The notes under the pieces are model-generated. The model was given only the letters and a program-made list of their open reading frames with translations. It did no database searches and was not told the DNA's origin. Position numbers and translations under genes: made by a program. A stretch of DNA of 64,000 nucleotides from Jiangella anatolica (GTDB lineage: Bacteria > Actinomycetota > Actinomycetes > Jiangellales > Jiangellaceae), in the NCBI RefSeq assembly GCF_003236295.1, contig NZ_POTW01000019.1, forward strand, positions 1 to 64,000. Reading direction: 5' to 3'. Positions within the stretch are counted from its first letter, which is position 1. Each line of letters starts with the position of its first letter. Positions 1 through 64,000 of the stretch are shown piece after piece.

Positions 1-1240
1 CCCCCGGCCCCATGTCGATGCAGTGATCCGCGATCGCCATGATCTCCGGATCGTGCTCCACGACGACGACCGTGTTGCCCTTGTCACGCAGCTCGATCAG
101 CAGCGAGCCGAGCCGGTGCACGTCGCGCGGGTGCAGCCCGACCGTCGGCTCGTCGAACACGTACAGCAGGTCCGACAGGCTGCTGCCGAGGTGCCGGACC
201 ATCTTCACGCGTTGCGACTCGCCACCGGACAGCGTCGACGTCGCCCGGTCCAGGCTCAGGTAGCCGAGGCCGAGGATGCCGAGCCGCTCGACCTGCTCCG
301 CCGCGTCGGCCACGAGCGGCGCGACCGAGGGGTCGTCGATCGCCCGGATCACGCCGGCCAGTTCGTCGGCCTGCATGGCGTTGAGGTCGGCGAGGGAGCG
401 CCCGTCGATCAGCGACGAGCGGGCTCCCTCCGCCAGCCGCGTCCCGCCGCAGTCCGGGCAGACGCCGCGGGTGACGATCCGCTCGAACGCCTCGCGGGTC
501 TTGCCCTTGTAGGAGTCGGCGTCCTTGTGCAGGTACAGCCGGTTGAACCGGGCGACGACGCCCTCGTAGCTGGTGACGTCGGGGTTCGGCGGCTTCAGCT
601 CGCCCTGCTCGGCGTACATGAAGATGCGCCATTGCTCGTCGCTGAACTCGCGCAGCGGCACCGTCGGGTCGAAGAAGCCGCTGCGCGCGTAGGACCGCCA
701 GAACCAGCCGCCGACGCCGAACGCCGGGAACGTCAGCCCGCCGTCCTCCAGCGACCGGTCTCGGTCGACCAGCTGCGACTCGTCGACCACGCTGACCACG
801 CCGAGGCCCTGGCACGCCGGGCACATGCCCTGCGGGTCGTTGAACGAGAACGCGTTCGAGTAGCCGGCGAACGGGCGGCCGGCGCGGGAGAAGATCAGCC
901 GGAGCCGGGCGCCGATGTCCGTCGCGGTGCCGACGGTGGACCGGGCGCCGCCGCCGAGCCGCTTCTGGTCGACGACGGTGACGGCGCACAGGTGCGCCAT
1001 CCGGTCGACGTCGGGCTGGCCGTAGCTGGGCAGCCGGCTCTGCGCGAACGCGCTGAACGTGGCGTTGAGCTGGCGTTGCGACTCCGCGGCCAGGGTGTCG
1101 AACACCAGCGACGACTTGCCCGACCCGGACACGCCGGTGACCACGGTCAGCTGGTGCTTGGGGATGTCGACGTCGATGTTCCTCAGCGTGTGCTCACGGG
1201 CACCACGGACCTCGATGAAGCCGTGATCGGCCGGTGTCAT
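1..1240 (-). CDS. UvrA-like drug-resistance ATPase (DrrC type), partial
   Basis: The 413 visible codons are the N-terminal half or more; the 3' end runs off the window. The protein begins with a UvrA-type ABC domain with Walker A GVSGSGKS near residue 40. It has two zinc-finger halves (CPACQG and CPDCGG), the ABC signature STLSGGESQR and a Walker B ending VFDEPTVGLHPRD. In UvrA these parts bind DNA at lesions; DrrC of anthracycline producers is a stand-alone UvrA-like resistance protein. The ATG overlaps the permease stop in an ATGA, so the gene is coupled to the DrrAB-like exporter. That context favours a DrrC-type role over the housekeeping uvrA, which normally has no exporter partner. Family is certain; drug role is inferred. 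Confidence 0.88.
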   Translation of the reverse strand, partial: MTPADHGFIEVRGAREHTLRNIDVDIPKHQLTVVTGVSGSGKSSLVFDTLAAESQRQLNATFSAFAQSRLPSYGQPDVDRMAHLCAVTVVDQKRLGGGARSTVGTATDIGARLRLIFSRAGRPFAGYSNAFSFNDPQGMCPACQGLGVVSVVDESQLVDRDRSLEDGGLTFPAFGVGGWFWRSYARSGFFDPTVPLREFSDEQWRIFMYAEQGELKPPNPDVTSYEGVVARFNRLYLHKDADSYKGKTREAFERIVTRGVCPDCGGTRLAEGARSSLIDGRSLADLNAMQADELAGVIRAIDDPSVAPLVADAAEQVERLGILGLGYLSLDRATSTLSGGESQRVKMVRHLGSSLSDLLYVFDEPTVGLHPRDVHRLGSLLIELRDKGNTVVVVEHDPEIMAIADHCIDMGPG

Positions 1241-2016
1241 CGGTTCAGCCTCCGGTAGGCAGCAGCGGACAGCGGTGCGAACACCGCAACCATCAGGATC
1301 GGCCACATCACTGACAACTCCTGTCCGTGATCGGCGGCCCAACTCCCGCCGGCGACGCCCGGGTTGCCGAACAGCGTGCGCACGGCGTCCGCCGTGGCCG
1401 ACAGCGGGTTCCACTCCGCGACGGCGCCCAGCCAGGCCGGCATCGTCGCCGGGTCGAGGAACACCGTCGACAGGAACCCGACCGGCCAGACCAGGATCTG
1501 CACCGCCGCCACCGCCTCCGGGCCGGGCGCCTTCAGCCCGGCCCAGATGCCCAGCCAGAGCAGCCCGAACCGGAGCAGGAGCAGCAGCCCGTACGCCGCC
1601 AGCACGTCGCCGGCGCCGCCGGACCAGCGCCAGCCGAGCGCGAACCCGGCCAGCGTCATCGCCGCCAGCCCCGCGACCGACGCGGCGAGGTCGGCCAGGC
1701 AGCGCCCGGCCAGCACGGCGCCGCTGTGCATCGGCAGCGACCGGAACCGGTCCGTCACACCGCGCCGGGCGTCGGTGGTGATCGCCATCATCGTCGTCTC
1801 GAGGCCGAACAGCATGGTCAGCGCCAGCACGCCGGGCACGACGAACGGGATGTAGTCGCCCGCGCTGCCGGCGATCGCGCCGCCGAACAGGCCGCCCATC
1901 ATCAGGACGACGAGCACCGGGAACAGCAGCGTGACCAGGAACGGCACCGGCTGCGCCCGCCAGTGCCCGAACGTGCGGCCGGCCAGCAGCAGCGAGTCGT
2001 GGACCAGTGCGCTCAT
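1237..2016 (-). CDS. ABC-2 type export permease, DrrB-like
   Basis: A 259-residue integral membrane protein with about six hydrophobic segments and the ABC-2 permease layout of DrrB and related drug exporters. The chosen ATG (2016) starts MSALVHDSLLLAGRTFGHWR, follows a GGAGG ribosome site and overlaps the stop of the upstream ATPase by four bases. Its own stop overlaps the start of the UvrA-like gene in the same way. It should form the membrane channel of an exporter energised by the ATPase at 2013-2951. Substrate cannot be read from the sequence; anthracycline-like drugs are suggested only by gene order. Confidence 0.88.
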   Translation of the reverse strand: MSALVHDSLLLAGRTFGHWRAQPVPFLVTLLFPVLVVLMMGGLFGGAIAGSAGDYIPFVVPGVLALTMLFGLETTMMAITTDARRGVTDRFRSLPMHSGAVLAGRCLADLAASVAGLAAMTLAGFALGWRWSGGAGDVLAAYGLLLLLRFGLLWLGIWAGLKAPGPEAVAAVQILVWPVGFLSTVFLDPATMPAWLGAVAEWNPLSATADAVRTLFGNPGVAGGSWAADHGQELSVMWPILMVAVFAPLSAAAYRRLNR

Positions 2017-2951
2017 CGCGCTCCCTCCGTGTTGACGTGCGTGAAGACGTCGTCCAGGGTGGGCCGCCGGACGGCGAGGTCCACCGGCGCGACGCCGGCC
2101 CCGGCCAGGGCGGCGCACAGCCGGGTGACGGCGGCCGCGTCGGCCACCGGCACGGCCACCGACGCGCCCGTCACATGGACCGGCCCGACGGCGTGCGGCC
2201 GGGCCACGCGCGCGGCGGCCGCCGCATCGGCCGGCGAGCCGAACGTCGCCTCGACCCGGGTGTCGCCGACCAGTGAGGTCAGCTCGGCCGGGCTGCCCTC
2301 CAGCACGACCCGCCCGTCGCGCAGCATCGCGACGTGATCGGCCAGCTCGTCGGCCTCCTCCAGGTACTGCGTGGTCAGCAGCACGGTGACGCCGTCGTCG
2401 ACCAGCCGCCGCACCGTCGCCCACACCTCGCGGCGCGCGTCCGGGTCCAGGCCGGTCGTCGGCTCGTCGACGAACAGCACCGACGGCGGCACGACCAGGC
2501 TCGCGGCGAGATCGAGCCGGCGCCGCATGCCGCCGGAGTACGTCCCGACGGCTCGCCCGGCCGCGTTGTCGAGCCCGAACCGGGTGATCAGCTCGGCGGC
2601 CCGGTCCCGCGCCGCCGTCTTCGACAGCCCGCGCAGCCGGCCGAACAGCACCAGGTTGGCCCGGCCGCCGAGGATCTCGTCGACGGCCGCGTTCTGCCCG
2701 ACCAGCCCGATCGCCCGGCGGACGCCGTCGCCGCCGGAGCGCACGTCGTGTCCGGCCACCGTCGCCGCGCCGTCGTCGAAGTCCAGCAGCGTCGTCAGGA
2801 TCCGCACGGCTGTCGTCTTACCCGCGCCGTTGCGGCCCAGCAGCGCGCACACCGTCCCGGCCTCGACCCGCAGGTCGAACCCGTCCAGCGCCGGCCGCTC
2901 CGCTCCGCGGTAGTGCTTGCGCACCGCCCGCGCCTCGATGGCTGCGCCCAC
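2013..2951 (-). CDS. ABC exporter ATPase, DrrA-like
   Basis: A 312-residue cytosolic ATPase. Walker A GRNGAGKT is near residues 39-46, the signature YSGGMRRR near 138, Walker B VLFVDEPTTGLD near 158, and the H-loop region reads TTQYLEEADELADH. The C-terminal extension ends RRPTLDDVFTHVN, typical of the DrrA/CcmA drug-resistance subgroup. The GTG start sits five bases after AAGGAGGA. It is the first gene of a three-gene operon with the DrrB-like permease and the UvrA-like protein, and is divergent from a TetR regulator that probably controls it. Confidence 0.92.
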   Translation of the reverse strand: MGAAIEARAVRKHYRGAERPALDGFDLRVEAGTVCALLGRNGAGKTTAVRILTTLLDFDDGAATVAGHDVRSGGDGVRRAIGLVGQNAAVDEILGGRANLVLFGRLRGLSKTAARDRAAELITRFGLDNAAGRAVGTYSGGMRRRLDLAASLVVPPSVLFVDEPTTGLDPDARREVWATVRRLVDDGVTVLLTTQYLEEADELADHVAMLRDGRVVLEGSPAELTSLVGDTRVEATFGSPADAAAAARVARPHAVGPVHVTGASVAVPVADAAAVTRLCAALAGAGVAPVDLAVRRPTLDDVFTHVNTEGAR

Positions 2952-2973
2952 TCATCCTCCTTCGTCCGTGACT

Positions 2974-3010
2974 CGTACAGTGTACGGTACAACGTACGTA
3001 CCAAAGTACG
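2974..3010. promoter_or_regulatory. clustered GTAC palindromes, probable TetR operator
   Basis: The divergent region between the exporter operon and the tetR gene holds overlapping inverted repeats: CGTACA-G-TGTACG (2974-2986), GGTAC-N7-GTACC (2986-3002) and CGTAC-N8-GTACG (2993-3010). A -10-like TACACT on the minus strand lies inside the first palindrome. Binding here could repress both directions. No binding data; assignment rests on symmetry and position. Confidence 0.6.
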
Positions 3011-3031
3011 GGAGAGTGAGAGGATGTTCCC

Positions 3032-3775
3032 GTGCCTCCGAACGCCCCGCGCCCGTCCGACCCCGTCCGGCTGGTCTCGCTGCTCTGGGAGCCGTCGGAC
3101 CGGGCCGGCCGCACCGGGCTGACCAAGGGCGCCGTCGTCGAGAACGCGATCGCGATCGCCGACGCGGAGGGGCTCGGCGCGCTGACCATGCGGCGGGTCG
3201 CCGACCGGCTCGGCGTCGGCGCGATGACGCTCTACACGCACGTTCCCGGCAAGCCGGAGCTGGTCGAGCTGATGCTGGACGCCGTCGCCGGCGAGACCTA
3301 CGCCGACGGCGACGTCCCCGGCGCGAAGGACGGCTGGCGCGAGGGCGTGCGCCACATCGCCGAGCGGAACTGGGCGCACCACCTGCGGCACCCGTGGACG
3401 GTCGAGGTGGTGCCCGGCCGGCCGGTGCTCGGGCCGGGCGTGTCGGCGAAGTACGAGGTGGAGCTGGCGCCGCTGGACGGCATCGGGCTCACCGACCTGG
3501 AGATGGACCAGGTGCTGTGCGGCGTACTCGCGCTGGTCGAGGCGACGGCGCGGCAGCAGGTCGGGCTGGCGCGGGTGCGGGCCGGCGGCGGCGACCTGGA
3601 CTGGTGGGCGACGGTGAGCCCGGCGCTGGTCAAGGCGATGGGCGGGCACCAGTTCCCATTGGCCGAGCGGGTCGGCGCCGCGACCGGCGAGGCGGTCGAG
3701 GCGGGCGACCCGCTGGCGATCATGCGGCTGTCACTGGAGCTGTTCCTCGACGGCGTCGGCGCGCGGCTGGGCTGA
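3032..3775 (+). CDS. TetR-family regulator
   Basis: A 247-residue protein. The N-terminal helix-turn-helix spans roughly residues 30-75 (VADRLGVGAMTLYTHVPGK). The longer C-terminal ligand domain resembles the TetR_C_1 type found beside drug exporters. A GTG start at 3032 follows AGAGTGAGAGGATG. It is divergent from the DrrAB/UvrA-like operon across the GTAC palindromes, so it most likely represses that operon and itself until a drug binds. Its last 45 bases overlap the convergent MFS gene. Confidence 0.88.
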   Translation: MPPNAPRPSDPVRLVSLLWEPSDRAGRTGLTKGAVVENAIAIADAEGLGALTMRRVADRLGVGAMTLYTHVPGKPELVELMLDAVAGETYADGDVPGAKDGWREGVRHIAERNWAHHLRHPWTVEVVPGRPVLGPGVSAKYEVELAPLDGIGLTDLEMDQVLCGVLALVEATARQQVGLARVRAGGGDLDWWATVSPALVKAMGGHQFPLAERVGAATGEAVEAGDPLAIMRLSLELFLDGVGARLG

Positions 3776-5143
3776 CCGGAGCGCGGCGAGCACGCCGACG
3801 AGCGCCGTCGCCGCCAGGCCGAACAGCAGGTACCGGGCCGACGCGACCATGGACGGCGCGCCGAGGTTGACCAGCAACCCGCCGACGGCCGAGCCGATGG
3901 CCATCCCGATCAGCTGCACGGTGGTGACGCCGGCGCTGGCCCGGCCCGCCTCGGCCGGGTCCGGCGAGGTGCGCATCACCGCGACCACGACGTGCGGGAA
4001 CGCCATGCCGATCCCGGCGCCGGCGACGACCAGTCCGAGCACCCAGACCACCACCAGCCCCGCGCCGGCGTCCTCCCGCTGGAACAGCGCGGTGACGGCG
4101 AGGCCGACGGCCAGGACGACCGGCCCGGCGATCGTCACCCGGCGCACCGTCGCCGCTCGCTGCGCGCCGGAGCTGAACACCATCGCGCCGGACCAGCCGA
4201 CCGACACTGCGGCGCCGAGGAACCCGGCGACCAGCGGCTCCAGCCCGGCCAGCCGCTGACCGAACAGCGGTGTGAACGCCTCCGCGACGGTGCCGATCGC
4301 GAGCGTCGCGATGCCCAGGTACAGCCACCGCAGCGGCGACCCGGCGGCATAGGTCGACGCGGGCAGCACCCGCACCGGCGTCCGCCGCTCCCAGCCGGCG
4401 AACGCGACGATCGCCAGCGCGGCCGCTGCGACCAGGGCCGTCAGCTCCACCGGCTCGGTGCGCAGGCTCGCGACGCTGATCAGCGCCGTCGCCCCCGTCA
4501 GCAGGACGAGCGAGACGTACGGGATCGGCGCCCGGACACCGTCACCACCGGAGCGGGGCAGCGCCTTCGGCACCAGCACGGCCAGCGCGACACCGCCGAG
4601 CGCCAGCACGCCGAACGCCCAGCGCCACGCGTCGAACTGCGCGAACGCCCCGCCCAGCGCCGGGCCGACCAGCGTCCCGACCCCCCACATCGCCGACACG
4701 AGCGCCGTCGCCCGGGCCCAGAGCCGCTCGGGGTAGGCCGCCTGGATGACGGCGAAGCCGAGCCCGGCCAGCATGCCGCCGCCGGCGCCCTGGATGGCGC
4801 GCCCGACCAGCAGCACCGTCATCGTCTGGCTGACCGCGGCGATCACCGCGCCGGCCACGAACGGCGTCAGCGCGATCAGGTACGCGCCGACCGGGCCGCG
4901 CAGCGCGAGCGTCCGGCTCACCAGCATCGACGTGATCACCGAGGCGATCATGAAGACCGTCGTGCTCCACGCGTAGAGCCGTTCGCCGCCGATGTCGTCG
5001 ACCGCCGTCGGCAGCAGGCTGGTGGTGAGGAAGATGTTCACCGCGTGCAGGGCGATCCCGCCGGCCAGGACGAGTGAGGTCGCGGCCCTGGTCGCGACGA
5101 ACAGGTCGCGGAAGCCGGCCGGGCGCTGGTCAGTTGTCGTCAT
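3731..5143 (-). CDS. MFS drug exporter, SoxR-controlled
   Basis: A 470-residue transporter with about 14 hydrophobic segments and the motif RAIQGAGGGMLAGL after the early helices, as in DHA2-type drug:proton antiporters. No ribosome site precedes the ATG. The -10 hexamer ends seven bases upstream, so the mRNA is probably leaderless. The promoter has the SoxR architecture and soxR is the divergent neighbour, so the exporter is probably induced by redox-cycling compounds. The 3' end overlaps the tetR gene by 45 bases in convergent orientation. Confidence 0.88.
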   Translation of the reverse strand: MTTTDQRPAGFRDLFVATRAATSLVLAGGIALHAVNIFLTTSLLPTAVDDIGGERLYAWSTTVFMIASVITSMLVSRTLALRGPVGAYLIALTPFVAGAVIAAVSQTMTVLLVGRAIQGAGGGMLAGLGFAVIQAAYPERLWARATALVSAMWGVGTLVGPALGGAFAQFDAWRWAFGVLALGGVALAVLVPKALPRSGGDGVRAPIPYVSLVLLTGATALISVASLRTEPVELTALVAAAALAIVAFAGWERRTPVRVLPASTYAAGSPLRWLYLGIATLAIGTVAEAFTPLFGQRLAGLEPLVAGFLGAAVSVGWSGAMVFSSGAQRAATVRRVTIAGPVVLAVGLAVTALFQREDAGAGLVVVWVLGLVVAGAGIGMAFPHVVVAVMRTSPDPAEAGRASAGVTTVQLIGMAIGSAVGGLLVNLGAPSMVASARYLLFGLAATALVGVLAALRSAQPRADAVEEQLQ

Positions 5144-5150
5144 GGAGGCG

Positions 5151-5181
5151 AAACTAGAAGCTCAAGGGAACTTGAGGTCAA
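5151..5181 (-). promoter_or_regulatory. SoxR-type promoter with 19-bp spacer and sox box
   Basis: On the minus strand, -35 TTGACC (5176-5181) and -10 TAGTTT (5151-5156) are separated by exactly 19 bp, the overlong spacer typical of MerR/SoxR-activated promoters. The spacer contains the palindrome CTCAAG-GGAA-CTTGAG (5161-5176), matching the known SoxR box CCTCAAGTTAACTTGAGG in its arms. It drives the MFS gene starting at 5143. Confidence 0.88.
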
Positions 5182-5197
5182 GGCCGAGAGGGGCGCG

Positions 5198-5644
5198 ATG
5201 GAACCCGAGGACATGCTCACCGTGGGCGAGGTCTCCGACCGGACCGGCGTCGCGGTGTCGGCGCTGCACTACTACGAGCAGCTGGGCCTGATCGAGTCGT
5301 CGCGCACGGCCGGGAACCAGCGGCGCTACCCGCGGTTCATGATCCGGCGGATCTCGCTGATCCTGGTGGCCAAGCGGCTGGGGATCTCACTCGCCGACGT
5401 CGCCGAGGTGTTCACCACGCTGCCGATGGAGCGCAAGCCCGACTCGCACGACTGGCATCGGCTGTCCCGGCGCTGGCAGGCCCAGCTCGAGGCGAAGAAG
5501 CACGAGCTGGAGAACCTGCAGCGCGAGCTCACCGGCTGCATGGGCTGCGGCTGCCTGTCGATGAAGGCGTGCTACCTGCTCAACCCCGGCGACGTCTGCG
5601 GCGAGAGCGGGACGGGCCCGCTCCGGGTCACCGCCACCGAGTGA
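5198..5644 (+). CDS. soxR: redox-sensing transcriptional activator SoxR
   Basis: A 148-residue MerR-family protein. The winged HTH lies at residues 7-75, followed by a dimerisation helix. The cluster cysteines are Cys114, 117, 119 and 125 in GCMGCGCLSMKAC, the CX2CXCX5C ligand set of the SoxR [2Fe-2S] centre, followed by the usual NPGD. The ATG follows GAGAGGGG. Oxidation of the cluster activates promoters with a 19-bp spacer, and one lies immediately upstream, driving the divergent MFS exporter. In actinobacteria SoxR usually responds to redox-active metabolites rather than serving a SoxS cascade, which fits the direct exporter target. Confidence 0.96.
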   Translation: MEPEDMLTVGEVSDRTGVAVSALHYYEQLGLIESSRTAGNQRRYPRFMIRRISLILVAKRLGISLADVAEVFTTLPMERKPDSHDWHRLSRRWQAQLEAKKHELENLQRELTGCMGCGCLSMKACYLLNPGDVCGESGTGPLRVTATE

Positions 5645-5647
5645 GCG

Positions 5648-6139
5648 TCAGGACCCGGCCGGGAACGCGGTGCCCTGGTCGTAGATCGACAGCCAGCGGC
5701 CGCGCTCGTACGTGTAGGTCACGACGGTGAGCGCGCGCGACTTGAAGCCGATCCGGGGCAGCTCGTAGGTGGCGTCGTACTCGATGGTCGCGCTCCTGCA
5801 GCCGTAGACGTGCCGGTCGATCTCGGTCCACGTCCAGATCGCCTCGCGGTTCGCGAAGTGGCTCTGCTGCGCCGCCATGATCGCGTCGATGCCGTCGAAC
5901 CGGTGACCGCTGGCGAAGACGCTGACGGCGTCCTCATGGTGTCCCTCGCGCCACGCCTCGGCGTCGAAGTCGCGGAACGACTCCATGTCGATGCGCTGGG
6001 CCTCGTCGAACTTCGCCGCGCAGCCGCGGTGCCCGCCGTCTCCGCCGCCGCTCGCGGCCGACGTCGCGGCGATGCCCGGCAGCGCCAGCGCCGCGGCGGC
6101 CAGCACGCCGACGATCGCTCGTACCTTGTATGTCCGCAT
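5648..6139 (-). CDS. secreted SnoaL/NTF2-like protein
   Basis: A 163-residue protein. I start it at the ATG 6139, giving an N-terminal signal peptide (MRTYKVRAIVGVLAAAALAL then PGIAATSAAS). The open frame extends to 6241 but would put a charged, proline-rich leader before the signal. The mature part resembles a DUF4440/SnoaL-like cone fold (HHEDAVSVFASGHRFDGIDA, then IWTWTEIDRHVYG and YTYERGRWLSIYD). Catalysis cannot be assigned. It ends three bases from the soxR stop, convergently. Two cysteines in the mature part could form a disulfide. Confidence 0.75.
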   Translation of the reverse strand: MRTYKVRAIVGVLAAAALALPGIAATSAASGGGDGGHRGCAAKFDEAQRIDMESFRDFDAEAWREGHHEDAVSVFASGHRFDGIDAIMAAQQSHFANREAIWTWTEIDRHVYGCRSATIEYDATYELPRIGFKSRALTVVTYTYERGRWLSIYDQGTAFPAGS

Positions 6140-6225
6140 GCCCGGCACGCTAACCAGCGCCGGACGGCGTCCGCTGGGCCACGGCGGCGGGTTGTGCACT
6201 GAGCCGGTCACGGCGCGGTGACGCC

Positions 6226-6231
6226 TACACT
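6226..6231 (+). promoter_or_regulatory. -10 element TACACT for a probably leaderless mocR
   Basis: TACACT ends eight bases before the ATG at 6240 and no ribosome site is present, so transcription should begin at or next to the start codon. No clear -35 is visible. Confidence 0.5.
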
Positions 6232-6239
6232 CGCGCCCC

Positions 6240-7655
6240 ATGGAGCTGCACGTGCGCCTGGACGGGCGGGCCGACCTGTCCGGCCAGCTCTACCGGCAGG
6301 TGCGCGCGGCGATCCTGGCCGGACGGCTGCCGGCGGGCGAGCCGCTGCCACCGTCGCGCGAGCTGGCCGGCCAACTGGGCATCGCCCGCAACACCGTCAG
6401 CATGGCCTACGACCGGCTGGCCGCCGAGGGCTTTCTCACCGCCCGGCCCGGCGTCGGCACGTTCGTCGCCGACGGTCTCGCCCAGGATCGTTCGCCGGAG
6501 GCGGACGGCGACCAGGTCGCCCTGTTCCCGCAGGCGGTGTGGGCCGGGCTGCCGGCGGCGACCGACCTGGCCGCGGCCGAGCCCGAGTTCGACTTCCGGC
6601 CCGGTGTACCGGACGCGGCGCTGTTCCCGTACGCGGCCTGGCGCCGGGTGACGGCGCGGCAGCTGCGCGCTTCCGCCGTGGGCGCTGGTGCGCACATCGC
6701 CGCCGCGGGCCATCCGCCGCTGCGCGCGGCCATCGCCCGGCACGTCGCCGTCGCCCGCGGTGTCCCGGCCTCCGCCGACGACGTCGTCGTCACCAGCGGC
6801 AGCCAGCAGGCCGTCGACCTGCTGGCCCGGGTGTTGCTGGCGCCCGGCGACGTCGTCGCCGTCGAGGATCCCGGGTATCCACTGCCCCGCAAGCTGCTCA
6901 CGTCGTCCGGCCACACGGTCGTGCCGGTACCGGTGGACGGGGAGGGCCTGGTGGTGGGCGCGCTGCCCGACGCCGCCCGGCTGGTCTACGTCACGCCGTC
7001 GCACCAGTTCCCGCTCGGCACGTCGATGTCGCTGGGCCGGCGGCTGGCGCTGCTGGAGTGGGCCCGGCGGACCGGCGCGCTGATCGTCGAGGACGACTAC
7101 GACAGCGAGTTCCGCTTCGCCGGCCGCCCGTTCGAGCCGCTGGCCGGACTGGGCGCCGCCGGCCACGTCGCGTACGTCGGCTCGTTCTCCAAGACGCTGC
7201 TGCCCACGCTGCGCCTCGGCTTCGTCGTCGTGCCGCGCTCACTGCGCGACGCCGTGCACAAGGCCAAGCAGCTGCTGGACTGGCACACCGCGGTGCCGGC
7301 CCAGGCGGCGCTGGCCGAGCTGATCGACGAGGGCGCGTTCGCCCGGCACCTCAAGGCGATGCGGCGGGTGTACGCGCGGCGGCACCACCTGGTGACATCG
7401 CTGCTGCGCCGGGACTTCGCCGGGCTGCTGGAGCCGGTCCCGTCGCTGGTCGGGCTGCACGTCACCGCCCTGCTCACCCACGGCGGCGACGACGTCGAGG
7501 CCGCCGCCCGTGCCCGCGCGGCCGGCGTCGAGGTGCTGCCGCTGTCGCCGCTGGCGGTGGCGCACCCGGTCCGCGGGCTGGCGCTCGGCTACGGCGCCAT
7601 CGCCGAGGACCGCATCCCCGCCGGCCTCACCCGCCTGCGCGCGTCCTTGCGGTGA
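6240..7655 (+). CDS. MocR/PdxR-type GntR-aminotransferase regulator
   Basis: A 471-residue fusion of a GntR winged HTH (residues about 12-80; LPPSRELAGQLGIARNTVSM) and a fold-type-I aminotransferase domain. The PLP lysine is Lys318 in SFSKTLLPTLRLG. IVEDDYDSEFRF carries the PLP-contact Asp/Tyr set and TSGSQQAVD the phosphate-binding region. Such proteins sense PLP or amines; PdxR versions control pdxST, but no pyridoxine gene is nearby. The closest candidate target is the GNAT gene 15 bases downstream, likely co-transcribed. Confidence 0.92.
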   Translation: MELHVRLDGRADLSGQLYRQVRAAILAGRLPAGEPLPPSRELAGQLGIARNTVSMAYDRLAAEGFLTARPGVGTFVADGLAQDRSPEADGDQVALFPQAVWAGLPAATDLAAAEPEFDFRPGVPDAALFPYAAWRRVTARQLRASAVGAGAHIAAAGHPPLRAAIARHVAVARGVPASADDVVVTSGSQQAVDLLARVLLAPGDVVAVEDPGYPLPRKLLTSSGHTVVPVPVDGEGLVVGALPDAARLVYVTPSHQFPLGTSMSLGRRLALLEWARRTGALIVEDDYDSEFRFAGRPFEPLAGLGAAGHVAYVGSFSKTLLPTLRLGFVVVPRSLRDAVHKAKQLLDWHTAVPAQAALAELIDEGAFARHLKAMRRVYARRHHLVTSLLRRDFAGLLEPVPSLVGLHVTALLTHGGDDVEAAARARAAGVEVLPLSPLAVAHPVRGLALGYGAIAEDRIPAGLTRLRASLR

Positions 7656-7670
7656 CTTGTCCGCGGCGCG

Positions 7671-8180
7671 ATGCGCTGCCGGCTGCTGAGCTTCTTCGCC
7701 ACCCAGTACTACGACGACGTCGTCACGCGGCGGCCCCGGTATGACGAGCCGTCGATCCAGCTCGTGGCGGCCGCCGGAGCCGAGGTCGTCGGCATCCTCG
7801 ACGTCACGATCAGGGACGCCGCCGCCACGATCGAGACCGTGGCCGTCCTGCCCGAGCACGCCCGCGCGGGCATCGGCACCCGGCTGCTGCACACCGCGCT
7901 CCCCGAGCTCGAGCGGCGCGGACCGCGGACCCTGGACGCGTGGACCCGGGAGGACCCTGCGGCCAACGCGTGGTACCGGCGCAGCGGGTTCCAGGAGGGC
8001 CACCGCTACCTGCACGTCTACCAGGACTGGGACGAGCGCGACGCCGGGCTGGCCGCGCCGGGCGAGCTCGGCACGCCGGTCCGGGTGTTCGCCCATGCCC
8101 CGATCGAACGGGAAGCGCAGCTGCGCGCCCGGTTCCGCCGGGTCCATGTGTGCCGTCAGTACGTCCGGAGCCTGGGCTAG
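7671..8180 (+). CDS. GNAT-family N-acetyltransferase
   Basis: A 169-residue protein with the acetyl-CoA binding motif V-LPEHARAGIGTRLL (residues about 63-78) and the C-terminal GNAT signature NAWYRRSGFQEGH. It starts 15 bases after the mocR stop, so it may be read with it. The acceptor is unknown. The last four bases overlap the convergent alpha-galactosidase gene. Confidence 0.85.
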   Translation: MRCRLLSFFATQYYDDVVTRRPRYDEPSIQLVAAAGAEVVGILDVTIRDAAATIETVAVLPEHARAGIGTRLLHTALPELERRGPRTLDAWTREDPAANAWYRRSGFQEGHRYLHVYQDWDERDAGLAAPGELGTPVRVFAHAPIEREAQLRARFRRVHVCRQYVRSLG

Positions 8181-10288
8181 ACCGCGGTCAGCTCCAGGGT
8201 GAGGACCTGGCCGGGGTTGAGCGGCGCGGCCTGCAGGCCGGCCGTCGCGAGCACGCGGCCGGGCAGCTCCACCGTGCCGGCCTCCAGCCAGGCCGCCGGC
8301 CGGGCCCAACGGGGCAGCGCGCTGCTCAACCCCGCGACCGGCGTCACGCGATAGGTGACGTCGGGGTCGAGGCCGGGCAGCCGCAGCCGCGGCGGGATGT
8401 CCACCGTCATCGTCTCCAGCGCGACATAGGCGAACACCGCATGGCCAGGGCCCACGACGCCGTGGAGGACGTGGGCGTCGTCGGTGTCGGCGCGGACGAC
8501 GCGGCCGGTGTGCAGGAGCGGACGCAGCCGCTTGTAGGTGGCCGCCCACTCGCGCAGCAGCGACAGCTCGGCGGGCGAGCACTCGGTGATGTCCCACTCG
8601 ATGCCGGCGTGCCCGAACAACGCGGTCGCGCACCGCAGCTCCAGCTCCGTCACCCGGCCCGACACGTGGGTGTGCGACGGGCCGACGTGGGCGCCGATCA
8701 GCTCCGGCGGCAGCAGCAGCGACGTCCACCGCTGGATGGCCTGCCGGTCCAGCGGGTCGTTGCTGTCCGACGCCCACACGCGGTCGGTGCGCTGCAGGAT
8801 CCCGAGGTCGACCCGGGCCCCGCCGGACGAGCACGACTCGATCTCCAGCGACGGGTGCCGCGACCGCAGCTCGTCCAGCAGCCGGTACACGGCGGCGGTC
8901 TGCTCGTGCACGCCCGCGTGCCCGTCGTGGACGGCCTCCAGCAGGTCGCGGTTGTGGTCCCACTTGAGGTAGTCGATCGCGTACTCGCCGACCAGCTTGT
9001 CCAGCCGCTCCAGCAGGTACGCGTAGGCGTCGGGGTTGGCGACGTCGACGGTGTGCTGGTTGCGCCACGGGCGCGGCAGCCGGTCGGGGTCGCTGAGCAG
9101 CCAGTCCGGGTGCTCCTCGACCAGCCGCGACCGCGGGTTCGCCATCTCCGGCTCCACCCACAGGCCGAACTGCATCCCCAGCGAGCGAACATGCGAGACC
9201 AGCGGGTGCAGCCCGTCCGGCCAGACGTCGGGGTCGACGTACCAGTCGCCGAGGCCGCCCAGGTCGTCGCGGCGGCCGAGGAACCAGCCGTCGTCGACGA
9301 CGAAGCGCTCGACGCCGACGGCGGCGGCCCGGTCCGCGAGCCCGCGCAACCGGTCGAGGTCGTGGTCGAAGTAGACGGCCTCCCAGGTGTTCAGCACCAG
9401 CGGACGCGGCGTCGACGGGTGCGACGGACGGGCGCGCAGCGACGCGTGCAGCCGCGCCGAGAGCCCGTCCAGCCCCGCGTCCGAGTACACGAAGTAGACG
9501 TCCGGCGTCGCGTACGTCTCCCCCGGCGCCAGCACCACCTCGCCGGCGGCGAGCAGCTCACCGGCGCCCAGCGTCGACCAGCCCTCGGCCAGTCGCTCGG
9601 CGTCGTGAACCGTCCAGCCGCTCCAGCCGGCGTGCACGCCCCACACCTCGCCGGACCCGAACCCGAACCCGGCCGAGCCCGCCACCAGCAGCCCGGTGTG
9701 CGAGTGGCCGGTGCGCCCGCGCCGGGTCTCCAGCGATCGGATGCCGGGCAGGAACGCCTCGCGCTGCGGGATCTTCTCCAGTCCCCACCGGCCGCTGAAG
9801 TGCAGCAGCTCGGTGGCGTGGTCCGGCACCGGCAGGACGGCGCGCAGGCCCTCCATCGACCACGGCGTGCCGCCCTCGTTGTGCAGCGTGTGCCGCACCC
9901 GCAGCACCCCGGCGTCGTCCAGCACGAGCGAGCTCACGACCCGGATGCCCGCGGCCGCGTCCCGCGAGACGATCTCGGCGGCCGCACCGTCGGAGGACGA
10001 CACCGACTCGGGGACCAGCCGCAGGTGCGGATACGCGCGCTCCCGGTCGCCGGAGATCGCCGGCCGCCCCACCCAGCCGTCGGCCTGCGCCGGCAGCAGC
10101 GACGGCGCAGCCGGGTCGGCCGGCGCCCCGCCGCGCCGGCCGGGCACCGCCGCGGCCCGCAGCGCCGAGGCGTCGACCCCTGGACCCAGGTCGGCGCCCC
10201 AGTGCAGCACCCGCGGCAGCCACGGCGTGTCCAGGTCCAGCACCAGGCCGGCGCCGGCCCGGGCCAGCACCACCATCCGGTCGTCCAT
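8177..10288 (-). CDS. GH36 alpha-galactosidase
   Basis: A 703-residue glycoside hydrolase of family 36: N-terminal beta-supersandwich, central TIM barrel and C-terminal beta domain. The nucleophile is Asp444 in YLKWDHN and the acid/base Asp508 in WASDSND. The ESCSSGG segment near 484 is the family's substrate loop. There is no signal peptide, so it acts on imported oligosaccharides such as melibiose or raffinose-type sugars. It is the last gene of the minus-strand ABC import operon, 61 bases after the lyase, with GAGGGG nine bases before the ATG. Some GH36 enzymes are alpha-N-acetylgalactosaminidases, so the exact sugar is open. Confidence 0.93.
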   Translation of the reverse strand: MDDRMVVLARAGAGLVLDLDTPWLPRVLHWGADLGPGVDASALRAAAVPGRRGGAPADPAAPSLLPAQADGWVGRPAISGDRERAYPHLRLVPESVSSSDGAAAEIVSRDAAAGIRVVSSLVLDDAGVLRVRHTLHNEGGTPWSMEGLRAVLPVPDHATELLHFSGRWGLEKIPQREAFLPGIRSLETRRGRTGHSHTGLLVAGSAGFGFGSGEVWGVHAGWSGWTVHDAERLAEGWSTLGAGELLAAGEVVLAPGETYATPDVYFVYSDAGLDGLSARLHASLRARPSHPSTPRPLVLNTWEAVYFDHDLDRLRGLADRAAAVGVERFVVDDGWFLGRRDDLGGLGDWYVDPDVWPDGLHPLVSHVRSLGMQFGLWVEPEMANPRSRLVEEHPDWLLSDPDRLPRPWRNQHTVDVANPDAYAYLLERLDKLVGEYAIDYLKWDHNRDLLEAVHDGHAGVHEQTAAVYRLLDELRSRHPSLEIESCSSGGARVDLGILQRTDRVWASDSNDPLDRQAIQRWTSLLLPPELIGAHVGPSHTHVSGRVTELELRCATALFGHAGIEWDITECSPAELSLLREWAATYKRLRPLLHTGRVVRADTDDAHVLHGVVGPGHAVFAYVALETMTVDIPPRLRLPGLDPDVTYRVTPVAGLSSALPRWARPAAWLEAGTVELPGRVLATAGLQAAPLNPGQVLTLELTAV

Positions 10289-10349
10289 CGAGCGATCCCC
10301 TCACGCGGCCGCGAACGTCCGGATCAGCCTGTCAGACCGCTCGCGACGC

Positions 10350-11243
10350 TCAGGAGGCGACCGCCTTCAACTCCTCGACCAGCCCGTCGACGGCGGCGAC
10401 GGCGTCCGGGCTCAGCCGGCCCCACGGCGCCCGGGCCGCGCCGGCGTCCGGGCCGAACCGGTTGATCAGCTCCTTGACGACGGGGATCGAGCCCCACCGG
10501 TCGGCCACCGTCGCGATGGATCGGAACGGCCGGTGCAGCTCCAGCGCCGTCTCCACCTCGCCGGCCCGCAGCCGCGCCACGACCTCGCGCGCCACCGGGG
10601 CGAGGATGTTGTAGAGGCTGCCGATCGCGCCGGTCGCGCCGCAGGCGACGCCGGCCGGCAGCAGCTCGTCCCGGCCGAAGTAGACCCGGATCCCCTCGGC
10701 GGCCTCGCGGGTGCGCACGTACTCCTGCAGGTCCCCGTCGGTGAACTTGACGGCGCGCAGGGTCGGCACCCGCGTGACGGCCTGCTCGACCACCGCCGAC
10801 GGCGCAGCGCGCAGCCCCGTCATCGACGGGATGTGGTAGTAGCACAGGGGCACGTCGGGCGCCGCGTCGGCGATCGCGGCGAGGTAGTCGACGATCGCCG
10901 TGACCGACGGCGGCTCGCCGTAGAACGGCGCGACGGCGGCGATCAGGTCGACGCCGGCGTCGGCGGCGTGCCGGGCCAGCCGCCGGGCGTCGACGAGGCT
11001 GAGGTCGCCGACGTGCGCGCCCAGCAGCAGCCGGTCGCCGCGGTGCTCGGCCCAGGCGCTGATCAGCTCGGCCCGCTCGTCCACCGTCAGCGCCATCGAC
11101 TCACCGGTGGTCCCGCCGACGAACGCGCCGTCGATGCCGAGCGCGACCAGGTGTTCGGACTGCGCGGGGACCACCTCGGTGGCCAGGCTCTCGTCGGCCC
11201 GGAACGGGGTCGGCGTCGCCGCCCACAGCTCGAACGCGCTCAT
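10350..11243 (-). CDS. DapA/NanA-family aldolase (lyase)
   Basis: A TIM-barrel class I aldolase of the dihydrodipicolinate synthase/N-acetylneuraminate lyase family, 297 residues from ATG 11243. I prefer this start because GAGGAG lies seven bases upstream; the earlier in-frame ATG at 11249 is only one base from it. Visible features are GGTTGES (pyruvate carboxylate site), the catalytic Tyr in CYYHIPS and the Schiff-base lysine in RAVKFTDGD. The YYHIPS and KFTDGD context looks more like sialate or keto-sugar-acid lyases than DapA. Its place between sugar permeases and a galactosidase supports sugar-acid cleavage; the substrate is unknown. Confidence 0.85.
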   Translation of the reverse strand: MSAFELWAATPTPFRADESLATEVVPAQSEHLVALGIDGAFVGGTTGESMALTVDERAELISAWAEHRGDRLLLGAHVGDLSLVDARRLARHAADAGVDLIAAVAPFYGEPPSVTAIVDYLAAIADAAPDVPLCYYHIPSMTGLRAAPSAVVEQAVTRVPTLRAVKFTDGDLQEYVRTREAAEGIRVYFGRDELLPAGVACGATGAIGSLYNILAPVAREVVARLRAGEVETALELHRPFRSIATVADRWGSIPVVKELINRFGPDAGAARAPWGRLSPDAVAAVDGLVEELKAVAS

Positions 11244-11255
11244 GCACATGCTCCT

Positions 11256-12092
11256 CTAGCTCTTGGTGGCACCGGCGGTGAGGCCGCCGACGATGTAGCG
11301 CTGCAGGAAGACGAAGACGACGATGATCGGCAGCGCGACCACGACGGAGACCGCCATCAGGTCGTTCCAGCGGGTCCCGAACGAGTTCGTCAGCCCGGCC
11401 AGCACGACGGTGATCGGCTGCATGCTCTCGTCCGAGGCCAGCGCCAGCCCGAACACGAACTCGCCCCACGCGCCGAGGAAGCTGATGACCGCGACGGTGA
11501 TCAGCCCCGGCGTCGAGACCGGCAGCGCCACCCGCAGGAACGCCGACCAGGTGGTGCAGCCGTCGATCTTGGCCGCCTCGATCACCTCGCCGGGGACGGA
11601 CAGGAAGTACGGCCGCAGGATCGTGATGGCCAGCGGGATCGCCAGCGAGCAGTTCGCCAGGATCAGCCCCGCGAACGAGTTCACCAGCTCGGCCCGGCTG
11701 AAGATCACGAACATCGGCAGCGCGAGGTTGACCGCCGGCACCATCTGCACGACGAGGAACAGCAGCATCAGCAGCGCCACGAACCGGACCCGCAGCCGGG
11801 CCAGCGCGTACGCCGCCGGCACCGCGACCGCCAGCGTCACGATCGTGGTCCCGACGCCGATGACGGTGCTGTTGAGCAGGCCGCGGCCGATCCCGGCATG
11901 GTTGACGACGGTCTCGGTGTACGACGTCAGCGCGATCGGCGACGGGAACAGGTCCGGCGGCGTGGAGAAGATGTCCGACGACCGCTTCAGCGACGTCGCC
12001 AGCATCCAGTACACCGGCAGCAGGTACGCGACGGTGATCAGCACGCCGCCGGCGCTCAGCCAGCGGCGGCGCCGCGCCGCGGTCGCCGTCAC
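11256..12092 (-). CDS. carbohydrate ABC permease, MalG type
   Basis: A 278-residue inner-membrane permease with six hydrophobic segments and the EAA loop (EAAKIDGCTTWSAFLRVALP) that docks the ATPase. The GTG start (12092) overlaps the previous permease stop as GTGA and has GAGGAG seven bases upstream. It pairs with the MalF-type permease and the binding protein upstream. No ATPase is in the operon, so a shared MsiK-type ATPase elsewhere is likely, as is usual in actinobacteria. Confidence 0.92.
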   Translation of the reverse strand: MTATAARRRRWLSAGGVLITVAYLLPVYWMLATSLKRSSDIFSTPPDLFPSPIALTSYTETVVNHAGIGRGLLNSTVIGVGTTIVTLAVAVPAAYALARLRVRFVALLMLLFLVVQMVPAVNLALPMFVIFSRAELVNSFAGLILANCSLAIPLAITILRPYFLSVPGEVIEAAKIDGCTTWSAFLRVALPVSTPGLITVAVISFLGAWGEFVFGLALASDESMQPITVVLAGLTNSFGTRWNDLMAVSVVVALPIIVVFVFLQRYIVGGLTAGATKS

Positions 12093-13027
12093 GACAGCTC
12101 CTCGCGGCGCAGCGAGCGGAAGTAGAACACCGACAGCCCGAGCGGGACGACCAGCATCAGCGTGGTCGCGACGGCGCCGGTGTCGAACCGGAAGTACTCG
12201 AACGCCTCGTTGTAGGCGTAGATCGGCAGGATCATCGTCGCCTCGCCCGGACCGCCGCGGGTCATCAGGAACACCGTGTCGAAGGTCTTGAAGGTGGAGA
12301 TGAAGCAGAGCAGCAGCGCGGTCAGGTTCACCGGCTTGAGCAGCGGCATCGTCACGCTGGTGAACCGCCGCCAGGCGCCGGCGCCGTCGATCTTCGCCGC
12401 CTCGTAGAGCGTGTCCGGGATGCCCTGCAGGCCGGCCAGCAGCAGGATCATGATGAACGGCGTGAACGACCACGCGGTCGCGAACACAACCGCGAACAGC
12501 GCCGGCACCGGCCGGGCCAGCCAGAACAGGTCGCCGTCGATCAGGCCGACCGACTCCAGCAGCGTGTTGATCAGCCCGTAGCTGCCGTCGAGCATCCACC
12601 GCCAGACGTTCGCGCTGACCACCGTCGGCAGGATCCAGGCGAGCAGCAGCAGCGAACGCATGAGGTTGCGGCCGGGGAAGCGCTGGTTGAAGTAGACCGC
12701 CAGCGCCATGCCCAGCGCGAACGCGACGGCGACCGCGAGTCCGGTGTAGAGCAGCGAGATCGCCAGCGCGTGCCAGAACTCGTCGCGGCCCAGCTGGTCG
12801 GCGTAGTTCTCCCAGCCGACCCACTCGCCGCCGCCGTTGACGATCTGGGCGACGCCGACGTCGCGGAAGCTCAGGTCGACGTTGAAGACCAGCGGGTAGA
12901 GCACGGTCGCGGCGACGAAGAGGACCGCGGGGAGGACGAACAGGTGGTCGCCCCAGCGCCGGGCCCGCCGCGGGGCCCGGGCCGGAGTGGTGCTCGCCGT
13001 TCCCGGCGGGGCGACGGTGGTGGTCAC
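12089..13027 (-). CDS. carbohydrate ABC permease, MalF type
   Basis: A 312-residue permease with a charged cytosolic N-terminus, six hydrophobic segments and the EAA loop (YEAAKIDGAGAWRRFTSVTMP). The GTG start overlaps the binding-protein stop (GTGA). It is the first of the two channel subunits of the importer fed by the lipoprotein encoded at 13024-14289. Substrate is inferred to be a galactoside only from the downstream GH36 gene. Confidence 0.92.
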   Translation of the reverse strand: MTTTVAPPGTASTTPARAPRRARRWGDHLFVLPAVLFVAATVLYPLVFNVDLSFRDVGVAQIVNGGGEWVGWENYADQLGRDEFWHALAISLLYTGLAVAVAFALGMALAVYFNQRFPGRNLMRSLLLLAWILPTVVSANVWRWMLDGSYGLINTLLESVGLIDGDLFWLARPVPALFAVVFATAWSFTPFIMILLLAGLQGIPDTLYEAAKIDGAGAWRRFTSVTMPLLKPVNLTALLLCFISTFKTFDTVFLMTRGGPGEATMILPIYAYNEAFEYFRFDTGAVATTLMLVVPLGLSVFYFRSLRREELS

Positions 13028-14289
13028 TCGACGTTCGCCAGCGCCTCGTCGATCTGGCCCTGCGCCTCGGCGAGCGCGTCCGGGACGCTCGTCCCGCCGC
13101 CGGCCGCGGCCTGCAGCGCGCCCTGGATCCGGGTGAGCACCTCCGACGACGCGGCCGCGAGGTCACCCTCCGGCGCCCACGCCTGCTGCAGCTGCTCGGC
13201 GAAGATGGCCCGGACCGGGTCGTCGCCGGTGTCGACGTCGTCGCGCGCGGCCAGCTTGTTCCGCTCCGGCAGGTACTCGGCCAGGACGTCGGGCTGCTGC
13301 ATCCACGCGATGACGTCCCACGCGGCGTCCGCGTTCTCCGTCGTCGTGCTGATGGCGAGGTTCTCCTGGCTGAGGAACGTCGCGGCCTGGACGTCGGACG
13401 GCAGCAGCGCGACGTTCCACTGCAGCTCCGGGTTCTCCTCGGCCAGGATGCTGAGGTACGTCGCCGAGTTGATCATCATGGCAGCCTGGCCGTTGGCGAA
13501 CTGGTTCTTGACGTCCTCCTCGTTCCAGGTGAGGACGCCGCTGGAGACCGCGCCGCCGGCGATCATGTCCGTGAACTGGCCCAGCGCGGTGGCGCCGGCC
13601 TCGGTGTCGACGTCGGCCGGGTCGCCGCCGGCCGCCAGCAGCCGGATCACCAGCGCCGTCGCGCCCTCGTCACCCTCGATGCCGCTGAAGGCCAGGCCGT
13701 AGCGCTCGCCGTCGGACAGCTGGGTGGCGTACTCCTGCATCTGCGCCCACGTGGTCGGCGGCTGCAGGCCGGCCTCGGCCAGCATCGTCTCGTTGTAGTA
13801 GACGGCGTACGCGTCGGCCACGTGCGGGATCGCGTAGGTGGCGCCGTCGGCCTGGGTGGTCTCCCAGCCGGTCTCGAAGTAGCGGTCGGCCTCGCCCCAC
13901 TCCTCGACCCGGTCGCTGAGGTCCTGGATGACGCCGGCGTCGGCCAGCGCCTGCGTGGTGAAGCCGTTGATCAGCGCGATGTCCGGCAGGTCGCCGCCGG
14001 CCGCGGACTGCAGCAGCGTGCGGGTGAAGTCGCCGAACGGGATGTGCCGCACCTCGATCGTGACGCCCTCGTGCTCCTCCTCGTACCGGTCGACGAGGTT
14101 CTCGAACGCCGCGCCGGTGGGTGTGTCCGGAGTGCCGTAGTAGTGCCACAGCGACAGCGTCGTGCTGCCGCCGTCGCCGCTGGTCTCGTCGTCGGAGCCG
14201 CCGCCGCACGCGGTGAGCAGTGCCGCCGCGGCGAGCACCCCCACCGCCCGTGCCGTCCATGCGGCCGACCGCCCGCCTGTCCTGCCCAT
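13024..14289 (-). CDS. extracellular sugar-binding lipoprotein
   Basis: A 421-residue lipoprotein. I use the ATG at 14289, eight bases after GGGAGG; the frame is open further upstream. The signal peptide ends in the lipobox LLTAC, and the Cys is followed by a Gly/Asp-rich linker. The rest is a family 1 solute-binding protein (SLWHYYGTPDTPTGAAFENL at the start of the mature domain). It captures sugar outside the cell and delivers it to the two permeases whose genes overlap downstream. It is the first gene of a five-gene operon ending in the alpha-galactosidase. Confidence 0.92.
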   Translation of the reverse strand: MGRTGGRSAAWTARAVGVLAAAALLTACGGGSDDETSGDGGSTTLSLWHYYGTPDTPTGAAFENLVDRYEEEHEGVTIEVRHIPFGDFTRTLLQSAAGGDLPDIALINGFTTQALADAGVIQDLSDRVEEWGEADRYFETGWETTQADGATYAIPHVADAYAVYYNETMLAEAGLQPPTTWAQMQEYATQLSDGERYGLAFSGIEGDEGATALVIRLLAAGGDPADVDTEAGATALGQFTDMIAGGAVSSGVLTWNEEDVKNQFANGQAAMMINSATYLSILAEENPELQWNVALLPSDVQAATFLSQENLAISTTTENADAAWDVIAWMQQPDVLAEYLPERNKLAARDDVDTGDDPVRAIFAEQLQQAWAPEGDLAAASSEVLTRIQGALQAAAGGGTSVPDALAEAQGQIDEALANVE

Positions 14290-14396
14290 GACACCTCCCT
14301 GTGTCCGCGAATCGCGCCTCGCCGAGACAGTAGTCAGATATCCCATATCCCGTCAATGGGCGGATCTGCGAGGGCAGATCCCGAGGAGTGAGGAGC

Positions 14397-14909
14397 TCAG
14401 CCAACCGGGCCGCCGGCCACGTAGATCACCTGCCCGGTGACGAAGCCGGCATCCGGGCTGATCAGGTACGACGCGGTGTGCGCGATGTCGTCGGGGTAGC
14501 CGACCCGGCCCGCCCGCTGGTGCTCCTCGATGGTCCGGCCCACCCGCCGCGCGCTGGCCGCCGTCATGTCGGTGGCGATGAAGCCGGGCCCGATCGCGTT
14601 GACGGTGACGCCGTGCGGTGCGAGCTCCAACGCCAGCGACTTGGTGAAGCCGAGCAGCCCCGCCTTGGCGCTGGAGTAGTGCGACCGGCCGTCGTCGCCG
14701 AGCGCGGAGATGCTGGAGATGTTGACGATGCGTCCCCAGCCCGCGGCGACGAGGTGCCCGACGACCGCGCGGGTGACGAGAAATGGCCGCGCAGGTTGAT
14801 GCCGAGCATGTGGTCCCACTGCTCGACGGTCATCTCGGTGATGGGCGCGACCGGGCCGGCGGCACGACCGCCGGCGGAGGCGATGGCGGCCGGGTCATGG
14901 GCAGCAGCG
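14397..14909 (-). pseudogene. decayed short-chain dehydrogenase (SDR)
   Basis: The C-terminal two-thirds of an SDR is readable: EMTVEQWDHMLGINLRGHF in one frame, then, after a one-base shift near 14780, LVTRAVVGHLVAAGWGRIVN in another. The active-site serine region (NISSISAL), the YxxxK pair (HYSSAKAG) and the C-terminus are intact. The Rossmann glycine motif and NNAG segment are missing: homology stops where an 18-bp inverted repeat begins at 14910. It therefore has both a 5' truncation and a frameshift. A sequencing error could explain the shift but not the missing 5' end. Confidence 0.82.
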
Positions 14910-14967
14910 TCCCATGATCATCAACCTTCGGTGCTGCCCAGACGACGCGAAAGGTTGATGATCATGG
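14910..14967. terminator. 18-bp perfect inverted repeat
   Basis: Arms 14910-14927 (CCCATGATCATCAACCTT) and 14950-14967 are perfectly complementary with a 22-base loop. The right arm contains the stop codon of the dehydrogenase gene (14962), so it can act as that gene's terminator, though no T-tract follows. It also abuts the truncated SDR and could mark a rearrangement point. Confidence 0.7.
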
Positions 14968-16011
14968 GGCGCCCGGGAATCGGAGCACCACCTGCAGCGC
15001 CTCGGCCGGCCGGCGATCCAGCAGTTCGAACGCGCCGGCCACCTCCGTCACCGGCATGACGTGCGACACGAGCGGCGCGACGTCCACCGCGCCGGACGCG
15101 ACCAGCGACATCACCACCGACAGCAGCCGGTCGTGGTTCCACCGGTCGCCGAGTGCCCGCGGCGTGCCGCTGATCTGGCTGGCCACGATCTCGACCCGGT
15201 TGTGGTGGAACTCCTCGCCGAGCCGCAGCCCGGCCCCGTCGCCCTGGTAGAAGCCGGCCGCTACGACGCGGCCGCCCGGGCGGACGGAGCGGATCGCCTC
15301 GTGCAGCGCCCGGTAGCTGCCGCTCAGCTCGATCGCCGTGTCCGCGCCGGCGCCGCCGGTGACCGTCCGCACCGCCACCGCCGCACCGCCGGCCACGTCG
15401 GCCGGGACCGCCTGCACGGCGCCGAACCGGGACGCCAGCGCGACCCGGTCGGCCAGCCCGTCGACCGCCGTCACCGACGCGCCGTTGAGCCCGGCCAGCC
15501 GCGTGGCCAGCAGCCCGATGACGCCCTGGCCGAAGATCGCCACGTGCTCGCCGAGGTGCACGTCGGCGGCGAGCACGGCGTTGAGCGCGATCGCGCCGAC
15601 CCGGGCGAACACGCCGTGCACCGGGTCGACGCCGGCCGGGAGCAGCCGCCGGGCCGCGATCGCCGCGGGCACGACGGTCTCGGCGCGGTGCCCCCAGATG
15701 CCGTAGACCACGTCGCCGACTCGCGGCGACGTCACGTCCGGCGCGACCTCGGTGACCTGGCCGACCTCCTGGTAGCCCCAGCCCGAGACCGGATAGGAGA
15801 ACGCCGGCGCGCCCTCGGTGAACAGCCGCGCCGCCGCGTCCCAGGTCTTGTTCAGGTACGGGTTGGAGCCGCGGTAGGCGGTCAGCTCGGTGCCGGCGGA
15901 GATGCCGGAGTACCAGGTGGCGATGCGGACCTGCCCCGCGCCCAGCGGCGACGACGGCTCGTCGGCCACGCCGACCTCACGCGGACCGGTGAACTGCACG
16001 ACGAGCGGCAT
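14962..16011 (-). CDS. medium-chain dehydrogenase (zinc-type fold, no zinc motif)
   Basis: A 349-residue MDR-superfamily oxidoreductase: an N-terminal GroES-like domain (WYSGISAGTELTAYRGSNP) followed by a Rossmann domain (AIFGQGVIGLLATRLAGLNG, with Asp after VTAV for NAD). The usual GHE zinc motif and structural Cys cluster are absent, as in a subgroup related to threonine/sorbitol dehydrogenase-like and BchC-like proteins. It is divergent from a sugar ABC operon across a short AT-rich promoter region and may oxidise the sugar or polyol imported by it. Substrate unknown. Confidence 0.85.
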   Translation of the reverse strand: MPLVVQFTGPREVGVADEPSSPLGAGQVRIATWYSGISAGTELTAYRGSNPYLNKTWDAAARLFTEGAPAFSYPVSGWGYQEVGQVTEVAPDVTSPRVGDVVYGIWGHRAETVVPAAIAARRLLPAGVDPVHGVFARVGAIALNAVLAADVHLGEHVAIFGQGVIGLLATRLAGLNGASVTAVDGLADRVALASRFGAVQAVPADVAGGAAVAVRTVTGGAGADTAIELSGSYRALHEAIRSVRPGGRVVAAGFYQGDGAGLRLGEEFHHNRVEIVASQISGTPRALGDRWNHDRLLSVVMSLVASGAVDVAPLVSHVMPVTEVAGAFELLDRRPAEALQVVLRFPGAP

Positions 16012-16037
16012 CAGACACCCCTACTTCGGTTGAATGT

Positions 16038-16086
16038 AATTGTGTCGGACGGTCAGGCGAATTATGTCTTGTCATCGGACATTATT
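16038..16086. promoter_or_regulatory. three AATTRTGTC-like half-sites, candidate operator
   Basis: The AT-rich divergent region holds AATTGTGTC (16038-16046), AATTATGTC (16060-16068) and, on the minus strand, AATAATGTC (16078-16086). The first two are 22 bp apart, about two helical turns, and the first and third face each other. Position between the dehydrogenase and the ABC operon makes it a likely site for the ROK regulator encoded at 19415. Confidence 0.5.
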
Positions 16087-16141
16087 AGGTGTTTCATGGC
16101 CGTAACCCAAGAGCTGGCACTCTCGACGATGAGAGGTTCGC

Positions 16142-17545
16142 ATGAGAGCACGCACCCTCGGCCGCGGGGCGGCCACCGTCCTCGCCGGATCGGTCCTGCT
16201 CGCCGCGTGCGGCGGTGGCGACGACGACGGCGGCGACTCGGCCGGCGACGCCGACGCCATCACCGTGTGGGTGGTCGAGGACATCGCCGACCGGGTCACC
16301 GCGATCGAGGCGATCGCCGACGCGTTCAGCCAGTCCAGCGGCGTCGACATCGAGCTCGTGTCGGTGGCCGAGAGCGACTTCGACCAGCTCATCACGTCCT
16401 CCGCCGCGGCCGGCGACCTGCCCGACGTCATCGGCGCGGTGGGCCTGGCCGGCGTGCAGTCGATGGCCGTCAACGAACTGCTGGACACCGAGACCCCGGC
16501 GAGCATCGTCGACGAGCTCGGCGAGGACACCTTCGCCCAGGCCGCGCTGGAGCTGACCCGCGACGGCGACACGCAGCTGGCGGTTCCCAGCGACGGCTGG
16601 CCGCAGCTGATGGTCTATCGCAAGGACCTGTTCGAGGCGGCCGGCCTGGAGCCGCCGACGACGTTCGAGGCGATCACGGCCGCCGCCGAGGCGCTGGACA
16701 GCGACGCCGTCGCCGGCATCGCCGCGCCGACCATCCCCGGCGACGCGTTCACCCAGCAGAGCTTCGAGTACTTCGCGCTGGGCAACGGCTGCGAGCTGGT
16801 CGACGACGAGGGCACGGTCACGCTGGACTCGCCGGAGTGCGCCGAGACGTTCGACTTCTACGCCGACCTCGTGCGCAACTACTCCGTCGCCGGCAACCAG
16901 GACGTCGACACGACCCGGGCCACCTACTTCGCCGGCCAGGCCGCGATGCTCGTGTGGTCGTCGTTCATCCTCGACGAGCTGGCCGGGCTGCGCAACGACG
17001 CCCTGCCGACCTGCGAGGAGTGCCGCGCGGACCCGGCGTTCCTGGCCCAGAACAGCGGCGTCGTCACGGCGGTCCAGGGGCCCAGCGGCGACGAGCCGGC
17101 CTCGTACGGCGAGATCACCTCGTGGGCGATGACCGCCGATTCTGCCACCGAGCCGTCGTCGGAGTTCGTCCAGTACATGCTCTCCGACGGCTACATCGAC
17201 TGGCTCGCCGTCGCGCCGGAGGGGAAGATCCCGACCCGGCAGGGCAGCGCGGACGACGCCGAGGAGTACGTCACCGCGTGGGAGGGCCTCGACGCCGGCG
17301 TCGACACGCTGGCGCCGCTCTCGGACTTCTACGACGCGCAGACGCTGGAGACCGTGCGCACCAGCGCCGAGACGATCCAGCGCTGGGGCTTCGAGCAGGG
17401 CCAGGGCCAGCTGGTCGGCGCCACGCTCGGCGAGCTGCCGGTCGCGGCCGCGCTGAACGAGCTGGTCAGCGGCAGCGGCACCGGTGAGGAGGCAGCGCAG
17501 CAGGCCCAGGACGCCGTCACCGAGATCCAGCAGAGCCTGGAGTGA
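16142..17545 (+). CDS. extracellular sugar-binding lipoprotein
   Basis: A 467-residue lipoprotein with signal peptide and lipobox LLAAC near residue 20, then an acidic linker and a family 1 solute-binding domain (ITVWVVEDIADRVTAIEAIA). The ATG follows ATGAGAGGTTCGC. It starts a four-gene operon with two permeases and a ROK regulator; all junctions are four-base overlaps. A pair of cysteines around residues 298-301 (PTCEECRADP) is unusual for this family and could form a disulfide. No ATPase is encoded in the operon. Confidence 0.92.
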   Translation: MRARTLGRGAATVLAGSVLLAACGGGDDDGGDSAGDADAITVWVVEDIADRVTAIEAIADAFSQSSGVDIELVSVAESDFDQLITSSAAAGDLPDVIGAVGLAGVQSMAVNELLDTETPASIVDELGEDTFAQAALELTRDGDTQLAVPSDGWPQLMVYRKDLFEAAGLEPPTTFEAITAAAEALDSDAVAGIAAPTIPGDAFTQQSFEYFALGNGCELVDDEGTVTLDSPECAETFDFYADLVRNYSVAGNQDVDTTRATYFAGQAAMLVWSSFILDELAGLRNDALPTCEECRADPAFLAQNSGVVTAVQGPSGDEPASYGEITSWAMTADSATEPSSEFVQYMLSDGYIDWLAVAPEGKIPTRQGSADDAEEYVTAWEGLDAGVDTLAPLSDFYDAQTLETVRTSAETIQRWGFEQGQGQLVGATLGELPVAAALNELVSGSGTGEEAAQQAQDAVTEIQQSLE

Positions 17546-18492
17546 CGCGGATGCCGCGCACCGACACGCTGGCCCGCCAGGAGTCCCGGCTGGCGTACCG
17601 GCTGATCTCACCGACGCTGCTGATCGTGCTGGTCGTCGTGGTGCTGCCGGTGATCTGGACGATCTCGCTGGCTTTCCAGGACGTCCGGCTGATCAACCTG
17701 CGCGACGCCGGCTTCTTCGGCGAGTACAACCTGGACAACTTCTCGACGGTGTTCGGCTCGTCCGGGTTCTGGTCGTCGCTGTGGATCACCGTCGTGTACA
17801 CCGTCGGCGCGACGCTCGGCTCGATCGCCATCGGGCTGGTCGCCGCGCTGGCGCTGCGCCGGCCGTTCCGCGGCCGCGGTCTGCTGCGCGCGGCGATGCT
17901 GCTGCCCTATGTCGCGCCGGTCGTCGCGGCGACGTTCGTGTGGTCGGTCGCGCTGAACCCGCAGTTCGGCATCGTCAACGCCTGGGGCACCCGGTTCCTC
18001 GGCTGGGACGAGCCGGTGCCGTTCCTGTCCCAGCGAGACTACTCGGTCGGGCTGTTCGGCGTCGACGTGACGGTGCCGCTGGCACTGCTGACGGTGATCG
18101 CGTTCGAGGCGTGGCGGTACTTCCCGTTCGCGTTCCTGTTCCTCATCGCCCGGCTGCAGGCGCTGCCGGGCGAGCTGGACGAGGCCGCCGTCGTCGACGG
18201 GACGTCGATCTGGCAGCGGTTCCGCCACATCACGCTGCCGCAGCTGATGCCGGTGATCGCGCTGCTGACGATCCTGCGGTTCATCTTCACGTTCAACAAG
18301 TTCGACGACGTGTACCTGCTGACCGGCGGTGGCGCCGGCACCGAGGTGGTGTCGATCCGGGTGTACGAGTTCTTGACGGCGCGCACCGACATCGGCGCGG
18401 CGGCGGCTCAGTCGCTGGTGCTGGCCGCCGTGCTGACCGTCTTCATCGCCGTGTACCTGCGCACGGCAGGGGCCCGAGGGGAGACGTCGTGA
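17542..18492 (+). CDS. carbohydrate ABC permease, MalF type
   Basis: A 316-residue permease with six hydrophobic segments and the EAA loop (DEAAVVDGTSIWQRFRHITL). The GTG start at 17542 overlaps the binding-protein stop as GTGA; an ATG nine bases later (17551) is a possible alternative. It should form a heterodimer with the permease encoded next. The Val-Val in the EAA loop (EAAVVDG) is a mild variation on the usual EAAxIDG. Confidence 0.9.
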   Translation: MTRMPRTDTLARQESRLAYRLISPTLLIVLVVVVLPVIWTISLAFQDVRLINLRDAGFFGEYNLDNFSTVFGSSGFWSSLWITVVYTVGATLGSIAIGLVAALALRRPFRGRGLLRAAMLLPYVAPVVAATFVWSVALNPQFGIVNAWGTRFLGWDEPVPFLSQRDYSVGLFGVDVTVPLALLTVIAFEAWRYFPFAFLFLIARLQALPGELDEAAVVDGTSIWQRFRHITLPQLMPVIALLTILRFIFTFNKFDDVYLLTGGGAGTEVVSIRVYEFLTARTDIGAAAAQSLVLAAVLTVFIAVYLRTAGARGETS

Positions 18493-19418
18493 GCGTGGAC
18501 ACCGTCGCGACCGCACCGCCGCGCACACCGTCGCCGCCGCGGCGCCGCCGGTCGCGTGCGCGCAGCCGCGAGGAGCGGGTGTGGGGCACCCTGCGGGTCG
18601 TGACGATCGTCGTCCTGGCGCTGGTCACGATCGTGCCGTTCCTCTACATGCTGGTGCTCTCGGTGCGGCCGATCGCCGAGGTGCTGCTCGATCCCGGCCG
18701 GCTGTGGGTGTCGCCGTCGGAGTTCACCGCCGACACCTACCGCGAGGTGCTGACGTCAGTCGACGACGGCGGCCAAGGGTTCCTGCAGTACATGGGCAAC
18801 AGCGCGCTGGTCGCCACCGTCACCGTCATCGTGACGCTGGTGGCGTCGATCCTCGGCGCGTACGCCGTCAGCCGGCTGGCCTTCCGCGGCCGCGGCGCGT
18901 CCGGCGCCCTGTTCCTCGTCGTCTACCTGTTCCCGCCGATCCTGCTGGCGATCCCGCTGTTCGTGCTGTTCTCCCAGCTGAGCCTGCGCGGGAACCTGCT
19001 GGCGCTGGCGATCGTGTACGTGGCGCAGACTGTGCCGGTGGCGATCTACATGCTGCGCAACTACTTCGCGACCATCCCGGTGTCGCTGGAGGAGGCGGCG
19101 CTGATCGACGGGTGCACGCGGTTCGGCGTCATCCGGCGGATCAGCCTGCCGCTGTCGATGCCGTCGCTGATCGCCACCGGGCTCTACGTGTTCATGATCG
19201 CGTGGAACGAGTTCCTGTTCGCGCTGCTCTTCCTCGTCGAGCGGCGCGACAACTGGACCGTCAGCCTCGGCCTGTCCCGGCTGTCCGGGTCGATCGAGGT
19301 GCCGACGACGGTGCTGATGGCCGGCTCGGTGGTGCTGACGGTGCCGATCATCGCGCTGTTCTTCCTGGCCGAGCGGATGCTCGTCGAGGGACTCACCAGC
19401 GGCGCGGAGAAGGGATGA
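18489..19418 (+). CDS. carbohydrate ABC permease, MalG type
   Basis: A 309-residue permease with a long arginine-rich cytosolic N-terminus (about 35 residues), six hydrophobic segments and the EAA loop (LEEAALIDGCTRFGVIRRIS). The GTG at 18489 overlaps the preceding stop (GTGA). The same frame is open for 1 kb upstream, but that part is only a shadow of the other permease. It completes the channel of the second sugar importer. Confidence 0.9.
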   Translation: MSVDTVATAPPRTPSPPRRRRSRARSREERVWGTLRVVTIVVLALVTIVPFLYMLVLSVRPIAEVLLDPGRLWVSPSEFTADTYREVLTSVDDGGQGFLQYMGNSALVATVTVIVTLVASILGAYAVSRLAFRGRGASGALFLVVYLFPPILLAIPLFVLFSQLSLRGNLLALAIVYVAQTVPVAIYMLRNYFATIPVSLEEAALIDGCTRFGVIRRISLPLSMPSLIATGLYVFMIAWNEFLFALLFLVERRDNWTVSLGLSRLSGSIEVPTTVLMAGSVVLTVPIIALFFLAERMLVEGLTSGAEKG

Positions 19419-20593
19419 CGGGGACGACGGCGGGGCAGATCCTGCAGCTGGTCCGCTCCGGCGAGGTCACGACCCGGCGCGAGCTGCAGGAGCAGACCGG
19501 GCTGTCCCGCTCGACGCTGACCCAGCGGCTGGCGATGCTGACCGCGGGCGGGTACCTGAGCGAGGCGGGCGCGCAGCACTCCGGCGTGGCCGGGCGGCCG
19601 GCGAAGGGCCTGTCGTTCGTCGACACCGACAAGTACGTGCTGACCGCCGACCTCGGTGCGACGCACGCGCGGCTGGCGCTGCAGGACGCCGCCGGGGCGG
19701 TCATCGCCGAGAGCACCAGCCGGATCCGGATCCAGGACGGCCCGGACCCGGTCCTCGCGGCCGTGCTGGACGGATTCGAGGCGCTGCTCGCGTCGGCACC
19801 GGCGGGCTCCGCGGCGCGGGACGGGCTGTGCGGCATCGGCATCGGCGTGCCCGGCCCGGTGAACGTCGCGACGAAGCGGCTGCAGCAGCCGCCGATCATG
19901 CCCGGCTGGGACGACCACCCGGTGACGACCGTGTTCGAGGAGCGGTTCGGCGTGCCGGCGCTGATCGACAACGACGCCAACCTGATGGGGCTGGGCGAGG
20001 CGCGGCGGCACCACCCGGACGTGCCGAGCCTGCTCTACGTGAAGGTCGGCACCGGGATCGGCGCCGGGCTGATCCTCGGCGGCCGGCCGGAGCGCGGCAT
20101 CGCCGGCGGCGCCGGCGACATCGGGCACATCCGCATCGCGCACCCCGTCGCGGGGGCGGTGTGCGCGTGCGGCGCCAACGGCTGCCTGGCCGCGCACGCC
20201 AGCGGCGGCGCGCTGGTCCGGCAGCTGACCGAGCGCGGCATCGCGGCGGAGACCCCGACCGACGTCGCCCGGCTCGTGCAGGCCGGCAACGCCGACGCGA
20301 TCGCGCTCGTCCGCACCGCCGGCCAGCTGGTCGGCGAGGTGCTCGCGACGGCGGTGGCGCTGCTCAACCCGGGCGTGCTGGTGATCGGCGGCTCGATGGC
20401 GATGACGCACGAGCACTTCCTCATCGGCGTGCGCGAGTCGCTGTACGAGCGGACGGTCCCGCTGGCCACCCGCAACCTCACCATCACCGCGTCGGCCCTG
20501 CAGGACCGCGCCGCCATCGAGGGCGCCCGCATCATGGTCGTCGACCACGTCTTCTCAGCCGCCGCCGTCGACGCCCGCCTCGGCCTGGCCTAG
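19415..20593 (+). CDS. ROK-family transcriptional regulator
   Basis: A 392-residue protein that starts at the ATG 19415 overlapping the permease stop (ATGA). An N-terminal winged HTH (residues about 5-60; TTRRELQEQTGLSRSTLTQR) is followed by a ROK sugar-kinase-like domain: DLGATHARLAL for phosphate binding, GIGVPGPVN, LIDNDANLMGLGEA, and the zinc motif CACGANGCL. The Glu after the GC motif is replaced by Ala. It probably represses its own operon and the divergent dehydrogenase, perhaps through the AATTRTGTC sites. Whether it still phosphorylates sugar is unknown. Confidence 0.92.
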   Translation: MTGTTAGQILQLVRSGEVTTRRELQEQTGLSRSTLTQRLAMLTAGGYLSEAGAQHSGVAGRPAKGLSFVDTDKYVLTADLGATHARLALQDAAGAVIAESTSRIRIQDGPDPVLAAVLDGFEALLASAPAGSAARDGLCGIGIGVPGPVNVATKRLQQPPIMPGWDDHPVTTVFEERFGVPALIDNDANLMGLGEARRHHPDVPSLLYVKVGTGIGAGLILGGRPERGIAGGAGDIGHIRIAHPVAGAVCACGANGCLAAHASGGALVRQLTERGIAAETPTDVARLVQAGNADAIALVRTAGQLVGEVLATAVALLNPGVLVIGGSMAMTHEHFLIGVRESLYERTVPLATRNLTITASALQDRAAIEGARIMVVDHVFSAAAVDARLGLA

Positions 20594-20967
20594 CCGGTGA
20601 CCGCCGTCATCCGGATCGAGACGAGGATCCCAGGAATCTCGGCTCCGAGCTTCGCGGCGTAGCGCGCCGGGAGCGGGTCCGAGAACCAGTTGGCGTACTC
20701 CTCGTTCATGCCCGGGAAGTCCGCCGGATCGCTCAACAGGATCCCGACCTCGACAACGTCATCAAGGGTGGCGCCCGCTGCGCGAAGCACTGCCTCACAG
20801 TTGGCGATCGCCTGTCGCGTCTGCTCCTGAATCGTCGGGCCGGCGGGCTTGCCGGTCGCTACGTCGACGCCCACCAACCCCGACACGTAGATGTGCTGGC
20901 CCGCCTTGATCGCCTGACTGAACAGCGGCGAGGCCGGGGCCTGCGAGGTCGTGATCGCTTCGCGCAC
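20590..20967 (-). CDS. RidA/YjgF-family protein
   Basis: A 125-residue protein of the RidA fold (FSQAIKAGQHIYVSGLVGVD, then TRQAIANCEAVLRAAGATLDDVV). The conserved substrate-carboxylate Arg is present in LPARYAAK. The Glu that RidA deaminases carry in the last strand (I-E-I-E-A) is replaced: LVSIRMTAV. It therefore probably belongs to a subgroup without 2-aminoacrylate deaminase activity. The start is a GTG at 20967. It ends convergently with the ROK gene, sharing four bases. Confidence 0.85.
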   Translation of the reverse strand: MREAITTSQAPASPLFSQAIKAGQHIYVSGLVGVDVATGKPAGPTIQEQTRQAIANCEAVLRAAGATLDDVVEVGILLSDPADFPGMNEEYANWFSDPLPARYAAKLGAEIPGILVSIRMTAVTG

Positions 20968-21025
20968 CGACGCAAGCTACTGCGCACCCCCGGCGCTGTC
21001 CAGCCCCGGCGACGCCCGCGTTCGG

Positions 21026-22684
21026 TCAGGCCAGCGGTGGAAGCTCGGCGTGGACGGCGGCGCGGGCGGCCTTGGCGTCGGGGGCGGCCAGCGCCAGCTC
21101 GGCCAGCCGCTGGCACTCCGCCTTCGTGACCGAGAGCAGGGTCGCGGCGACCTCGGGGATGGCGCGCGCCGTCATCGAGAGGCTGGTGACGCCGAGCCCC
21201 GTCAGCACGACGGCGAGCGCGGGGTCGGCCGCGGCCTCGCCGCAGACACCCACCGGCCGGTTCGCCTGGAGCCCGGCCTCGGCGGTCAGGTGCACCAGCC
21301 GCAGCACGGCCGGCTGCCACCCGTCGCTGAGCTCGGCCAGGTCGCCGAGCAGCCGGTCGGCGGCCATCGCGTACTGGGTGAGGTCGTTGGTGCCGATGCT
21401 GGCGAACGCCACGTTCGCCATCAGCGCGTCGGCGGTCAGCGCGACCGCCGGCACCTCGACCATCACGCCGGCCGTCGCCAGCCCGTGGCCGTTGGCGAGC
21501 GCGACGAAGTCGGCGGCCTCGGCCGCGGTCGAGATCATCGGCGCCATCACCCACACCTCGGTGCCGGAGGTCGTGGCCGCCCGGGCGATGGCCTCGAGCT
21601 GGTGGTCGAGCACCTCGGGATGCCGGACGGCGGTGCGGTAGCCGCGGACGCCCAGCGCGGGATTGGCCTCGGTCGCGTCGGTGAGGAACGGCAGCGGCTT
21701 GTCGGCGCCGGCGTCGAGGGTGCGGACGACGACCTTCTTGCCGGCGAACGGCTCCAGCACCGCGCGGTACTGCTCGACCTGCTCCTGGACGGTGGGCTCC
21801 TCGGCACGGTCGAGGAAGCAGAACTCGGTGCGGAACAGCCCGACGCCCTCGGCGCCGGCCTCAGCGGCGGCGGCCGCGCCCTTCGCGTCGCCGACGTTGG
21901 CCAGCAGCTGGACGCGGTGCCCGTCGGCAGTGCGGCCCGTGCCGTCGAACATCAGCACGCGGGCGGCCGCGGCCCGGACCGCTTCGACGACGTCCGCCGC
22001 CGGGTCCGGCTCGACGGTGCCGACTCCGCCGTCGACCAGCACGACCGTGCCCTCGTCGACGGACAGGATGCCGGGCGCCGCGACGACCGCGGGCAGCCCG
22101 AGGGCCCGGGCCAGGATCGCGGTGTGCGACGTCGGCCCGCCGCCCTCGGTCACCAGCGCCAGGCAGGTCGCCGGATTCAGCGTCGCGGTGTCCGCCGGGG
22201 CGAGGTCGTGCGCCACCAGGACGAACGGCTCGTCGCGCTCCGGCACGCCGGGCGCCGGGCGGCCGTCGAGCACGGCCACGATCCGGTCGCGGACGTCGGC
22301 GACGTCGCGGGCCCGCTCGGCCATGTACCCGCCGAGCGACTCCAGCATCGCCTGGACCTCGGCCGCCGCCTCCCACACCGCGCGGGCCGGCGCCGTCCCG
22401 TCGTCCACCTTCTTCTGCGCGGCCGTGACCAGCGCCGGGTCGGCCGCCATCAGCGCCGTCGCCTCGAGCACGGCGGCGCCGTCGCCGTGCGCGGCCGCCG
22501 CCCGCCGCTCGAGGTCGGCGCGGACCTGCTCCGCCGCGGCGGCGATGCGGGCGCCCTCGGCCGCCACGTCGGCGCCGTCGGGCACCGTGGACCCCGCCGC
22601 CGGTTCGGCCACCGGGTCCGGCATCCGGACCACCGGTCCCACCGCCCGCCCGGAACTGACACCCACTCCGCTGATCACTGCCAC
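21026..22684 (-). CDS. ptsI: PTS enzyme I (phosphoenolpyruvate-protein phosphotransferase)
   Basis: A 552-residue enzyme I that takes phosphate from PEP to HPr. Present are the phospho-His motif GGPTSHTAILAR, the PEP-binding FRTEFCF region, FASIGTNDLTQY, and the C-terminal active-site Cys in VGVCGEAAADP. I place the start at GTG 22684, just after GAGGAG; the frame is open nine codons further. It follows the EIIC gene on the same strand, separated by a 16-bp hairpin 32 bases before the start. HPr is not in the window. Confidence 0.94.
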   Translation of the reverse strand: MAVISGVGVSSGRAVGPVVRMPDPVAEPAAGSTVPDGADVAAEGARIAAAAEQVRADLERRAAAAHGDGAAVLEATALMAADPALVTAAQKKVDDGTAPARAVWEAAAEVQAMLESLGGYMAERARDVADVRDRIVAVLDGRPAPGVPERDEPFVLVAHDLAPADTATLNPATCLALVTEGGGPTSHTAILARALGLPAVVAAPGILSVDEGTVVLVDGGVGTVEPDPAADVVEAVRAAAARVLMFDGTGRTADGHRVQLLANVGDAKGAAAAAEAGAEGVGLFRTEFCFLDRAEEPTVQEQVEQYRAVLEPFAGKKVVVRTLDAGADKPLPFLTDATEANPALGVRGYRTAVRHPEVLDHQLEAIARAATTSGTEVWVMAPMISTAAEAADFVALANGHGLATAGVMVEVPAVALTADALMANVAFASIGTNDLTQYAMAADRLLGDLAELSDGWQPAVLRLVHLTAEAGLQANRPVGVCGEAAADPALAVVLTGLGVTSLSMTARAIPEVAATLLSVTKAECQRLAELALAAPDAKAARAAVHAELPPLA

Positions 22685-22715
22685 CGTGCTCCTCCTCGAA
22701 CTCTCCCCCACACAC

Positions 22716-22763
22716 GATCATCGGCACTTCCCGCCCGTCGCGGGGCGGGAAGTGCCGACGATC
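22716..22763 (-). terminator. long hairpin between EIIC and enzyme I
   Basis: Arms 22721-22736 (TCGGCACTTCCCGCCC) and 22743-22758 pair perfectly around a 6-base loop; outer GATC bases extend the stem with one mismatch. It lies 17 bases after the EIIC stop and just before the enzyme I ribosome site, so it may terminate or attenuate read-through into ptsI. Confidence 0.75.
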
Positions 22764-22775
22764 ACAGCGAACCGG

Positions 22776-24251
<1,476 letters not shown>

Positions 24252-24303
24252 CCCGTCGCCCCTCTCGTCGTCGTGAGGATGTGAGGGTTCACGTGCTTCT
24301 CCT

Positions 24304-25062
24304 CTACAGGTGATGTCCGGGTCCGGCGCCCGCCGAGCCCGTGTGGGGGGTGCGTTCCAGCGTCATGTGCACCTGGTACCGGTCGGCGCGGTACCACGAG
24401 GTGACGTGCTCCATCGGCCGCCCGGCGGCGTAGGAGGTCTTGCGGAAGACCAGCAGCGGCGCGGCCGGCGGGACGCGAAGCAGCCGTGCGCGCAGCGGGT
24501 CGGCGCCCTCGGCCCACACCGTCTGGGCGGCGGAGTCGAGGACGCGGCCGTAGTCGTGGGCCAGGATCGAGTAGACGGAACTGGTGAGGTCGCGCTCGAG
24601 CAGCCCGGGCAGCGGCGCCGCCGGCAGCCAGGACACCTCGTGCGCCATCGGCGCTCCGTCGGCCGAGCGCAGCCGCTCGATCCGGTAGGCGCGGTCGATG
24701 ACGTCCAGGCCGAGCGCCGCGCGGGCCGGCGGCGGCGCCGCGGTCTCGTCGGCGCCCAGCACGACGGTCGACGGTTTGTGCCCGCGGCGGCGCATGTCCT
24801 CGGTGAACGAGGACAGGTGCATCTGCGACTCGATGCTGGCCGCGGCGACGAAGGTGCCCTTGCCGCGCACGCGGTAGAGCCGGCCCTCGGCGACCAGCCG
24901 GCCGACGGCCTCGCGCACCGTCGCCCGGCTGACCTTGAAGCGCGCCACCAGCTCGCGCTCCGAGGGCACCGGCGCGTCCGGCACCAGCTCGCCCTCGATC
25001 ATCGCGAGCAGGATCTCTCTGAGCTGCCGGTGTTTGGGCACCGGTCCGTCGACCACGTTCAC
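24304..25062 (-). CDS. GntR/HutC-family regulator (DasR-like paralogue 1)
   Basis: A 252-residue GntR protein. The winged HTH is at about residues 8-75 (VPSERELVARFKVSRATVRE), followed by a UbiC-type effector domain that in DasR/NagR binds amino-sugar phosphates. I start it at GTG 25062, five bases after GAGAGGG; the frame is open to 25155 but then runs into the operator. It heads the minus-strand PTS operon and is divergent from a second GntR gene, so the two may bind the same dre-like site. Confidence 0.9.
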   Translation of the reverse strand: MNVVDGPVPKHRQLREILLAMIEGELVPDAPVPSERELVARFKVSRATVREAVGRLVAEGRLYRVRGKGTFVAAASIESQMHLSSFTEDMRRRGHKPSTVVLGADETAAPPPARAALGLDVIDRAYRIERLRSADGAPMAHEVSWLPAAPLPGLLERDLTSSVYSILAHDYGRVLDSAAQTVWAEGADPLRARLLRVPPAAPLLVFRKTSYAAGRPMEHVTSWYRADRYQVHMTLERTPHTGSAGAGPGHHL

Positions 25063-25102
25063 GGAGACCCTCTCATTTCCGACATCACGGACAGTGGTAG
25101 GA

Positions 25103-25138
25103 ACTGGTCTAGATGACTTGACCAGTGGCCCATACAAT
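25103..25138. promoter_or_regulatory. dre-like operator and plus-strand -10
   Basis: ACTGGTC (25103-25109) and GACCAGT (25120-25126) form an inverted repeat with a 10-base spacer. The left half continues as ACTGGTCTAGA, matching the first 11 bases of the known DasR site ACTGGTCTAGACCACT. A near-perfect -10, TACAAT (25133-25138), follows on the plus strand, so binding would block the promoter of the plus-strand gntR-nag-pts operon and probably the divergent one. Confidence 0.75.
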
Positions 25139-25227
25139 GTGGCTGCGCCCCACACTTGTCAAGGGGTGTGTGCCCTCGATCAGCCGGTCGACCGGATTTC
25201 CGGTGGCCCCGACCCGATGCGAGTCCC

Positions 25228-25992
25228 GTGCTGTCCTTGCGCCGATCGACGCTGAAGTACCTACAAGTGCGCGACTACCTGCGCACTCTCGTCCTCAGTG
25301 AGCTGCGCACCGGCGACCCCGTGCCGTCGGAGCGGATGCTGTGCGAGCGGTTCGGCGTCTCCCGGATGACGGTGCGCCAGGCGGTCGACGCGCTGGTCGT
25401 AGAGGGCGTGCTCGAACGGGTGCAGGGTCGCGGGACGTTCGTCGCGCCACCCAAGGTGGACCTGCAGGTCCGGCTGGCGTCGTTCACCGAGGAGATGACC
25501 CGGCGTGGCATGACCGCCGGCGTCAAGGTGCTCTCGGCGGGCTTCGCGCCGGCCGAGCACGACATCGCGGAGGCGCTCAAGGTCGCGCCCGGCGAGAACC
25601 TCATCCACCTGCACCGGCTGCGCCTGGCCGACGACGAGCCGATGGCCGTCGAGCACACCTGGCTGCCGGCCGGCCGGCTGCCCGGGTTCCTCGACGGCGC
25701 CGTCCCGGCCAGCGTGTACGTCGAGCTCGACGCCCGCGGGCTGATCCCCGACTGGGGCGAGGACACGATCGACGCCGGTGAGGCCGACCACGAGGAGGCC
25801 AAGCTGCTGCACATCAAGCCGGGCAAGCCGGTGCTGCGGATCTCCCGGCGCGCGTTCACCGGCGACTCCGCGATCGAGTACAGCCGCTCGGCGTTCCGCT
25901 CGGACCGGTACACACTGTGGGTACCGGTGGCCCGCCCGAACCCATCGGTCGTCCCTCGTCGGCGCAGCGTGGCGCCCGACGCCACCACCTGA
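25228..25992 (+). CDS. GntR/HutC-family regulator (DasR-like paralogue 2)
   Basis: A GntR regulator of 254 residues from GTG 25228. Winged HTH residues about 10-75 (VPSERMLCERFGVSRMTVRQ; VQGRGTFVAPPKV), then a UbiC effector domain (HLHRLRLADDEPMAVEHTWL). The RMTVRQAVD recognition region and FVAPPKV linker are closest to DasR/NagR. The start is uncertain: no good ribosome site precedes 25228, and the frame is open to 25156 with a GTG at 25168. It heads the operon with the SIS deaminase and EIIB/EIIA and probably acts at the dre-like site. Confidence 0.88.
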   Translation: MLSLRRSTLKYLQVRDYLRTLVLSELRTGDPVPSERMLCERFGVSRMTVRQAVDALVVEGVLERVQGRGTFVAPPKVDLQVRLASFTEEMTRRGMTAGVKVLSAGFAPAEHDIAEALKVAPGENLIHLHRLRLADDEPMAVEHTWLPAGRLPGFLDGAVPASVYVELDARGLIPDWGEDTIDAGEADHEEAKLLHIKPGKPVLRISRRAFTGDSAIEYSRSAFRSDRYTLWVPVARPNPSVVPRRRSVAPDATT

Positions 25993-26030
25993 CCCCGTCA
26001 GCCGATCGACCCGACAGGAGAGACCGCCCC

Positions 26031-27086
26031 GTGACCCACACGATCATGGCCCGCGAGATCGCCGAGCAGCCGGAGGCCATCGCCCGCACCCTGGAGTCGC
26101 TGCTGCCGCTGCGGACGGAGCTGAAGACGCTGGCCGAGAGCCGCCGCGTCGTGCTGTTCGTCGCCCGCGGGTCGTCGGACAACGCGGCGATCTACGGCCG
26201 GTACCTGCTCGAGGTGCACGCGGGCGTCCCGGGCGGGCTGGCGGCGCCGAGTGTGGCGACGCACTACCACTCCGACCTCGATCTCTCCGAGGCGCTGGTC
26301 GTGTCGGTGTCGCAGTCCGGGGAGACCGCGGAGATCGTCGAGACCCAGGCCTGGGCCGCCGCCCACGGCGCCCGCACGATCGCCGTCACCAACGACGGCG
26401 GCAGCGCGCTGGCCGGCGCGGCGGACCTGGCGCTGGTCACGCAGGCCGGCGCGGAGCTCGCGGTGCCGGCCACGAAGTCGTACACCACCCAGCTGGCCGC
26501 GATGGCCGTGCTGGCCGACGCACTGGCCGCGAAGCCCGGCACGCTCGACGCCGACCTGGACCGGGTCCCGGGCGAGGTGCAGCGGCTGATCGAGCGGCGC
26601 GAAGGTGTCGACGAGGCCGCCGAGCGGCTCGCGTCGACGCCGGAGACGCTGGTCAGTGGGCGCGGCATCACGTTCGGCACGGCGCTGGAGGCAGCGCTGA
26701 AGCTGGAGGAGACCTGCCTTCGCCCGGTGCGCGGGCTGTCCTACGCCGACCTGCGGCACGGCCCGATCGCCGTCGTCGACGCCGAGCACGTCGCGCTGCT
26801 GGTGTCCGCCGCCGACGGGCCGATGGTGTCGGGCATGACGGAGCTGGCGCACGACCTGCGCCGCCGCGGCGCGGCCGCGACCATCGGCATCGGCGGCGAC
26901 GCCGGGTTCGCCGGCGCCGTCGACGTCTGCGTGCCCGGCCCGGCGCTGCGGGAGCTGGTGGCCCCGCTGGCGCTCGTCGTGCCGGCGCAGTTGACGGTGG
27001 AGGCGCTGGCGCGCAGGCTCGGCCTCGACCCGGACGCGCCCCGCGGGCTCTCGAAGGTCACCCAGACAGACCCGGCCGGCAGCTGA
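26031..27086 (+). CDS. double-SIS-domain sugar-phosphate isomerase/deaminase
   Basis: A 351-residue protein with two SIS domains like the isomerase half of GlmS but without the glutaminase domain (FVARGSSDNA near 44-52 and SVSQSGET near 92-99; second half YADLRHGPIAVVD). Such stand-alone proteins act as glucosamine-6-phosphate deaminases (NagB-II) or related AgaS-type enzymes. The PTS genes immediately downstream support conversion of GlcN-6-P to fructose-6-P; no nagA is in the window. GTG 26031 follows AGGAG; ATG 26046 is an alternative. Confidence 0.88.
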   Translation: MTHTIMAREIAEQPEAIARTLESLLPLRTELKTLAESRRVVLFVARGSSDNAAIYGRYLLEVHAGVPGGLAAPSVATHYHSDLDLSEALVVSVSQSGETAEIVETQAWAAAHGARTIAVTNDGGSALAGAADLALVTQAGAELAVPATKSYTTQLAAMAVLADALAAKPGTLDADLDRVPGEVQRLIERREGVDEAAERLASTPETLVSGRGITFGTALEAALKLEETCLRPVRGLSYADLRHGPIAVVDAEHVALLVSAADGPMVSGMTELAHDLRRRGAAATIGIGGDAGFAGAVDVCVPGPALRELVAPLALVVPAQLTVEALARRLGLDPDAPRGLSKVTQTDPAGS

Positions 27087-27123
27087 GCCGGCCGCGCACT
27101 TCACACACCAACGGAGGGGACCC

Positions 27124-27354
27124 ATGGACAAGGCCGAGCAGATCCTGAAGGCGCTGGGCGGCGCCGAGAACATCGTCGAGATCGAGCCGTGCGCGACCCG
27201 GCTGCGCACCGAGGTGCACGACTCGTCCAAGGTCGACGAGAAGGCGCTGAAGGCCGCCGGCGCGTTCGGCGTCATCTCGGCCGGGCAGGTCGTCCAGGTC
27301 GTCGTCGGGCCCGAGGCGGACACCATCGCCACCGACATCGAGGACCTGATGTGA
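27124..27354 (+). CDS. PTS EIIB component, glucose/GlcNAc family
   Basis: A 76-residue stand-alone EIIB domain. Phospho-acceptor Cys23 lies in EIEPCATRLRTEV, the family signature. It takes phosphate from the EIIA encoded by the overlapping downstream gene and passes it to the sugar in the EIIC encoded on the other strand at 22776-24251. ACGGAGGGG precedes the ATG. Confidence 0.93.
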   Translation: MDKAEQILKALGGAENIVEIEPCATRLRTEVHDSSKVDEKALKAAGAFGVISAGQVVQVVVGPEADTIATDIEDLM

Positions 27355-27812
27355 CCCAGCTCGACGTGCTGTCCCCGGTGCCCGGGCGGGTGATCGAGCT
27401 GGCCGAGGTGCCGGACCCGGTCTTCGCCCAGGCCCTGGTCGGCCCCGGCCTCGCGGTCGACCCGGACCGGACCGGCGCGGTGACGGCGGTCGCGCCGGTG
27501 CCGGGCCGGCTGGTCAAGCTGCACCCGCACGCGTTCGTCGTCCAGACCGAGGACGGCGCCGGTGTGCTCACCCACCTCGGCATCGACACCGTGCAGCTGG
27601 AGGGCGCCGGCTTCGAGCTGCACGTCGCCGAGGGCGACACGGTGGCCGCCGGCGCCGCCGTCGTCACCTGGCATCCCGCCGCCGTCGAGTCCGGCGGCCG
27701 GTCGCCGGTGGCGCCGGTGATCGCGCTGGAGGCGACCGCCGGCCAGCTGACCTCGCTGCACGCCGGCGGCGCGGTCGCCGCGGGCGAGGTGCTGTTCGTG
27801 TGGAACCGGTGA
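27351..27812 (+). CDS. PTS EIIA component, glucose type (Crr family)
   Basis: A 153-residue EIIA of the glucose family. The active-site His75 is in LTHLGIDTVQL and its partner His60 in KLHPHAFVV. The GTG start overlaps the EIIB stop by four bases. It carries phosphate from HPr to EIIB. Actinobacterial EIIA proteins of this type can also regulate other uptake systems, but nothing here shows that. Confidence 0.92.
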   Translation: MTQLDVLSPVPGRVIELAEVPDPVFAQALVGPGLAVDPDRTGAVTAVAPVPGRLVKLHPHAFVVQTEDGAGVLTHLGIDTVQLEGAGFELHVAEGDTVAAGAAVVTWHPAAVESGGRSPVAPVIALEATAGQLTSLHAGGAVAAGEVLFVWNR

Positions 27813-28486
27813 GCGACGGGCTGGACCCGGGGGTCGACCAGGTGCTCGCCGGCCGGCGGGCCGCGCTGCTCGACCTCGACGGCACGCTGGTCGACAGCGA
27901 GCCGGCCAACCAGGCCGCCTACCGGGCGTACTTCACCGCCCGCGGCTGGGACGCCGGACCCGAGGTGCTGCGCGCGTTCGCCGGCCGTCGCGGCGAGGAG
28001 GTGTTCGCTCAGCTTCCCGGCCCGTGGACCGGCGAGGACACCGACGCCCTGGTCGAGGGCGTGCTGTCGCATCTCGATCACGAGGCACATCCGCTGCGGC
28101 CGGTGCCCGGCGCGGCCGAGCTGGTCCGCCGGCTGCATGCGGCTGGTGTCGCGATCGCGCTGGTGACGTCGGCCGGGCGGTGGTGGGCCGAGCGCGCGAT
28201 CGGCGACGTCCTCGGCATCCGCGACCTGTTCGCCGAACTCGTCACCGCCGAGACGACGTCGGCCGGCAAGCCGGACCCGTCGCCGTACCTCGCCGGTGCC
28301 GCCGCCCTCGGTGTGCCGCCGGCCGACGCCGTCGCCCTGGAGGACACCGTGCCCGGCGTGCGGTCGGCGCTGTCCGCCGGCGTCGGCCTCGTGATCGGCA
28401 TCGCCACCGGCACGTCGCCGCAGGTCCTGCTCGACGGCGGTGCGCACCGGGTCGTGGCCGGTCCCGCGGAGCTGCTGCGGTCCTGA
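27809..28486 (+). CDS. HAD-family phosphatase (beta-phosphoglucomutase-like)
   Basis: A 225-residue HAD protein. Motif I is LLDLDGTLVDSE (nucleophile and acid/base Asp), motif II VTSAG, motif III Lys in SAGKPDPSPY, and motif IV LEDTVPGV. A C1 helical cap sits between motifs I and II. The GTG at 27809 overlaps the EIIA stop (GTGA); another in-frame GTG at 27800 is possible. As the last gene of the amino-sugar operon it is likely to dephosphorylate a sugar phosphate, perhaps relieving accumulation stress; the true substrate is unknown. Confidence 0.86.
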   Translation: MSDGLDPGVDQVLAGRRAALLDLDGTLVDSEPANQAAYRAYFTARGWDAGPEVLRAFAGRRGEEVFAQLPGPWTGEDTDALVEGVLSHLDHEAHPLRPVPGAAELVRRLHAAGVAIALVTSAGRWWAERAIGDVLGIRDLFAELVTAETTSAGKPDPSPYLAGAAALGVPPADAVALEDTVPGVRSALSAGVGLVIGIATGTSPQVLLDGGAHRVVAGPAELLRS

Positions 28487-28552
28487 CCGCCGGTTTGGGG
28501 GCGGCCCGCGCGGGTACGTGAGCTTCGCAGACTCCAGAGGAGGTCGGGAGCC

Positions 28553-28996
28553 ATGTTGATCGTGCTCGCACTGCTGTTGTTCGTGGTCGTCGGCGCCGCG
28601 ATGTACGTGGCCGCGGCTGACGGCACCGGCGAGGTGCTGGTCGAATCGTTCGGCCTGGACGTCGACATCCCCGTGTGGGGCGTCTTCGTCGCCGGCGCCG
28701 TGACGATGCTCGTCGTGCTGGCCGCGGTGGCCGCGCTCGCCGCCGGCCTGCGTGCCGCCCGGTCGCGGCGGACGGAGATCAGGTACCTGCGGCAGAAGGT
28801 CGCCCACCAGGAGCTGGCTGAGGACCAGGCGACCACGGCGATGCCGGTGGCCGGCACCACGACCGGCCGGACCACCACCGACTCGGCCACGGATGGCGTC
28901 GTCGACACCGGGGACGACGGCGCGCACCGCCGGCTGAGCCGGTGGCGCCGGCACCACGCCGACGACAAGCCGCCGGCCGAAGCCGCGCAGAACTGA
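28553..28996 (+). CDS. small two-helix membrane protein (LapA-like)
   Basis: A 147-residue protein with two hydrophobic helices (residues about 2-22 and 42-66) and a hydrophilic C-terminal tail rich in Thr, Asp, Arg and His. The arrangement resembles LapA-domain envelope proteins. AGAGGAGG precedes the ATG well. Function is unknown. It stands alone, 66 bases after the HAD gene. Confidence 0.7.
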   Translation: MLIVLALLLFVVVGAAMYVAAADGTGEVLVESFGLDVDIPVWGVFVAGAVTMLVVLAAVAALAAGLRAARSRRTEIRYLRQKVAHQELAEDQATTAMPVAGTTTGRTTTDSATDGVVDTGDDGAHRRLSRWRRHHADDKPPAEAAQN

Positions 28997-29186
28997 CCGC
29001 TGCGGCGGGCGTATGCGCCCCGGCGGCGCGTGACGTGACGGCACGCGCCGCCGGATCACGCTGCCCCGGCTTGGCGCATCGCCGTGCCCCGTCCAGCCGC
29101 CGCGCCCTTGCGGCGTCCACGCCCGGCCGCCAGCGCGCCAGACGGCCCCGCGTCGCCGTGATGTGCGGCCCCGCACCCGCTCGGCT

Positions 29187-29260
29187 ACGGCGATCGCGGA
29201 CAGTGTCGGTGCCCGCCCGTAGGGTGGGCACCCTCCCTAGAGGGGCGGGTCATACCTACC
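29187..29260. repeat. conserved 74-base core, copy 1, with two hairpins
   Basis: Inside the core, GGTGCCCGCCC (29208-29218) pairs with GGGTGGGCACC (29222-29232) around a three-base loop, an 11-bp stem. CCCTCCC (29231-29237) pairs with GGGCGGG (29243-29249) with one mismatch. The two stems share two bases, so their outer pairs compete. Structure suggests an RNA or a mobile palindromic element; no family is recognised. Confidence 0.7.
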
Positions 29261-29360
29261 TCACGGCGCACGCTGCGCCCGCCCTAGCGGTGCTCCCGCA
29301 CGGCCGCCATCGCCCCACGGCCCGTCCCGCCGCTATGTGCGGCCCCGCGCCCGCTCCGCG

Positions 29361-29434
29361 ACGGCGATCGCGGACAGTGTCGGTGCCCGCCCGTAGGGTG
29401 GGCACCCTCCCTAGAGGGGCGGGTCATACCTACC
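29361..29434. repeat. conserved 74-base core, copy 2
   Basis: Identical to the core at 29187-29260, with the same two competing hairpins at 29382-29406 and 29405-29423. The identity contrasts with the diverged sequence on both sides. Confidence 0.7.
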
Positions 29435-29462
29435 CACGGCGCACGCCGTGCTCGCCGCATGA

Positions 29463-29567
29463 CCGCGCCGTCGCCTGCCGCGTCACCGTCCACCGCGTCG
29501 CCTACAACCGCGTCACGGATAGCCGCGTCACCGACCACGGCGTCGCCGACGACCGCGTCACTGACGA
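29463..29567. repeat. 15-bp minisatellite, seven units
   Basis: Seven contiguous 15-base units beginning CCGCGTCAC or a close variant (29463, 29478, 29493, 29508, 29523, 29538, 29553). The period is a multiple of three and encodes five-residue repeats such as RVTDx on the plus strand, but no start with a ribosome site is evident. It ends just before the 3' end of the DUF4262 gene. Confidence 0.8.
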
Positions 29568-29575
29568 GGACGCGC

Positions 29576-30067
29576 CTACTCCGGTGAGTGCGGCCGCGGC
29601 GCCGGCTGCAGCCCGGCCGGCAGCTCGTACCCCTCGTCCCAGGGGAACCGCCCATCGGCGTCGTCCCAGATGAGCTGCAGCGCGGGCACCGGGTCGGCCG
29701 GGCCGCGGCCGTAGAAGCGCTGTGCCGAGCCGAGCACCGCCGGCTCCTCCCCGTCGTGGAAGGGGAACAGCTGCAGCCGGTGCGACCAGCCGTGCAGTCG
29801 AAGCGGCCGGCCCGGGCCGAACCGCTCGCCGTCGCGGACGCGCTCGCCGAGGTGGTTCAGCACCCAGGCGCTGGACTGCAGGTCCAGCCCGTACACCAGC
29901 AGCTCCGGATGGCCGAGACCGAACAGCCCGACCGAGTAGGCGAACGGTGGCGCGCCGGCGGCGTACTGCACGGCCATGCCGTGCCGGCGGACCGTGTCGC
30001 GCAGCCACGCGTCCTCCTGGTCCCGCCACTGCTGCTGCTCGACGGCGGGACAGGTGTCCAACATCAT
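29576..30067 (-). CDS. DUF4262-type protein
   Basis: A 163-residue cytosolic protein with the DUF4262 pattern: DAWLRDTVRRHGMAVQYAAG, PPFAYSVGLFGLGHPELLVY, and a C-terminal part ending in IWDDADGRFPWDEGYE. The tandem ATGs follow GGAGG. The family has no established function. It stands alone beside the repeat-rich region. Confidence 0.85.
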   Translation of the reverse strand: MMLDTCPAVEQQQWRDQEDAWLRDTVRRHGMAVQYAAGAPPFAYSVGLFGLGHPELLVYGLDLQSSAWVLNHLGERVRDGERFGPGRPLRLHGWSHRLQLFPFHDGEEPAVLGSAQRFYGRGPADPVPALQLIWDDADGRFPWDEGYELPAGLQPAPRPHSPE

Positions 30068-30138
30068 GTCGGCCTCCGGGGCTTCGCTTGAACTGGAGTT
30101 CGAACACTAGTCGCAGCCACTGACAACGTCCGGCGAAA

Positions 30139-30786
30139 TCACCTGTCCCGGTAGCGACGAGCGGCGGCGACGTCGGCGCGCAACTGGTCCGCCGTACGCC
30201 GTTGACCGTAGCCCGGGGTGTCCGGCTGAATGCGCCAGCCCTCGGCGAGCGGCCCGATGTCGACGACGTCGAAGCCGAACCGGTCGATCAGCTTCGCGAC
30301 CCGCGCCTTGGCGTCGGCGTCGTCGCCCGCGACGATCAGCGCCCGCCGCCCGGAGGTGCCCGAGGGCCGGCCGTCGGTGGTCAGCTCGCCGGCCCGGATG
30401 TGGTTGAACGCCTTGACGACGTGCGACCGCGGCAGGTGCGCCTGCACCAGCTCCGACGTCGTCGTGGACTCGTCGTCCAGCTCGGGGATGTGGCCGTCGC
30501 GCCGGGGGTAGTAGTTGCAGGCGTCGATGACGATCTTGCCGGCCAGCGGCTCGACCGGCACCGATCCGATCGCCCGCAGCGGGATCGCCACGACGACGAT
30601 GTCGCCGCCGGCCGCCGCGTCCTCGGCGGTGCCGGCCCGGGCGTTGTCGCCCAGCTCGTCGACCAGGTCCACCAGTGTCTCGGGCCCGCGCGAGTTGCTC
30701 AGCACGACGTTATAGCCGTGCTCCGAGGCGAGCCGCGCCAGTTGCGCGCCGACGTTGCCGGCGCCGATGAACCCGACTGTCGTCAT
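30139..30786 (-). CDS. NADPH-dependent F420 reductase-like oxidoreductase
   Basis: A 215-residue Rossmann-fold protein of the F420-oxidoreductase/NADP-binding family. The N-terminal GFIGAGNVGAQLA binds the dinucleotide, with SNSRGP after strand 2 indicating NADP preference. VVKAFNHI and GDDADAK are typical of the fold. It may reduce coenzyme F420 or another acceptor. Divergent from a PPOX-family flavoprotein gene, a class that includes many F420 binders, which weakly supports an F420 link. Confidence 0.82.
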   Translation of the reverse strand: MTTVGFIGAGNVGAQLARLASEHGYNVVLSNSRGPETLVDLVDELGDNARAGTAEDAAAGGDIVVVAIPLRAIGSVPVEPLAGKIVIDACNYYPRRDGHIPELDDESTTTSELVQAHLPRSHVVKAFNHIRAGELTTDGRPSGTSGRRALIVAGDDADAKARVAKLIDRFGFDVVDIGPLAEGWRIQPDTPGYGQRRTADQLRADVAAARRYRDR

Positions 30787-30914
30787 GCGTGCTGCAACGC
30801 CGGACCGGCCGCCGGAAAATCCCGTCCGGTGGAATGTCGAGAACGCGGCACCGGCTCCGTCCCCGGTGTACGAGCAGCCCCGACGGGGCGGCCGGAGGAC
30901 CCGAGGAGCACACC

Positions 30915-31412
30915 ATGCAGCAGCACGATATCGCCGAGATCCTGAACCGCCCGCTGAGCCAGGAACTGCTGGCCCGCGACATCACCCGGCTGGCGTACGT
31001 CGCCGCCGACGGCACGCCTCGCACCGTCCCGATCGGGTTCACCTGGAACGGCAGCGAGATCGTCATGTGCACGACGCCGAACGCGCCGAAGATCGCGGCG
31101 CTGCGCGCGAACCCGGCGGTGGCGCTGACCATCGACACCGAGGTGCACCCGCCGAAGATCCTGCTGCTGCGCGGCCAGGCCGAGCTGGACTTCGTCGAGG
31201 GCATCCCGGCCGAGTACATGGAGATGAACACCAGCTACGAGATGACGCCGGAGCAGCGGGTCGAGTGGGAGGCCGAGGTCCGCTCGCTCTACCAGCGCAT
31301 GGTGCGGATCGTGGTCAGGCCGACGTGGGCGAAGCTGATCGACTTCCACACGACGCTGCCGCTCGCCGTCGAGGAGCTGGTGCGGGAGCGGGCCGAGCGT
31401 CAGAACGCCTGA
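30915..31412 (+). CDS. PPOX-family (pyridoxamine-oxidase-like) flavin/F420-binding protein
   Basis: A 165-residue split-barrel protein (RLAYVAADGTPRTVPIGFTW; NPAVALTIDTE). Many actinobacterial relatives bind F420, FMN or heme and act as reductases; this sequence does not show which. The ATG 30915 follows GAGGAG by six bases; the longer open frame upstream has no such site. The gene is divergent from the F420-reductase-like gene across about 130 bases. Confidence 0.82.
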   Translation: MQQHDIAEILNRPLSQELLARDITRLAYVAADGTPRTVPIGFTWNGSEIVMCTTPNAPKIAALRANPAVALTIDTEVHPPKILLLRGQAELDFVEGIPAEYMEMNTSYEMTPEQRVEWEAEVRSLYQRMVRIVVRPTWAKLIDFHTTLPLAVEELVRERAERQNA

Positions 31413-31416
31413 TGGC

Positions 31417-32133
31417 TCACTCGTCGCCGGCCAGCGTGAGTACGCGCAGCCGCTGGCCGGCGTACCAGGTGGCGCCAACGATCACGACGGCCAGCAGCAC
31501 CCCGGCGACCGCCAGCCGCACGTCGGACGACACGATGTCGCGGGTGGCGATCGCCTCGGTCAGCGACAGCGACCACTGCTGCACGCTCAGCGTCCGCGCA
31601 CCGGGGACGAACGAGCCGAGCAGGCCCTCCCAGATCAACGCGTACGCCAGCCCGTACACGACCGCGTGCCGGGTGACGACGGCCAGCAGCAGGAAGATCG
31701 CGCTGTAGGCCAGCGACGCCACCAGCGCGGCGGCGCCGAAGCCGAGCGCGATGCGCCCCGTCGTCCCGGACATCACCAGCCCGGCCACGAACGTCGGCAC
31801 CGCGGCGAACAGCACGGTCCCTGCGGCGGCGACGACCAGCTTGCTCATGATGATCTTCGGGCGCGAGATCGGCTTGGACAGCAGGTAGACGATCGACCCG
31901 TCGTCGATCTCCGGCCCGATGACGCCGGTGCCGACGATCAGCCCGAACAACGGCACCAGCGCGGCCACCGCGACCGCGCCGAGGAAGTCCGCGGTGACCT
32001 GGTGGTCCACCCCGACAGCGATCCGCAGCAGCACGGCCATCGAGAGCAGCAGCACCGACATCAGCAACAACAGCCAGGCGCGCCGGCCCCCGAGCAACGC
32101 CCGGTAGGTCAACCGGACAACGGTCCCGTTCAT
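31417..32133 (-). CDS. ABC-2 export permease
   Basis: A 238-residue membrane protein with about six hydrophobic segments and an ABC-2 layout (GTGVIGPEIDDGSIVYLLSK before the third segment, a motif of this permease class). It is the last gene of a four-gene minus-strand cluster holding two ATPase/permease pairs and lies ten bases after the ATPase encoded at 32144-33055. Substrate unknown. Confidence 0.86.
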   Translation of the reverse strand: MNGTVVRLTYRALLGGRRAWLLLLMSVLLLSMAVLLRIAVGVDHQVTADFLGAVAVAALVPLFGLIVGTGVIGPEIDDGSIVYLLSKPISRPKIIMSKLVVAAAGTVLFAAVPTFVAGLVMSGTTGRIALGFGAAALVASLAYSAIFLLLAVVTRHAVVYGLAYALIWEGLLGSFVPGARTLSVQQWSLSLTEAIATRDIVSSDVRLAVAGVLLAVVIVGATWYAGQRLRVLTLAGDE

Positions 32134-32143
32134 GTCGGTACCC

Positions 32144-33055
32144 CTAACTCTTCACCAGATAGGAGAAGACGCTCTCGAGCGACTCGTCGGTCGGTGAGAC
32201 CTCGTAGAGCCGGATCCCCGCGTCGCGGGCGACGCGCGGCAGCAGCTCGGTGAACCGCAGGAACGACACGGCCTCGACGCTCAGCACGCCGTCGACCAGC
32301 TGGACGCCCGCGGTGGAGCCGTCGGCGATCAGCGCGGACGCCAAGCCGCGGTCGTCGGACGAGCGCAGGACGTACTGGTGCGGCCGGTCGGTCATCAGCC
32401 GGCGGATCTCGCGGTAGTCGCCGGAGGCGGCGTGCCGGCCGGCCACCATGACCTCGATCTGCTGCGCCAGCTGCTCGACCTCTTCGAGGATGTGCGAGCT
32501 GAACAGCACCGTGCGGCCCTCGGCGCCCATCTGCCGCAGCAGGTCCATCAGGTGCAGCCGCTGCCGCGGGTCCATGCCGTTGAACGGCTCGTCCAGCAGC
32601 AGCACGGACGGGTCGTGGACCAGCGCCGACGCCATCTTGACCCGCTGCTTCATGCCCTTGGAGTACTCACCGACGCGGCGGGACTGGGCGAACTCCATCT
32701 CGACGGTGGCCAGGGCGCGCTTGGCGGCGGCGCCGGGGTCGGCCAGGCCGTGCAGCTCCGCGTTGGCCAGCACGAACTGCCAGCCGGTGAGGAAGTCGTA
32801 GGCCGCCTCGCGCTCGGGCACCAGCCCGATCGTCCGGTACACCTCGGGGTTCTTCCAGACGGCGCCGCCGTCGAGCGTGACGGTGCCGGCCGACGGCGCC
32901 AGGAAGCCGGCCAGCATGCCGATCAGCGTCGACTTGCCGGCGCCGTTCGGGCCGAGGAGGCCGGTGATGCCGGGGCCGATGGTCATCGTGACGTCGTTGA
33001 CGGCCACGACGTTGCCGTACCAGCGCGAGACCGTGTCGACGGAGAGGACGCTCAT
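32144..33055 (-). CDS. ABC exporter ATPase
   Basis: A 303-residue ATPase. Walker A GPNGAGKS is near residues 36-43, the signature YSKGMKQRVKMA near 147, Walker B LLLDEPFNGMDP, and H-loop FSSHILEEVEQLA. The start codon overlaps the upstream permease stop (ATGA). The long C-terminal part is of the CcmA/NatA class. It probably energises the permease encoded just downstream. Confidence 0.92.
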   Translation of the reverse strand: MSVLSVDTVSRWYGNVVAVNDVTMTIGPGITGLLGPNGAGKSTLIGMLAGFLAPSAGTVTLDGGAVWKNPEVYRTIGLVPEREAAYDFLTGWQFVLANAELHGLADPGAAAKRALATVEMEFAQSRRVGEYSKGMKQRVKMASALVHDPSVLLLDEPFNGMDPRQRLHLMDLLRQMGAEGRTVLFSSHILEEVEQLAQQIEVMVAGRHAASGDYREIRRLMTDRPHQYVLRSSDDRGLASALIADGSTAGVQLVDGVLSVEAVSFLRFTELLPRVARDAGIRLYEVSPTDESLESVFSYLVKS

Positions 33056-33945
33056 GCCGAGACCTTCCGGTAGCGCAGGTTGAGCAGGGCCCAGCAGGCG
33101 CCGATGACGGCGAACGTCACCAGCACGTACACCACGCCGCCGGCGGCGCCTGGCGGTGGCGCGACCGCCGACGACGACGCGTCGAGCACCCAGGTCTGGA
33201 ACCCGTCGGCCAGCGTGATCGGCGACAGCAGCCCCAGCCAGCCGGCGAGGTCGATGTCCTCCACCTCGTAGCGGATGATCCCTTGCAGCGCGCTGACGGC
33301 GGCGAAGCTCAGCGCGAAGACCGTGATGATCGCCGCGACGCCGAACCCGCGGCGCGCGGTCAGCGACGCGATGAGCAACCCGACGCCGGCGAACACGACC
33401 GAGAACACCACCGCGCCGAGCAGCGCCAGCAGCAGGTCACTGGTCTGCTCCCAGGCCGGCAGCTCGGCCAGCAGCGCGCCGACGTACATGATCAGCAGCG
33501 GCGCCGCGATCAGCATGAGCAGCGCCGTCGAGAGCGCGGCGAACTTCGCCAGCACGTAGTCCGTGCGCTCCATCGGCCGGGAGAAGTACAGCGGGACGGT
33601 CTTGAACCGCAGGTCGCGCGAGAGCGACGCCGGCGCCTGGGCAGCTACGAAGATCGTCAGGATGCCCTGAGTGACGACGACGTAGCGCGAGTACGGCAGC
33701 GGCAGCTCGGCGGTGATGGTGGACGTGACGTTCGCGATGACCGCGATGATGAACGCCGGCAGGCACATGACGCCGAGCAGCAGCATCGGCAGCACCTTCG
33801 CCTTGGCCGACCGGCCCAGTCCGTAGGCGCCGCGCAGGCTGTGCGCGTACAGCGCCCGCGCGACCCGGGCGCGGCCGAGGCGGGCGCCGTCGTACTTGCG
33901 GTAGCCGATGTCGTGGATGACGCCCGACGGGGTCTGCTCAGTCAT
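33052..33945 (-). CDS. ABC-2 export permease
   Basis: A 297-residue membrane protein with six or seven hydrophobic segments and a conserved N-terminal IHDIGYRKYDGARLGR, which marks a widespread actinobacterial ABC permease subfamily. It overlaps the upstream ATPase by eight bases and the downstream ATPase by four, so it could pair with either. Substrate unknown. Confidence 0.87.
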   Translation of the reverse strand: MTEQTPSGVIHDIGYRKYDGARLGRARVARALYAHSLRGAYGLGRSAKAKVLPMLLLGVMCLPAFIIAVIANVTSTITAELPLPYSRYVVVTQGILTIFVAAQAPASLSRDLRFKTVPLYFSRPMERTDYVLAKFAALSTALLMLIAAPLLIMYVGALLAELPAWEQTSDLLLALLGAVVFSVVFAGVGLLIASLTARRGFGVAAIITVFALSFAAVSALQGIIRYEVEDIDLAGWLGLLSPITLADGFQTWVLDASSSAVAPPPGAAGGVVYVLVTFAVIGACWALLNLRYRKVSA

Positions 33946-34846
33946 CGGCCGGCTCCGCTCCGAAGATCTCCGAGATGTGGTGCCGGCGCTGCTCGAGCCG
34001 GATCAGGCCGACGCCGTGCGCGGCGACGGCGTCGCGGACGACGTCGTAGATCGCCTCGTCGTCCAGCGAGAGCACCAGCTGGGCGCCGTCGCGCTTCACC
34101 GTCAGGCCCTGCTCGGCCAGCGTGGCGGCGACGGCGTCGGTCTCGGCCGTCAGCTCGACCACCAGGAACTGGCTGGTGCGGGTGAACTCCGAGGTCGACG
34201 ACGAGCGCAGCAGCCGGCCCGCGTCGATGACGACGACGTGGTCGGCGATGCGCTCTAGCTCGCCGAGCAGGTGCGACGTGACGAGGACGGTGATGCCGAA
34301 CTCGGCCCAGATGCGCCGGATCAGCGCCAGCATGTCGTCGCGGCCGACCGGGTCAAGGCCGTTCGTCGGCTCGTCCAGCATGACGATCTCGGGGTCGTGG
34401 ACCAGCGCCTGGGCCAGCTTGACCCGCTGCTTCATGCCGGTGGAGTAGCCGCCGATGGGCCGGTACCGCTCCTCGTAGAGGCCGACGTGGCGCAGCGTGT
34501 CGGCGGTCCGCTCGCGGGCGGCGTCGGCCGGCAGCCCGGACATGCGGGCCATGTGCACGACGAACTCCGTCGCCGACACGTCGGCGGGCAGGCAGTCGTG
34601 CTCGGGCATGTAACCGACCCGCTCGCGGATCTTCGGGCCGTCCTTGACGACGTCGAGACCGAACACGCTGGCCCGTCCGGACGTCGCCGGCGAGAGCCCG
34701 AGCAGGATCTTGATCAGCGTCGACTTGCCCGCGCCGTTGGCGCCGACGAGGCCGACGACGCCCGGCTCGACGTCGATCGTCAGCTGGTCGAGCGCGGTGG
34801 TCGCCGGGAAGCGTTTCGTCAGCTCCTCGGTCTGGATGACTGGCAC
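33938..34846 (-). CDS. ABC exporter ATPase
   Basis: A 302-residue ATPase from GTG 34846. Walker A GANGAGKS, signature YSTGMKQRVKLA, Walker B IVMLDEPTNGLDP and H-loop VTSHLLGELERIA are intact. It starts the four-gene exporter cluster 34846-31417. The frame is open well upstream of 34846 but without family similarity. A weak ribosome site leaves the exact start somewhat open. Confidence 0.91.
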   Translation of the reverse strand: MPVIQTEELTKRFPATTALDQLTIDVEPGVVGLVGANGAGKSTLIKILLGLSPATSGRASVFGLDVVKDGPKIRERVGYMPEHDCLPADVSATEFVVHMARMSGLPADAARERTADTLRHVGLYEERYRPIGGYSTGMKQRVKLAQALVHDPEIVMLDEPTNGLDPVGRDDMLALIRRIWAEFGITVLVTSHLLGELERIADHVVVIDAGRLLRSSSTSEFTRTSQFLVVELTAETDAVAATLAEQGLTVKRDGAQLVLSLDDEAIYDVVRDAVAAHGVGLIRLEQRRHHISEIFGAEPADD

Positions 34847-34949
34847 GGCTCGACGGTACCGCCGCGGCGCGACACAGCGCGTCCGGCCGAGGGACGACAC
34901 GCGGCGTCGTCCCCGAGCACGACCACCCCGGAGTCCGTGGCGCGGGCGA

Positions 34950-34971
34950 ACCCTGAGAATGATCTCAGGGT
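34950..34971 (-). terminator. 9-bp hairpin terminator after the flavoprotein gene
   Basis: ACCCTGAGA (34950-34958) and TCTCAGGGT (34963-34971) form a perfect stem with a four-base loop, starting seven bases after the flavoprotein stop. Its centre TGAGAATGATCTCA is palindromic and vaguely like Fur-family boxes, so a regulatory role for the downstream ABC operon is possible but less likely. Confidence 0.72.
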
Positions 34972-34977
34972 CGGGCG

Positions 34978-36336
34978 TCAGAGCCGGTCGGCGGCCTTCC
35001 GGGCGGCGATCTGCACCGGGTCCCACACCGACGAGAACGGCGGCGCGTAGGCGAGGTCGGTCATGGCGAGCTCGCCGACGGTCAGTTCGCTCCACAGCGC
35101 CATCGCGCACACGTCGATCCGCTTGGCCGAGCCGTCCCGGCCGACGATCTGCGCGCCGAGCAGCCGGCCGGACGGGCGCTGCGCGACCATCTTGACGGTG
35201 ATCGGCTCCGCCCCCGGATAGTAGCCGGACCGGGTGGTCGACTCGATCGTGACCGCGACGTGGTCCAGCCCGGCCGCGACGGCGTCGCCCTCGGTCAGCC
35301 CGGTGCGGGCCAGCTCGAGGTTGCACACCTTCGTCAGCGCGGTGCCGACGATGCCGGGGAACCGGGCCGAGCCGCCGCCGAGGTTCGTCCCCAGCACTCG
35401 GCCCTGCTTGTTCGCGTGCGTGCCGAGCGGGACGTGCACCCAGTCGCGCCGGACCCGGTCCCACGTCTCGACGCAGTCGCCGGCCGACCACACGCCGTCG
35501 ACGACCCGCTGCGTGTCGTCGGTGCGCAGCCCGCCGGACGGGCCCAGCGGCAGCCCGGCGGCCCGGGCCAGGTCGGTGGCCGGCCGCACGCCGGTCCCGA
35601 GCACGACGACGTCGGCGGGGTAGGTGCCGGCGTCGGTGGCGACGGCGGTCACGGCGCCGTCCGGGCCGGTCTCGAACGCCGTCACCGAGGCCGAGGTCAC
35701 GACGTCGATGCCCATGCGCTCCATCGCGGCGTGCACCTGGGTGCCGAGGTCCGGGTCGAGCGTGTTCATCGGCTCCGGGCCGCGGTCGACGACGGTGACC
35801 GTGAGGCCGCGGCGGACCATCGCCTCGGCCATCTCCAGGCCGATGTACCCGGCGCCGACGACGACGGCGCGCTGCCGCGGCGTGGCCAGGTGGCGCAGCA
35901 CCGCGCCGCCGTCGTCGAGCGTCTGCACGCCGTAGATGCCGGCGGCGTCGGCGCCCGGGACGTCGGGGCGGACCGGGGTCGCGCCGGTGGCGATGATCAG
36001 CTGGTCGTAGCCGAGCCGCTCACGCCGCCCGGCCGCGTGGTCGACCACCTCGACCCAGCCGGCGTCGGTGTCGAGCTCGACCGCCTCGGTGACCATGCGG
36101 ACGTCGATGCCGTTGGCGCGGTGCTGCTCCGGCGTGCGGGCCACCAGCGCGGCGGCCGAGGCGACGTCACCGGCGATCCAGTACGGGATGCCGCACGCGG
36201 AGTACGACGTCCAGTGCCCGCGGTCGACGGCGATCACGTCGAGGTCGCGGCCGGCCGCCTTCGCCGTCCGCAGCGCCTGCGACGCCGCGCTCATGCCGCC
36301 GGCGTCCGCCCCGATCACCAGTACGCGCTCAGCCAT
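34978..36336 (-). CDS. CoA-disulfide reductase/NADH oxidase-like flavoprotein
   Basis: A 452-residue pyridine-nucleotide-disulfide oxidoreductase. It has an N-terminal FAD site (VLVIGADAGGMSAASQ) and the single redox Cys48 in SYSACGIPYW, as in CoA-disulfide reductase and NADH oxidase. The NAD site is VVVGAGYIGLEMAEAM, followed by VWSAGDC for FAD. I use ATG 36336, which has GGAGG at good spacing, over a GTG two codons earlier. The start overlaps the trmH stop by eight bases, so the pair is co-transcribed. Role: thiol redox balance or oxygen reduction. Confidence 0.88.
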   Translation of the reverse strand: MAERVLVIGADAGGMSAASQALRTAKAAGRDLDVIAVDRGHWTSYSACGIPYWIAGDVASAAALVARTPEQHRANGIDVRMVTEAVELDTDAGWVEVVDHAAGRRERLGYDQLIIATGATPVRPDVPGADAAGIYGVQTLDDGGAVLRHLATPRQRAVVVGAGYIGLEMAEAMVRRGLTVTVVDRGPEPMNTLDPDLGTQVHAAMERMGIDVVTSASVTAFETGPDGAVTAVATDAGTYPADVVVLGTGVRPATDLARAAGLPLGPSGGLRTDDTQRVVDGVWSAGDCVETWDRVRRDWVHVPLGTHANKQGRVLGTNLGGGSARFPGIVGTALTKVCNLELARTGLTEGDAVAAGLDHVAVTIESTTRSGYYPGAEPITVKMVAQRPSGRLLGAQIVGRDGSAKRIDVCAMALWSELTVGELAMTDLAYAPPFSSVWDPVQIAARKAADRL

Positions 36337-36967
36337 CGGCACCTCCGGGCACGACGTGCCGGCGGATCCAGGCGTGCATGGCGATGGCCGCGGCCGCGCC
36401 GGCGTTGATGGAACGGGTGGAGCCGAACTGCGCGATCGACAGGACGGCGCTGACGTGCTCGCGGGCGGCCTCGGACAGGCCGGGCCCCTCCTGCCCGAAC
36501 AGCAGGACGCACGCGCGGGGCAGGTCGTAGGTCTCCAGCGCGACGGCGCCGGGCAGGTTGTCGATGCCCAGCACCGGCAGGTCCTCCTCCTTGGCCCAGG
36601 CGGCGAGCGCGGCGAGGTCGGAGTGGTGCCGGACGTGCTGGTAGCGGTCGGTGACCATGGCGCCGCGACGGTTCCAGCGGCGCCGCCCGACGATGTGCAC
36701 CTCGGCGGCGAGGAACGCGTTCGCCGTCCGCACGACCGAGCCGATGTTGAAGTCGTGCTGCCAGTTCTCGATGGCGACGTGGAACGGGTGCCGGCGCCGG
36801 TCGAGGTCGGCGACGATCGCGTCGTTGCTCCAGTACCGGTAGCCGTCGACGACGTTGCGGCGGTCGCCGTGGGCGAGCAGGTCGGCGTCGTAGCGCGGGT
36901 CGTCCGGCCAGGGTCCCGGCCACGGGCCGACGCCGGGCTGCGCCGTCGCGGCCGTCTCCTCGCTCAC
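36329..36967 (-). CDS. TrmH/SpoU-family RNA 2'-O-methyltransferase
   Basis: A 212-residue protein from GTG 36967. SPOUT motifs are visible: NIGSVVRTANAF (motif 1), VLLFGQEGPGLS (motif 2) and IAQFGSTRSINAGAAAAIAM (motif 3), which form the knotted SAM site. A rather long N-terminal extension precedes the fold. It methylates ribose in tRNA or rRNA; the target base cannot be told. The frame is open upstream to 37678 but that part is a shadow of the lipoprotein gene. Confidence 0.88.
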   Translation of the reverse strand: MSEETAATAQPGVGPWPGPWPDDPRYDADLLAHGDRRNVVDGYRYWSNDAIVADLDRRRHPFHVAIENWQHDFNIGSVVRTANAFLAAEVHIVGRRRWNRRGAMVTDRYQHVRHHSDLAALAAWAKEEDLPVLGIDNLPGAVALETYDLPRACVLLFGQEGPGLSEAAREHVSAVLSIAQFGSTRSINAGAAAAIAMHAWIRRHVVPGGADG

Positions 36968-37002
36968 GTCACCACCGTAGTTGGTGCCGGGTGCCGGCCG
37001 GG

Positions 37003-37641
37003 TCAGCCCCGCGCGGCGCGCAGTTTCTCCAGCGCCGTCACCGTCAGCGCGTCGAGGTCGAACGTCCGCGACTCGGGCGTCACCGCCACGAACATGCCCT
37101 CGGCGCCGTCGATCAGGTAGACGGCGTGGTTCAGCATGTCCGGGGCGCCGGCCGCGCTCGTCGTGCTGTCGAGCGCGATCACGTGGTCGGCGTCGACCGG
37201 CGGCCCGCCCGTGACCTCGGTCGTGATCGTCAGGTCGACCTTCTCGCCGGCCATCTCGCCGCGGACGGTGACCTCGGCGCAGCGGCGGTAGTAGTCCTCG
37301 ATGGCGGTGAGGTCGTCGACGGACGCGCCGGTGTAGACGGCCTGCACGAAGACGTCCTCGCCGGAGACCGCGGTGACGCCCGCGGACTCGACGTCGTCGC
37401 GGTGCAGCGGATCGGCGGGGTCCTCGGCACACTCGGCCGGCTCGTAGCTGACGTTCTCGAGCAGCCGCGCCATGCTCTTGATGGTCCCCGTCAGCTCGAT
37501 CGCGTCGAGCGGCAACAGGTCGACGTCCTCGGGGAGGTCGTCGGCGGTGAGCAGCGCCGCCTCCAGGTCGACGCCGTCGTCGCCGCCGCAGCCGGTGAGC
37601 AGCGCCGCGGCGACCAGCGTGGTCAAGGCCGTCTTGCGCAT
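37003..37641 (-). CDS. lipoprotein, paralogue of the next gene
   Basis: A 212-residue lipoprotein: signal peptide and lipobox ALLTGC near residue 18, then a domain beginning LEAALLTADDLPEDVDLLPL. Two conserved cysteines (YEPAECA and YYRRCAE) probably form a disulfide. It resembles PknH-like extracellular sensor domains of actinobacteria, but this is tentative. The neighbouring gene at 37731-38462 is a clear paralogue with the same cysteines and the same C-terminal FDLDALTVTALEKL pattern, so the pair arose by tandem duplication. GAGGAG precedes the ATG. Confidence 0.8.
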   Translation of the reverse strand: MRKTALTTLVAAALLTGCGGDDGVDLEAALLTADDLPEDVDLLPLDAIELTGTIKSMARLLENVSYEPAECAEDPADPLHRDDVESAGVTAVSGEDVFVQAVYTGASVDDLTAIEDYYRRCAEVTVRGEMAGEKVDLTITTEVTGGPPVDADHVIALDSTTSAAGAPDMLNHAVYLIDGAEGMFVAVTPESRTFDLDALTVTALEKLRAARG

Positions 37642-37682
37642 GATGGCCGGCTCCTCGTTGACCGGGTGGGTCGGCCAATCTA

Positions 37683-37727
37683 CCGGTCGCGCCGGACCGC
37701 CCGCTCGGCGGCCCGGCGCGACCCGGT
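37683..37727 (-). terminator. strong hairpin between paralogous lipoprotein genes
   Basis: TCGCGCCGG (37687-37695) pairs with CCGGCGCGA (37713-37721). Inner CCGCC/GGCGG and outer CCGG/CCGG extend it to a stem of about 18 pairs with small interruptions. It begins four bases after the stop of the 37731-38462 gene, so it should end that transcript. Confidence 0.78.
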
Positions 37728-37730
37728 ACG

Positions 37731-38462
37731 TCAGCCCTGCGCCTTGAGCTTCTCCAGCGCCGCGGCGGCCAGGGCGTCCAGGTCGAACGTCGTCGACTCC
37801 GGGTTGCCGGCCACGTACACGCCGCGGTCGCCGTCGATCATGTAGATGACCCGCGTCGGCACACCCGGCATGGCCGCCGACTCGGTGACCGTCTCGACCG
37901 CGATGACCTCGTCCGCGTCCACGTCCGGCGCGTCGACGGTGCTGGTGCGGACGGTCATGTCCAGCGGCTGACCGGCCGCCTCGCCGCTGATGGTGATCTC
38001 GCCGCAGCGGTCGTAGTACTCCTGGACGCTCGCGACGTCGTCGGCGCTCGCGTTCGTGTAGACGGCGTTGACCAGGACGTCGGTGCCGGAGGTCGCGGTC
38101 ATGCCGGCCGCGTCGGCGCCGTCCTTCTGCAGCGGGTTGGAGTCGTAGGCCTGGCAGTCGGCCGGCTCGTAGGTGACGCCCTCCATGAGCTGGGCCATGC
38201 TCTCGCCGGCGCTGCTGAGCTGCGCGACGTCGAACGCGGACACGGTCGCGCCCTCGGGCAGGTCCTCGGCCGTCAGCAGCGCACCCTGCAGGCCGGCGGC
38301 GCCTTCGCCGTCGCCCTCGCCTTCGCCGGCCGCCGCCGTCTCGGCGGCGGCGGCGGTCTCCTCGCTGCCGGTCGTCGCGTCGTCGCCGGAGTCGTCGTCG
38401 CCACCACAGGCGGCGAGGAACAGGGTGGCGGCCAGCAGTGCGGAAATTCCGAGCTTTCGCAT
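37731..38462 (-). CDS. lipoprotein, paralogue of the preceding gene
   Basis: A 243-residue lipoprotein from ATG 38462. Signal peptide with lipobox LFLAAC, an unusually long Glu/Ala/Gly-rich linker (residues about 25-60), then the same domain as the 37003-37641 product (GALLTAEDLPEGATVSAFDV; YEPADCQ; YYDRCGE). It is divergent from an ECF sigma factor gene, which could drive it. The open frame upstream of 38462 lacks a signal peptide start. Function unknown; the linker suggests a surface-exposed sensor. Confidence 0.8.
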   Translation of the reverse strand: MRKLGISALLAATLFLAACGGDDDSGDDATTGSEETAAAAETAAAGEGEGDGEGAAGLQGALLTAEDLPEGATVSAFDVAQLSSAGESMAQLMEGVTYEPADCQAYDSNPLQKDGADAAGMTATSGTDVLVNAVYTNASADDVASVQEYYDRCGEITISGEAAGQPLDMTVRTSTVDAPDVDADEVIAVETVTESAAMPGVPTRVIYMIDGDRGVYVAGNPESTTFDLDALAAAALEKLKAQG

Positions 38463-38617
38463 CGTTTGTCTGATTCCTTGACAGAAGGGTATGCGTGTTG
38501 TCACGCAGGGGAACGGCGGCAAATGTACCGAGTCGTGGGCGCGGGTGTGGGCGGGTCCGGAGATTCGCGCCGGACGGACGATGCAGCGGATCGGCCGCCT
38601 CGCCACGTCTCAGGGAC

Positions 38618-39103
38618 ATGGGCGTGGACTTCCACGAGTACGTGGTCACCCGGCGGCAGCCGCTGCTGCGCCTCGCGTACCTGCTGACCGGCGACGCCCA
38701 CCTCGCCGAGGACGTCGTCCAGACGGCGTTGCTGCGGGCGTTCCGGCAGTGGCGGCGGGTCAGCCGGGCCGACCAGCCCGACGCCTACGTGCGTCGCATG
38801 GTCGTCAACGCCTACCTCGACGGCCGGCGGCGGCGCAGTTCCACCGAGGCGGCGACCGCGCCGGCCGACCTGCCCGCCGTCGCGCCCGGGCCCGACCACG
38901 GCGACGCGCACGCCGAGCGGACGGTCATGTGGACCGCGCTGGCGGGGCTGCCGCGCGTGCAGCGGGCGGTGCTGGTGCTGCGGTACTACGAGGACCTCGA
39001 CGACGCCCGCATCGCCGAACTGCTCGGCAGCACGCCCTCGACGGTCCGGTCGAACGCGTCCCGGGCCCTGGCGACGCTGCGGAAGGAGTGGACCCGTGTC
39101 TGA
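38618..39103 (+). CDS. ECF sigma factor, SigE family
   Basis: A 161-residue sigma-70 of the actinobacterial SigE family. Region 2 is FHEYVVTRRQPLLRLAYLLT with LAEDVVQTALLRAFRQW, and region 4 is LPRVQRAVLVLRYYEDLDDA with AELLGSTPSTVRSNASRAL. The ATG at 38618 is preceded by CAGGGAC. It overlaps by eight bases a gene for a membrane-anchored protein that is probably its anti-sigma factor. The divergent lipoprotein genes are candidate targets. Confidence 0.9.
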   Translation: MGVDFHEYVVTRRQPLLRLAYLLTGDAHLAEDVVQTALLRAFRQWRRVSRADQPDAYVRRMVVNAYLDGRRRRSSTEAATAPADLPAVAPGPDHGDAHAERTVMWTALAGLPRVQRAVLVLRYYEDLDDARIAELLGSTPSTVRSNASRALATLRKEWTRV

Positions 39104-39980
39104 CCTCGACCTGGAGACCGCGCTGCGCGCCACCCTGTCCGAGCGCGCCGCGCACGCTCCGGGGGGCGACGACCTCGCCGACAGCGCGACGCGCGCCGGT
39201 GTGGCCCGACGGCGGCGGCGCCGCATCGCGGGAACGGCGGCGGTGCTCGCGATCGGCGCCGTGGCCGGGTTCGCCGGACGGGGGCTGGTCCCGGTCGCCG
39301 GCGACGCCGAGCCGCAACCGGCGGACACCCCGCCGGTCGGCGACCTGGTCACCTGCGGAGAAACCTGGCCGGCGTTCGACCCGGTGCTGCTCACCGAGCG
39401 GCCGGCGCTCGACCCGGAGAGTGACCTCGGCGTCGCCGTCCGCACCACGGCGCGGCCGCCGGTCGCGGCCGGGTTGATCGACGGCTGGACGCTGGTCGAC
39501 CAGGTGGGCTCGACGGCCTACCTCCTGATCTGGTTGGACCAGACCGCGACCGCCCGCAACATCGCGCCGAACAGCATCGTCGGGGCGACCTACGAGCAGG
39601 CCGCCGACGGCACCTGGTCGGTTCGAGGTACCGGTGAATGCCAGCCGGAGCGATACTTCGACGACGGACTCGACCCAGCCGATTGGCGGCTCCCGGGCGA
39701 GCAGCCGCCACCCGATGCCACGGCGGTGACGATCCTGGCCTACGAGATCGACTGCTCCAGCGGGCAGCCCGCCGACGGCCGGCTGGCCGACCCGATCGTC
39801 GAGTACCAGGACGACGCCGTCGTCATCACCATGCGCATCGAGCCACCCGAAGGCGAGCTCCTCACCTGCGTCGGCAACCCGGAGACACCCGTCACGGTCG
39901 AGTTGGACGAGCCGCTCGGCGACCGCGAACTGCGCAACGGCCTCTGGTACCCGGCTCGGCCGGTGCTGCCAGAGCCCTAG
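39096..39980 (+). CDS. membrane-anchored protein, probable anti-sigma factor
   Basis: A 294-residue protein. The N-terminal cytosolic part of about 42 residues ends in an Arg run (VARRRRRR) before one transmembrane helix (residues about 44-62). The large outside domain carries four cysteines (TCGETW, GECQPE, IDCSSG, LLTCVG), likely two disulfides. No zinc-type HxxxCxxC anti-sigma motif is present. Overlap with the sigma gene and the single-helix layout suggest it holds the sigma factor at the membrane. The outside domain is not recognised. Confidence 0.72.
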   Translation: MSDLDLETALRATLSERAAHAPGGDDLADSATRAGVARRRRRRIAGTAAVLAIGAVAGFAGRGLVPVAGDAEPQPADTPPVGDLVTCGETWPAFDPVLLTERPALDPESDLGVAVRTTARPPVAAGLIDGWTLVDQVGSTAYLLIWLDQTATARNIAPNSIVGATYEQAADGTWSVRGTGECQPERYFDDGLDPADWRLPGEQPPPDATAVTILAYEIDCSSGQPADGRLADPIVEYQDDAVVITMRIEPPEGELLTCVGNPETPVTVELDEPLGDRELRNGLWYPARPVLPEP

Positions 39981-40516
39981 AGACCCAGGTCGGACCACGA
40001 GTAGGCGGCCCGGTACTCCAGCCCGGCCGCCTCGATCCGCTCCCGCGACCCGGTGTCGCGGTCCACGATGACGGCGACGGCGACGACGTCGGCGCCGGCC
40101 TCACGCAGTGCCTCGACGGCGGTCAGCACGCTGCCGCCGGTGGTCGACGTGTCCTCGACGGCGAGCACGCGGCGCCCGGCGACGTCCGGGCCCTCGATCC
40201 GGCGGCGCAGCCCGTGCTGCTTGGCGTCCTTGCGGACGACGAACGCGTCGAGGGACTGCCCGGCGGTGTGGGCCGCGTGCAGCATCGACGTCGCAACCGG
40301 GTCGGCGCCGAGGGTGAGGCCGCCGGCGGCGTCGTAGGCGAGATCGGTGGTGAGCTCGCGCATCACGGTCCCGACGAGGGGCGCGGCGGCGCCGTCGAGG
40401 GTGATGCGGCGCAGGTCGACGTAGTAGTCGGCCTCCTGGCCCGACGACAGCACGACCCGGCCGCGGACGACGGCCTTCTCGACGATGTGGCGACGCAGCT
40501 CATCCCAGGCACTCAC
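39977..40516 (-). CDS. pyrE: orotate phosphoribosyltransferase
   Basis: A 179-residue type I phosphoribosyltransferase. The PRPP motif is RVLAVEDTSTTGGSVLTAVE, the catalytic loop VVRKDAKQHGLRRRIEGP, and the start VLSSGQEADYYVDLRRITLD is diagnostic for PyrE. It converts orotate and PRPP to OMP in pyrimidine synthesis. The GTG start is at 40516. Other pyr genes are absent nearby, so it stands alone here. Its last four bases overlap the convergent anti-sigma gene. Confidence 0.93.
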   Translation of the reverse strand: MSAWDELRRHIVEKAVVRGRVVLSSGQEADYYVDLRRITLDGAAAPLVGTVMRELTTDLAYDAAGGLTLGADPVATSMLHAAHTAGQSLDAFVVRKDAKQHGLRRRIEGPDVAGRRVLAVEDTSTTGGSVLTAVEALREAGADVVAVAVIVDRDTGSRERIEAAGLEYRAAYSWSDLGL

Positions 40517-40545
40517 GAGGCACGAGCGTACGGCAGGCTGTCGGC

Positions 40546-41193
40546 GTGCAGCCCGGAGCCGTCGTCATCGTGTCCGGCCCGCTCGGTCCGTGGACCGGCG
40601 GGCCGCCGCCCAGCACGGCGCCGTATCCCGTCGTCGTCGCCGCGCCGGTGGCCGACCGGCCGCCGTACTCCGTCAGCTGGCTGGCCGCCGCCTCACGCCA
40701 CCTGCTCGCGGCAGCACCCGCGTCGCCGCTGGTCCTGGTCGCGCACGGGACCGCCGGGCCGCTGCTGCCGGCGCTGGCCCGGACTCAGCGGGCGGCCGGA
40801 CGGCGGATCGGCGGCTATGTGTTCGCCGACGCGACGCTGCCGCGGCCCGGGGCGCCGTCGCACCTGGACCTGCTCCGCGCCGCCGACGGTGCGGCCGCCG
40901 ACGCCGCACACGACGCGCTCCATGCGAGCGACGCCGGCTGGCCGCCGGAGGCCGCGCACCCGGGCGGCCACGACTTCTGGACCGAGCGGCTGCCGCCGGC
41001 GCCGGACTGGCCGGATGCGCCGTGCGCCTACCTGCGCACCGGCGCCGACGTCCCGGGTGTCGGCCCGCCGGACTTCTGGGCCCGGTCGGCGGCGGCCCGC
41101 GGCTGGCCGGTCACGACGCTCACCGACGGCGACGACGTGGCGGCCGCGCTCGCCGACGTGATCGCCGGGCTACCAGGCGCCACGGTCGCCTGA
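40546..41193 (+). CDS. alpha/beta-hydrolase-like protein
   Basis: A 215-residue protein with an alpha/beta-hydrolase pattern: strand VVIVSGPLG, the elbow SPLVLVAHGTAGPLLPALA and later GYVFADATLP. The nucleophile position in the elbow is Thr (HGTAG) rather than Ser, and no clear catalytic His is obvious, so activity is doubtful. The GTG start is at 40546, 29 bases from divergent pyrE. Codon use matches real genes here. Function unknown. Confidence 0.7.
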   Translation: MQPGAVVIVSGPLGPWTGGPPPSTAPYPVVVAAPVADRPPYSVSWLAAASRHLLAAAPASPLVLVAHGTAGPLLPALARTQRAAGRRIGGYVFADATLPRPGAPSHLDLLRAADGAAADAAHDALHASDAGWPPEAAHPGGHDFWTERLPPAPDWPDAPCAYLRTGADVPGVGPPDFWARSAAARGWPVTTLTDGDDVAAALADVIAGLPGATVA

Positions 41194-41198
41194 CACCG

Positions 41199-41963
41199 TC
41201 AGCGGCGGCGGCCGGCGGGATGCCGCTGGCCGAGTCCGAGCACGAGCCGGCGCGGCAGCCGGGGCAGCGCGGCGGCCGCGAGCTTGTACACCGTCCCCGG
41301 CACCGACACGGCCTTCCCCAGCCGCAGGTCCTTCAGCGCGGCGGCGACGACGGCGTCGGCGTCGAGCCACATCCAGGACGGTAGCGATGACATGTCCTGC
41401 TGGGCGCGGTCGTGGAACTCGGTGCGAACGAACCCCGGGGCCAGCGCCATCACCTGGACGCCGGTGCCGCGCAACTGCGGCACCAGGCCGAGGCTGAACG
41501 TCGTCACCCACGCCTTCGCCGCGCTGTAGGTGCTGCGCGGCACCCAGCCGGCGACCGAGCTGACGTTGATGACGGCGCCCCGGCCGCGCTCGACCATGCC
41601 GGGCAGCGCCGCGTGAGTCAGCCGCAGCACCGCGCGCACCAGCACGTCGAGCAGGTACTCCTCGTCGGCGGTCTCGGTGCTGAGGAACTTGCCGCGCAGC
41701 GCGAAGCCCGCGTTGTTGACCAGCAGGTCCACCGGTCGCTCGGTCGCACGCAGCCGCTGCTCGACGACCTCGGTGTCGGTCGCGAGATCGGCCGGCAGCA
41801 CCTCGGCGCCGACCCCGTAGGCGCCGCGCACCTCGGCGGCGACGGACTGCAGCCGGGCCTCGTCGCGCGAGACGAGAACGACGTCGTGGCCGCGCGCCGC
41901 GAGCGCCCGGACGAAGGCCAGCCCGATGCCCGCGGTCGGCCCGGTGACGAGTGCCGTTGCCAT
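41199..41963 (-). CDS. short-chain dehydrogenase/reductase
   Basis: A 254-residue classical SDR. Cofactor motif TGPTAGIGLAFVRAL, NNAG (VDLLVNNAGFAL), Ser in NVSSVAGW, and the YxxxK pair in STYSAAKAW are all present. SRDE after strand 2 suggests NADP. The C-terminal stretch (KLAAAALPRLPRRLV) resembles DltE/YqjQ-type SDRs. Substrate unknown. It is convergent with the hydrolase-like gene, six bases apart. Confidence 0.9.
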   Translation of the reverse strand: MATALVTGPTAGIGLAFVRALAARGHDVVLVSRDEARLQSVAAEVRGAYGVGAEVLPADLATDTEVVEQRLRATERPVDLLVNNAGFALRGKFLSTETADEEYLLDVLVRAVLRLTHAALPGMVERGRGAVINVSSVAGWVPRSTYSAAKAWVTTFSLGLVPQLRGTGVQVMALAPGFVRTEFHDRAQQDMSSLPSWMWLDADAVVAAALKDLRLGKAVSVPGTVYKLAAAALPRLPRRLVLGLGQRHPAGRRR

Positions 41964-42058
41964 GCGCAGACCCTACGCCGCCGACCACGATGCGAGACCG
42001 GCAGCCGAATTGCGATACATCACGACGATCATGGTCACACATCGGTCATTGTGGTCGA

Positions 42059-42064
42059 TAAGGT
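42059..42064 (+). promoter_or_regulatory. -10 element TAAGGT for the serine hydrolase gene
   Basis: TAAGGT ends nine bases before the GTG at 42073; the transcript would start within one or two bases of the start codon. No clear -35 is seen. Confidence 0.4.
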
Positions 42065-42072
42065 CAGGATTC

Positions 42073-43512
42073 GTGAGCGATCTTTCCCATCCCGCCGTGG
42101 CCGACGCGACCCGCTACTTCGACTCGTGGGTGGCGTTCCGGCAGCAGTACGACCACGTCCCCGGCATCCAGGCCGCGGTCCTGCACGAGGACAAGCTGCT
42201 GCTGTCCAGCGCGCACGGGCAGGCCGACGTCGAGCACGGCGTCGCGCTCACCCCACACCACCTGTTCCGCATCGCGTCGCACTCGAAGACGTTCACGGCG
42301 ACCGCGGTCCTGCAGCTGGCCGAGCGCGATCAGCTGCGCCTGGACGACCAGGCGGTCCACTGGCTGCCGTTCCTGCGCGAGACCCCGCTGGCCGCGGTGA
42401 CGGTGCGCGAGCTGCTCGGGCACGGCGGCGGCGTGGTCCGCGACAGCCACAACGGCGACTTCTGGCAGCTGGCGCACGCGTTCCCCGACGAGGACCGGCT
42501 GCGCGCGATCCTGCTCGACGACGGAGCCGGCGTGCTGCCGGCGAACGAGCGGTTCAAGTACTCCAACATCGGCTACTCGATGCTCGGCCTGATCGTCGCG
42601 GCCGCCTCCGGGCAGCCGTACCACGACTTCGTGCACGAGCACATCGTCGAGGCGCTGTCGCTGGAGAACACCGGTCCCGAGTACGACCCGGCCCGGGCCG
42701 GCGACTACGCCACCGGCTACACCGCGCTCTCCTACGCCGACCGGCGCATCCCGATCGACCACGTCGACACCGCCGCGATGGCCGCCGCCACCGGCTTCTA
42801 CAGCACCGCCGAGGACCTGGTGAACTACGTCGCGGCGCACTTCCACGGCGACACCCGGCTGGTCTCGGACGCGTCGAAGCGGCTCATGCAGCGCGCGGAG
42901 TGGAAGGTCGAGGGCCGCGGCGGCGCGGAGTACGGGCTCGGCTTCGGCCGGTCGATGATCGGCGGACGGCTGGTGTTCGGGCACGGCGGCGGCTACCCCG
43001 GGCACATCACCCGGACGTCGTTCGACCCCTCCGGGCGTCTTGCCGTCTCGGTGCTCACGAACGCGATCGACGGCCCCGCGCAGATGCTCGCCGACGGGCT
43101 GATCCGGCTGGTGAACCTCGCCGAGCGGGTGAGCCCGCAGCTGGAGCGATCGCCGGCGGACCTGTCCCGGTTCACCGGCCGGTTCGCCAGCATGTGGCGG
43201 GTGTTCGACGTGGTCGACCTCGCCGGCCGGCTGTTCCTGCTGGATCCGACCGAGCGCGACCCGACGGAGGAGCCGATCACGCTCGCCGTCATCGACGACC
43301 ACACGCTGCGGATCAGCGGCGGCACCGGATACGCGCCGGTCGGCGAGACCATCCGGTACCACTTCGGTCTCGACGGCGTCGACTCGGTGCAGGCCTTCGC
43401 GATGACGGCGTACCCGATCGACCGGGTGGCGCGGGCGGTGCACACCCGCGACCGGGTCTCTCCCGGCACGCCGCTGGTCACGGGTGGTGCCGGCGACGCT
43501 CCCTCGAGATGA
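42073..43512 (+). CDS. serine hydrolase, beta-lactamase class C/PBP4* fold
   Basis: A 479-residue protein. The SxxK motif is S69-H-S-K72 (RIASHSKTF), the YSN motif is Tyr163 (KYSNIGYS), and the third motif is HGG in VFGHGGGYPGH. A C-terminal domain of about 130 residues (SRFTGRFASMWRVFDVVDLA) follows. There is no signal peptide, so it is probably a cytosolic esterase or peptidase rather than a beta-lactamase. The start is GTG 42073 by fold alignment; ATG 42031 is in frame but lies upstream of the -10. Confidence 0.85.
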   Translation: MSDLSHPAVADATRYFDSWVAFRQQYDHVPGIQAAVLHEDKLLLSSAHGQADVEHGVALTPHHLFRIASHSKTFTATAVLQLAERDQLRLDDQAVHWLPFLRETPLAAVTVRELLGHGGGVVRDSHNGDFWQLAHAFPDEDRLRAILLDDGAGVLPANERFKYSNIGYSMLGLIVAAASGQPYHDFVHEHIVEALSLENTGPEYDPARAGDYATGYTALSYADRRIPIDHVDTAAMAAATGFYSTAEDLVNYVAAHFHGDTRLVSDASKRLMQRAEWKVEGRGGAEYGLGFGRSMIGGRLVFGHGGGYPGHITRTSFDPSGRLAVSVLTNAIDGPAQMLADGLIRLVNLAERVSPQLERSPADLSRFTGRFASMWRVFDVVDLAGRLFLLDPTERDPTEEPITLAVIDDHTLRISGGTGYAPVGETIRYHFGLDGVDSVQAFAMTAYPIDRVARAVHTRDRVSPGTPLVTGGAGDAPSR

Positions 43513-43567
43513 TCTCGCAGACGGCCCACAGCAGGGGCAGGGCAAGGACGACGAGGGTCGAGGACAT
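43478..43567 (-). CDS. possible 29-residue membrane peptide
   Basis: A tiny open frame with one hydrophobic helix (STLVVLALPLLWAVCEII) and a basic tail ending RERRRHHP. It lies 14 bases after the 75-residue protein gene on the same strand and overlaps the convergent hydrolase gene by 35 bases. The ribosome site (GGTGAG) is weak. No family recognised; it may not be translated. Confidence 0.3.
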   Translation of the reverse strand: MSSTLVVLALPLLWAVCEIISRERRRHHP

Positions 43568-43581
43568 CTCACTCACCGGGT

Positions 43582-43809
43582 TCAGAACCGCTGATCGGGT
43601 CGGGTCACGCCGTGGCTCCACTGGCCCGCCCACGTCGCGGCGGGGCACGGCCAGCTCTCTCCGCACTCGCGGCACGACGACCAGCGGTGCGGCATCCAGC
43701 GACGGCCCGGAACGTGGTCGCGGAGCAGACGTGAGGCGTAGGCGTCGACCTCGTCGGCGGTCCAGTCGACCAGACCGTAACCGTGCGCTCGCGCCGTGTA
43801 GCCGGCCAT
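43582..43809 (-). CDS. small Cys-motif protein beside an XRE/DUF397 module
   Basis: A 75-residue protein with a strong ribosome site (GGAGG) before ATG 43809. It has an acidic helical start (DWTADEVDAYASRLLRDHVP) and a Cys cluster SSCRECGESWPCP, which is CX2CX5C and could bind metal. It is divergent from the XRE regulator at 44052. I do not recognise the family for certain; small Trp/Cys proteins of this kind occur near such regulators in Streptomyces-like genomes. Confidence 0.62.
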   Translation of the reverse strand: MAGYTARAHGYGLVDWTADEVDAYASRLLRDHVPGRRWMPHRWSSCRECGESWPCPAATWAGQWSHGVTRPDQRF

Positions 43810-43994
43810 CTCTCCTCCGTCGTGCCGGGCCCGTCGAAGGCCCGTGCTCCGGGCTCGTCCGCGCCGGGTGGGGCGGGGTCGCGGACGGGGGTCTGGCAGC
43901 GCTTCGCCACGGCTCGGATCAGCCGAAACGCTGCGCCGACGCCCTTGGCGAAGTATCGTGCATGATCTGAGCCACCGGCGGGAACAATTCGGCT

Positions 43995-44035
43995 GTCACG
44001 CCCACCACCTGTGACGCCGCCCGCGACTTTGTGAC
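43995..44035. promoter_or_regulatory. GTCAC/GTGAC half-sites before the XRE gene
   Basis: GTCAC (43995-43999) faces GTGAC (44011-44015), and a third GTGAC (44031-44035) follows exactly 20 bases after the second. They precede the XRE gene and could be its operator; a fourth GTGAC coincides with the start codon. Short motifs, so chance is possible. Confidence 0.35.
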
Positions 44036-44051
44036 ATCGCCTGGAGATGCC

Positions 44052-44858
44052 GTGACAGACCATGATCCGGATTCCGCGGCCGCCTTTTTCGGTGGTGAGC
44101 TGGCACGCGCGCGTCACCGTGCCGGTCTCACTCAAGAACAGTTGGCCGAAAAGCTCAACTACTCGCGCGGAGCCGTGGCTAATGTGGAAACTGCGCAGCG
44201 GCCTCCGCAGCGAGAGTTCGCGGAACGCTGCGATGAGATCCTGGGAACCGACGGCCTCCTCGTCCGTGCTTGGAAGATGGTGAGTCGCGAGTCGGTGCCC
44301 GCGAAGTATCGAGGGTTCATCGAGGAGGAAGAACGGGCAAAGTCGATCCATACGTACGAGCAGACCTTTCCGCCCGGACTCCTGCAGACACAGGCGTATG
44401 CACGCGAGCTCCTGGCGGGCGTCAGGATGGCCTATGACAACCACGTCGACACGCAGGTCGAAGCCCGGATGCGGCGGCAGGAGATCCTGCGTCGCGATGA
44501 TCCACCGAGGCTTCGAGCGGTGATCGACGAGGCCGCGCTTCGTCGGATGATCGGCGGGCCGGACGTCATGAGAGATCAACTTCAACACCTGCTCAAAATG
44601 GGCGAGATGCGGCATATCACCATTCAGGTGATGCCATTCGTCGCGGGAGCGCATGCCGCGCTGAACGGACAAATGACGATCTTCGACCGCCTCAACGGGC
44701 AGCCGGTGTTGTACTACGAGGGCCCCACCGGGGGTCACCTCATGACGGACAGCGGGGTCGTGGGCGATGCCGTGGACCGGATGGATGTGCTCCGGGCCCA
44801 GGCGTTGTCACCAGATGAATCGGCGGATCTGATCCGTCAAGTCTTGGAGGAATTATGA
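44052..44858 (+). CDS. XRE-family regulator with DUF5753 domain
   Basis: A 268-residue protein. The N-terminal HTH_31 domain (residues about 12-65; RARHRAGLTQEQLAEKLNYS) is followed by the DUF5753 effector domain (YEQTFPPGLLQTQAYARELL; ITIQVMPF; VLYYEGPTGGHLMTDS). I start at GTG 44052, five bases after GGAG; GTG 44031 is upstream in frame. The base composition is lower in GC than its neighbours, suggesting acquisition by transfer. It overlaps the DUF397 gene (ATGA), the standard pairing in actinobacteria, where they act as regulator and partner protein in development or stress. Confidence 0.92.
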   Translation: MTDHDPDSAAAFFGGELARARHRAGLTQEQLAEKLNYSRGAVANVETAQRPPQREFAERCDEILGTDGLLVRAWKMVSRESVPAKYRGFIEEEERAKSIHTYEQTFPPGLLQTQAYARELLAGVRMAYDNHVDTQVEARMRRQEILRRDDPPRLRAVIDEAALRRMIGGPDVMRDQLQHLLKMGEMRHITIQVMPFVAGAHAALNGQMTIFDRLNGQPVLYYEGPTGGHLMTDSGVVGDAVDRMDVLRAQALSPDESADLIRQVLEEL

Positions 44859-45064
44859 GCGAGGTGTCGGAGCTGGCCGGCGCCGTGTGGCGCAAGTCCA
44901 GCTACAGCAACGGTGACGGTGGGCAGTGCGTCGAGATCACGCCGCTGCCGAACGGTGGCATGGCTGTGCGCGACAGCAAGAACCCCAACGGTGGAGTTCT
45001 CAAGTTCACCGCTGGCGAGTGGTCGGCGTTCGTGATGGGCGCGAAGGCCGGCGAGTTCGACTGA
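44855..45064 (+). CDS. DUF397 protein, partner of the XRE regulator
   Basis: A 69-residue DUF397 protein: VWRKSSYSNGDGGQCVEITP, VRDSKNPNGGVLKFTAGEWS and a final AFVMGAKAGEFD are the family's conserved blocks. Its ATG overlaps the regulator stop. DUF397 proteins are thought to bind and modulate the paired HTH protein, sometimes likened to toxin-antitoxin pairs. A strong terminator follows at 45084. Confidence 0.93.
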   Translation: MSEVSELAGAVWRKSSYSNGDGGQCVEITPLPNGGMAVRDSKNPNGGVLKFTAGEWSAFVMGAKAGEFD

Positions 45065-45083
45065 GACCGTACCGACCTCTTTG

Positions 45084-45117
45084 ACCGCCCCCGCAACCCA
45101 GAGGTTGCGGGGGCGGT
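45084..45117 (+). terminator. 15-bp hairpin terminator after DUF397
   Basis: ACCGCCCCCGCAACC (45084-45098) pairs perfectly with GGTTGCGGGGGCGGT (45103-45117) around the four-base loop CAGA, followed by TTCT. It ends the XRE/DUF397 transcript and separates it from the next gene. Confidence 0.9.
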
Positions 45118-45131
45118 TCTACGATGCGCAC

Positions 45132-45890
45132 ATGCTCGCCGCGACCGGACCCGCCCGCGGCGCCGTAGGCCGGCTGCGGGCCGTGGCGACCACGCAGGTC
45201 ACGCCGGCGATGCTGCGACTGACGGTCCAGGTCGAGGAGCCGCACCTGCCGCTGGACCCGTCCGGCCCGAACCGGGTGCTGCGACTCTCCCCGCCGGCCG
45301 AGCCCGAGCCGGACGCCGGCGTGCTCAGCGGGGCGCGGCCGGCCAGCCGCACCTACACGATCCGCCGGGCCGACCCGGCTTCTGACCGGCTCGACATCGA
45401 CGTCGTCCTGCACGGCGACGGGCTGTTCGTCCGGTGGGTACGCGGCGCGGCGCCCGGCGACCCGCTCGACTTCACCGGCCCGCGGCCGCACGCCGTCCCG
45501 TCCTTCGAGGCCGATGCCGTCGTCATGGTCACCGACGAGACCGGGCTGCCGGCGCTGGCCGCCATCGTCGAGGCCGCGCCCGCCGGGCTGCCGATCCACG
45601 CGGTCGTCGAGGTGGCGGACGCGGCGGAGGAGCAGGCGCTGACGTCGGCCGCGGATCTGCGGGTCGGCTGGCTGCATCGCGACGGCGCCCCGGCCGGGAC
45701 GACGGGCGCGCTGGAACGAGCGGTCCGGTCGCTGGACTGGCCGGCCGGCGCCGTCGACGTGTGGGTCGCCGGCGAAGCGGGCGAGGTGCGCTCGATCCGC
45801 CGGTTCGCCGCCACCGACCGCGCCGTCGAGCGGGGCCGCCTGCACGCCTTCGGCTACTGGCGCCTCGGCCGCGCCGGCTCCCCCTCCTGA
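45132..45890 (+). CDS. siderophore-interacting FAD-binding protein
   Basis: A 252-residue protein of the SIP/ViuB family of flavin-dependent ferric-siderophore reductases. The FAD-binding barrel holds ASRTYTIRR, and DVVLHGDGLFVRWVRGAAPG and VTDETGLPALAAI mark the later domains. The C-terminus ends AFGYWRLGRAG as in the family. I start at ATG 45132; an open frame upstream would run through the terminator hairpin. TACGAT (45120-45125) ends six bases before the ATG, so the mRNA may be leaderless. Role: release of iron from imported siderophores. Confidence 0.86.
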   Translation: MLAATGPARGAVGRLRAVATTQVTPAMLRLTVQVEEPHLPLDPSGPNRVLRLSPPAEPEPDAGVLSGARPASRTYTIRRADPASDRLDIDVVLHGDGLFVRWVRGAAPGDPLDFTGPRPHAVPSFEADAVVMVTDETGLPALAAIVEAAPAGLPIHAVVEVADAAEEQALTSAADLRVGWLHRDGAPAGTTGALERAVRSLDWPAGAVDVWVAGEAGEVRSIRRFAATDRAVERGRLHAFGYWRLGRAGSPS

Positions 45891-45915
45891 CCGACCCGGA
45901 GCGAGGCCGGGGCGG

Positions 45916-48504
45916 TCAGGCGGGGCGGACGCTGAGCTTGTCGGCGCCCTCGTCGAGGTCGACGACGACCGTGTCTCCGTCGCGGACCTCGCCAGCGAGG
46001 ATCTCCTTGGCCAGCTGGTCGCCGATGGCGGTCTGCACGAGCCGGCGCAGCGGCCGGGCGCCGTAGACCGGGTCGTACCCGGTCAGCGCCAGCCACTCCT
46101 TCGCGCTGTCGGTGACCCGCAGCGCCAGCCGCCGGTCGGCGAGGCGCTGCGCGAGCTTGACCACCTGCAGCTCGACGATGCGGGCCAGCTCGTCGGTGCC
46201 GAGCGGCTCGAACATCACGATGTCGTCGATCCGGTTGAGGAACTCCGGCTTGAACGACGCCCGCACGACCTCCATGACGGCGTCGCGCTTGGCCTTCTCC
46301 TCCAGCGCCGGGTCGGCGAGGAACACCGAGCCGAGGTTCGACGTCAGGATCAGGATGACGTTGCGGAAGTCGACCGTGCGGCCCTGCCCGTCGGTCATCC
46401 GCCCGTCGTCGAGCACCTGCAGCAGGATGTCGAAGACCTCCGGGTGCGCCTTCTCGACCTCGTCGAGCAGCACGACGGAGTACGGGCGGCGACGGACCGC
46501 CTCGGTGAGCTGGCCGCCCTCCTCGTAGCCGACGTAGCCGGGCGGGGCGCCGACCAGCCGGGCGACGCTGTGCTTCTCGCCGTACTCGCTCATGTCGATG
46601 CGGACCATCGCCCGCTCGTCGTCGAAGAGGAACTCCGCGAGCGCCTTGGCCAGCTCGGTCTTGCCGACACCGGTCGGGCCGAGGAAGACGAACGAGCCCG
46701 TGGGCCGGTCGGGGTCGGAGATGCCGGCGCGGGAGCGGCGGACGGCGTCGGACACGGCCGCGACCGCGGCCCGCTGGCCGACCACCCGGCTGCCCAGCTC
46801 GTCCTCCATGCGCAGCAGCTTCTCGGTCTCGCCCTCCAGCAGCCGGCCGGCCGGGATGCCGGTCCACGCCGCCACGACGTCGGCGACGTCGTCGGGGCCG
46901 ACCTCCTCCTTGACCATGGTGGTGGTCGCGGCCTGCGTCTCGGCGGCCTCGCTGGCGGCGGCCAGCTCCTTCTCCAGCTCCGGGATGCGCCCGTACAGCA
47001 GCTCGCTGGCGCCGGCGAGGTCGCCCTCACGCTGCGACCGCTCGGCCTGGCCGCGCAGCTCGTCGATCTGCTCCTTCAGCGCGCCGACGCGGTTCAGCCC
47101 GGCCTTCTCCTGCTCCCAGCGGGCCTCGAGGGCACGCAGCTCCTCCTCGCGGTCGGCCAGCTCGGCCTGCAGCGACGCGAGCCGCTCTCGCGAGGCGGCG
47201 TCGGACTCCTTGTCCAGCGCCAGCTCCTCCATCTTGAGCCGGTCGACCTGGCGGCGCAGCGTGTCGATCTCGACCGGCGAGGAGTCGATCTCCATGCGCA
47301 GCCGGGACGCGGCCTCGTCGACCAGGTCGATGGCCTTGTCCGGCAGCTGCCGGCCGGTGATGTAGCGGTGCGAGAGCGAGGCGGCGGCGACCAGCGCGCT
47401 GTCGGCGATCTGCACCTTGTGGTGCGCCTCGTAGCGCTCGCGAAGGCCGCGCAGGATCGCGACGGTGTCCTCGACGCTCGGCTCGCCGACGTAGACCTGC
47501 TGGAACCGGCGCTCCAGCGCGGCGTCCTTCTCGATCCGCTCGCGGTACTCGTCGAGCGTCGTGGCGCCGACCATGCGCAGCTCGCCGCGGGCCAGCATCG
47601 GCTTGAGCATGTTGCCGGCGTCCATGGCGGAGTCGCCGGTGGCGCCCGCGCCGACGACGGTGTGCAGCTCGTCGATGAACGTGACGACCTCGCCGTCGCT
47701 GGCCTTGATCTCGTCGAGCACGGCCTTGAGCCGCTCCTCGAACTCGCCGCGGTACTTCGCGCCGGCCAGCATCGTGCCGATGTCGAGCGACACCAGCCGC
47801 TTGCCGCGCAGCGACTCCGGCACGTCGCCGGCCACGATGCGCTGCGCCAGGCCCTCGACGACGGCGGTCTTGCCGACGCCGGGCTCGCCGATGAGGACGG
47901 GGTTGTTCTTGGTGCGCCGCGACAGCACCTGCACGACGCGGCGGATCTCGGAGTCGCGCCCGATGACGGGGTCGATCTTGCCCTCGCGGGCCCGCTCGGT
48001 GAGGTCGACGCCGTACTTGTTCAGCGCGTCGTAGGTGCCCTCGGGATCCGGGCTGGTCACCCGGGCCGAGCCGCGCACCTCGGCGAACGCCGCGCGCACC
48101 TTCTCGGCCGTGACGCCGTGCCGGGCCAGCAGCTCCTGCACCGGCGACGGGACGTGCGCCAGCCCGACCACCAGGTGCTCGGTGGAGACGTACTGGTCGT
48201 CCAGCTCGCGGGCCACCTCGCCTGCGTGCGACAGCACGGCGTACGTGGTGCGGGCCAGGTTCGGCGACGCGACGGTGGAGCCGGCCGCCTTCGGCAGCCC
48301 CTCGAACGCGACGTCGACATCACGGCGGACGGCGGCGAGGTCGGCGCCCGCGGCCTCCAGCAGCGACCCAGTCAGCCCACCGGACTGGATGAGCAGCGCA
48401 CGCAGCACGTGCACCGGCTCGACGGCCGGATTCCCCGCGGTCGCGGCGCTGCGCACGGCGACAGACAGTGCCTCCTGGGCCTTGGTGGTGAGCTGGTCGG
48501 TCAT
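45916..48504 (-). CDS. clpB: ATP-dependent chaperone ClpB
   Basis: An 862-residue HSP100 disaggregase. It has an N-terminal Clp repeat domain (residues 1-150) and AAA1 with Walker A GEPGVGKT (206-213). The coiled-coil middle domain spans about 400-525, and AAA2 has Walker A GPTGVGKT near 605 and sensor regions IILTSNLGS. The central domain distinguishes ClpB from ClpC/ClpA. It works with DnaK-DnaJ-GrpE, encoded 4.7 kb away, to recover aggregated proteins. An HspR (HAIR) operator lies about 50 bases upstream of the ATG, so heat induction through HspR is expected. Confidence 0.97.
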
Positions 48505-48551
48505 CGATCTCCTCGGTGTTCGGTCTCGTTGTCAGAGACAACCGCCACGAA

Positions 48552-48572
48552 GTTGAGCCTATTCCACTCAAC
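48552..48572 (-). promoter_or_regulatory. HAIR operator (HspR site) of clpB
   Basis: Read on the minus strand: GTTGAGT-N7-GCTCAAC, one base per half away from the known HAIR consensus CTTGAGT-N7-ACTCAAG and the same form as the first dnaK site in this window. A -10-like TAGGCT overlaps it. Confidence 0.88.
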
Positions 48573-48602
48573 TCTGCGCCGCCAGCCCCCCGCTGTGGAA
48601 CG

Positions 48603-48968
48603 ATGACGGCGATGTCCCGACGCCTCCCGGCCGCGCTCGCCGCCGCCCTCACCGCCGTCGCCGCCCTGGCCGGATGCTCGGCGCTCAGCGACCGCACGGT
48701 ACCCCGTTCGGACCTGGAGAACGCGGTCCAGCAGCTGATGGAGGAGCAGTCCGGCCAGCAGGTCGAGTCCGTCAGCTGCGACGGCGATCTGGCCGGCGAG
48801 GTGGACGCGTCGGTCCACTGCACGGCGACGGTCGACGGCGAGCCGGTCGGGCTCACCGTCACCACGACCGACGTCGACGGGAACGACGTGCGGTACGAGG
48901 TGCGCAACGACACCGCCACGCCCACCCAGCCGGCGACCGAGCCGGCGCCGTCACCGTCAGCGACCTGA
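48603..48968 (+). CDS. DUF4333 lipoprotein
   Basis: A 121-residue lipoprotein: signal peptide with lipobox LAGC (ALTAVAALAGCSAL), then a DUF4333 domain with its paired cysteines (VESVSCDGDL and ASVHCTATV) and a Pro/Thr-rich tail. ATG 48603 or 48612 could be the start. It is divergent from clpB across the HAIR site, so HspR could affect it. Function unknown. Its 3' end overlaps the TetR gene by 12 bases. Confidence 0.8.
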   Translation: MTAMSRRLPAALAAALTAVAALAGCSALSDRTVPRSDLENAVQQLMEEQSGQQVESVSCDGDLAGEVDASVHCTATVDGEPVGLTVTTTDVDGNDVRYEVRNDTATPTQPATEPAPSPSAT

Positions 48969-49562
48969 CGCCGCCCAGCCGGCCACGTTGGCCCGCACCG
49001 CCGCATCGAAGACGGCGGCCGGATCGCCGGCCCGCGGCGGCATGAACTCGCCCAGCTCGATCGACACCAGCCCGTGCACGTTGGCCCACAGCGCGGTGGC
49101 GATCGACTCCGCCGCCGGCCGCTTCGGGAGCGCGCCGGCCCGGACCGCACGCCGTACCGCGTCGAGGAGCGGCCGGAACGTGCGCGCCCCGGTCCGCGCG
49201 GCCCGCCGACCGACGTCGGACGGGCGCACCTCGTCGCCGAACATCACCCGGTAGCCGTTGGGGTCGGCGAGCGCGTTGTCGCGGTAGGCGTGGCCGAGCC
49301 GGACGATGTCGGCGAGCGGGTCGTCGCTCACGCCGACCGCCGTCAGCCGGTCCGCGAACCGGGCGAACACCTGCTCGTACAGCGCCGACACCAGCCCCGG
49401 CTTCCCGCCGAACAGCGAGTACACCGCCGCCGTCGAGGTGCCGGCCTCGGCCGCCAGCGCGCGCAGGCTCAGCGCCGCGACGCCGTCGGAGGACACCGTC
49501 GCGGCGGCCCGGTCCAGCAGCCGCTCGCGCAGCGCGTCGTCGTGCAGCCGAGGTCTGCCCAC
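48957..49562 (-). CDS. TetR-family regulator
   Basis: A 201-residue regulator from GTG 49562 (VGRPRLHDDALRERLLDRAA). The HTH is at about residues 25-55 (RALAAEAGTSTAAVYSLFGG) with a TetR_C_25-like C-terminal domain. A GTG at 49583 is in frame, but it lies inside the 20-bp operator and upstream of the expected transcript start, so I reject it. It is divergent from a small membrane protein gene and probably represses both through the palindrome between them. Confidence 0.86.
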   Translation of the reverse strand: MGRPRLHDDALRERLLDRAAATVSSDGVAALSLRALAAEAGTSTAAVYSLFGGKPGLVSALYEQVFARFADRLTAVGVSDDPLADIVRLGHAYRDNALADPNGYRVMFGDEVRPSDVGRRAARTGARTFRPLLDAVRRAVRAGALPKRPAAESIATALWANVHGLVSIELGEFMPPRAGDPAAVFDAAVRANVAGWAASGR

Positions 49563-49579
49563 TTGACGAGCATATCCTG

Positions 49580-49599
49580 ACACTGTTTTATAACAGTGT
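49580..49599. promoter_or_regulatory. 20-bp TetR palindrome with divergent -10 elements
   Basis: ACACTGTT-TTAT-AACAGTGT is a perfect inverted repeat. The same bases contain -10-like hexamers for both strands: TATAAA on the minus strand (49587-49592) and TATAAC on the plus (49589-49594). A repressor bound here would silence both divergent genes. Confidence 0.85.
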
Positions 49600-49623
49600 T
49601 AGCAAACGAGACCAGGAGCCGTC

Positions 49624-50034
49624 ATGCTCGAACTCAGCACCGAGGCCACCCGGCTGGCCGGGATCCTCCTGCTCGCCGCCGTCACCATCGAGTCCGGCGG
49701 CTGGTACCTCACCCGGATCGCCCGCGGCGCGGTGCCGGCCACCGACTTCCAGCGCTCGTTCGCCCGGGCCGGGCACGGCCACGCCGGCATGTTCGTCACG
49801 CTGGGACTGCTCACCGCGGTGCTCACCGACGCGACGTCGCTGGACGGGTTCGCGGCCTGGGTGGCGCGCAGCGGCGTGCCGATCGCGGCGATCGTGATGC
49901 CGGCCGGCTTCTTCTTCTCCTCGCTCGGTCCCGGCCGGACGACGCCGAACCGGCTGATCTGGCTGGTCTGGATCGGCGCGGCGATCCTGGCCGCGGGCCT
50001 GGTCACGCTGGGTGTCGGCCTCCTGACGGCCTGA
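49624..50034 (+). CDS. small four-helix membrane protein
   Basis: A 136-residue protein with about four hydrophobic helices and conserved-looking polar loops (FARAGHGHAGMFVTLG; PAGFFFSSLGPGRTTPNRLI). AGGAG precedes the ATG. The family is not named here with confidence; it resembles small membrane proteins often found beside TetR genes in actinobacteria. Expression is probably controlled by the divergent TetR through the 20-bp palindrome. Confidence 0.75.
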   Translation: MLELSTEATRLAGILLLAAVTIESGGWYLTRIARGAVPATDFQRSFARAGHGHAGMFVTLGLLTAVLTDATSLDGFAAWVARSGVPIAAIVMPAGFFFSSLGPGRTTPNRLIWLVWIGAAILAAGLVTLGVGLLTA

Positions 50035-50089
50035 CGCTCGGGCGCGGCGACCCATGCTGCCAGCAGCACCGCCGCCGCGCCCGACTGGC

Positions 50090-50725
50090 TCAGTCCTCCG
50101 GGAAGTACGGCGCGACCACCTCGGCGATCTGCTGGGCAGTGTCACACATGTCGTCGGTGTAGGCGGACTCGACCGTCGCCAGTTCCACGCCGACCGAGTC
50201 GTCGCCCCGGCCGAACTCCACCAGGCAGCCGACACCGGGCACCTCAAGGACACGGGCATCACGACCGTCGATGGTGGTTCCGTCACCACTGACCTCGGTG
50301 CCGGCCGAGAACTTCACCGAGGTGGTGACGTCCAGGTTGTCGGCACGGTCGATCATGCACTGGGCCGGCGACGGGTCGGCGAAGGGTTTCAGCTCCTCGA
50401 CCGGGACCGGCAGCTCGGCGACGGGGATCGCCGCGCAGACCTGCTCGGGAGTGAGGTCGCTCTGATCGGCCGGGATCGCGGTGGCCCCCGTCAACTCGCT
50501 GGCGTCGCCGGAGTCGTCCTCGGCGCCACCGGTCTGGTCCTCGGTCTCGTCCTCCGCCGACGGGCTCGACCCGCCGCCGTCCGAGCCATCCTCGGACGCA
50601 CCGGCCTGGCCCTCGGTCCCGGCCGACGGGCTCGACCCGCCCTCGCCGTCCGTGTCGTCACCACATGCGGACAGAGTGCAGAGCGCGGCCAGCACGGCGG
50701 CCGCGATCGTCATCCTTCGTGTCAT
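50090..50725 (-). CDS. lipoprotein with low-complexity linker
   Basis: A 211-residue lipoprotein from ATG 50725. Signal peptide with lipobox TLSAC, then a roughly 60-residue Ser/Gly/Asp/Glu-rich linker containing the repeated GGSSPSA. The folded domain has four cysteines (PEQVCAAI, PAQCMIDR, GVGCLVE, DDMCDTAQ), and the spacing recalls DUF3558-type lipoproteins. Function unknown. It is downstream of hspR on the same strand, 52 bases away, so read-through from the heat-shock operon is possible. Confidence 0.78.
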   Translation of the reverse strand: MTRRMTIAAAVLAALCTLSACGDDTDGEGGSSPSAGTEGQAGASEDGSDGGGSSPSAEDETEDQTGGAEDDSGDASELTGATAIPADQSDLTPEQVCAAIPVAELPVPVEELKPFADPSPAQCMIDRADNLDVTTSVKFSAGTEVSGDGTTIDGRDARVLEVPGVGCLVEFGRGDDSVGVELATVESAYTDDMCDTAQQIAEVVAPYFPED

Positions 50726-50776
50726 GACGCGACTATGACAGCCCCGGCGACTTTGCGTCGCGGCCACCCCCGGCGG

Positions 50777-51199
50777 TCAGTCGCCGGCGACGTAGCGCGA
50801 GCGGTAGATGGCCAGCGCCGACGTGAACGCCGGCACGGGCAGGTAGTCGACGGGCTCCTCGGCCGCGCCGGTGATGAGCTCGAGCTGCTGGCGAAGCGCG
50901 TGCACCTCGGCCTCGAGCGCCAGGATCCGCTTGATGCCGACGAGGTTGACGCCGTCCTCCTGGGACAGCCGCTGCACCTCGCGCAGCAGTTCGACCTCGC
51001 GCAGCGAGTAGCGCCGGCCGCCGCCGGGGGTGCGCCGAGGCGACACCAGCCCGAGGCGGTCGTACTGACGCAGCGTCTGCGGGTGCATGCCGGCCATCTC
51101 GGCCGCGACGGAGATGACGTACAGCGGCTCGTCGTCACTGACCAGCCGCGCGGCGCCGGACATCGCGACGATGAACCGTCCTCCGGCCTCCATGGTCAC
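50777..51199 (-). CDS. hspR: heat-shock repressor HspR
   Basis: A 140-residue MerR-family repressor: YVISVAAEMAGMHPQTLRQY is the HTH, GGRRYSLREVELLREVQRLS the wing and dimer region, and a short hydrophobic C-terminus lacks effector cysteines. The GTG start overlaps the dnaJ stop (GTGA); ATG 51193 is an alternative. HspR binds HAIR sites, with DnaK as co-repressor in Streptomyces, shutting off the dnaK operon and clpB. The sites at 55004-55052 and 48552-48572 fit this. Confidence 0.95.
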   Translation of the reverse strand: MTMEAGGRFIVAMSGAARLVSDDEPLYVISVAAEMAGMHPQTLRQYDRLGLVSPRRTPGGGRRYSLREVELLREVQRLSQEDGVNLVGIKRILALEAEVHALRQQLELITGAAEEPVDYLPVPAFTSALAIYRSRYVAGD

Positions 51200-52344
51200 C
51201 CCTCCTTCGCCGCCAGATTCATCAGCTCGGCCCTGACGTCCTCACCCGAGGTCGCCGTCTGGAACTCCTCCAGCGCCTGCTTCGCGTCGTTCTCGAGCGA
51301 CGGAGGCACCGCCACCTCGACGGTGACCAGCAGGTCACCACGGGTGCCGTCCTTGCGGGACGCGCCGCGGCCGCGCACCCGGAAGGTGCGGCCGTTGGGC
51401 GTGCCCGGCGGCAGCTTCAGCGTGACCGCGCTGCCGCCCAGCGTCGGCACCTTGATGTCCGCGCCGAGTGCCGCCTCGGGGAACGTCACCGGAACGGAGA
51501 CCGTGAGGTGCTCGCCCCGGCGGCCGAACACCGGATGCGTCCCGACGTGGATGATCACGTACAGGTCGCCGGCGGGGCCGCCGCGCTCGCCCGGCACGCC
51601 CTTGCCGCGCAGCCGGATCCGCTGCCCGTCGGTGACCCCGGCCGGGATGCGCACGTGCATGACCTTGCTCGTGGTACCGCGGCCGGAGCCGCTGCACACC
51701 GGGCACGGGTCGTCGACGACCAGGCCGCGGCCCCGGCAGTCCTTGCACGGCTCGGCCATGCCGAAGCCGCCGGAGTCGGTGCTGGTGAAGCCGGTGCCCG
51801 AGCACGTCGGGCAGACCCGCGGCACGGTGCCGGCCCGCGCGCCGGTGCCGGCACAGGCCGAACAGGCCGACGAGCTGGTCAGCTTCAGCGGGATGGTCTT
51901 GCCCTCGACCGCCTCGCTGAACGTGACGGTCACCTCGCGCTCGACGTCGGCGCCGCGGCGCGCGCCCGTGGTCCGCGGCCGGTTGCGCTGGCCGAAGATG
52001 CCGCCGAACACGTCGCCGAGACCACCGCCGCCGCTGCCGGAGAACAGGTCGCCGAGGTCGAAGTTGAAGTTCCCGCCGCCACCGCCGGCCGGCGTGCGGA
52101 TGCCGCTGCCGAACAGGGTGCGCGCCTCGTCGTACTGCTTGCGCTTGGCCGGGTCGGACAGCACGGAGTACGCCTCGGAGACGTCCTTGAAGCGCTCCTC
52201 CGCCGCCTTGTCGTCCTTGTTGCGGTCGGGGTGGAGCTCGCGAGCAAGGGTGCGGTAGGCCTTCTTGACCGTGGCCGCGTCGGCGTCCTTCGCGACGCCG
52301 AGGATCTTGTAGTAGTCCTTCTCGATCCAGTCCTTGGTGCTCAC
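51196..52344 (-). CDS. dnaJ: chaperone DnaJ
   Basis: A 382-residue type I DnaJ. The J domain has HPD near residue 38 (ARELHPDRNKDD), followed by a Gly/Phe linker with the LGDVFGGIFG helix. The zinc domain has four CxxCxGxG repeats (CSACAGTG, CPTCSGTG, CKDCRGRG, CPVCSGSG), and two beta domains follow. It delivers substrates to DnaK and stimulates its ATPase. It is the third gene of dnaK-grpE-dnaJ-hspR. Confidence 0.97.
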   Translation of the reverse strand: MSTKDWIEKDYYKILGVAKDADAATVKKAYRTLARELHPDRNKDDKAAEERFKDVSEAYSVLSDPAKRKQYDEARTLFGSGIRTPAGGGGGNFNFDLGDLFSGSGGGGLGDVFGGIFGQRNRPRTTGARRGADVEREVTVTFSEAVEGKTIPLKLTSSSACSACAGTGARAGTVPRVCPTCSGTGFTSTDSGGFGMAEPCKDCRGRGLVVDDPCPVCSGSGRGTTSKVMHVRIPAGVTDGQRIRLRGKGVPGERGGPAGDLYVIIHVGTHPVFGRRGEHLTVSVPVTFPEAALGADIKVPTLGGSAVTLKLPPGTPNGRTFRVRGRGASRKDGTRGDLLVTVEVAVPPSLENDAKQALEEFQTATSGEDVRAELMNLAAKEG

Positions 52345-52375
52345 GGGCTCCCCCCTCCTCTCCGTCTACGGAACG

Positions 52376-53082
52376 TCAGTTCTGGTCGTCCTTATTCTCC
52401 GCCGCATTCTCCGCCGCGTCGTCGGTCGCCGGCGACTCGACCGGCTCCGGCAGCTTCTCCGTCGGCTCGGCCACCGCGACCCGGGCGGGCCGGATGATCC
52501 GCTCGCCGATGCGGTAGCCGGGCTGCAGGATCTGCGTGGCGGTCGGCACGTCGACGTCGTCGGCGTACCCGTGCATCAGCGCCTCGTGGATCATCGGGTC
52601 GAAGGCGTCGCCTGGCTCGCCGTAGCGGACCAGGCCGGCCTTCGCCGTCACCGCCTCGAGCGCCTCGCCGACCGACCGGAACGCGCCGGTGAGGTCGCCG
52701 TGCTCGCGAGCCCGGCCGATGTCGTCGAGCACGCCGAGGAGCTCCGCCAGCACCTCGGCCTTGGCCGCCTCGCGGTTGGCCTCGCGGTCGCGCTCGACCC
52801 GGCGGCGGTAGTTGACGTACTCAGCCTGCAGCCGCCGCAGGTCGTCCAGGCGCTCGGCCGCCTCGGCCTTGGCCGCCGCCAGCTCCTCGGCGCCGGCGCC
52901 GGCAGCAGGACCGGCTGCGGGGCCGGGGCCGCCGGACGCGGGAGCCGTGGCCCCCGCGTCCGTGCCGGCGTCGTCCGCGGCGCGTCGCTCACCGGTCTCG
53001 GGATCGATGCGCCGCCGGTCGCGGATGACGGGCTTCAGCTCCTCGGCGCCCTCCCCGGGACCCTCGGGTCGCTGCGCATCGG

Positions 53083-53086
<4 letters not shown>
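52376..53086 (-). CDS. grpE: nucleotide exchange factor GrpE
   Basis: A 236-residue GrpE. It has a low-complexity Ala/Gly/Pro N-terminus and a long coiled coil ([20 protein letters not shown]). The beta-wing domain is marked by [16 protein letters not shown] and [16 protein letters not shown]. It releases ADP from DnaK. The start overlaps the dnaK stop by four bases. Both termini are longer and more disordered than in E. coli GrpE, common in actinobacteria. Confidence 0.96.
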
Positions 53087-54975
<1,889 letters not shown>

Positions 54976-55003
54976 GGCAGTTACCTCCAGTTGATCCTTC
55001 AGT

Positions 55004-55052
55004 GTTGAGTCAGTATGGCTCAACCTACAACCTTGAGCCGGTGTGGCTCAAC
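55004..55052 (-). promoter_or_regulatory. dnaK promoter with two HAIR operators
   Basis: HAIR1 is GTTGAGT-N7-GCTCAAC (55004-55024) and HAIR2 CTTGAGC-N7-GCTCAAC (55032-55052), centres 28 bp apart. On the minus strand a -35 TTGAGC (55046-55051) lies in HAIR2 and a -10 TAGGTT (55022-55027) touches HAIR1, with an 18-bp spacer. Bound HspR would cover both promoter elements. Confidence 0.93.
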
Positions 55053-55119
55053 TTCACTCCCGGACAACGAGCGGGCCGCTCCGAGGATTCCCTCAGATTC
55101 GGCGCGTACGCTGACCGGC

Positions 55120-55248
55120 ATGTTCCCGGAGTTCCAGGACGACGACGCACCCCGCCGACGCGACGTACGCACGAAGATCGTGGCGGCGGTCCTCATCCTC
55201 TGCCTGGTCGCGGGGGTGGCTCCGTTCCTCGCCGCGCTGGTCTTCTAG
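55120..55248 (+). CDS. 42-residue single-helix membrane protein
   Basis: A small protein from ATG 55120: acidic and basic N-terminus (FPEFQDDDAPRRRDVRTK), then one hydrophobic helix to the end. It is divergent from dnaK and ends two bases before the next gene, so the two are probably co-transcribed. TACGCT (55107-55112) could be a -10 close to the start. Similar short proteins are seen in actinobacteria but no function is known. Its closeness to the HAIR sites suggests possible heat control. Confidence 0.62.
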   Translation: MFPEFQDDDAPRRRDVRTKIVAAVLILCLVAGVAPFLAALVF

Positions 55249-55250
55249 CC

Positions 55251-56411
55251 GTGACGACGGTGCGCGAGGACACCCGACCGGTCGCCGTCCGCGACCGGCT
55301 GCTCGGCGTCGACGCGGCCCGCGGCATCGCGCTGCTGGGCATGATGTCGGTGCACATCATCCCGGGGATCGGCGACGACGGCGGGCTGACGGCGTCGCGG
55401 GTGCTCGCCAGCGGCCGCTCGTCGGCGCTGTTCGCGCTGCTGGCCGGCGTCGGCCTGGCGCTGGCCACCGGCGGGCGCACGCCGCCGAGGGGCCGGCCGC
55501 TGGCCGCGGCGAGCGCCGGGGTGGCGCTGCGGGCGCTCGTCATCTTCCTCGTCGGCCTGGCCCTGGGCGCGTTCCCGTCCGGCGTCGCGGTCATCCTCGC
55601 CTACTACGGTGTGCTGTTCCTGCTGGCCATCCCGTTCCTCGGGCTCGGGCCGAAGATCCTGCTGCCGCTCGGGCTGGTGTGGGCCGCGGGCGCGCCGCTG
55701 CTGAACCACTGGTGGCGCGTCGGCGAGCCGCTCGCGTCGTACGAGACCCCGACGTTCGACTCGCTGGAGCACCCGGCCGACCTGCTGCGCGAGCTGCTCG
55801 TCACCGGCTACTACCCGGTGTTCCCGTGGCTGGCCTACGTGCTGGTCGGGCTGGGCATCGGCCGCCTGGCGCTGTCGTCGACGCGGGTCGCGACGGCGCT
55901 GCTGGCCGGCGGCGCCGCGCTGGCGGTGGCGGCCTGGGTGACGTCGACGATCCTGCTCGACAACGGCGGACTGGAGCACCTGGTGACCGCCGGGCTCGGC
56001 GGGCACCCGGCCAGCCCGTTCGAGATCGGCGCCGACGTCAACCACACGTCGTTCTACGGCACCACACCGGCCACCAGCTGGTGGTGGCTGATCGTGGCCG
56101 CGCCACACACGGCGACGCCGTTCGACCTGCTGCACACGATCGGCACCAGCGCGGCCGTGCTCGGGCTCATGCTCCTGGTCGCCTCCCGGGCGCGCTGGCT
56201 GGTGTGGCCGCTGGCGGCGATCGGCGGCATGACGTTCACGCTGTACACGCTGCACGTCGTGCTGCTGTCGGGTCCGGTCCAGGGCCACGACCTGTCGACC
56301 TACCTGATCCACGTGGCGATCATGTTCGCGATCGCGCTGCCGTGGCGGGCGTTCATCGGGCGCGGGCCGTTGGAGGCGGTGCTGTCACCGTCGCCGCGGC
56401 GCCAGCTCTGA
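55251..56411 (+). CDS. multi-pass membrane protein, DUF418/HGSNAT-like
   Basis: A 386-residue protein from GTG 55251 with about ten hydrophobic segments. The opening RLLGVDAARGIALLGMMSVH matches the catalytic N-terminal pattern of heparan-alpha-glucosaminide N-acetyltransferase-like and YeiB/DUF418 proteins. TLYTLHVVLLSGPV near the end fits the DUF418 region. It may transfer acyl groups across the membrane to a surface sugar, but the substrate is unknown. It follows the 42-residue gene closely and overlaps the convergent SGNH gene by 27 bases. Confidence 0.83.
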   Translation: MTTVREDTRPVAVRDRLLGVDAARGIALLGMMSVHIIPGIGDDGGLTASRVLASGRSSALFALLAGVGLALATGGRTPPRGRPLAAASAGVALRALVIFLVGLALGAFPSGVAVILAYYGVLFLLAIPFLGLGPKILLPLGLVWAAGAPLLNHWWRVGEPLASYETPTFDSLEHPADLLRELLVTGYYPVFPWLAYVLVGLGIGRLALSSTRVATALLAGGAALAVAAWVTSTILLDNGGLEHLVTAGLGGHPASPFEIGADVNHTSFYGTTPATSWWWLIVAAPHTATPFDLLHTIGTSAAVLGLMLLVASRARWLVWPLAAIGGMTFTLYTLHVVLLSGPVQGHDLSTYLIHVAIMFAIALPWRAFIGRGPLEAVLSPSPRRQL

Positions 56412-57692
56412 GAGGTCGACGGCGGCGGCCATCGCCGCGTAGCCGGCGTCGCCGGGGTGCAGGTGGTCGCCGGAGTCGTACTCGGCGCGCAGCCGCAGCG
56501 GCCGATCCGGGTCGCGCAGGACGGCGTCGAAGTCGATCACGGCGTCGAACGTGCCGGAGTCGCGGATCCACGCGTTGACGGCGGCCCGCACGGCCTCGCG
56601 CTCCGGCGTCCACGTGCGCCAGCCCTGGAACGGCGCGATGGTCGCGCCGACCGCCCGCAGGCCGGCGTCGTGCGCGCGCTGGACGATCTGCTCGTAGGCC
56701 GCGACCAGCCGCTCGGGGTCGTCCTGCGAGTTCGGCTGCTGGATGTCGTTCACGCCCTCGAAGACGACGACGGTGCCCGCGCCGGTCTGTGTCAGCACGT
56801 CGCGGTCGAGCCGGGCCAGCGCGTTGTCGCCCTGGCCGGGGCTGTTCGCGTCCAGCAGCAGCCGGTTGCCGCCGATGCCGGCATTGAGGACGCCGAACCG
56901 GTGCGACGGCGGCAGCTCCAGCATCCGGTCGGCCAGGTGGTCCGGCCAGCGCCGGTCCGCGTCGCGGGTCGAGCCGCCGCCGTCGGTGATCGAGTCGCCG
57001 AGGAACACCACCGCGCCGGACGCCGCGCCACGCACGTCCAGCCCGTCGAGGAACCAGAACGAGGCGGTCGTGCTCGCGAACGACCCGCCGGAGGCGGCGG
57101 CGGTCCGGTCGCCGGTCCCGATCCAGCCGGTCGCGCGCGCCGCCGTGTGGTAGGTCGCGGGGCCGGTCGGTCCGGGCAGGTAGAGGCTGACGATCACGTC
57201 GCCGTCATCGGCGATCCGCAGCGCGACGGGGTCCGAGACCAGCTCGGCGCCGGCCGGGATCGTCACGGCCAAGTCGCCGGAGAACGTCACCGCCCGCACC
57301 GTCGCCGGGTCGACGTCGCCGGGCGCCGCGCCCGGCAGCGCGAGCGTCGCGGCCGCGACGACGAGCGGGCGCGTCCCGTACACGTTGGTCAGCCGGAGCC
57401 GGGCCTGATCGCCGCCGACGGAGACGTGGAGCCGCTGGCGTAGCGTCGTGTCGGTGAACCCGGCCAGCGCCTGGCCGTCCTCGGGCCGGGCCACCGCGGT
57501 GGCCCAGGTGCCCACCCAGCCGGTGGCGGCGGGCGCTGCGGCCGGCGAGACAGCGGCCGGCTCGGCGGAGACGGCGGGAGCGGGCGGCGTGGCGGTCGTG
57601 ACGCCGGCGACGAGGATCGCGGCCGTGGCGGCCACCGCCAGCGGGCCCGCCCAGCGGCGCAGCGCCGCCGGCAGCGGACGGGACGGCGGCAT
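56385..57692 (-). CDS. secreted SGNH/GDSL hydrolase
   Basis: A 435-residue exported esterase. The N-terminal signal peptide has the hydrophobic run AVAATAAILVAGVTTAT. A first beta-rich domain follows (about 60-215; WVGTWATAVARPEDGQ), then the SGNH domain: block I VFLGDSITDGGGS with the catalytic Ser, block II GIGGN, block III FEGVNDIQ, and block V DHLHPGDAGY with the catalytic Asp-His. It probably deacylates a polysaccharide or lipid outside the cell. Convergent with the membrane acyltransferase-like gene. Confidence 0.92.
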   Translation of the reverse strand: MPPSRPLPAALRRWAGPLAVAATAAILVAGVTTATPPAPAVSAEPAAVSPAAAPAATGWVGTWATAVARPEDGQALAGFTDTTLRQRLHVSVGGDQARLRLTNVYGTRPLVVAAATLALPGAAPGDVDPATVRAVTFSGDLAVTIPAGAELVSDPVALRIADDGDVIVSLYLPGPTGPATYHTAARATGWIGTGDRTAAASGGSFASTTASFWFLDGLDVRGAASGAVVFLGDSITDGGGSTRDADRRWPDHLADRMLELPPSHRFGVLNAGIGGNRLLLDANSPGQGDNALARLDRDVLTQTGAGTVVVFEGVNDIQQPNSQDDPERLVAAYEQIVQRAHDAGLRAVGATIAPFQGWRTWTPEREAVRAAVNAWIRDSGTFDAVIDFDAVLRDPDRPLRLRAEYDSGDHLHPGDAGYAAMAAAVDLSELAPRRR

Positions 57693-57937
57693 CGGCGGCT
57701 CCTGTCGAGTCGCCGCGCCCGGCAGGGGGTGACCGGGCGCGACACTGGTGAGGCTATGCGCGTGGGCGGCGTCCCGCCAGGTCCGCTGCGGCGAACGGCC
57801 GCCGCGCTGCGCCGAGCGGCGACGCCGCGGGGCGCGAACCGGGTCATGGGCTCATGCCGGAATCGGCACGGGAAAGACCTCAATTTACCGGTTCGTTATT
57901 ACGCCCGTCAATAGCCACTTTCATTTCGACAGGAGCA

Positions 57938-57966
57938 TTGACCGCCACGATTCCTGTCGCTAGGTT
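57938..57966 (+). promoter_or_regulatory. sigma-A-type promoter of the M14 peptidase
   Basis: TTGACC (57938-57943), a 17-bp spacer, and TAGGTT (57961-57966). A 7-bp inverted repeat GACAGGA (57928-57934)/TCCTGTC (57952-57958) brackets the -35, a likely operator. Nothing else is visible in the rest of the 362-base gap 57693-58054. Confidence 0.72.
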
Positions 57967-58054
57967 ACGGACACCCCCACGTCCGTATTGTCCGGTGTTT
58001 CGCAGGGCACGGCAGGCGTCGCCGGACCATTTCACGAAAGGTCCCACGTTGTCG

Positions 58055-60679
58055 ATGAAGCGCGCCCTGACGGGTGTGGCCGCAGCCGCCCTCGCCGCAA
58101 CAGTGCTGGTCGTCGTGCCAGGCGAGCGAGGGACGGACACCGCGGACGCCGCGCCCGATGACATTCCCACACCCACCGAATTCTTCGGATTCGCGATGGG
58201 CACGAGCGGAAAGCTCGCGCCTTTCGAGCAGATCAAGGACTACTTCGAGCTGGTCGCCGAGGAATCGGACAGCGTCGAGTACGAAGTGGCCGGCACCACC
58301 ACGTTGGGCCACGAATACCCGATCCTGCGGGTGAGCTCGGCGCAGAACCTGGCCCGGCTGGACGAGATCCTGGCGGCCAACGAGCGCCTGGCCGACCCGC
58401 GCTCGGACCTCTCCGAGAGCGAGGCCCGCACGCTGGCCGAGCAGAGCGTCCCGGTCTACTACCTCGAGGCGACGCTGCACTCCACCGAGGTGGGCAACCT
58501 GCCGGCGCTGGTCGACGTGATCCACCGGCTGTCGACCGAGCGGTCGGAGTACGTCCAGAACATCCTCGACAACCTGGTGATCCTGGTGGTGCCGTCGGCC
58601 AACCCGGACGGGCAGCACCTGCTGGTCGACTACTTCAACGAGACCGACGGCACGTCGTACGCGCGTACGTATCCGGATCTGTACCACAAGTACGTCGGGC
58701 ACGACAACAACCGGGACTGGATCTTCTTCACCCAGGAGGAGTCCCGCATCCGGACCCGGCTGGAGCAGCAGTACCGGCCGGTGCTGCTGCACTTCATGCA
58801 CCAGGCCGGCACCAACAGCCCACGCATGTGGGTGCCGCCGTTCGACGAGCCACTCGGCCCGAACATCGACTCGATCACCATCTCGGCCTCGAACGCGCTC
58901 GGCGCCGAGATCGCGAACGCCGCCGCCGAGGCCGGCCTGCCCGGCGTCAGCACCGACGACGCGTACGGCATCTTCTGGAACGCCGACGTGTTCGGCACCG
59001 GCCCGCACCGCGGCGCGTCGCTGTTCCTGCACGAGATCGCCTCGGTGCGCGACCTGGCGCTGCCGTTCTCCAACCCCGACGGCAGCCCGCCCGGCGCCCG
59101 CGACCGCACCATGCGCACGTTCGACCCGTACACCGAGTCGACGTGGACGCTGGAGCAGATCGTCGAGTACGCGAAGCTGTCGATGTACACCGGCCTGGAC
59201 AGCGTGGCCAAGGACGCCGACGACTGGCTGTTCAACAACCTCTACCGGGTCAACCGGAAGAACATGGAGCCCGACGGCGGCCCGGAGACGTACCTCGTCC
59301 CGGCCGGCCAGCGCGACCCGTTCGCCGTCAAGGAACTGGTCGAGATCTTCGACATCGCCGGCGTCGAGGTGGACCGGGCGAAGTCGACGGTGCGGGTGGG
59401 CCGGCAGACCTACCCGGCCGGCACGCTGCTGATCCAGTCGCGGCAGCCGATGGGCAGCTGGGTCGACCAGGTGCTCGAGGTGGACCAGTACCCGGACTCG
59501 GCGCGCAAGTGCGCCGCCTGCCCGCTGATCATGCCCTACAGCGAGACCACCGACAATCTCGGCATGCTGCTGGGGCTGACGGTGGTGCCGGCGGACGACG
59601 CACGGGTGGCCCGCACCGAGCGGATCACCGCCGACGACGTCACCGCCCCGGCGGTGCCGAGCCCGCCGAGCGGCGGCGCGTACCTGGTGCGGCCGACGAC
59701 CTACGGGCTGACGCACGCGATCGCCCGGCTGCAGGAGGACGACGTCCCGGTGTTCCGAGCGGCGGCGGCGTTCGCAGCCGGCAGCGCGACGTACGAGCCC
59801 GGCACGCTCATCGTCCCCGCGACGGCGGCCGCTCGGACGACGCTGACCGAGGTCTCCGAGCTGACGGCGCTGCCGGTGACGACGGCGCCCCAGGTGCCCG
59901 CCGTCGACGCGCTGGAGCTGAAGCCGGACACCAGGATCGGCCTGATCCGCGGCGCGAACAACATGCCCGGCGGCTGGCTGATGTGGCTGGCCGACACGTA
60001 CGGGCTGAACTACGAGGTGGTCGAGGCCGACGACTACGCCGACCTCGCGCAGTACGACACCATCCTGGTCGCACCGGGCGTGAACAAGGCGCGCATCGTC
60101 AACGGCCTCAACCCGGCGCAGTACCCGGCCGAGTTCCACTGGGCCCGCGGCGTCGGCGAGGCCGGCTGGCAGGCGCTGGCGACATGGGTGCGCGACGGCG
60201 GCAACCTGGTCGCCGTCGGGGCGGCCGCGGAGACGGCGCGCGAGCTGCTGGCGCTGCCGATCGCCAACGCGACCCCGTCGGACCGGGCCGCGTTCAGCGC
60301 CCCCGGCACGTTGCTGAACGCCCAGTTCGACCCGGCCGCCCCGGCCACCTGGGGGATGCCGGCGAACTGGCCGGTCTGGTTCAACAACAGCCCGGCCTAC
60401 CGGGTGACGGCCGGCTCCGGCGCCACCGTCGGCTCCAGCTACCCGGCCTCCGGTGAGCTGCTGGCCAGCGGCTACGCGCACGGCCAGGCGGCGCTGGCGG
60501 GGCTGGCCAACGTCGTCACCGTGCCGGTCGGGTCGGGCCAGGCGACCGTGGCGGGTGCGGACATCACCTTCCGCAGCTGGCCGCGGGCGACGTGGACGAT
60601 CGTGTCGAACGCTCTCTACAACGGTCCCGGCACCGCGCTGACGGCGGCCGATCTGGCGGCGCGGCTGACGGCACGGTAA
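58055..60679 (+). CDS. large secreted M14-family zinc carboxypeptidase
   Basis: An 874-residue exported metallopeptidase. Signal peptide residues 1-33 (ALTGVAAAALAATVLVVVPG). The M14 domain carries the zinc ligands His142 and Glu145 in LHSTEVGN, then VVPSANPDGQH, the HDNNRDW loop and HFMHQAGTNSPRMW with the third-ligand region; LFLHEIASV follows. The C-terminal half contains a glutamine-amidotransferase-like segment (YDTILVAPGVNKARI; LATWVRDGGNLVAVG). ATG 58055 is used; TTG 58049 has a better-spaced GAAAGG. It probably digests extracellular peptides. Confidence 0.92.
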   Translation: MKRALTGVAAAALAATVLVVVPGERGTDTADAAPDDIPTPTEFFGFAMGTSGKLAPFEQIKDYFELVAEESDSVEYEVAGTTTLGHEYPILRVSSAQNLARLDEILAANERLADPRSDLSESEARTLAEQSVPVYYLEATLHSTEVGNLPALVDVIHRLSTERSEYVQNILDNLVILVVPSANPDGQHLLVDYFNETDGTSYARTYPDLYHKYVGHDNNRDWIFFTQEESRIRTRLEQQYRPVLLHFMHQAGTNSPRMWVPPFDEPLGPNIDSITISASNALGAEIANAAAEAGLPGVSTDDAYGIFWNADVFGTGPHRGASLFLHEIASVRDLALPFSNPDGSPPGARDRTMRTFDPYTESTWTLEQIVEYAKLSMYTGLDSVAKDADDWLFNNLYRVNRKNMEPDGGPETYLVPAGQRDPFAVKELVEIFDIAGVEVDRAKSTVRVGRQTYPAGTLLIQSRQPMGSWVDQVLEVDQYPDSARKCAACPLIMPYSETTDNLGMLLGLTVVPADDARVARTERITADDVTAPAVPSPPSGGAYLVRPTTYGLTHAIARLQEDDVPVFRAAAAFAAGSATYEPGTLIVPATAAARTTLTEVSELTALPVTTAPQVPAVDALELKPDTRIGLIRGANNMPGGWLMWLADTYGLNYEVVEADDYADLAQYDTILVAPGVNKARIVNGLNPAQYPAEFHWARGVGEAGWQALATWVRDGGNLVAVGAAAETARELLALPIANATPSDRAAFSAPGTLLNAQFDPAAPATWGMPANWPVWFNNSPAYRVTAGSGATVGSSYPASGELLASGYAHGQAALAGLANVVTVPVGSGQATVAGADITFRSWPRATWTIVSNALYNGPGTALTAADLAARLTAR

Positions 60680-60696
60680 CCGCGCGTGGCCGCCCT

Positions 60697-60724
60697 CGCG
60701 GCCCGGCCCGATTGCCGGGTCGCG
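60697..60724. terminator. bidirectional hairpin between convergent genes
   Basis: CGCGGCCCGGC (60697-60707) pairs with GCCGGGTCGCG (60714-60724), with one G-T wobble and a six-base loop. It lies between the stops of the M14 peptidase and ferritin genes and can serve both. Confidence 0.78.
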
Positions 60725-60737
60725 GGGGGTCCGTCGG

Positions 60738-61244
60738 CTACTCCTCCGCGCCCGGCGCCCGGGCGCCCAGCTCGGCGTCGAGGCGCAGCAGCCCGGGGCC
60801 GTCGTCGCCGATGAGGTGCAGCCGGCCGAGGATCTCCGAGACGGTGGACTCCTCCTCGACCTGCTCCTCGACGAACCAGCTGAGCAGCGGCAGGCTGTCG
60901 ATGTCGCCCTCGGCCTGCGCCAGCCGGTACAGCGCGCGGATCGACTCGGACACCTTCTGCTCGTGCGCCAGCGACGCCTCGAACGCCGTGACGACCTTCG
61001 ACCCGGGGTCGGCGGGCGCGGCGATGTCGCCGATCTGCGGGCGGTTGCCGCGGTCGGTGACGTGCTGGATGAACTTGGCCGCGTGCACGCGTTCCTCGTC
61101 GGACTGGATGCGCATCCACGACGCCATGCCCGGCAGGTTCGCGTCCTCGAGCGCGATGGCCAGCTGCAGATACGCGATGGACGACTCCAGCTCCAGCGTG
61201 ATCTGCTCGGAGAAGGCCTTGGCAAGTGTGTCGTTGAGCTTCAT
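60738..61244 (-). CDS. ferritin-like iron storage protein
   Basis: A 168-residue ferritin. The ferroxidase ligands are visible: Glu17 in QITLELESSIAY, and Glu50 with His53 in DEERVHAAKF; later EEQVEEEST supplies the second helix pair set. No heme-ligand Met is evident, so it is more like non-heme Ftn than bacterioferritin. It oxidises and stores iron in a 24-mer shell. A DtxR/IdeR-like repeat lies about 50 bases upstream. IdeR activates ferritin genes in mycobacteria, which would fit. Confidence 0.93.
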   Translation of the reverse strand: MKLNDTLAKAFSEQITLELESSIAYLQLAIALEDANLPGMASWMRIQSDEERVHAAKFIQHVTDRGNRPQIGDIAAPADPGSKVVTAFEASLAHEQKVSESIRALYRLAQAEGDIDSLPLLSWFVEEQVEEESTVSEILGRLHLIGDDGPGLLRLDAELGARAPGAEE

Positions 61245-61294
61245 AGGGTCCGACGTTAACGCAGCTCAGAGCGCATTTCCACGAAGTCGCGCCT

Positions 61295-61318
61295 AACCTT
61301 AAGAAGGTTCGCCGAACC
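61295..61318. promoter_or_regulatory. overlapping inverted repeats, possible IdeR/DtxR site
   Basis: AACCTT-AAG-AAGGTT (61295-61309) and GGTTC-GCC-GAACC (61306-61318) overlap upstream of ferritin. The minus strand reads TTAAGGTTAGGC nearby, close to half of the iron-box consensus TTAGGTTAGSCTAACCTAA. The match is partial; it overlaps the MFS stop codon and could instead be that gene's terminator. Confidence 0.45.
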
Positions 61319-62483
61319 TCCGTGTGAGCGTGACCGCCACCGGGACGGCGACGACGAGCACGACGATCGCCACGCCGGCCACCAGCGCCGTGAAGCCGCC
61401 GGACGCGACGACCAGCCCGGCGATCGGCGCACCGCCGCCGGCGGCCAGGCCCATCGCGACCTCGCCGAGACCCTCGGCGCGCAGCCGGTCGCGCGGTGGC
61501 ACGTCCGCCGTCAGAAGCGCGCTCCCGGCCAGCACGCCGGCGTTCCACCCCAGGCCGAGCAGGCCCAGCGAGACCAGCAGCACGATCGCGTCGTCCGGCC
61601 CCAGAGCGCCGACGACGCCCGCCGCGGCCAGCAGCGCCGCGGCCAGCAGCGTCGCGACGGCCGGGCCGGTACGGTCCAGCAGCGGCCCCGAGACCAGCGA
61701 CGGCGCGAACATGCACAGCGCGTGCACGCTGACGATGCCGCCCACCCATGCCGGGCCGTGACCGTGCGCGACGAGGTGCACCGGCGCCACCGCCATCACC
61801 CCGACCATCACCAGGTTGGTGACGGCCAGCAGCGCGACCGCCCGCCACGGCACCCTCGCCCCGGTCCCCCTCGATCGTGGAGGCGTCCGGCCGGTCGCCG
61901 AGCTCGGCAGCAGGGCGCCGGCGGCGGCGAGGAAGGCGGCGACGGCGATCAGGTACAGGCCGGTCAACGGCGGCAGGCCGAGGGCGGACGCCAGCCGTTC
62001 GCTCCCGGCCAGCAGGTTCGGCCCCGCGACCGCGCCGGCGGCGACCGCGAACAGCACGATCCCCAGCGCCCGTCCGCGGTTCGCCGGCCCGGCGGCCTCG
62101 GCCGCGGCGTAGCGGGCCAGGAACACCGGCGCGTTGCCGACGCCGAACAGCGCGCTGCCCACCAGCAGCAGGCCGAGGCCGGCCCCGGCGGCGGCCGCGA
62201 CGACGACCACCGCGCCGAGAGCACCCAGGACGTAGCCGAGGGCGAGCCCCGCGGGCCGGCCGATACGGGCGCTGGCGCGCGAGACCAGGACGGCGCCAGC
62301 GGCCGAGCCGGCCACGTGCACGCCGACCGGCAGGCCGGCCGTCGCCGGGTCACCGGTCAGGTCGACCGCCAGCAGCGGTCCGGCGATGCCACCGGCGGCC
62401 AGGCCGATGCTGCCGACGGCGGTGGCGGCGGCGAGCAGCGCCACCTTCGGGCGGGTGGGAGCGAGCAGCGTGGTGGTCGTCAT
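61299..62483 (-). CDS. MFS transporter
   Basis: A 394-residue transporter with 12 hydrophobic segments. The TGDPATAGLPVGVHVAGSAA stretch and SRASARIGRPAGLALGY loop between helices 2 and 3 mark the MFS fold; the class resembles small-drug or metabolite exporters (DHA1-like). I use ATG 62483 after GGAGGGC; a GTG at 62507 is in frame. It is divergent from a LysR regulator, the likely controller, and lies 54 bases upstream of ferritin on the same strand. Confidence 0.87.
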   Translation of the reverse strand: MTTTTLLAPTRPKVALLAAATAVGSIGLAAGGIAGPLLAVDLTGDPATAGLPVGVHVAGSAAGAVLVSRASARIGRPAGLALGYVLGALGAVVVVAAAAGAGLGLLLVGSALFGVGNAPVFLARYAAAEAAGPANRGRALGIVLFAVAAGAVAGPNLLAGSERLASALGLPPLTGLYLIAVAAFLAAAGALLPSSATGRTPPRSRGTGARVPWRAVALLAVTNLVMVGVMAVAPVHLVAHGHGPAWVGGIVSVHALCMFAPSLVSGPLLDRTGPAVATLLAAALLAAAGVVGALGPDDAIVLLVSLGLLGLGWNAGVLAGSALLTADVPPRDRLRAEGLGEVAMGLAAGGGAPIAGLVVASGGFTALVAGVAIVVLVVAVPVAVTLTRRFGEPS

Positions 62484-62537
62484 GCCCTCCACGATCGGCG
62501 CGGTCACCTGAAGGCGTCCAACACCTGTTCAGAGGCC

Positions 62538-62569
62538 ATTGACCGCTCTGCGTTGTCAATCGCTAGAGT
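62538..62569 (+). promoter_or_regulatory. LysR box and promoter
   Basis: ATTGAC-N11-GTCAAT (62538-62560) has the T-N11-A form and symmetry of LysR boxes. TTGACC (62539-62544) and TAGAGT (62564-62569) with a 19-bp spacer could be the lysR promoter overlapping it, as usual for autoregulated LysR genes divergent from their target. Confidence 0.7.
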
Positions 62570-62576
62570 GGGTCGC

Positions 62577-63563
62577 GTGGCCGTGTCCGAGGTCGACACC
62601 CGGTTGCTGCGGCACTTCGTGGCCGTGGCCCAGGAGCTCCACTTCGGCCGGGCGGCGGCCCGCCTCTTCGTCGCCCAGCAGGCGCTCAGCCGCGACGTCG
62701 CCAGGCTCGAGCGCGATCTCGGCGTCCGGCTGTTCGACCGCACGACCCGCCGGGTGACGCTGACGCCGCCGGGCGAACGGCTGCTCGTCCGGGCCACGGA
62801 GCTGCTGGACCTGCACGACGCCATGCTCGCCGAGCTGCGCGACACCACGCGCCCGCTGCTGGTCGACGTCATGCACGACCGCTCGACTGCGCTGCGCGTG
62901 CTCGAGGCGGCCCGGCCGCTGGCGCCGGACGTGGAGCTCGAGGCCCGGTTCCACGGCGGCTGCGATGCCGCCGTGCGGGGCCTCGCGGCCCACCGCGTCG
63001 ACGTCGTGTTCGGCCGGCTGACCGGGGTCCGGGTCGCGCCGCCCGCCGGCCTGACCCGCCGGCTGGTCCGGCTGGAGCCGCTGGGCCTGATGGTCCTCGA
63101 CGACGACCCGCTCGCGCGCCACGACACCATCGCGATGGCGCTGCTGCGCGGCCGCACCATCGACACCAGCGGCGGCAATCCCGAGGCGCCGGAGTGGACC
63201 GACCTGGGCGCGGAGCTGGTCGAGCGGCACGGCGGCGTCGTCGCGCCCGACCACCACCCCGGCATGGCCGCTGTCGCCGCCGCGCCACCGGAGGAGACCA
63301 CCCACCACCTGCGCACGACCGGCTGGCCGGTGCTCACCAAGACCGACGCGGCGCCGATCCCCGGCACCGTCGTGCGGCCGCTGACCGAGCCCACCCCGCT
63401 CTACCCGTGGTGGATGGCGCACCGCGACACCCTGCGGCACCCGGGCGTCGACGCGCTGCACCGGGCGCTGGACCGGCTGATCCCGGCCGAGGGCTGGCTC
63501 GACCCGCCGGCCGGCGCGTGGCTACCCGCCGCCGACCGCGCGCTGCTGCACGTCGAGCAGTGA
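62577..63563 (+). CDS. LysR-family regulator
   Basis: A 328-residue regulator. The N-terminal HTH (residues 5-64) reads [20 protein letters not shown], then [21 protein letters not shown] periplasmic-binding-type effector domain follows. GTG 62577 is chosen; GTGs at 62568 and 62583 are also in frame. TAGAGT ends seven bases upstream, so the message may be leaderless. It is divergent from the MFS gene and probably activates it with a ligand. Its 3' end overlaps the convergent hutI by 42 bases. Confidence 0.9.
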
Positions 63564-64000
63564 GGCCGGCCGGCCGTTCAGCCAGGTGTCGGCGACCAGC
63601 GGGACGCCGGGCCGGTAGGCCAGGTGGACGTACGACGGCGCGTCCAGCACGGCGAGGTCGGCGCGCGAGCCCGGCGACAGCTGGCCGACGTCGGTGCGAC
63701 GCAGCGCGGCCGCGCCGCCCGCCGTCGCCGCCCACAGCGCCTCCGCCGGCGTCATCGCCATCTCGCGGACCGCGAGCGCGATGCAGAACGGCATCGACGA
63801 CGTGAAGCAGGAGCCGGGGTTGCAGTCGGTGGCCAGCGCGACGGTGGCGCCGGCGGCCAGCAGCCGGCGGGCGTCCGGGTAGGGCGAGCGGGTGGAGAAC
63901 TCCACGCCGGGCAGCAGCGTCGCGACGGTGCCGGAGCCGGCCAGCGCGTCGACGTCGGCGTCGGTGAGGTGGGTGCAGTGGTCAGCGCTGGCGGCGCCCA
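63522..64000 (-). CDS. hutI: imidazolonepropionase HutI, 3' part
   Basis: The C-terminal 158 codons of an amidohydrolase; the start lies beyond the window. Diagnostic HutI features: [36 protein letters not shown], then [18 protein letters not shown] with the metal-bound Asp, and the closing [20 protein letters not shown]. It opens the imidazolone ring in histidine breakdown, giving N-formimino-glutamate. Other hut genes may lie just outside. The 3' end overlaps the lysR gene by 42 bases. Confidence 0.9.

Follow-up and report, generated by a model that had tools for sequence, protein, structure and literature searches.

Mobile promoters are promoter sequences that spread within prokaryote genomes and act upstream of genes. 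The repeat described here, from the actinobacterial genus Jiangella, resembles them in that a predicted promoter sequence has spread, but its copies mostly do not lie upstream of genes. Most of the REP-type repeats covered by one survey (PMC3733652) are proteobacterial, and RAYT moves those that are best understood. As that survey characterises REP, BIME and REPIN elements, the Jiangella repeat has in common with them a high copy number, hairpins, a preference for downstream or convergent positions, use as a target by insertion sequences and within-genome subfamilies. It differs from REPs in that no Y1/RAYT transposase (PF01797) is found in 12 of 12 Jiangella genomes and in that the unit has its GTAG internally (G at position 16 in 146 of 159 copies) and not at its end, with GTAC or GTAA in some divergent copies; as neither a RAYT nor a terminal GTAG tag was found, we do not file it as a REP. 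Rickettsia RPEs are short palindromic units that occur both intergenically and, in frame, within protein-coding genes, and CGTC-type repeats, two kinds of RPE among them, are said in the same survey to have no dedicated transposase (PMC3733652). The Jiangella element is RPE-like in its behaviour as described; it belongs to another phylum, carries a full DNA-damage promoter motif and is often arranged head-to-tail in tandem.

That motif is the PafBC/RecA-NDp consensus, tTGTCRgtg-8nt-TannnT (PMC5656591), also given as TGTCRG-N10-TA-N3-T, whose function depends on direction (PMC8151990). The element has the exact consensus and spacing reported in these two sources, and the same genomes have ordinary sites of this kind before genes; unlike those promoters, its copies are mostly orphan, have a conserved GC hairpin after the motif, and are multiplied and dispersed. 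We consider it probable, at roughly 0.6, that the element is a non-autonomous dispersed REP/RPE-like palindrome whose unit is an orphan DNA-damage promoter followed by a start-site GC hairpin. The family combines an actinobacterial host, the lack of a detectable RAYT, in-frame presence within genes and a complete, directional damage-response promoter motif. If the promoter fires, one genome may hold up to ~170 extra damage-inducible start sites, and a repeat exploiting a stress regulator could be tested in a genus spanning 0 to 173 copies per species. The titles and abstract openings of the best-ranked papers on Jiangella repeats, PafBC and RecA-NDp promoters, repeat elements, Rickettsia palindromes and mobile promoters do not name the element.

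The tandem pair in the window

The window comprises the first 64,000 nt of contig NZ_POTW01000019.1 of Jiangella anatolica, labelled G000 among the 12 Jiangella genomes compared (G000-G011); L numbers denote loci. The features of the locus are as follows.

28997..29575, no strand: convergent intergenic region with both copies, 579 bp (71-261 bp and no copy in 7 of 12 Jiangella genomes)
29187..29260, + strand: copy 1, 74-nt run identical to copy 2 (sequence, repeat search)
29204..29260, + strand: copy 1 element unit, 57 nt, with a sharp left boundary at TGTCGG (conservation profile of 159 copies, matches across the genus)
29204..29225, + strand: copy 1 exact RecA-NDp/PafBC motif, TGTCGGTG-N8-TAGGGT (motif search against the consensus published in PMC5656591)
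29212..29228, + strand: copy 1 hairpin 1, CCCGCCC / GGGTGGG, within the promoter motif, degraded in divergent subfamilies (folding, subfamily comparison)
29231..29249, + strand: copy 1 hairpin 2, CCCTCCC-TAGAG-GGGCGGG, with a central mismatch, kept in divergent subfamilies (subfamily comparison)
29361..29434, + strand: copy 2, 74-nt run identical to copy 1 (sequence, repeat search)
29378..29434, + strand: copy 2 element unit, 57 nt (conservation profile, genus-wide matches)
29378..29399, + strand: copy 2 exact RecA-NDp/PafBC motif, TGTCGGTG-N8-TAGGGT (motif search against the consensus published in PMC5656591)
29386..29402, + strand: copy 2 hairpin 1 (folding, subfamily comparison)
29405..29423, + strand: copy 2 hairpin 2 (subfamily comparison)

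The initial annotation had described a tandem 174-bp duplication with an identical 74-base core, and both the sequence and a repeat search bear this out. The copies lie 174 bp apart and are 93% identical across 114 nt; the 74-nt run (counted by eye) is the same in both, and the flanks, which had been described as clearly differing, show 79% similarity over 38 nt and 86% over 22 nt. Two competing stems had also been proposed and were recovered, since an 11-bp stem (29208-29218/29222-29232) forms in the minimum-energy DNA fold but a nested alternative forms in the RNA fold. The sequence CATACCTACC, which had been placed after the core, really lies inside the identical run. The exact PafBC/RecA-NDp promoter motif inside the core had been overlooked. 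Divergent copies retain the second hairpin and not the 11-bp stem noted first.

The copies are bounded by two convergent genes, at 28553-28996 (+) and 29576-30067 (-, DUF4262). Among called genes, no same-strand gene start was found 3′ of either copy inside the 28997-29575 gap, and neither a sigma-70 promoter nor a U-tract terminator was found within 28900-29700. Rfam covariance models gave 0 matches in the window at the gathering threshold, and 0 up to E = 1 in 29000-29580. The pair may be a structured RNA in two copies, as the initial annotation had suggested.

Two further repeats were noted in the same gap. Degenerate 15-bp tandem repeats occupy 29462-29566, immediately 3′ of copy 2, and a 15-bp in-frame expansion also flanks the element copy in a kinase-like gene of G010 (L502); one may speculate from such neighbours that elements seed local repeat growth. 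Directly after the gene at 28553-28996 lies a 17-nt inverted repeat (29020-29054; arms 94% complementary, 1 nt apart) that is perhaps the terminator of that gene, and by eye a similar palindrome follows its orthologue in G002 and G008.

Copy number, placement and movement in the genus

The initial annotation had proposed searching the genome and its relatives for the core and had allowed that it might occur nowhere else, which the results clearly contradict. Searching with the window region gave 13 places in its own genome and many more in relatives. Using a 25-nt pattern for the left part of the unit (up to 2 mismatches), we counted 17 copies in G000, 23 in G001, 33 in G002, 0 in G003, 106 in G004, 0 in G005, 5 in G006, 61 in G007, 4 in G008, 64 in G009, 173 in G010 and 32 in G011, with 0 matches to the reversed pattern in all 12 genomes. 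In a class-wide search at up to 1 mismatch 11 of 393 genomes matched, only one of them among the 381 outside Jiangella, and this lone match directly precedes a start read by eye as uvrC. In a named collection of 84,980 species all 106 stretches with the exact pattern were from Jiangella (J. muralis, J. endophytica, J. rhizosphaerae and J. ureilytica). A viral or plasmid origin was considered and rejected, with 0 exact matches in viral contigs and no plasmid match.

Gene context, taken from a home-made gene finder, was available for 117 copies, 100 of which are from G004 (100 of its 106 were used; one copy common to L037 and L113 was counted once). Outside ORF calls were 88 of these: 46 in convergent gaps, 7 in divergent gaps and the rest beside co-directional neighbours, where the two orientations (19 and 16 copies) show no strand bias. 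The remaining 29 lay inside an ORF call, and 12 of them had coding signal on both sides and were read through in frame. Convergent gaps held 39 of 79 intergenic copies in G004 (p 4e-15) and 7 of 9 in G000 (p 1.6e-5), against 12.8% expected by length in each case, the p values treating copies as independent. Divergent gaps held 7 of the 100 copies in G004, and in 1.12 Mb of three species 195 such gaps had 0 copies. Gaps with a copy are long: the median is 447 bp (n = 10) versus 129 bp without one for convergent gaps, and 599 bp (n = 6) versus 112 bp for co-directional gaps.

Occupied and empty sites could be compared between species. At the window locus copies are present in 4 of 12 genomes and absent from 8: there are two in G000, and in G004, G009 and G010 the upstream gene runs at its 3′ end into a single copy, the unit supplying the stop codon. 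Seven of the empty genomes have only 71-261 bp between the genes; in G008 (L068) the gap is 816 bp long and contains other long inverted repeats in place of any element copy. In three species that are syntenic over one region (HSP identity ~94-95%), the copies likewise vary by species. Within genes, a kinase-like gene (labelled by eye) carries an in-frame copy in G004, G010 and G007 and none at that place in G009, G000, G011, G006, G008, G003 and G005, these being 10 genomes compared after G001 (anchor not found) and G002 (contig end) were left out. An oxidase-like gene (also labelled by eye), read with tblastn at seven loci, has a copy at the same codon in G000, G009, G004, G011 and G001, an apparent remnant in G008 and none in G006. 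Taken together, the dispersed copies, their presence or absence in sister species, the bias to convergent gaps and the in-frame copies missing from sister orthologues point to a mobile REP/RPE-like palindromic element, so that the "mobile palindromic element" of the initial annotation is well supported.

A clean 57-bp intergenic insertion was looked for and not found at the sites compared with empty sisters; three occupied intergenic sites have ~285-970 bp of extra, degenerate GC-rich sequence relative to the empty sister site. At G009 144428 the occupied gap measures 232 bp against ~1255 bp in the two copy-free sisters, and at G009 121970 the length difference is mostly an extra gene. As to MITE traits, the unit ends are only weakly complementary by eye, and no target duplication was seen at the intergenic sites inspected. 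A RAYT/IS200 enzyme was rejected as the mover, Y1_Tnp (PF01797) being detected in 0 of 12 genomes (E <= 0.001) versus 5 of 14 control genomes. Insertion sequences have split three element copies (L113, L114 and L147) at their CTAG, which now stands on either side of the insertion; the transposase is of the rve type at L113 and DDE_Tnp_1 at L147, and L114 resembles L113 by eye.

Promoter motif, hairpins and subfamilies

The unit of the dispersed repeat is ~57 bp. Its conservation begins at TGTC, with 2.83 bits at position 1 in a profile of 159 copies (thinned from 190 by left-flank similarity), and upstream of this only positions -6 to -1 stand out (G at -5 in 132 of 159, A at -4 in 98 of 159). 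The left part reads TGTCRGTG-CCCGCCC-R-TAGGGTGGG, and is followed by 13-15 nt containing CCCTCCC or CCCACCC, then by GGGCGGG or GGGAGGG, with a short tail after them. Over its first 22 nt each window copy fits the PafBC/RecA-NDp consensus at all positions, the weakly conserved preceding t being G here. Most copies of the family have the motif in exact form; the T of the -10 is lost in 1 of the 159, and a copy inside a gene of G007 has lost the TA of the -10. Main-family copies conserve the spacer CCCGCCC and the GGG within the -10 to the same degree as the motif (the collection pattern includes both), which counts against a promoter alone, since a promoter alone does not need them.

The motif is evidently part of the regulatory vocabulary of the genus. 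Exact sites number 35 in G000, 34 in G003 and 29 in G005, against 0, 1 and 2 for the reversed control, and 18 of the 35 in G000 are element copies (13 main and 5 divergent). From these 98 sites 30 were available as loci; with four element copies (L270, L276, L279, L282) set aside, at 25 of the 26 non-element sites a gene on the same strand begins no more than 160 bp downstream, the genes including recA and an endonuclease III gene (both by eye) and DUF222 genes (two confirmed). Only 6 of the 117 element copies have such a start, and it is this comparison that identifies the motif as a genus-wide regulatory signal that is mostly orphan in elements. The regulator is present in the genus: G000 encodes a WYL/WCX protein beside a protein with HTH_PafC (Pfam), followed, as read by eye, by tatA and tatC; neither the PafB nor the PafC candidate had an NCBIfam match.

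The distance from the first base of the motif to the called start codon is 26-31 nt at 12 of the 26 non-element loci, as expected for leaderless transcripts. Transposed to the element, this distance would put the expected transcription start at hairpin 2, in or just before its 5′ arm. The unit is thus a predicted DNA-damage promoter with a hairpin at its putative start site.

Main-family units can fold as two side-by-side hairpins or as one nested hairpin. The folding energy of the window unit is mildly unusual (z -1.77 as DNA, -2.06 as RNA), and that of two other subfamilies is ordinary (z -0.12 to -0.59). Divergent subfamilies, also found in tandem, were recovered by a looser pattern search that required TGTCRG and TA...T, so conservation at those positions is built in. 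At the only two motif positions left free by the search, position 7 is T in 14 and position 8 is G in 11 of 15 divergent copies, which include tandem relatives. Pairing in hairpin 1 drops from 6.97 to 4.4 of 7 pairs in divergent copies, and the 3′ arm of hairpin 2, also free in the pattern, is kept in 15 of 16, the sixteenth running off its contig; the central position of hairpin 2 is unpaired in 15 of 15. By pattern, 11 of 175 units lack the C2/G2 pair (10 main, 1 divergent at a contig end), and wherever the pattern matched, it already dictates the six G-C pairs of hairpin 2.

A scan of 1.12 Mb from three species, not selected on hairpins, gave 21 sites with double hairpins, all 21 with a TGTCRGNG motif upstream, and 0 in shuffled sequence; each site appears on both strands, giving 42 rows, 21 with the motif upstream and 21 ending in its reverse complement. 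Five single hairpins lay outside elements: three inside genes, one in a remnant half element and one other. Inspection by eye had suggested a larger structure with an outer stem formed by the flanks; it was rejected, since in 159 copies permuting the flanks left their pairing as good as in the matched state (z = -0.97). At L276 (G000:C78) and L289 (G001) a series of additional GC hairpins, ~21 nt apart, comes after the motif; the L276 array reaches the contig end, and arrays of this kind may thus interrupt assemblies.

Explanations for the family

The initial annotation had attributed the uneven divergence of the window pair to selection or gene conversion on the core, and 30 tandem pairs fit that joint claim when pooled: the core is 96.2% identical (1671/1737) versus 75% (963/1282) and 72% (644/890) for the 44-nt flanks, with the exception of three pairs of the five-copy array L115, in which the upstream flanks match each other as well as the core does. 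Contributions to this constraint could come from purifying selection, from gene conversion between copies or from recent spread, and copies inside genes are under coding constraint as well. A simple local tandem duplication whose core stayed alike by chance or through one conversion would account for tandem copies with alignable flanks as seen in the window, but we find it scarcely conceivable given this contrast of core and flanks over 30 pairs and a genus-wide dispersed family with the same core; the copy counts in the 12 genomes already refute it. A role as a bidirectional transcription terminator between convergent genes, suggested by the strong excess in convergent gaps and by the stable hairpins, is very improbable: a U-tract terminator was not found at the window copies, 8 of 12 genomes do without the element at that locus, and the 12 in-frame copies (of 117) sit within ORFs that are read through them.

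Two other readings concern what the motif is for. The family could be a purely structural palindrome, of the cruciform or G-quadruplex type and REP-like, whose resemblance to a PafBC site is incidental or a trace of origin. Such a palindrome would fit the nearly constant spacing of the GGGNGGG and CCCNCCC tracts that both strands carry (13-15 nt between the two G tracts in 153 of 154 copies), as well as the lack of strand bias beside co-directional neighbours, the rarity of positions upstream of genes and the in-gene copy without an intact -10. We hold it to be possible, though rather unlikely, because the exact motif stands at the extreme left end of the unit and belongs to the vocabulary of the genus, and because divergent subfamilies alter the spacer and hairpin 1 but keep T7 and G8 at search-free positions. 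Alternatively the copies might be useful to the host, giving damage-inducible short hairpin or antisense RNAs or acting as a sponge that titrates PafBC-RNA polymerase; the retained motif, the share of exact sites in G000 that are element copies and the dose that tandem copies could add all agree with this. Against it stand a copy number that varies between 0 and 173 inside a single genus, two copy-free species that keep 34 and 29 motif sites, and positions that often vary between species, and we regard a host function for the family as distinctly improbable.

For the favoured mobile palindrome with an orphan damage promoter, the following course of events can be proposed. On DNA damage, PafBC and RNA polymerase would open the unit and start a short non-coding transcript headed by the hairpin, and either the strand opening or the transcript would aid copying of the element. 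The motif would then persist for its use to the element and not for the sake of any gene downstream; it may also be retained for the host or as a trace of origin. Local head-to-tail copies would arise by replication slippage at the hairpins, and transfer to new places would depend on some enzyme, for which no RAYT/IS200-type transposase was found in the 12 genomes. A bolder version, which is speculative and unlikely, makes the family a selfish element built around a damage promoter, in which PafBC opens every copy and the exposed hairpin strand or the transcript is copied to new sites during repair. If so, the element would turn the repair programme of its host into its own replication signal and, in genomes with 100-170 copies, would probably outnumber the true PafBC promoters (~30 motif sites in copy-free species).

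An exact RecA-NDp site, TGTCAGTGGCTGCGACTAGTGT, was also found at 30104-30125 (-). It begins 59 nt ahead of the point where the DUF4262 gene (29576-30067, -) starts, which makes this repeat-adjacent gene a candidate DNA-damage gene in its own right. In the element-free genomes G003 and G005 several genes have similar RecA-NDp promoters and similar first residues (L259, L262, L265, L266, L271, L272 and L281), and those at L259 and L281 are confirmed DUF222 genes.
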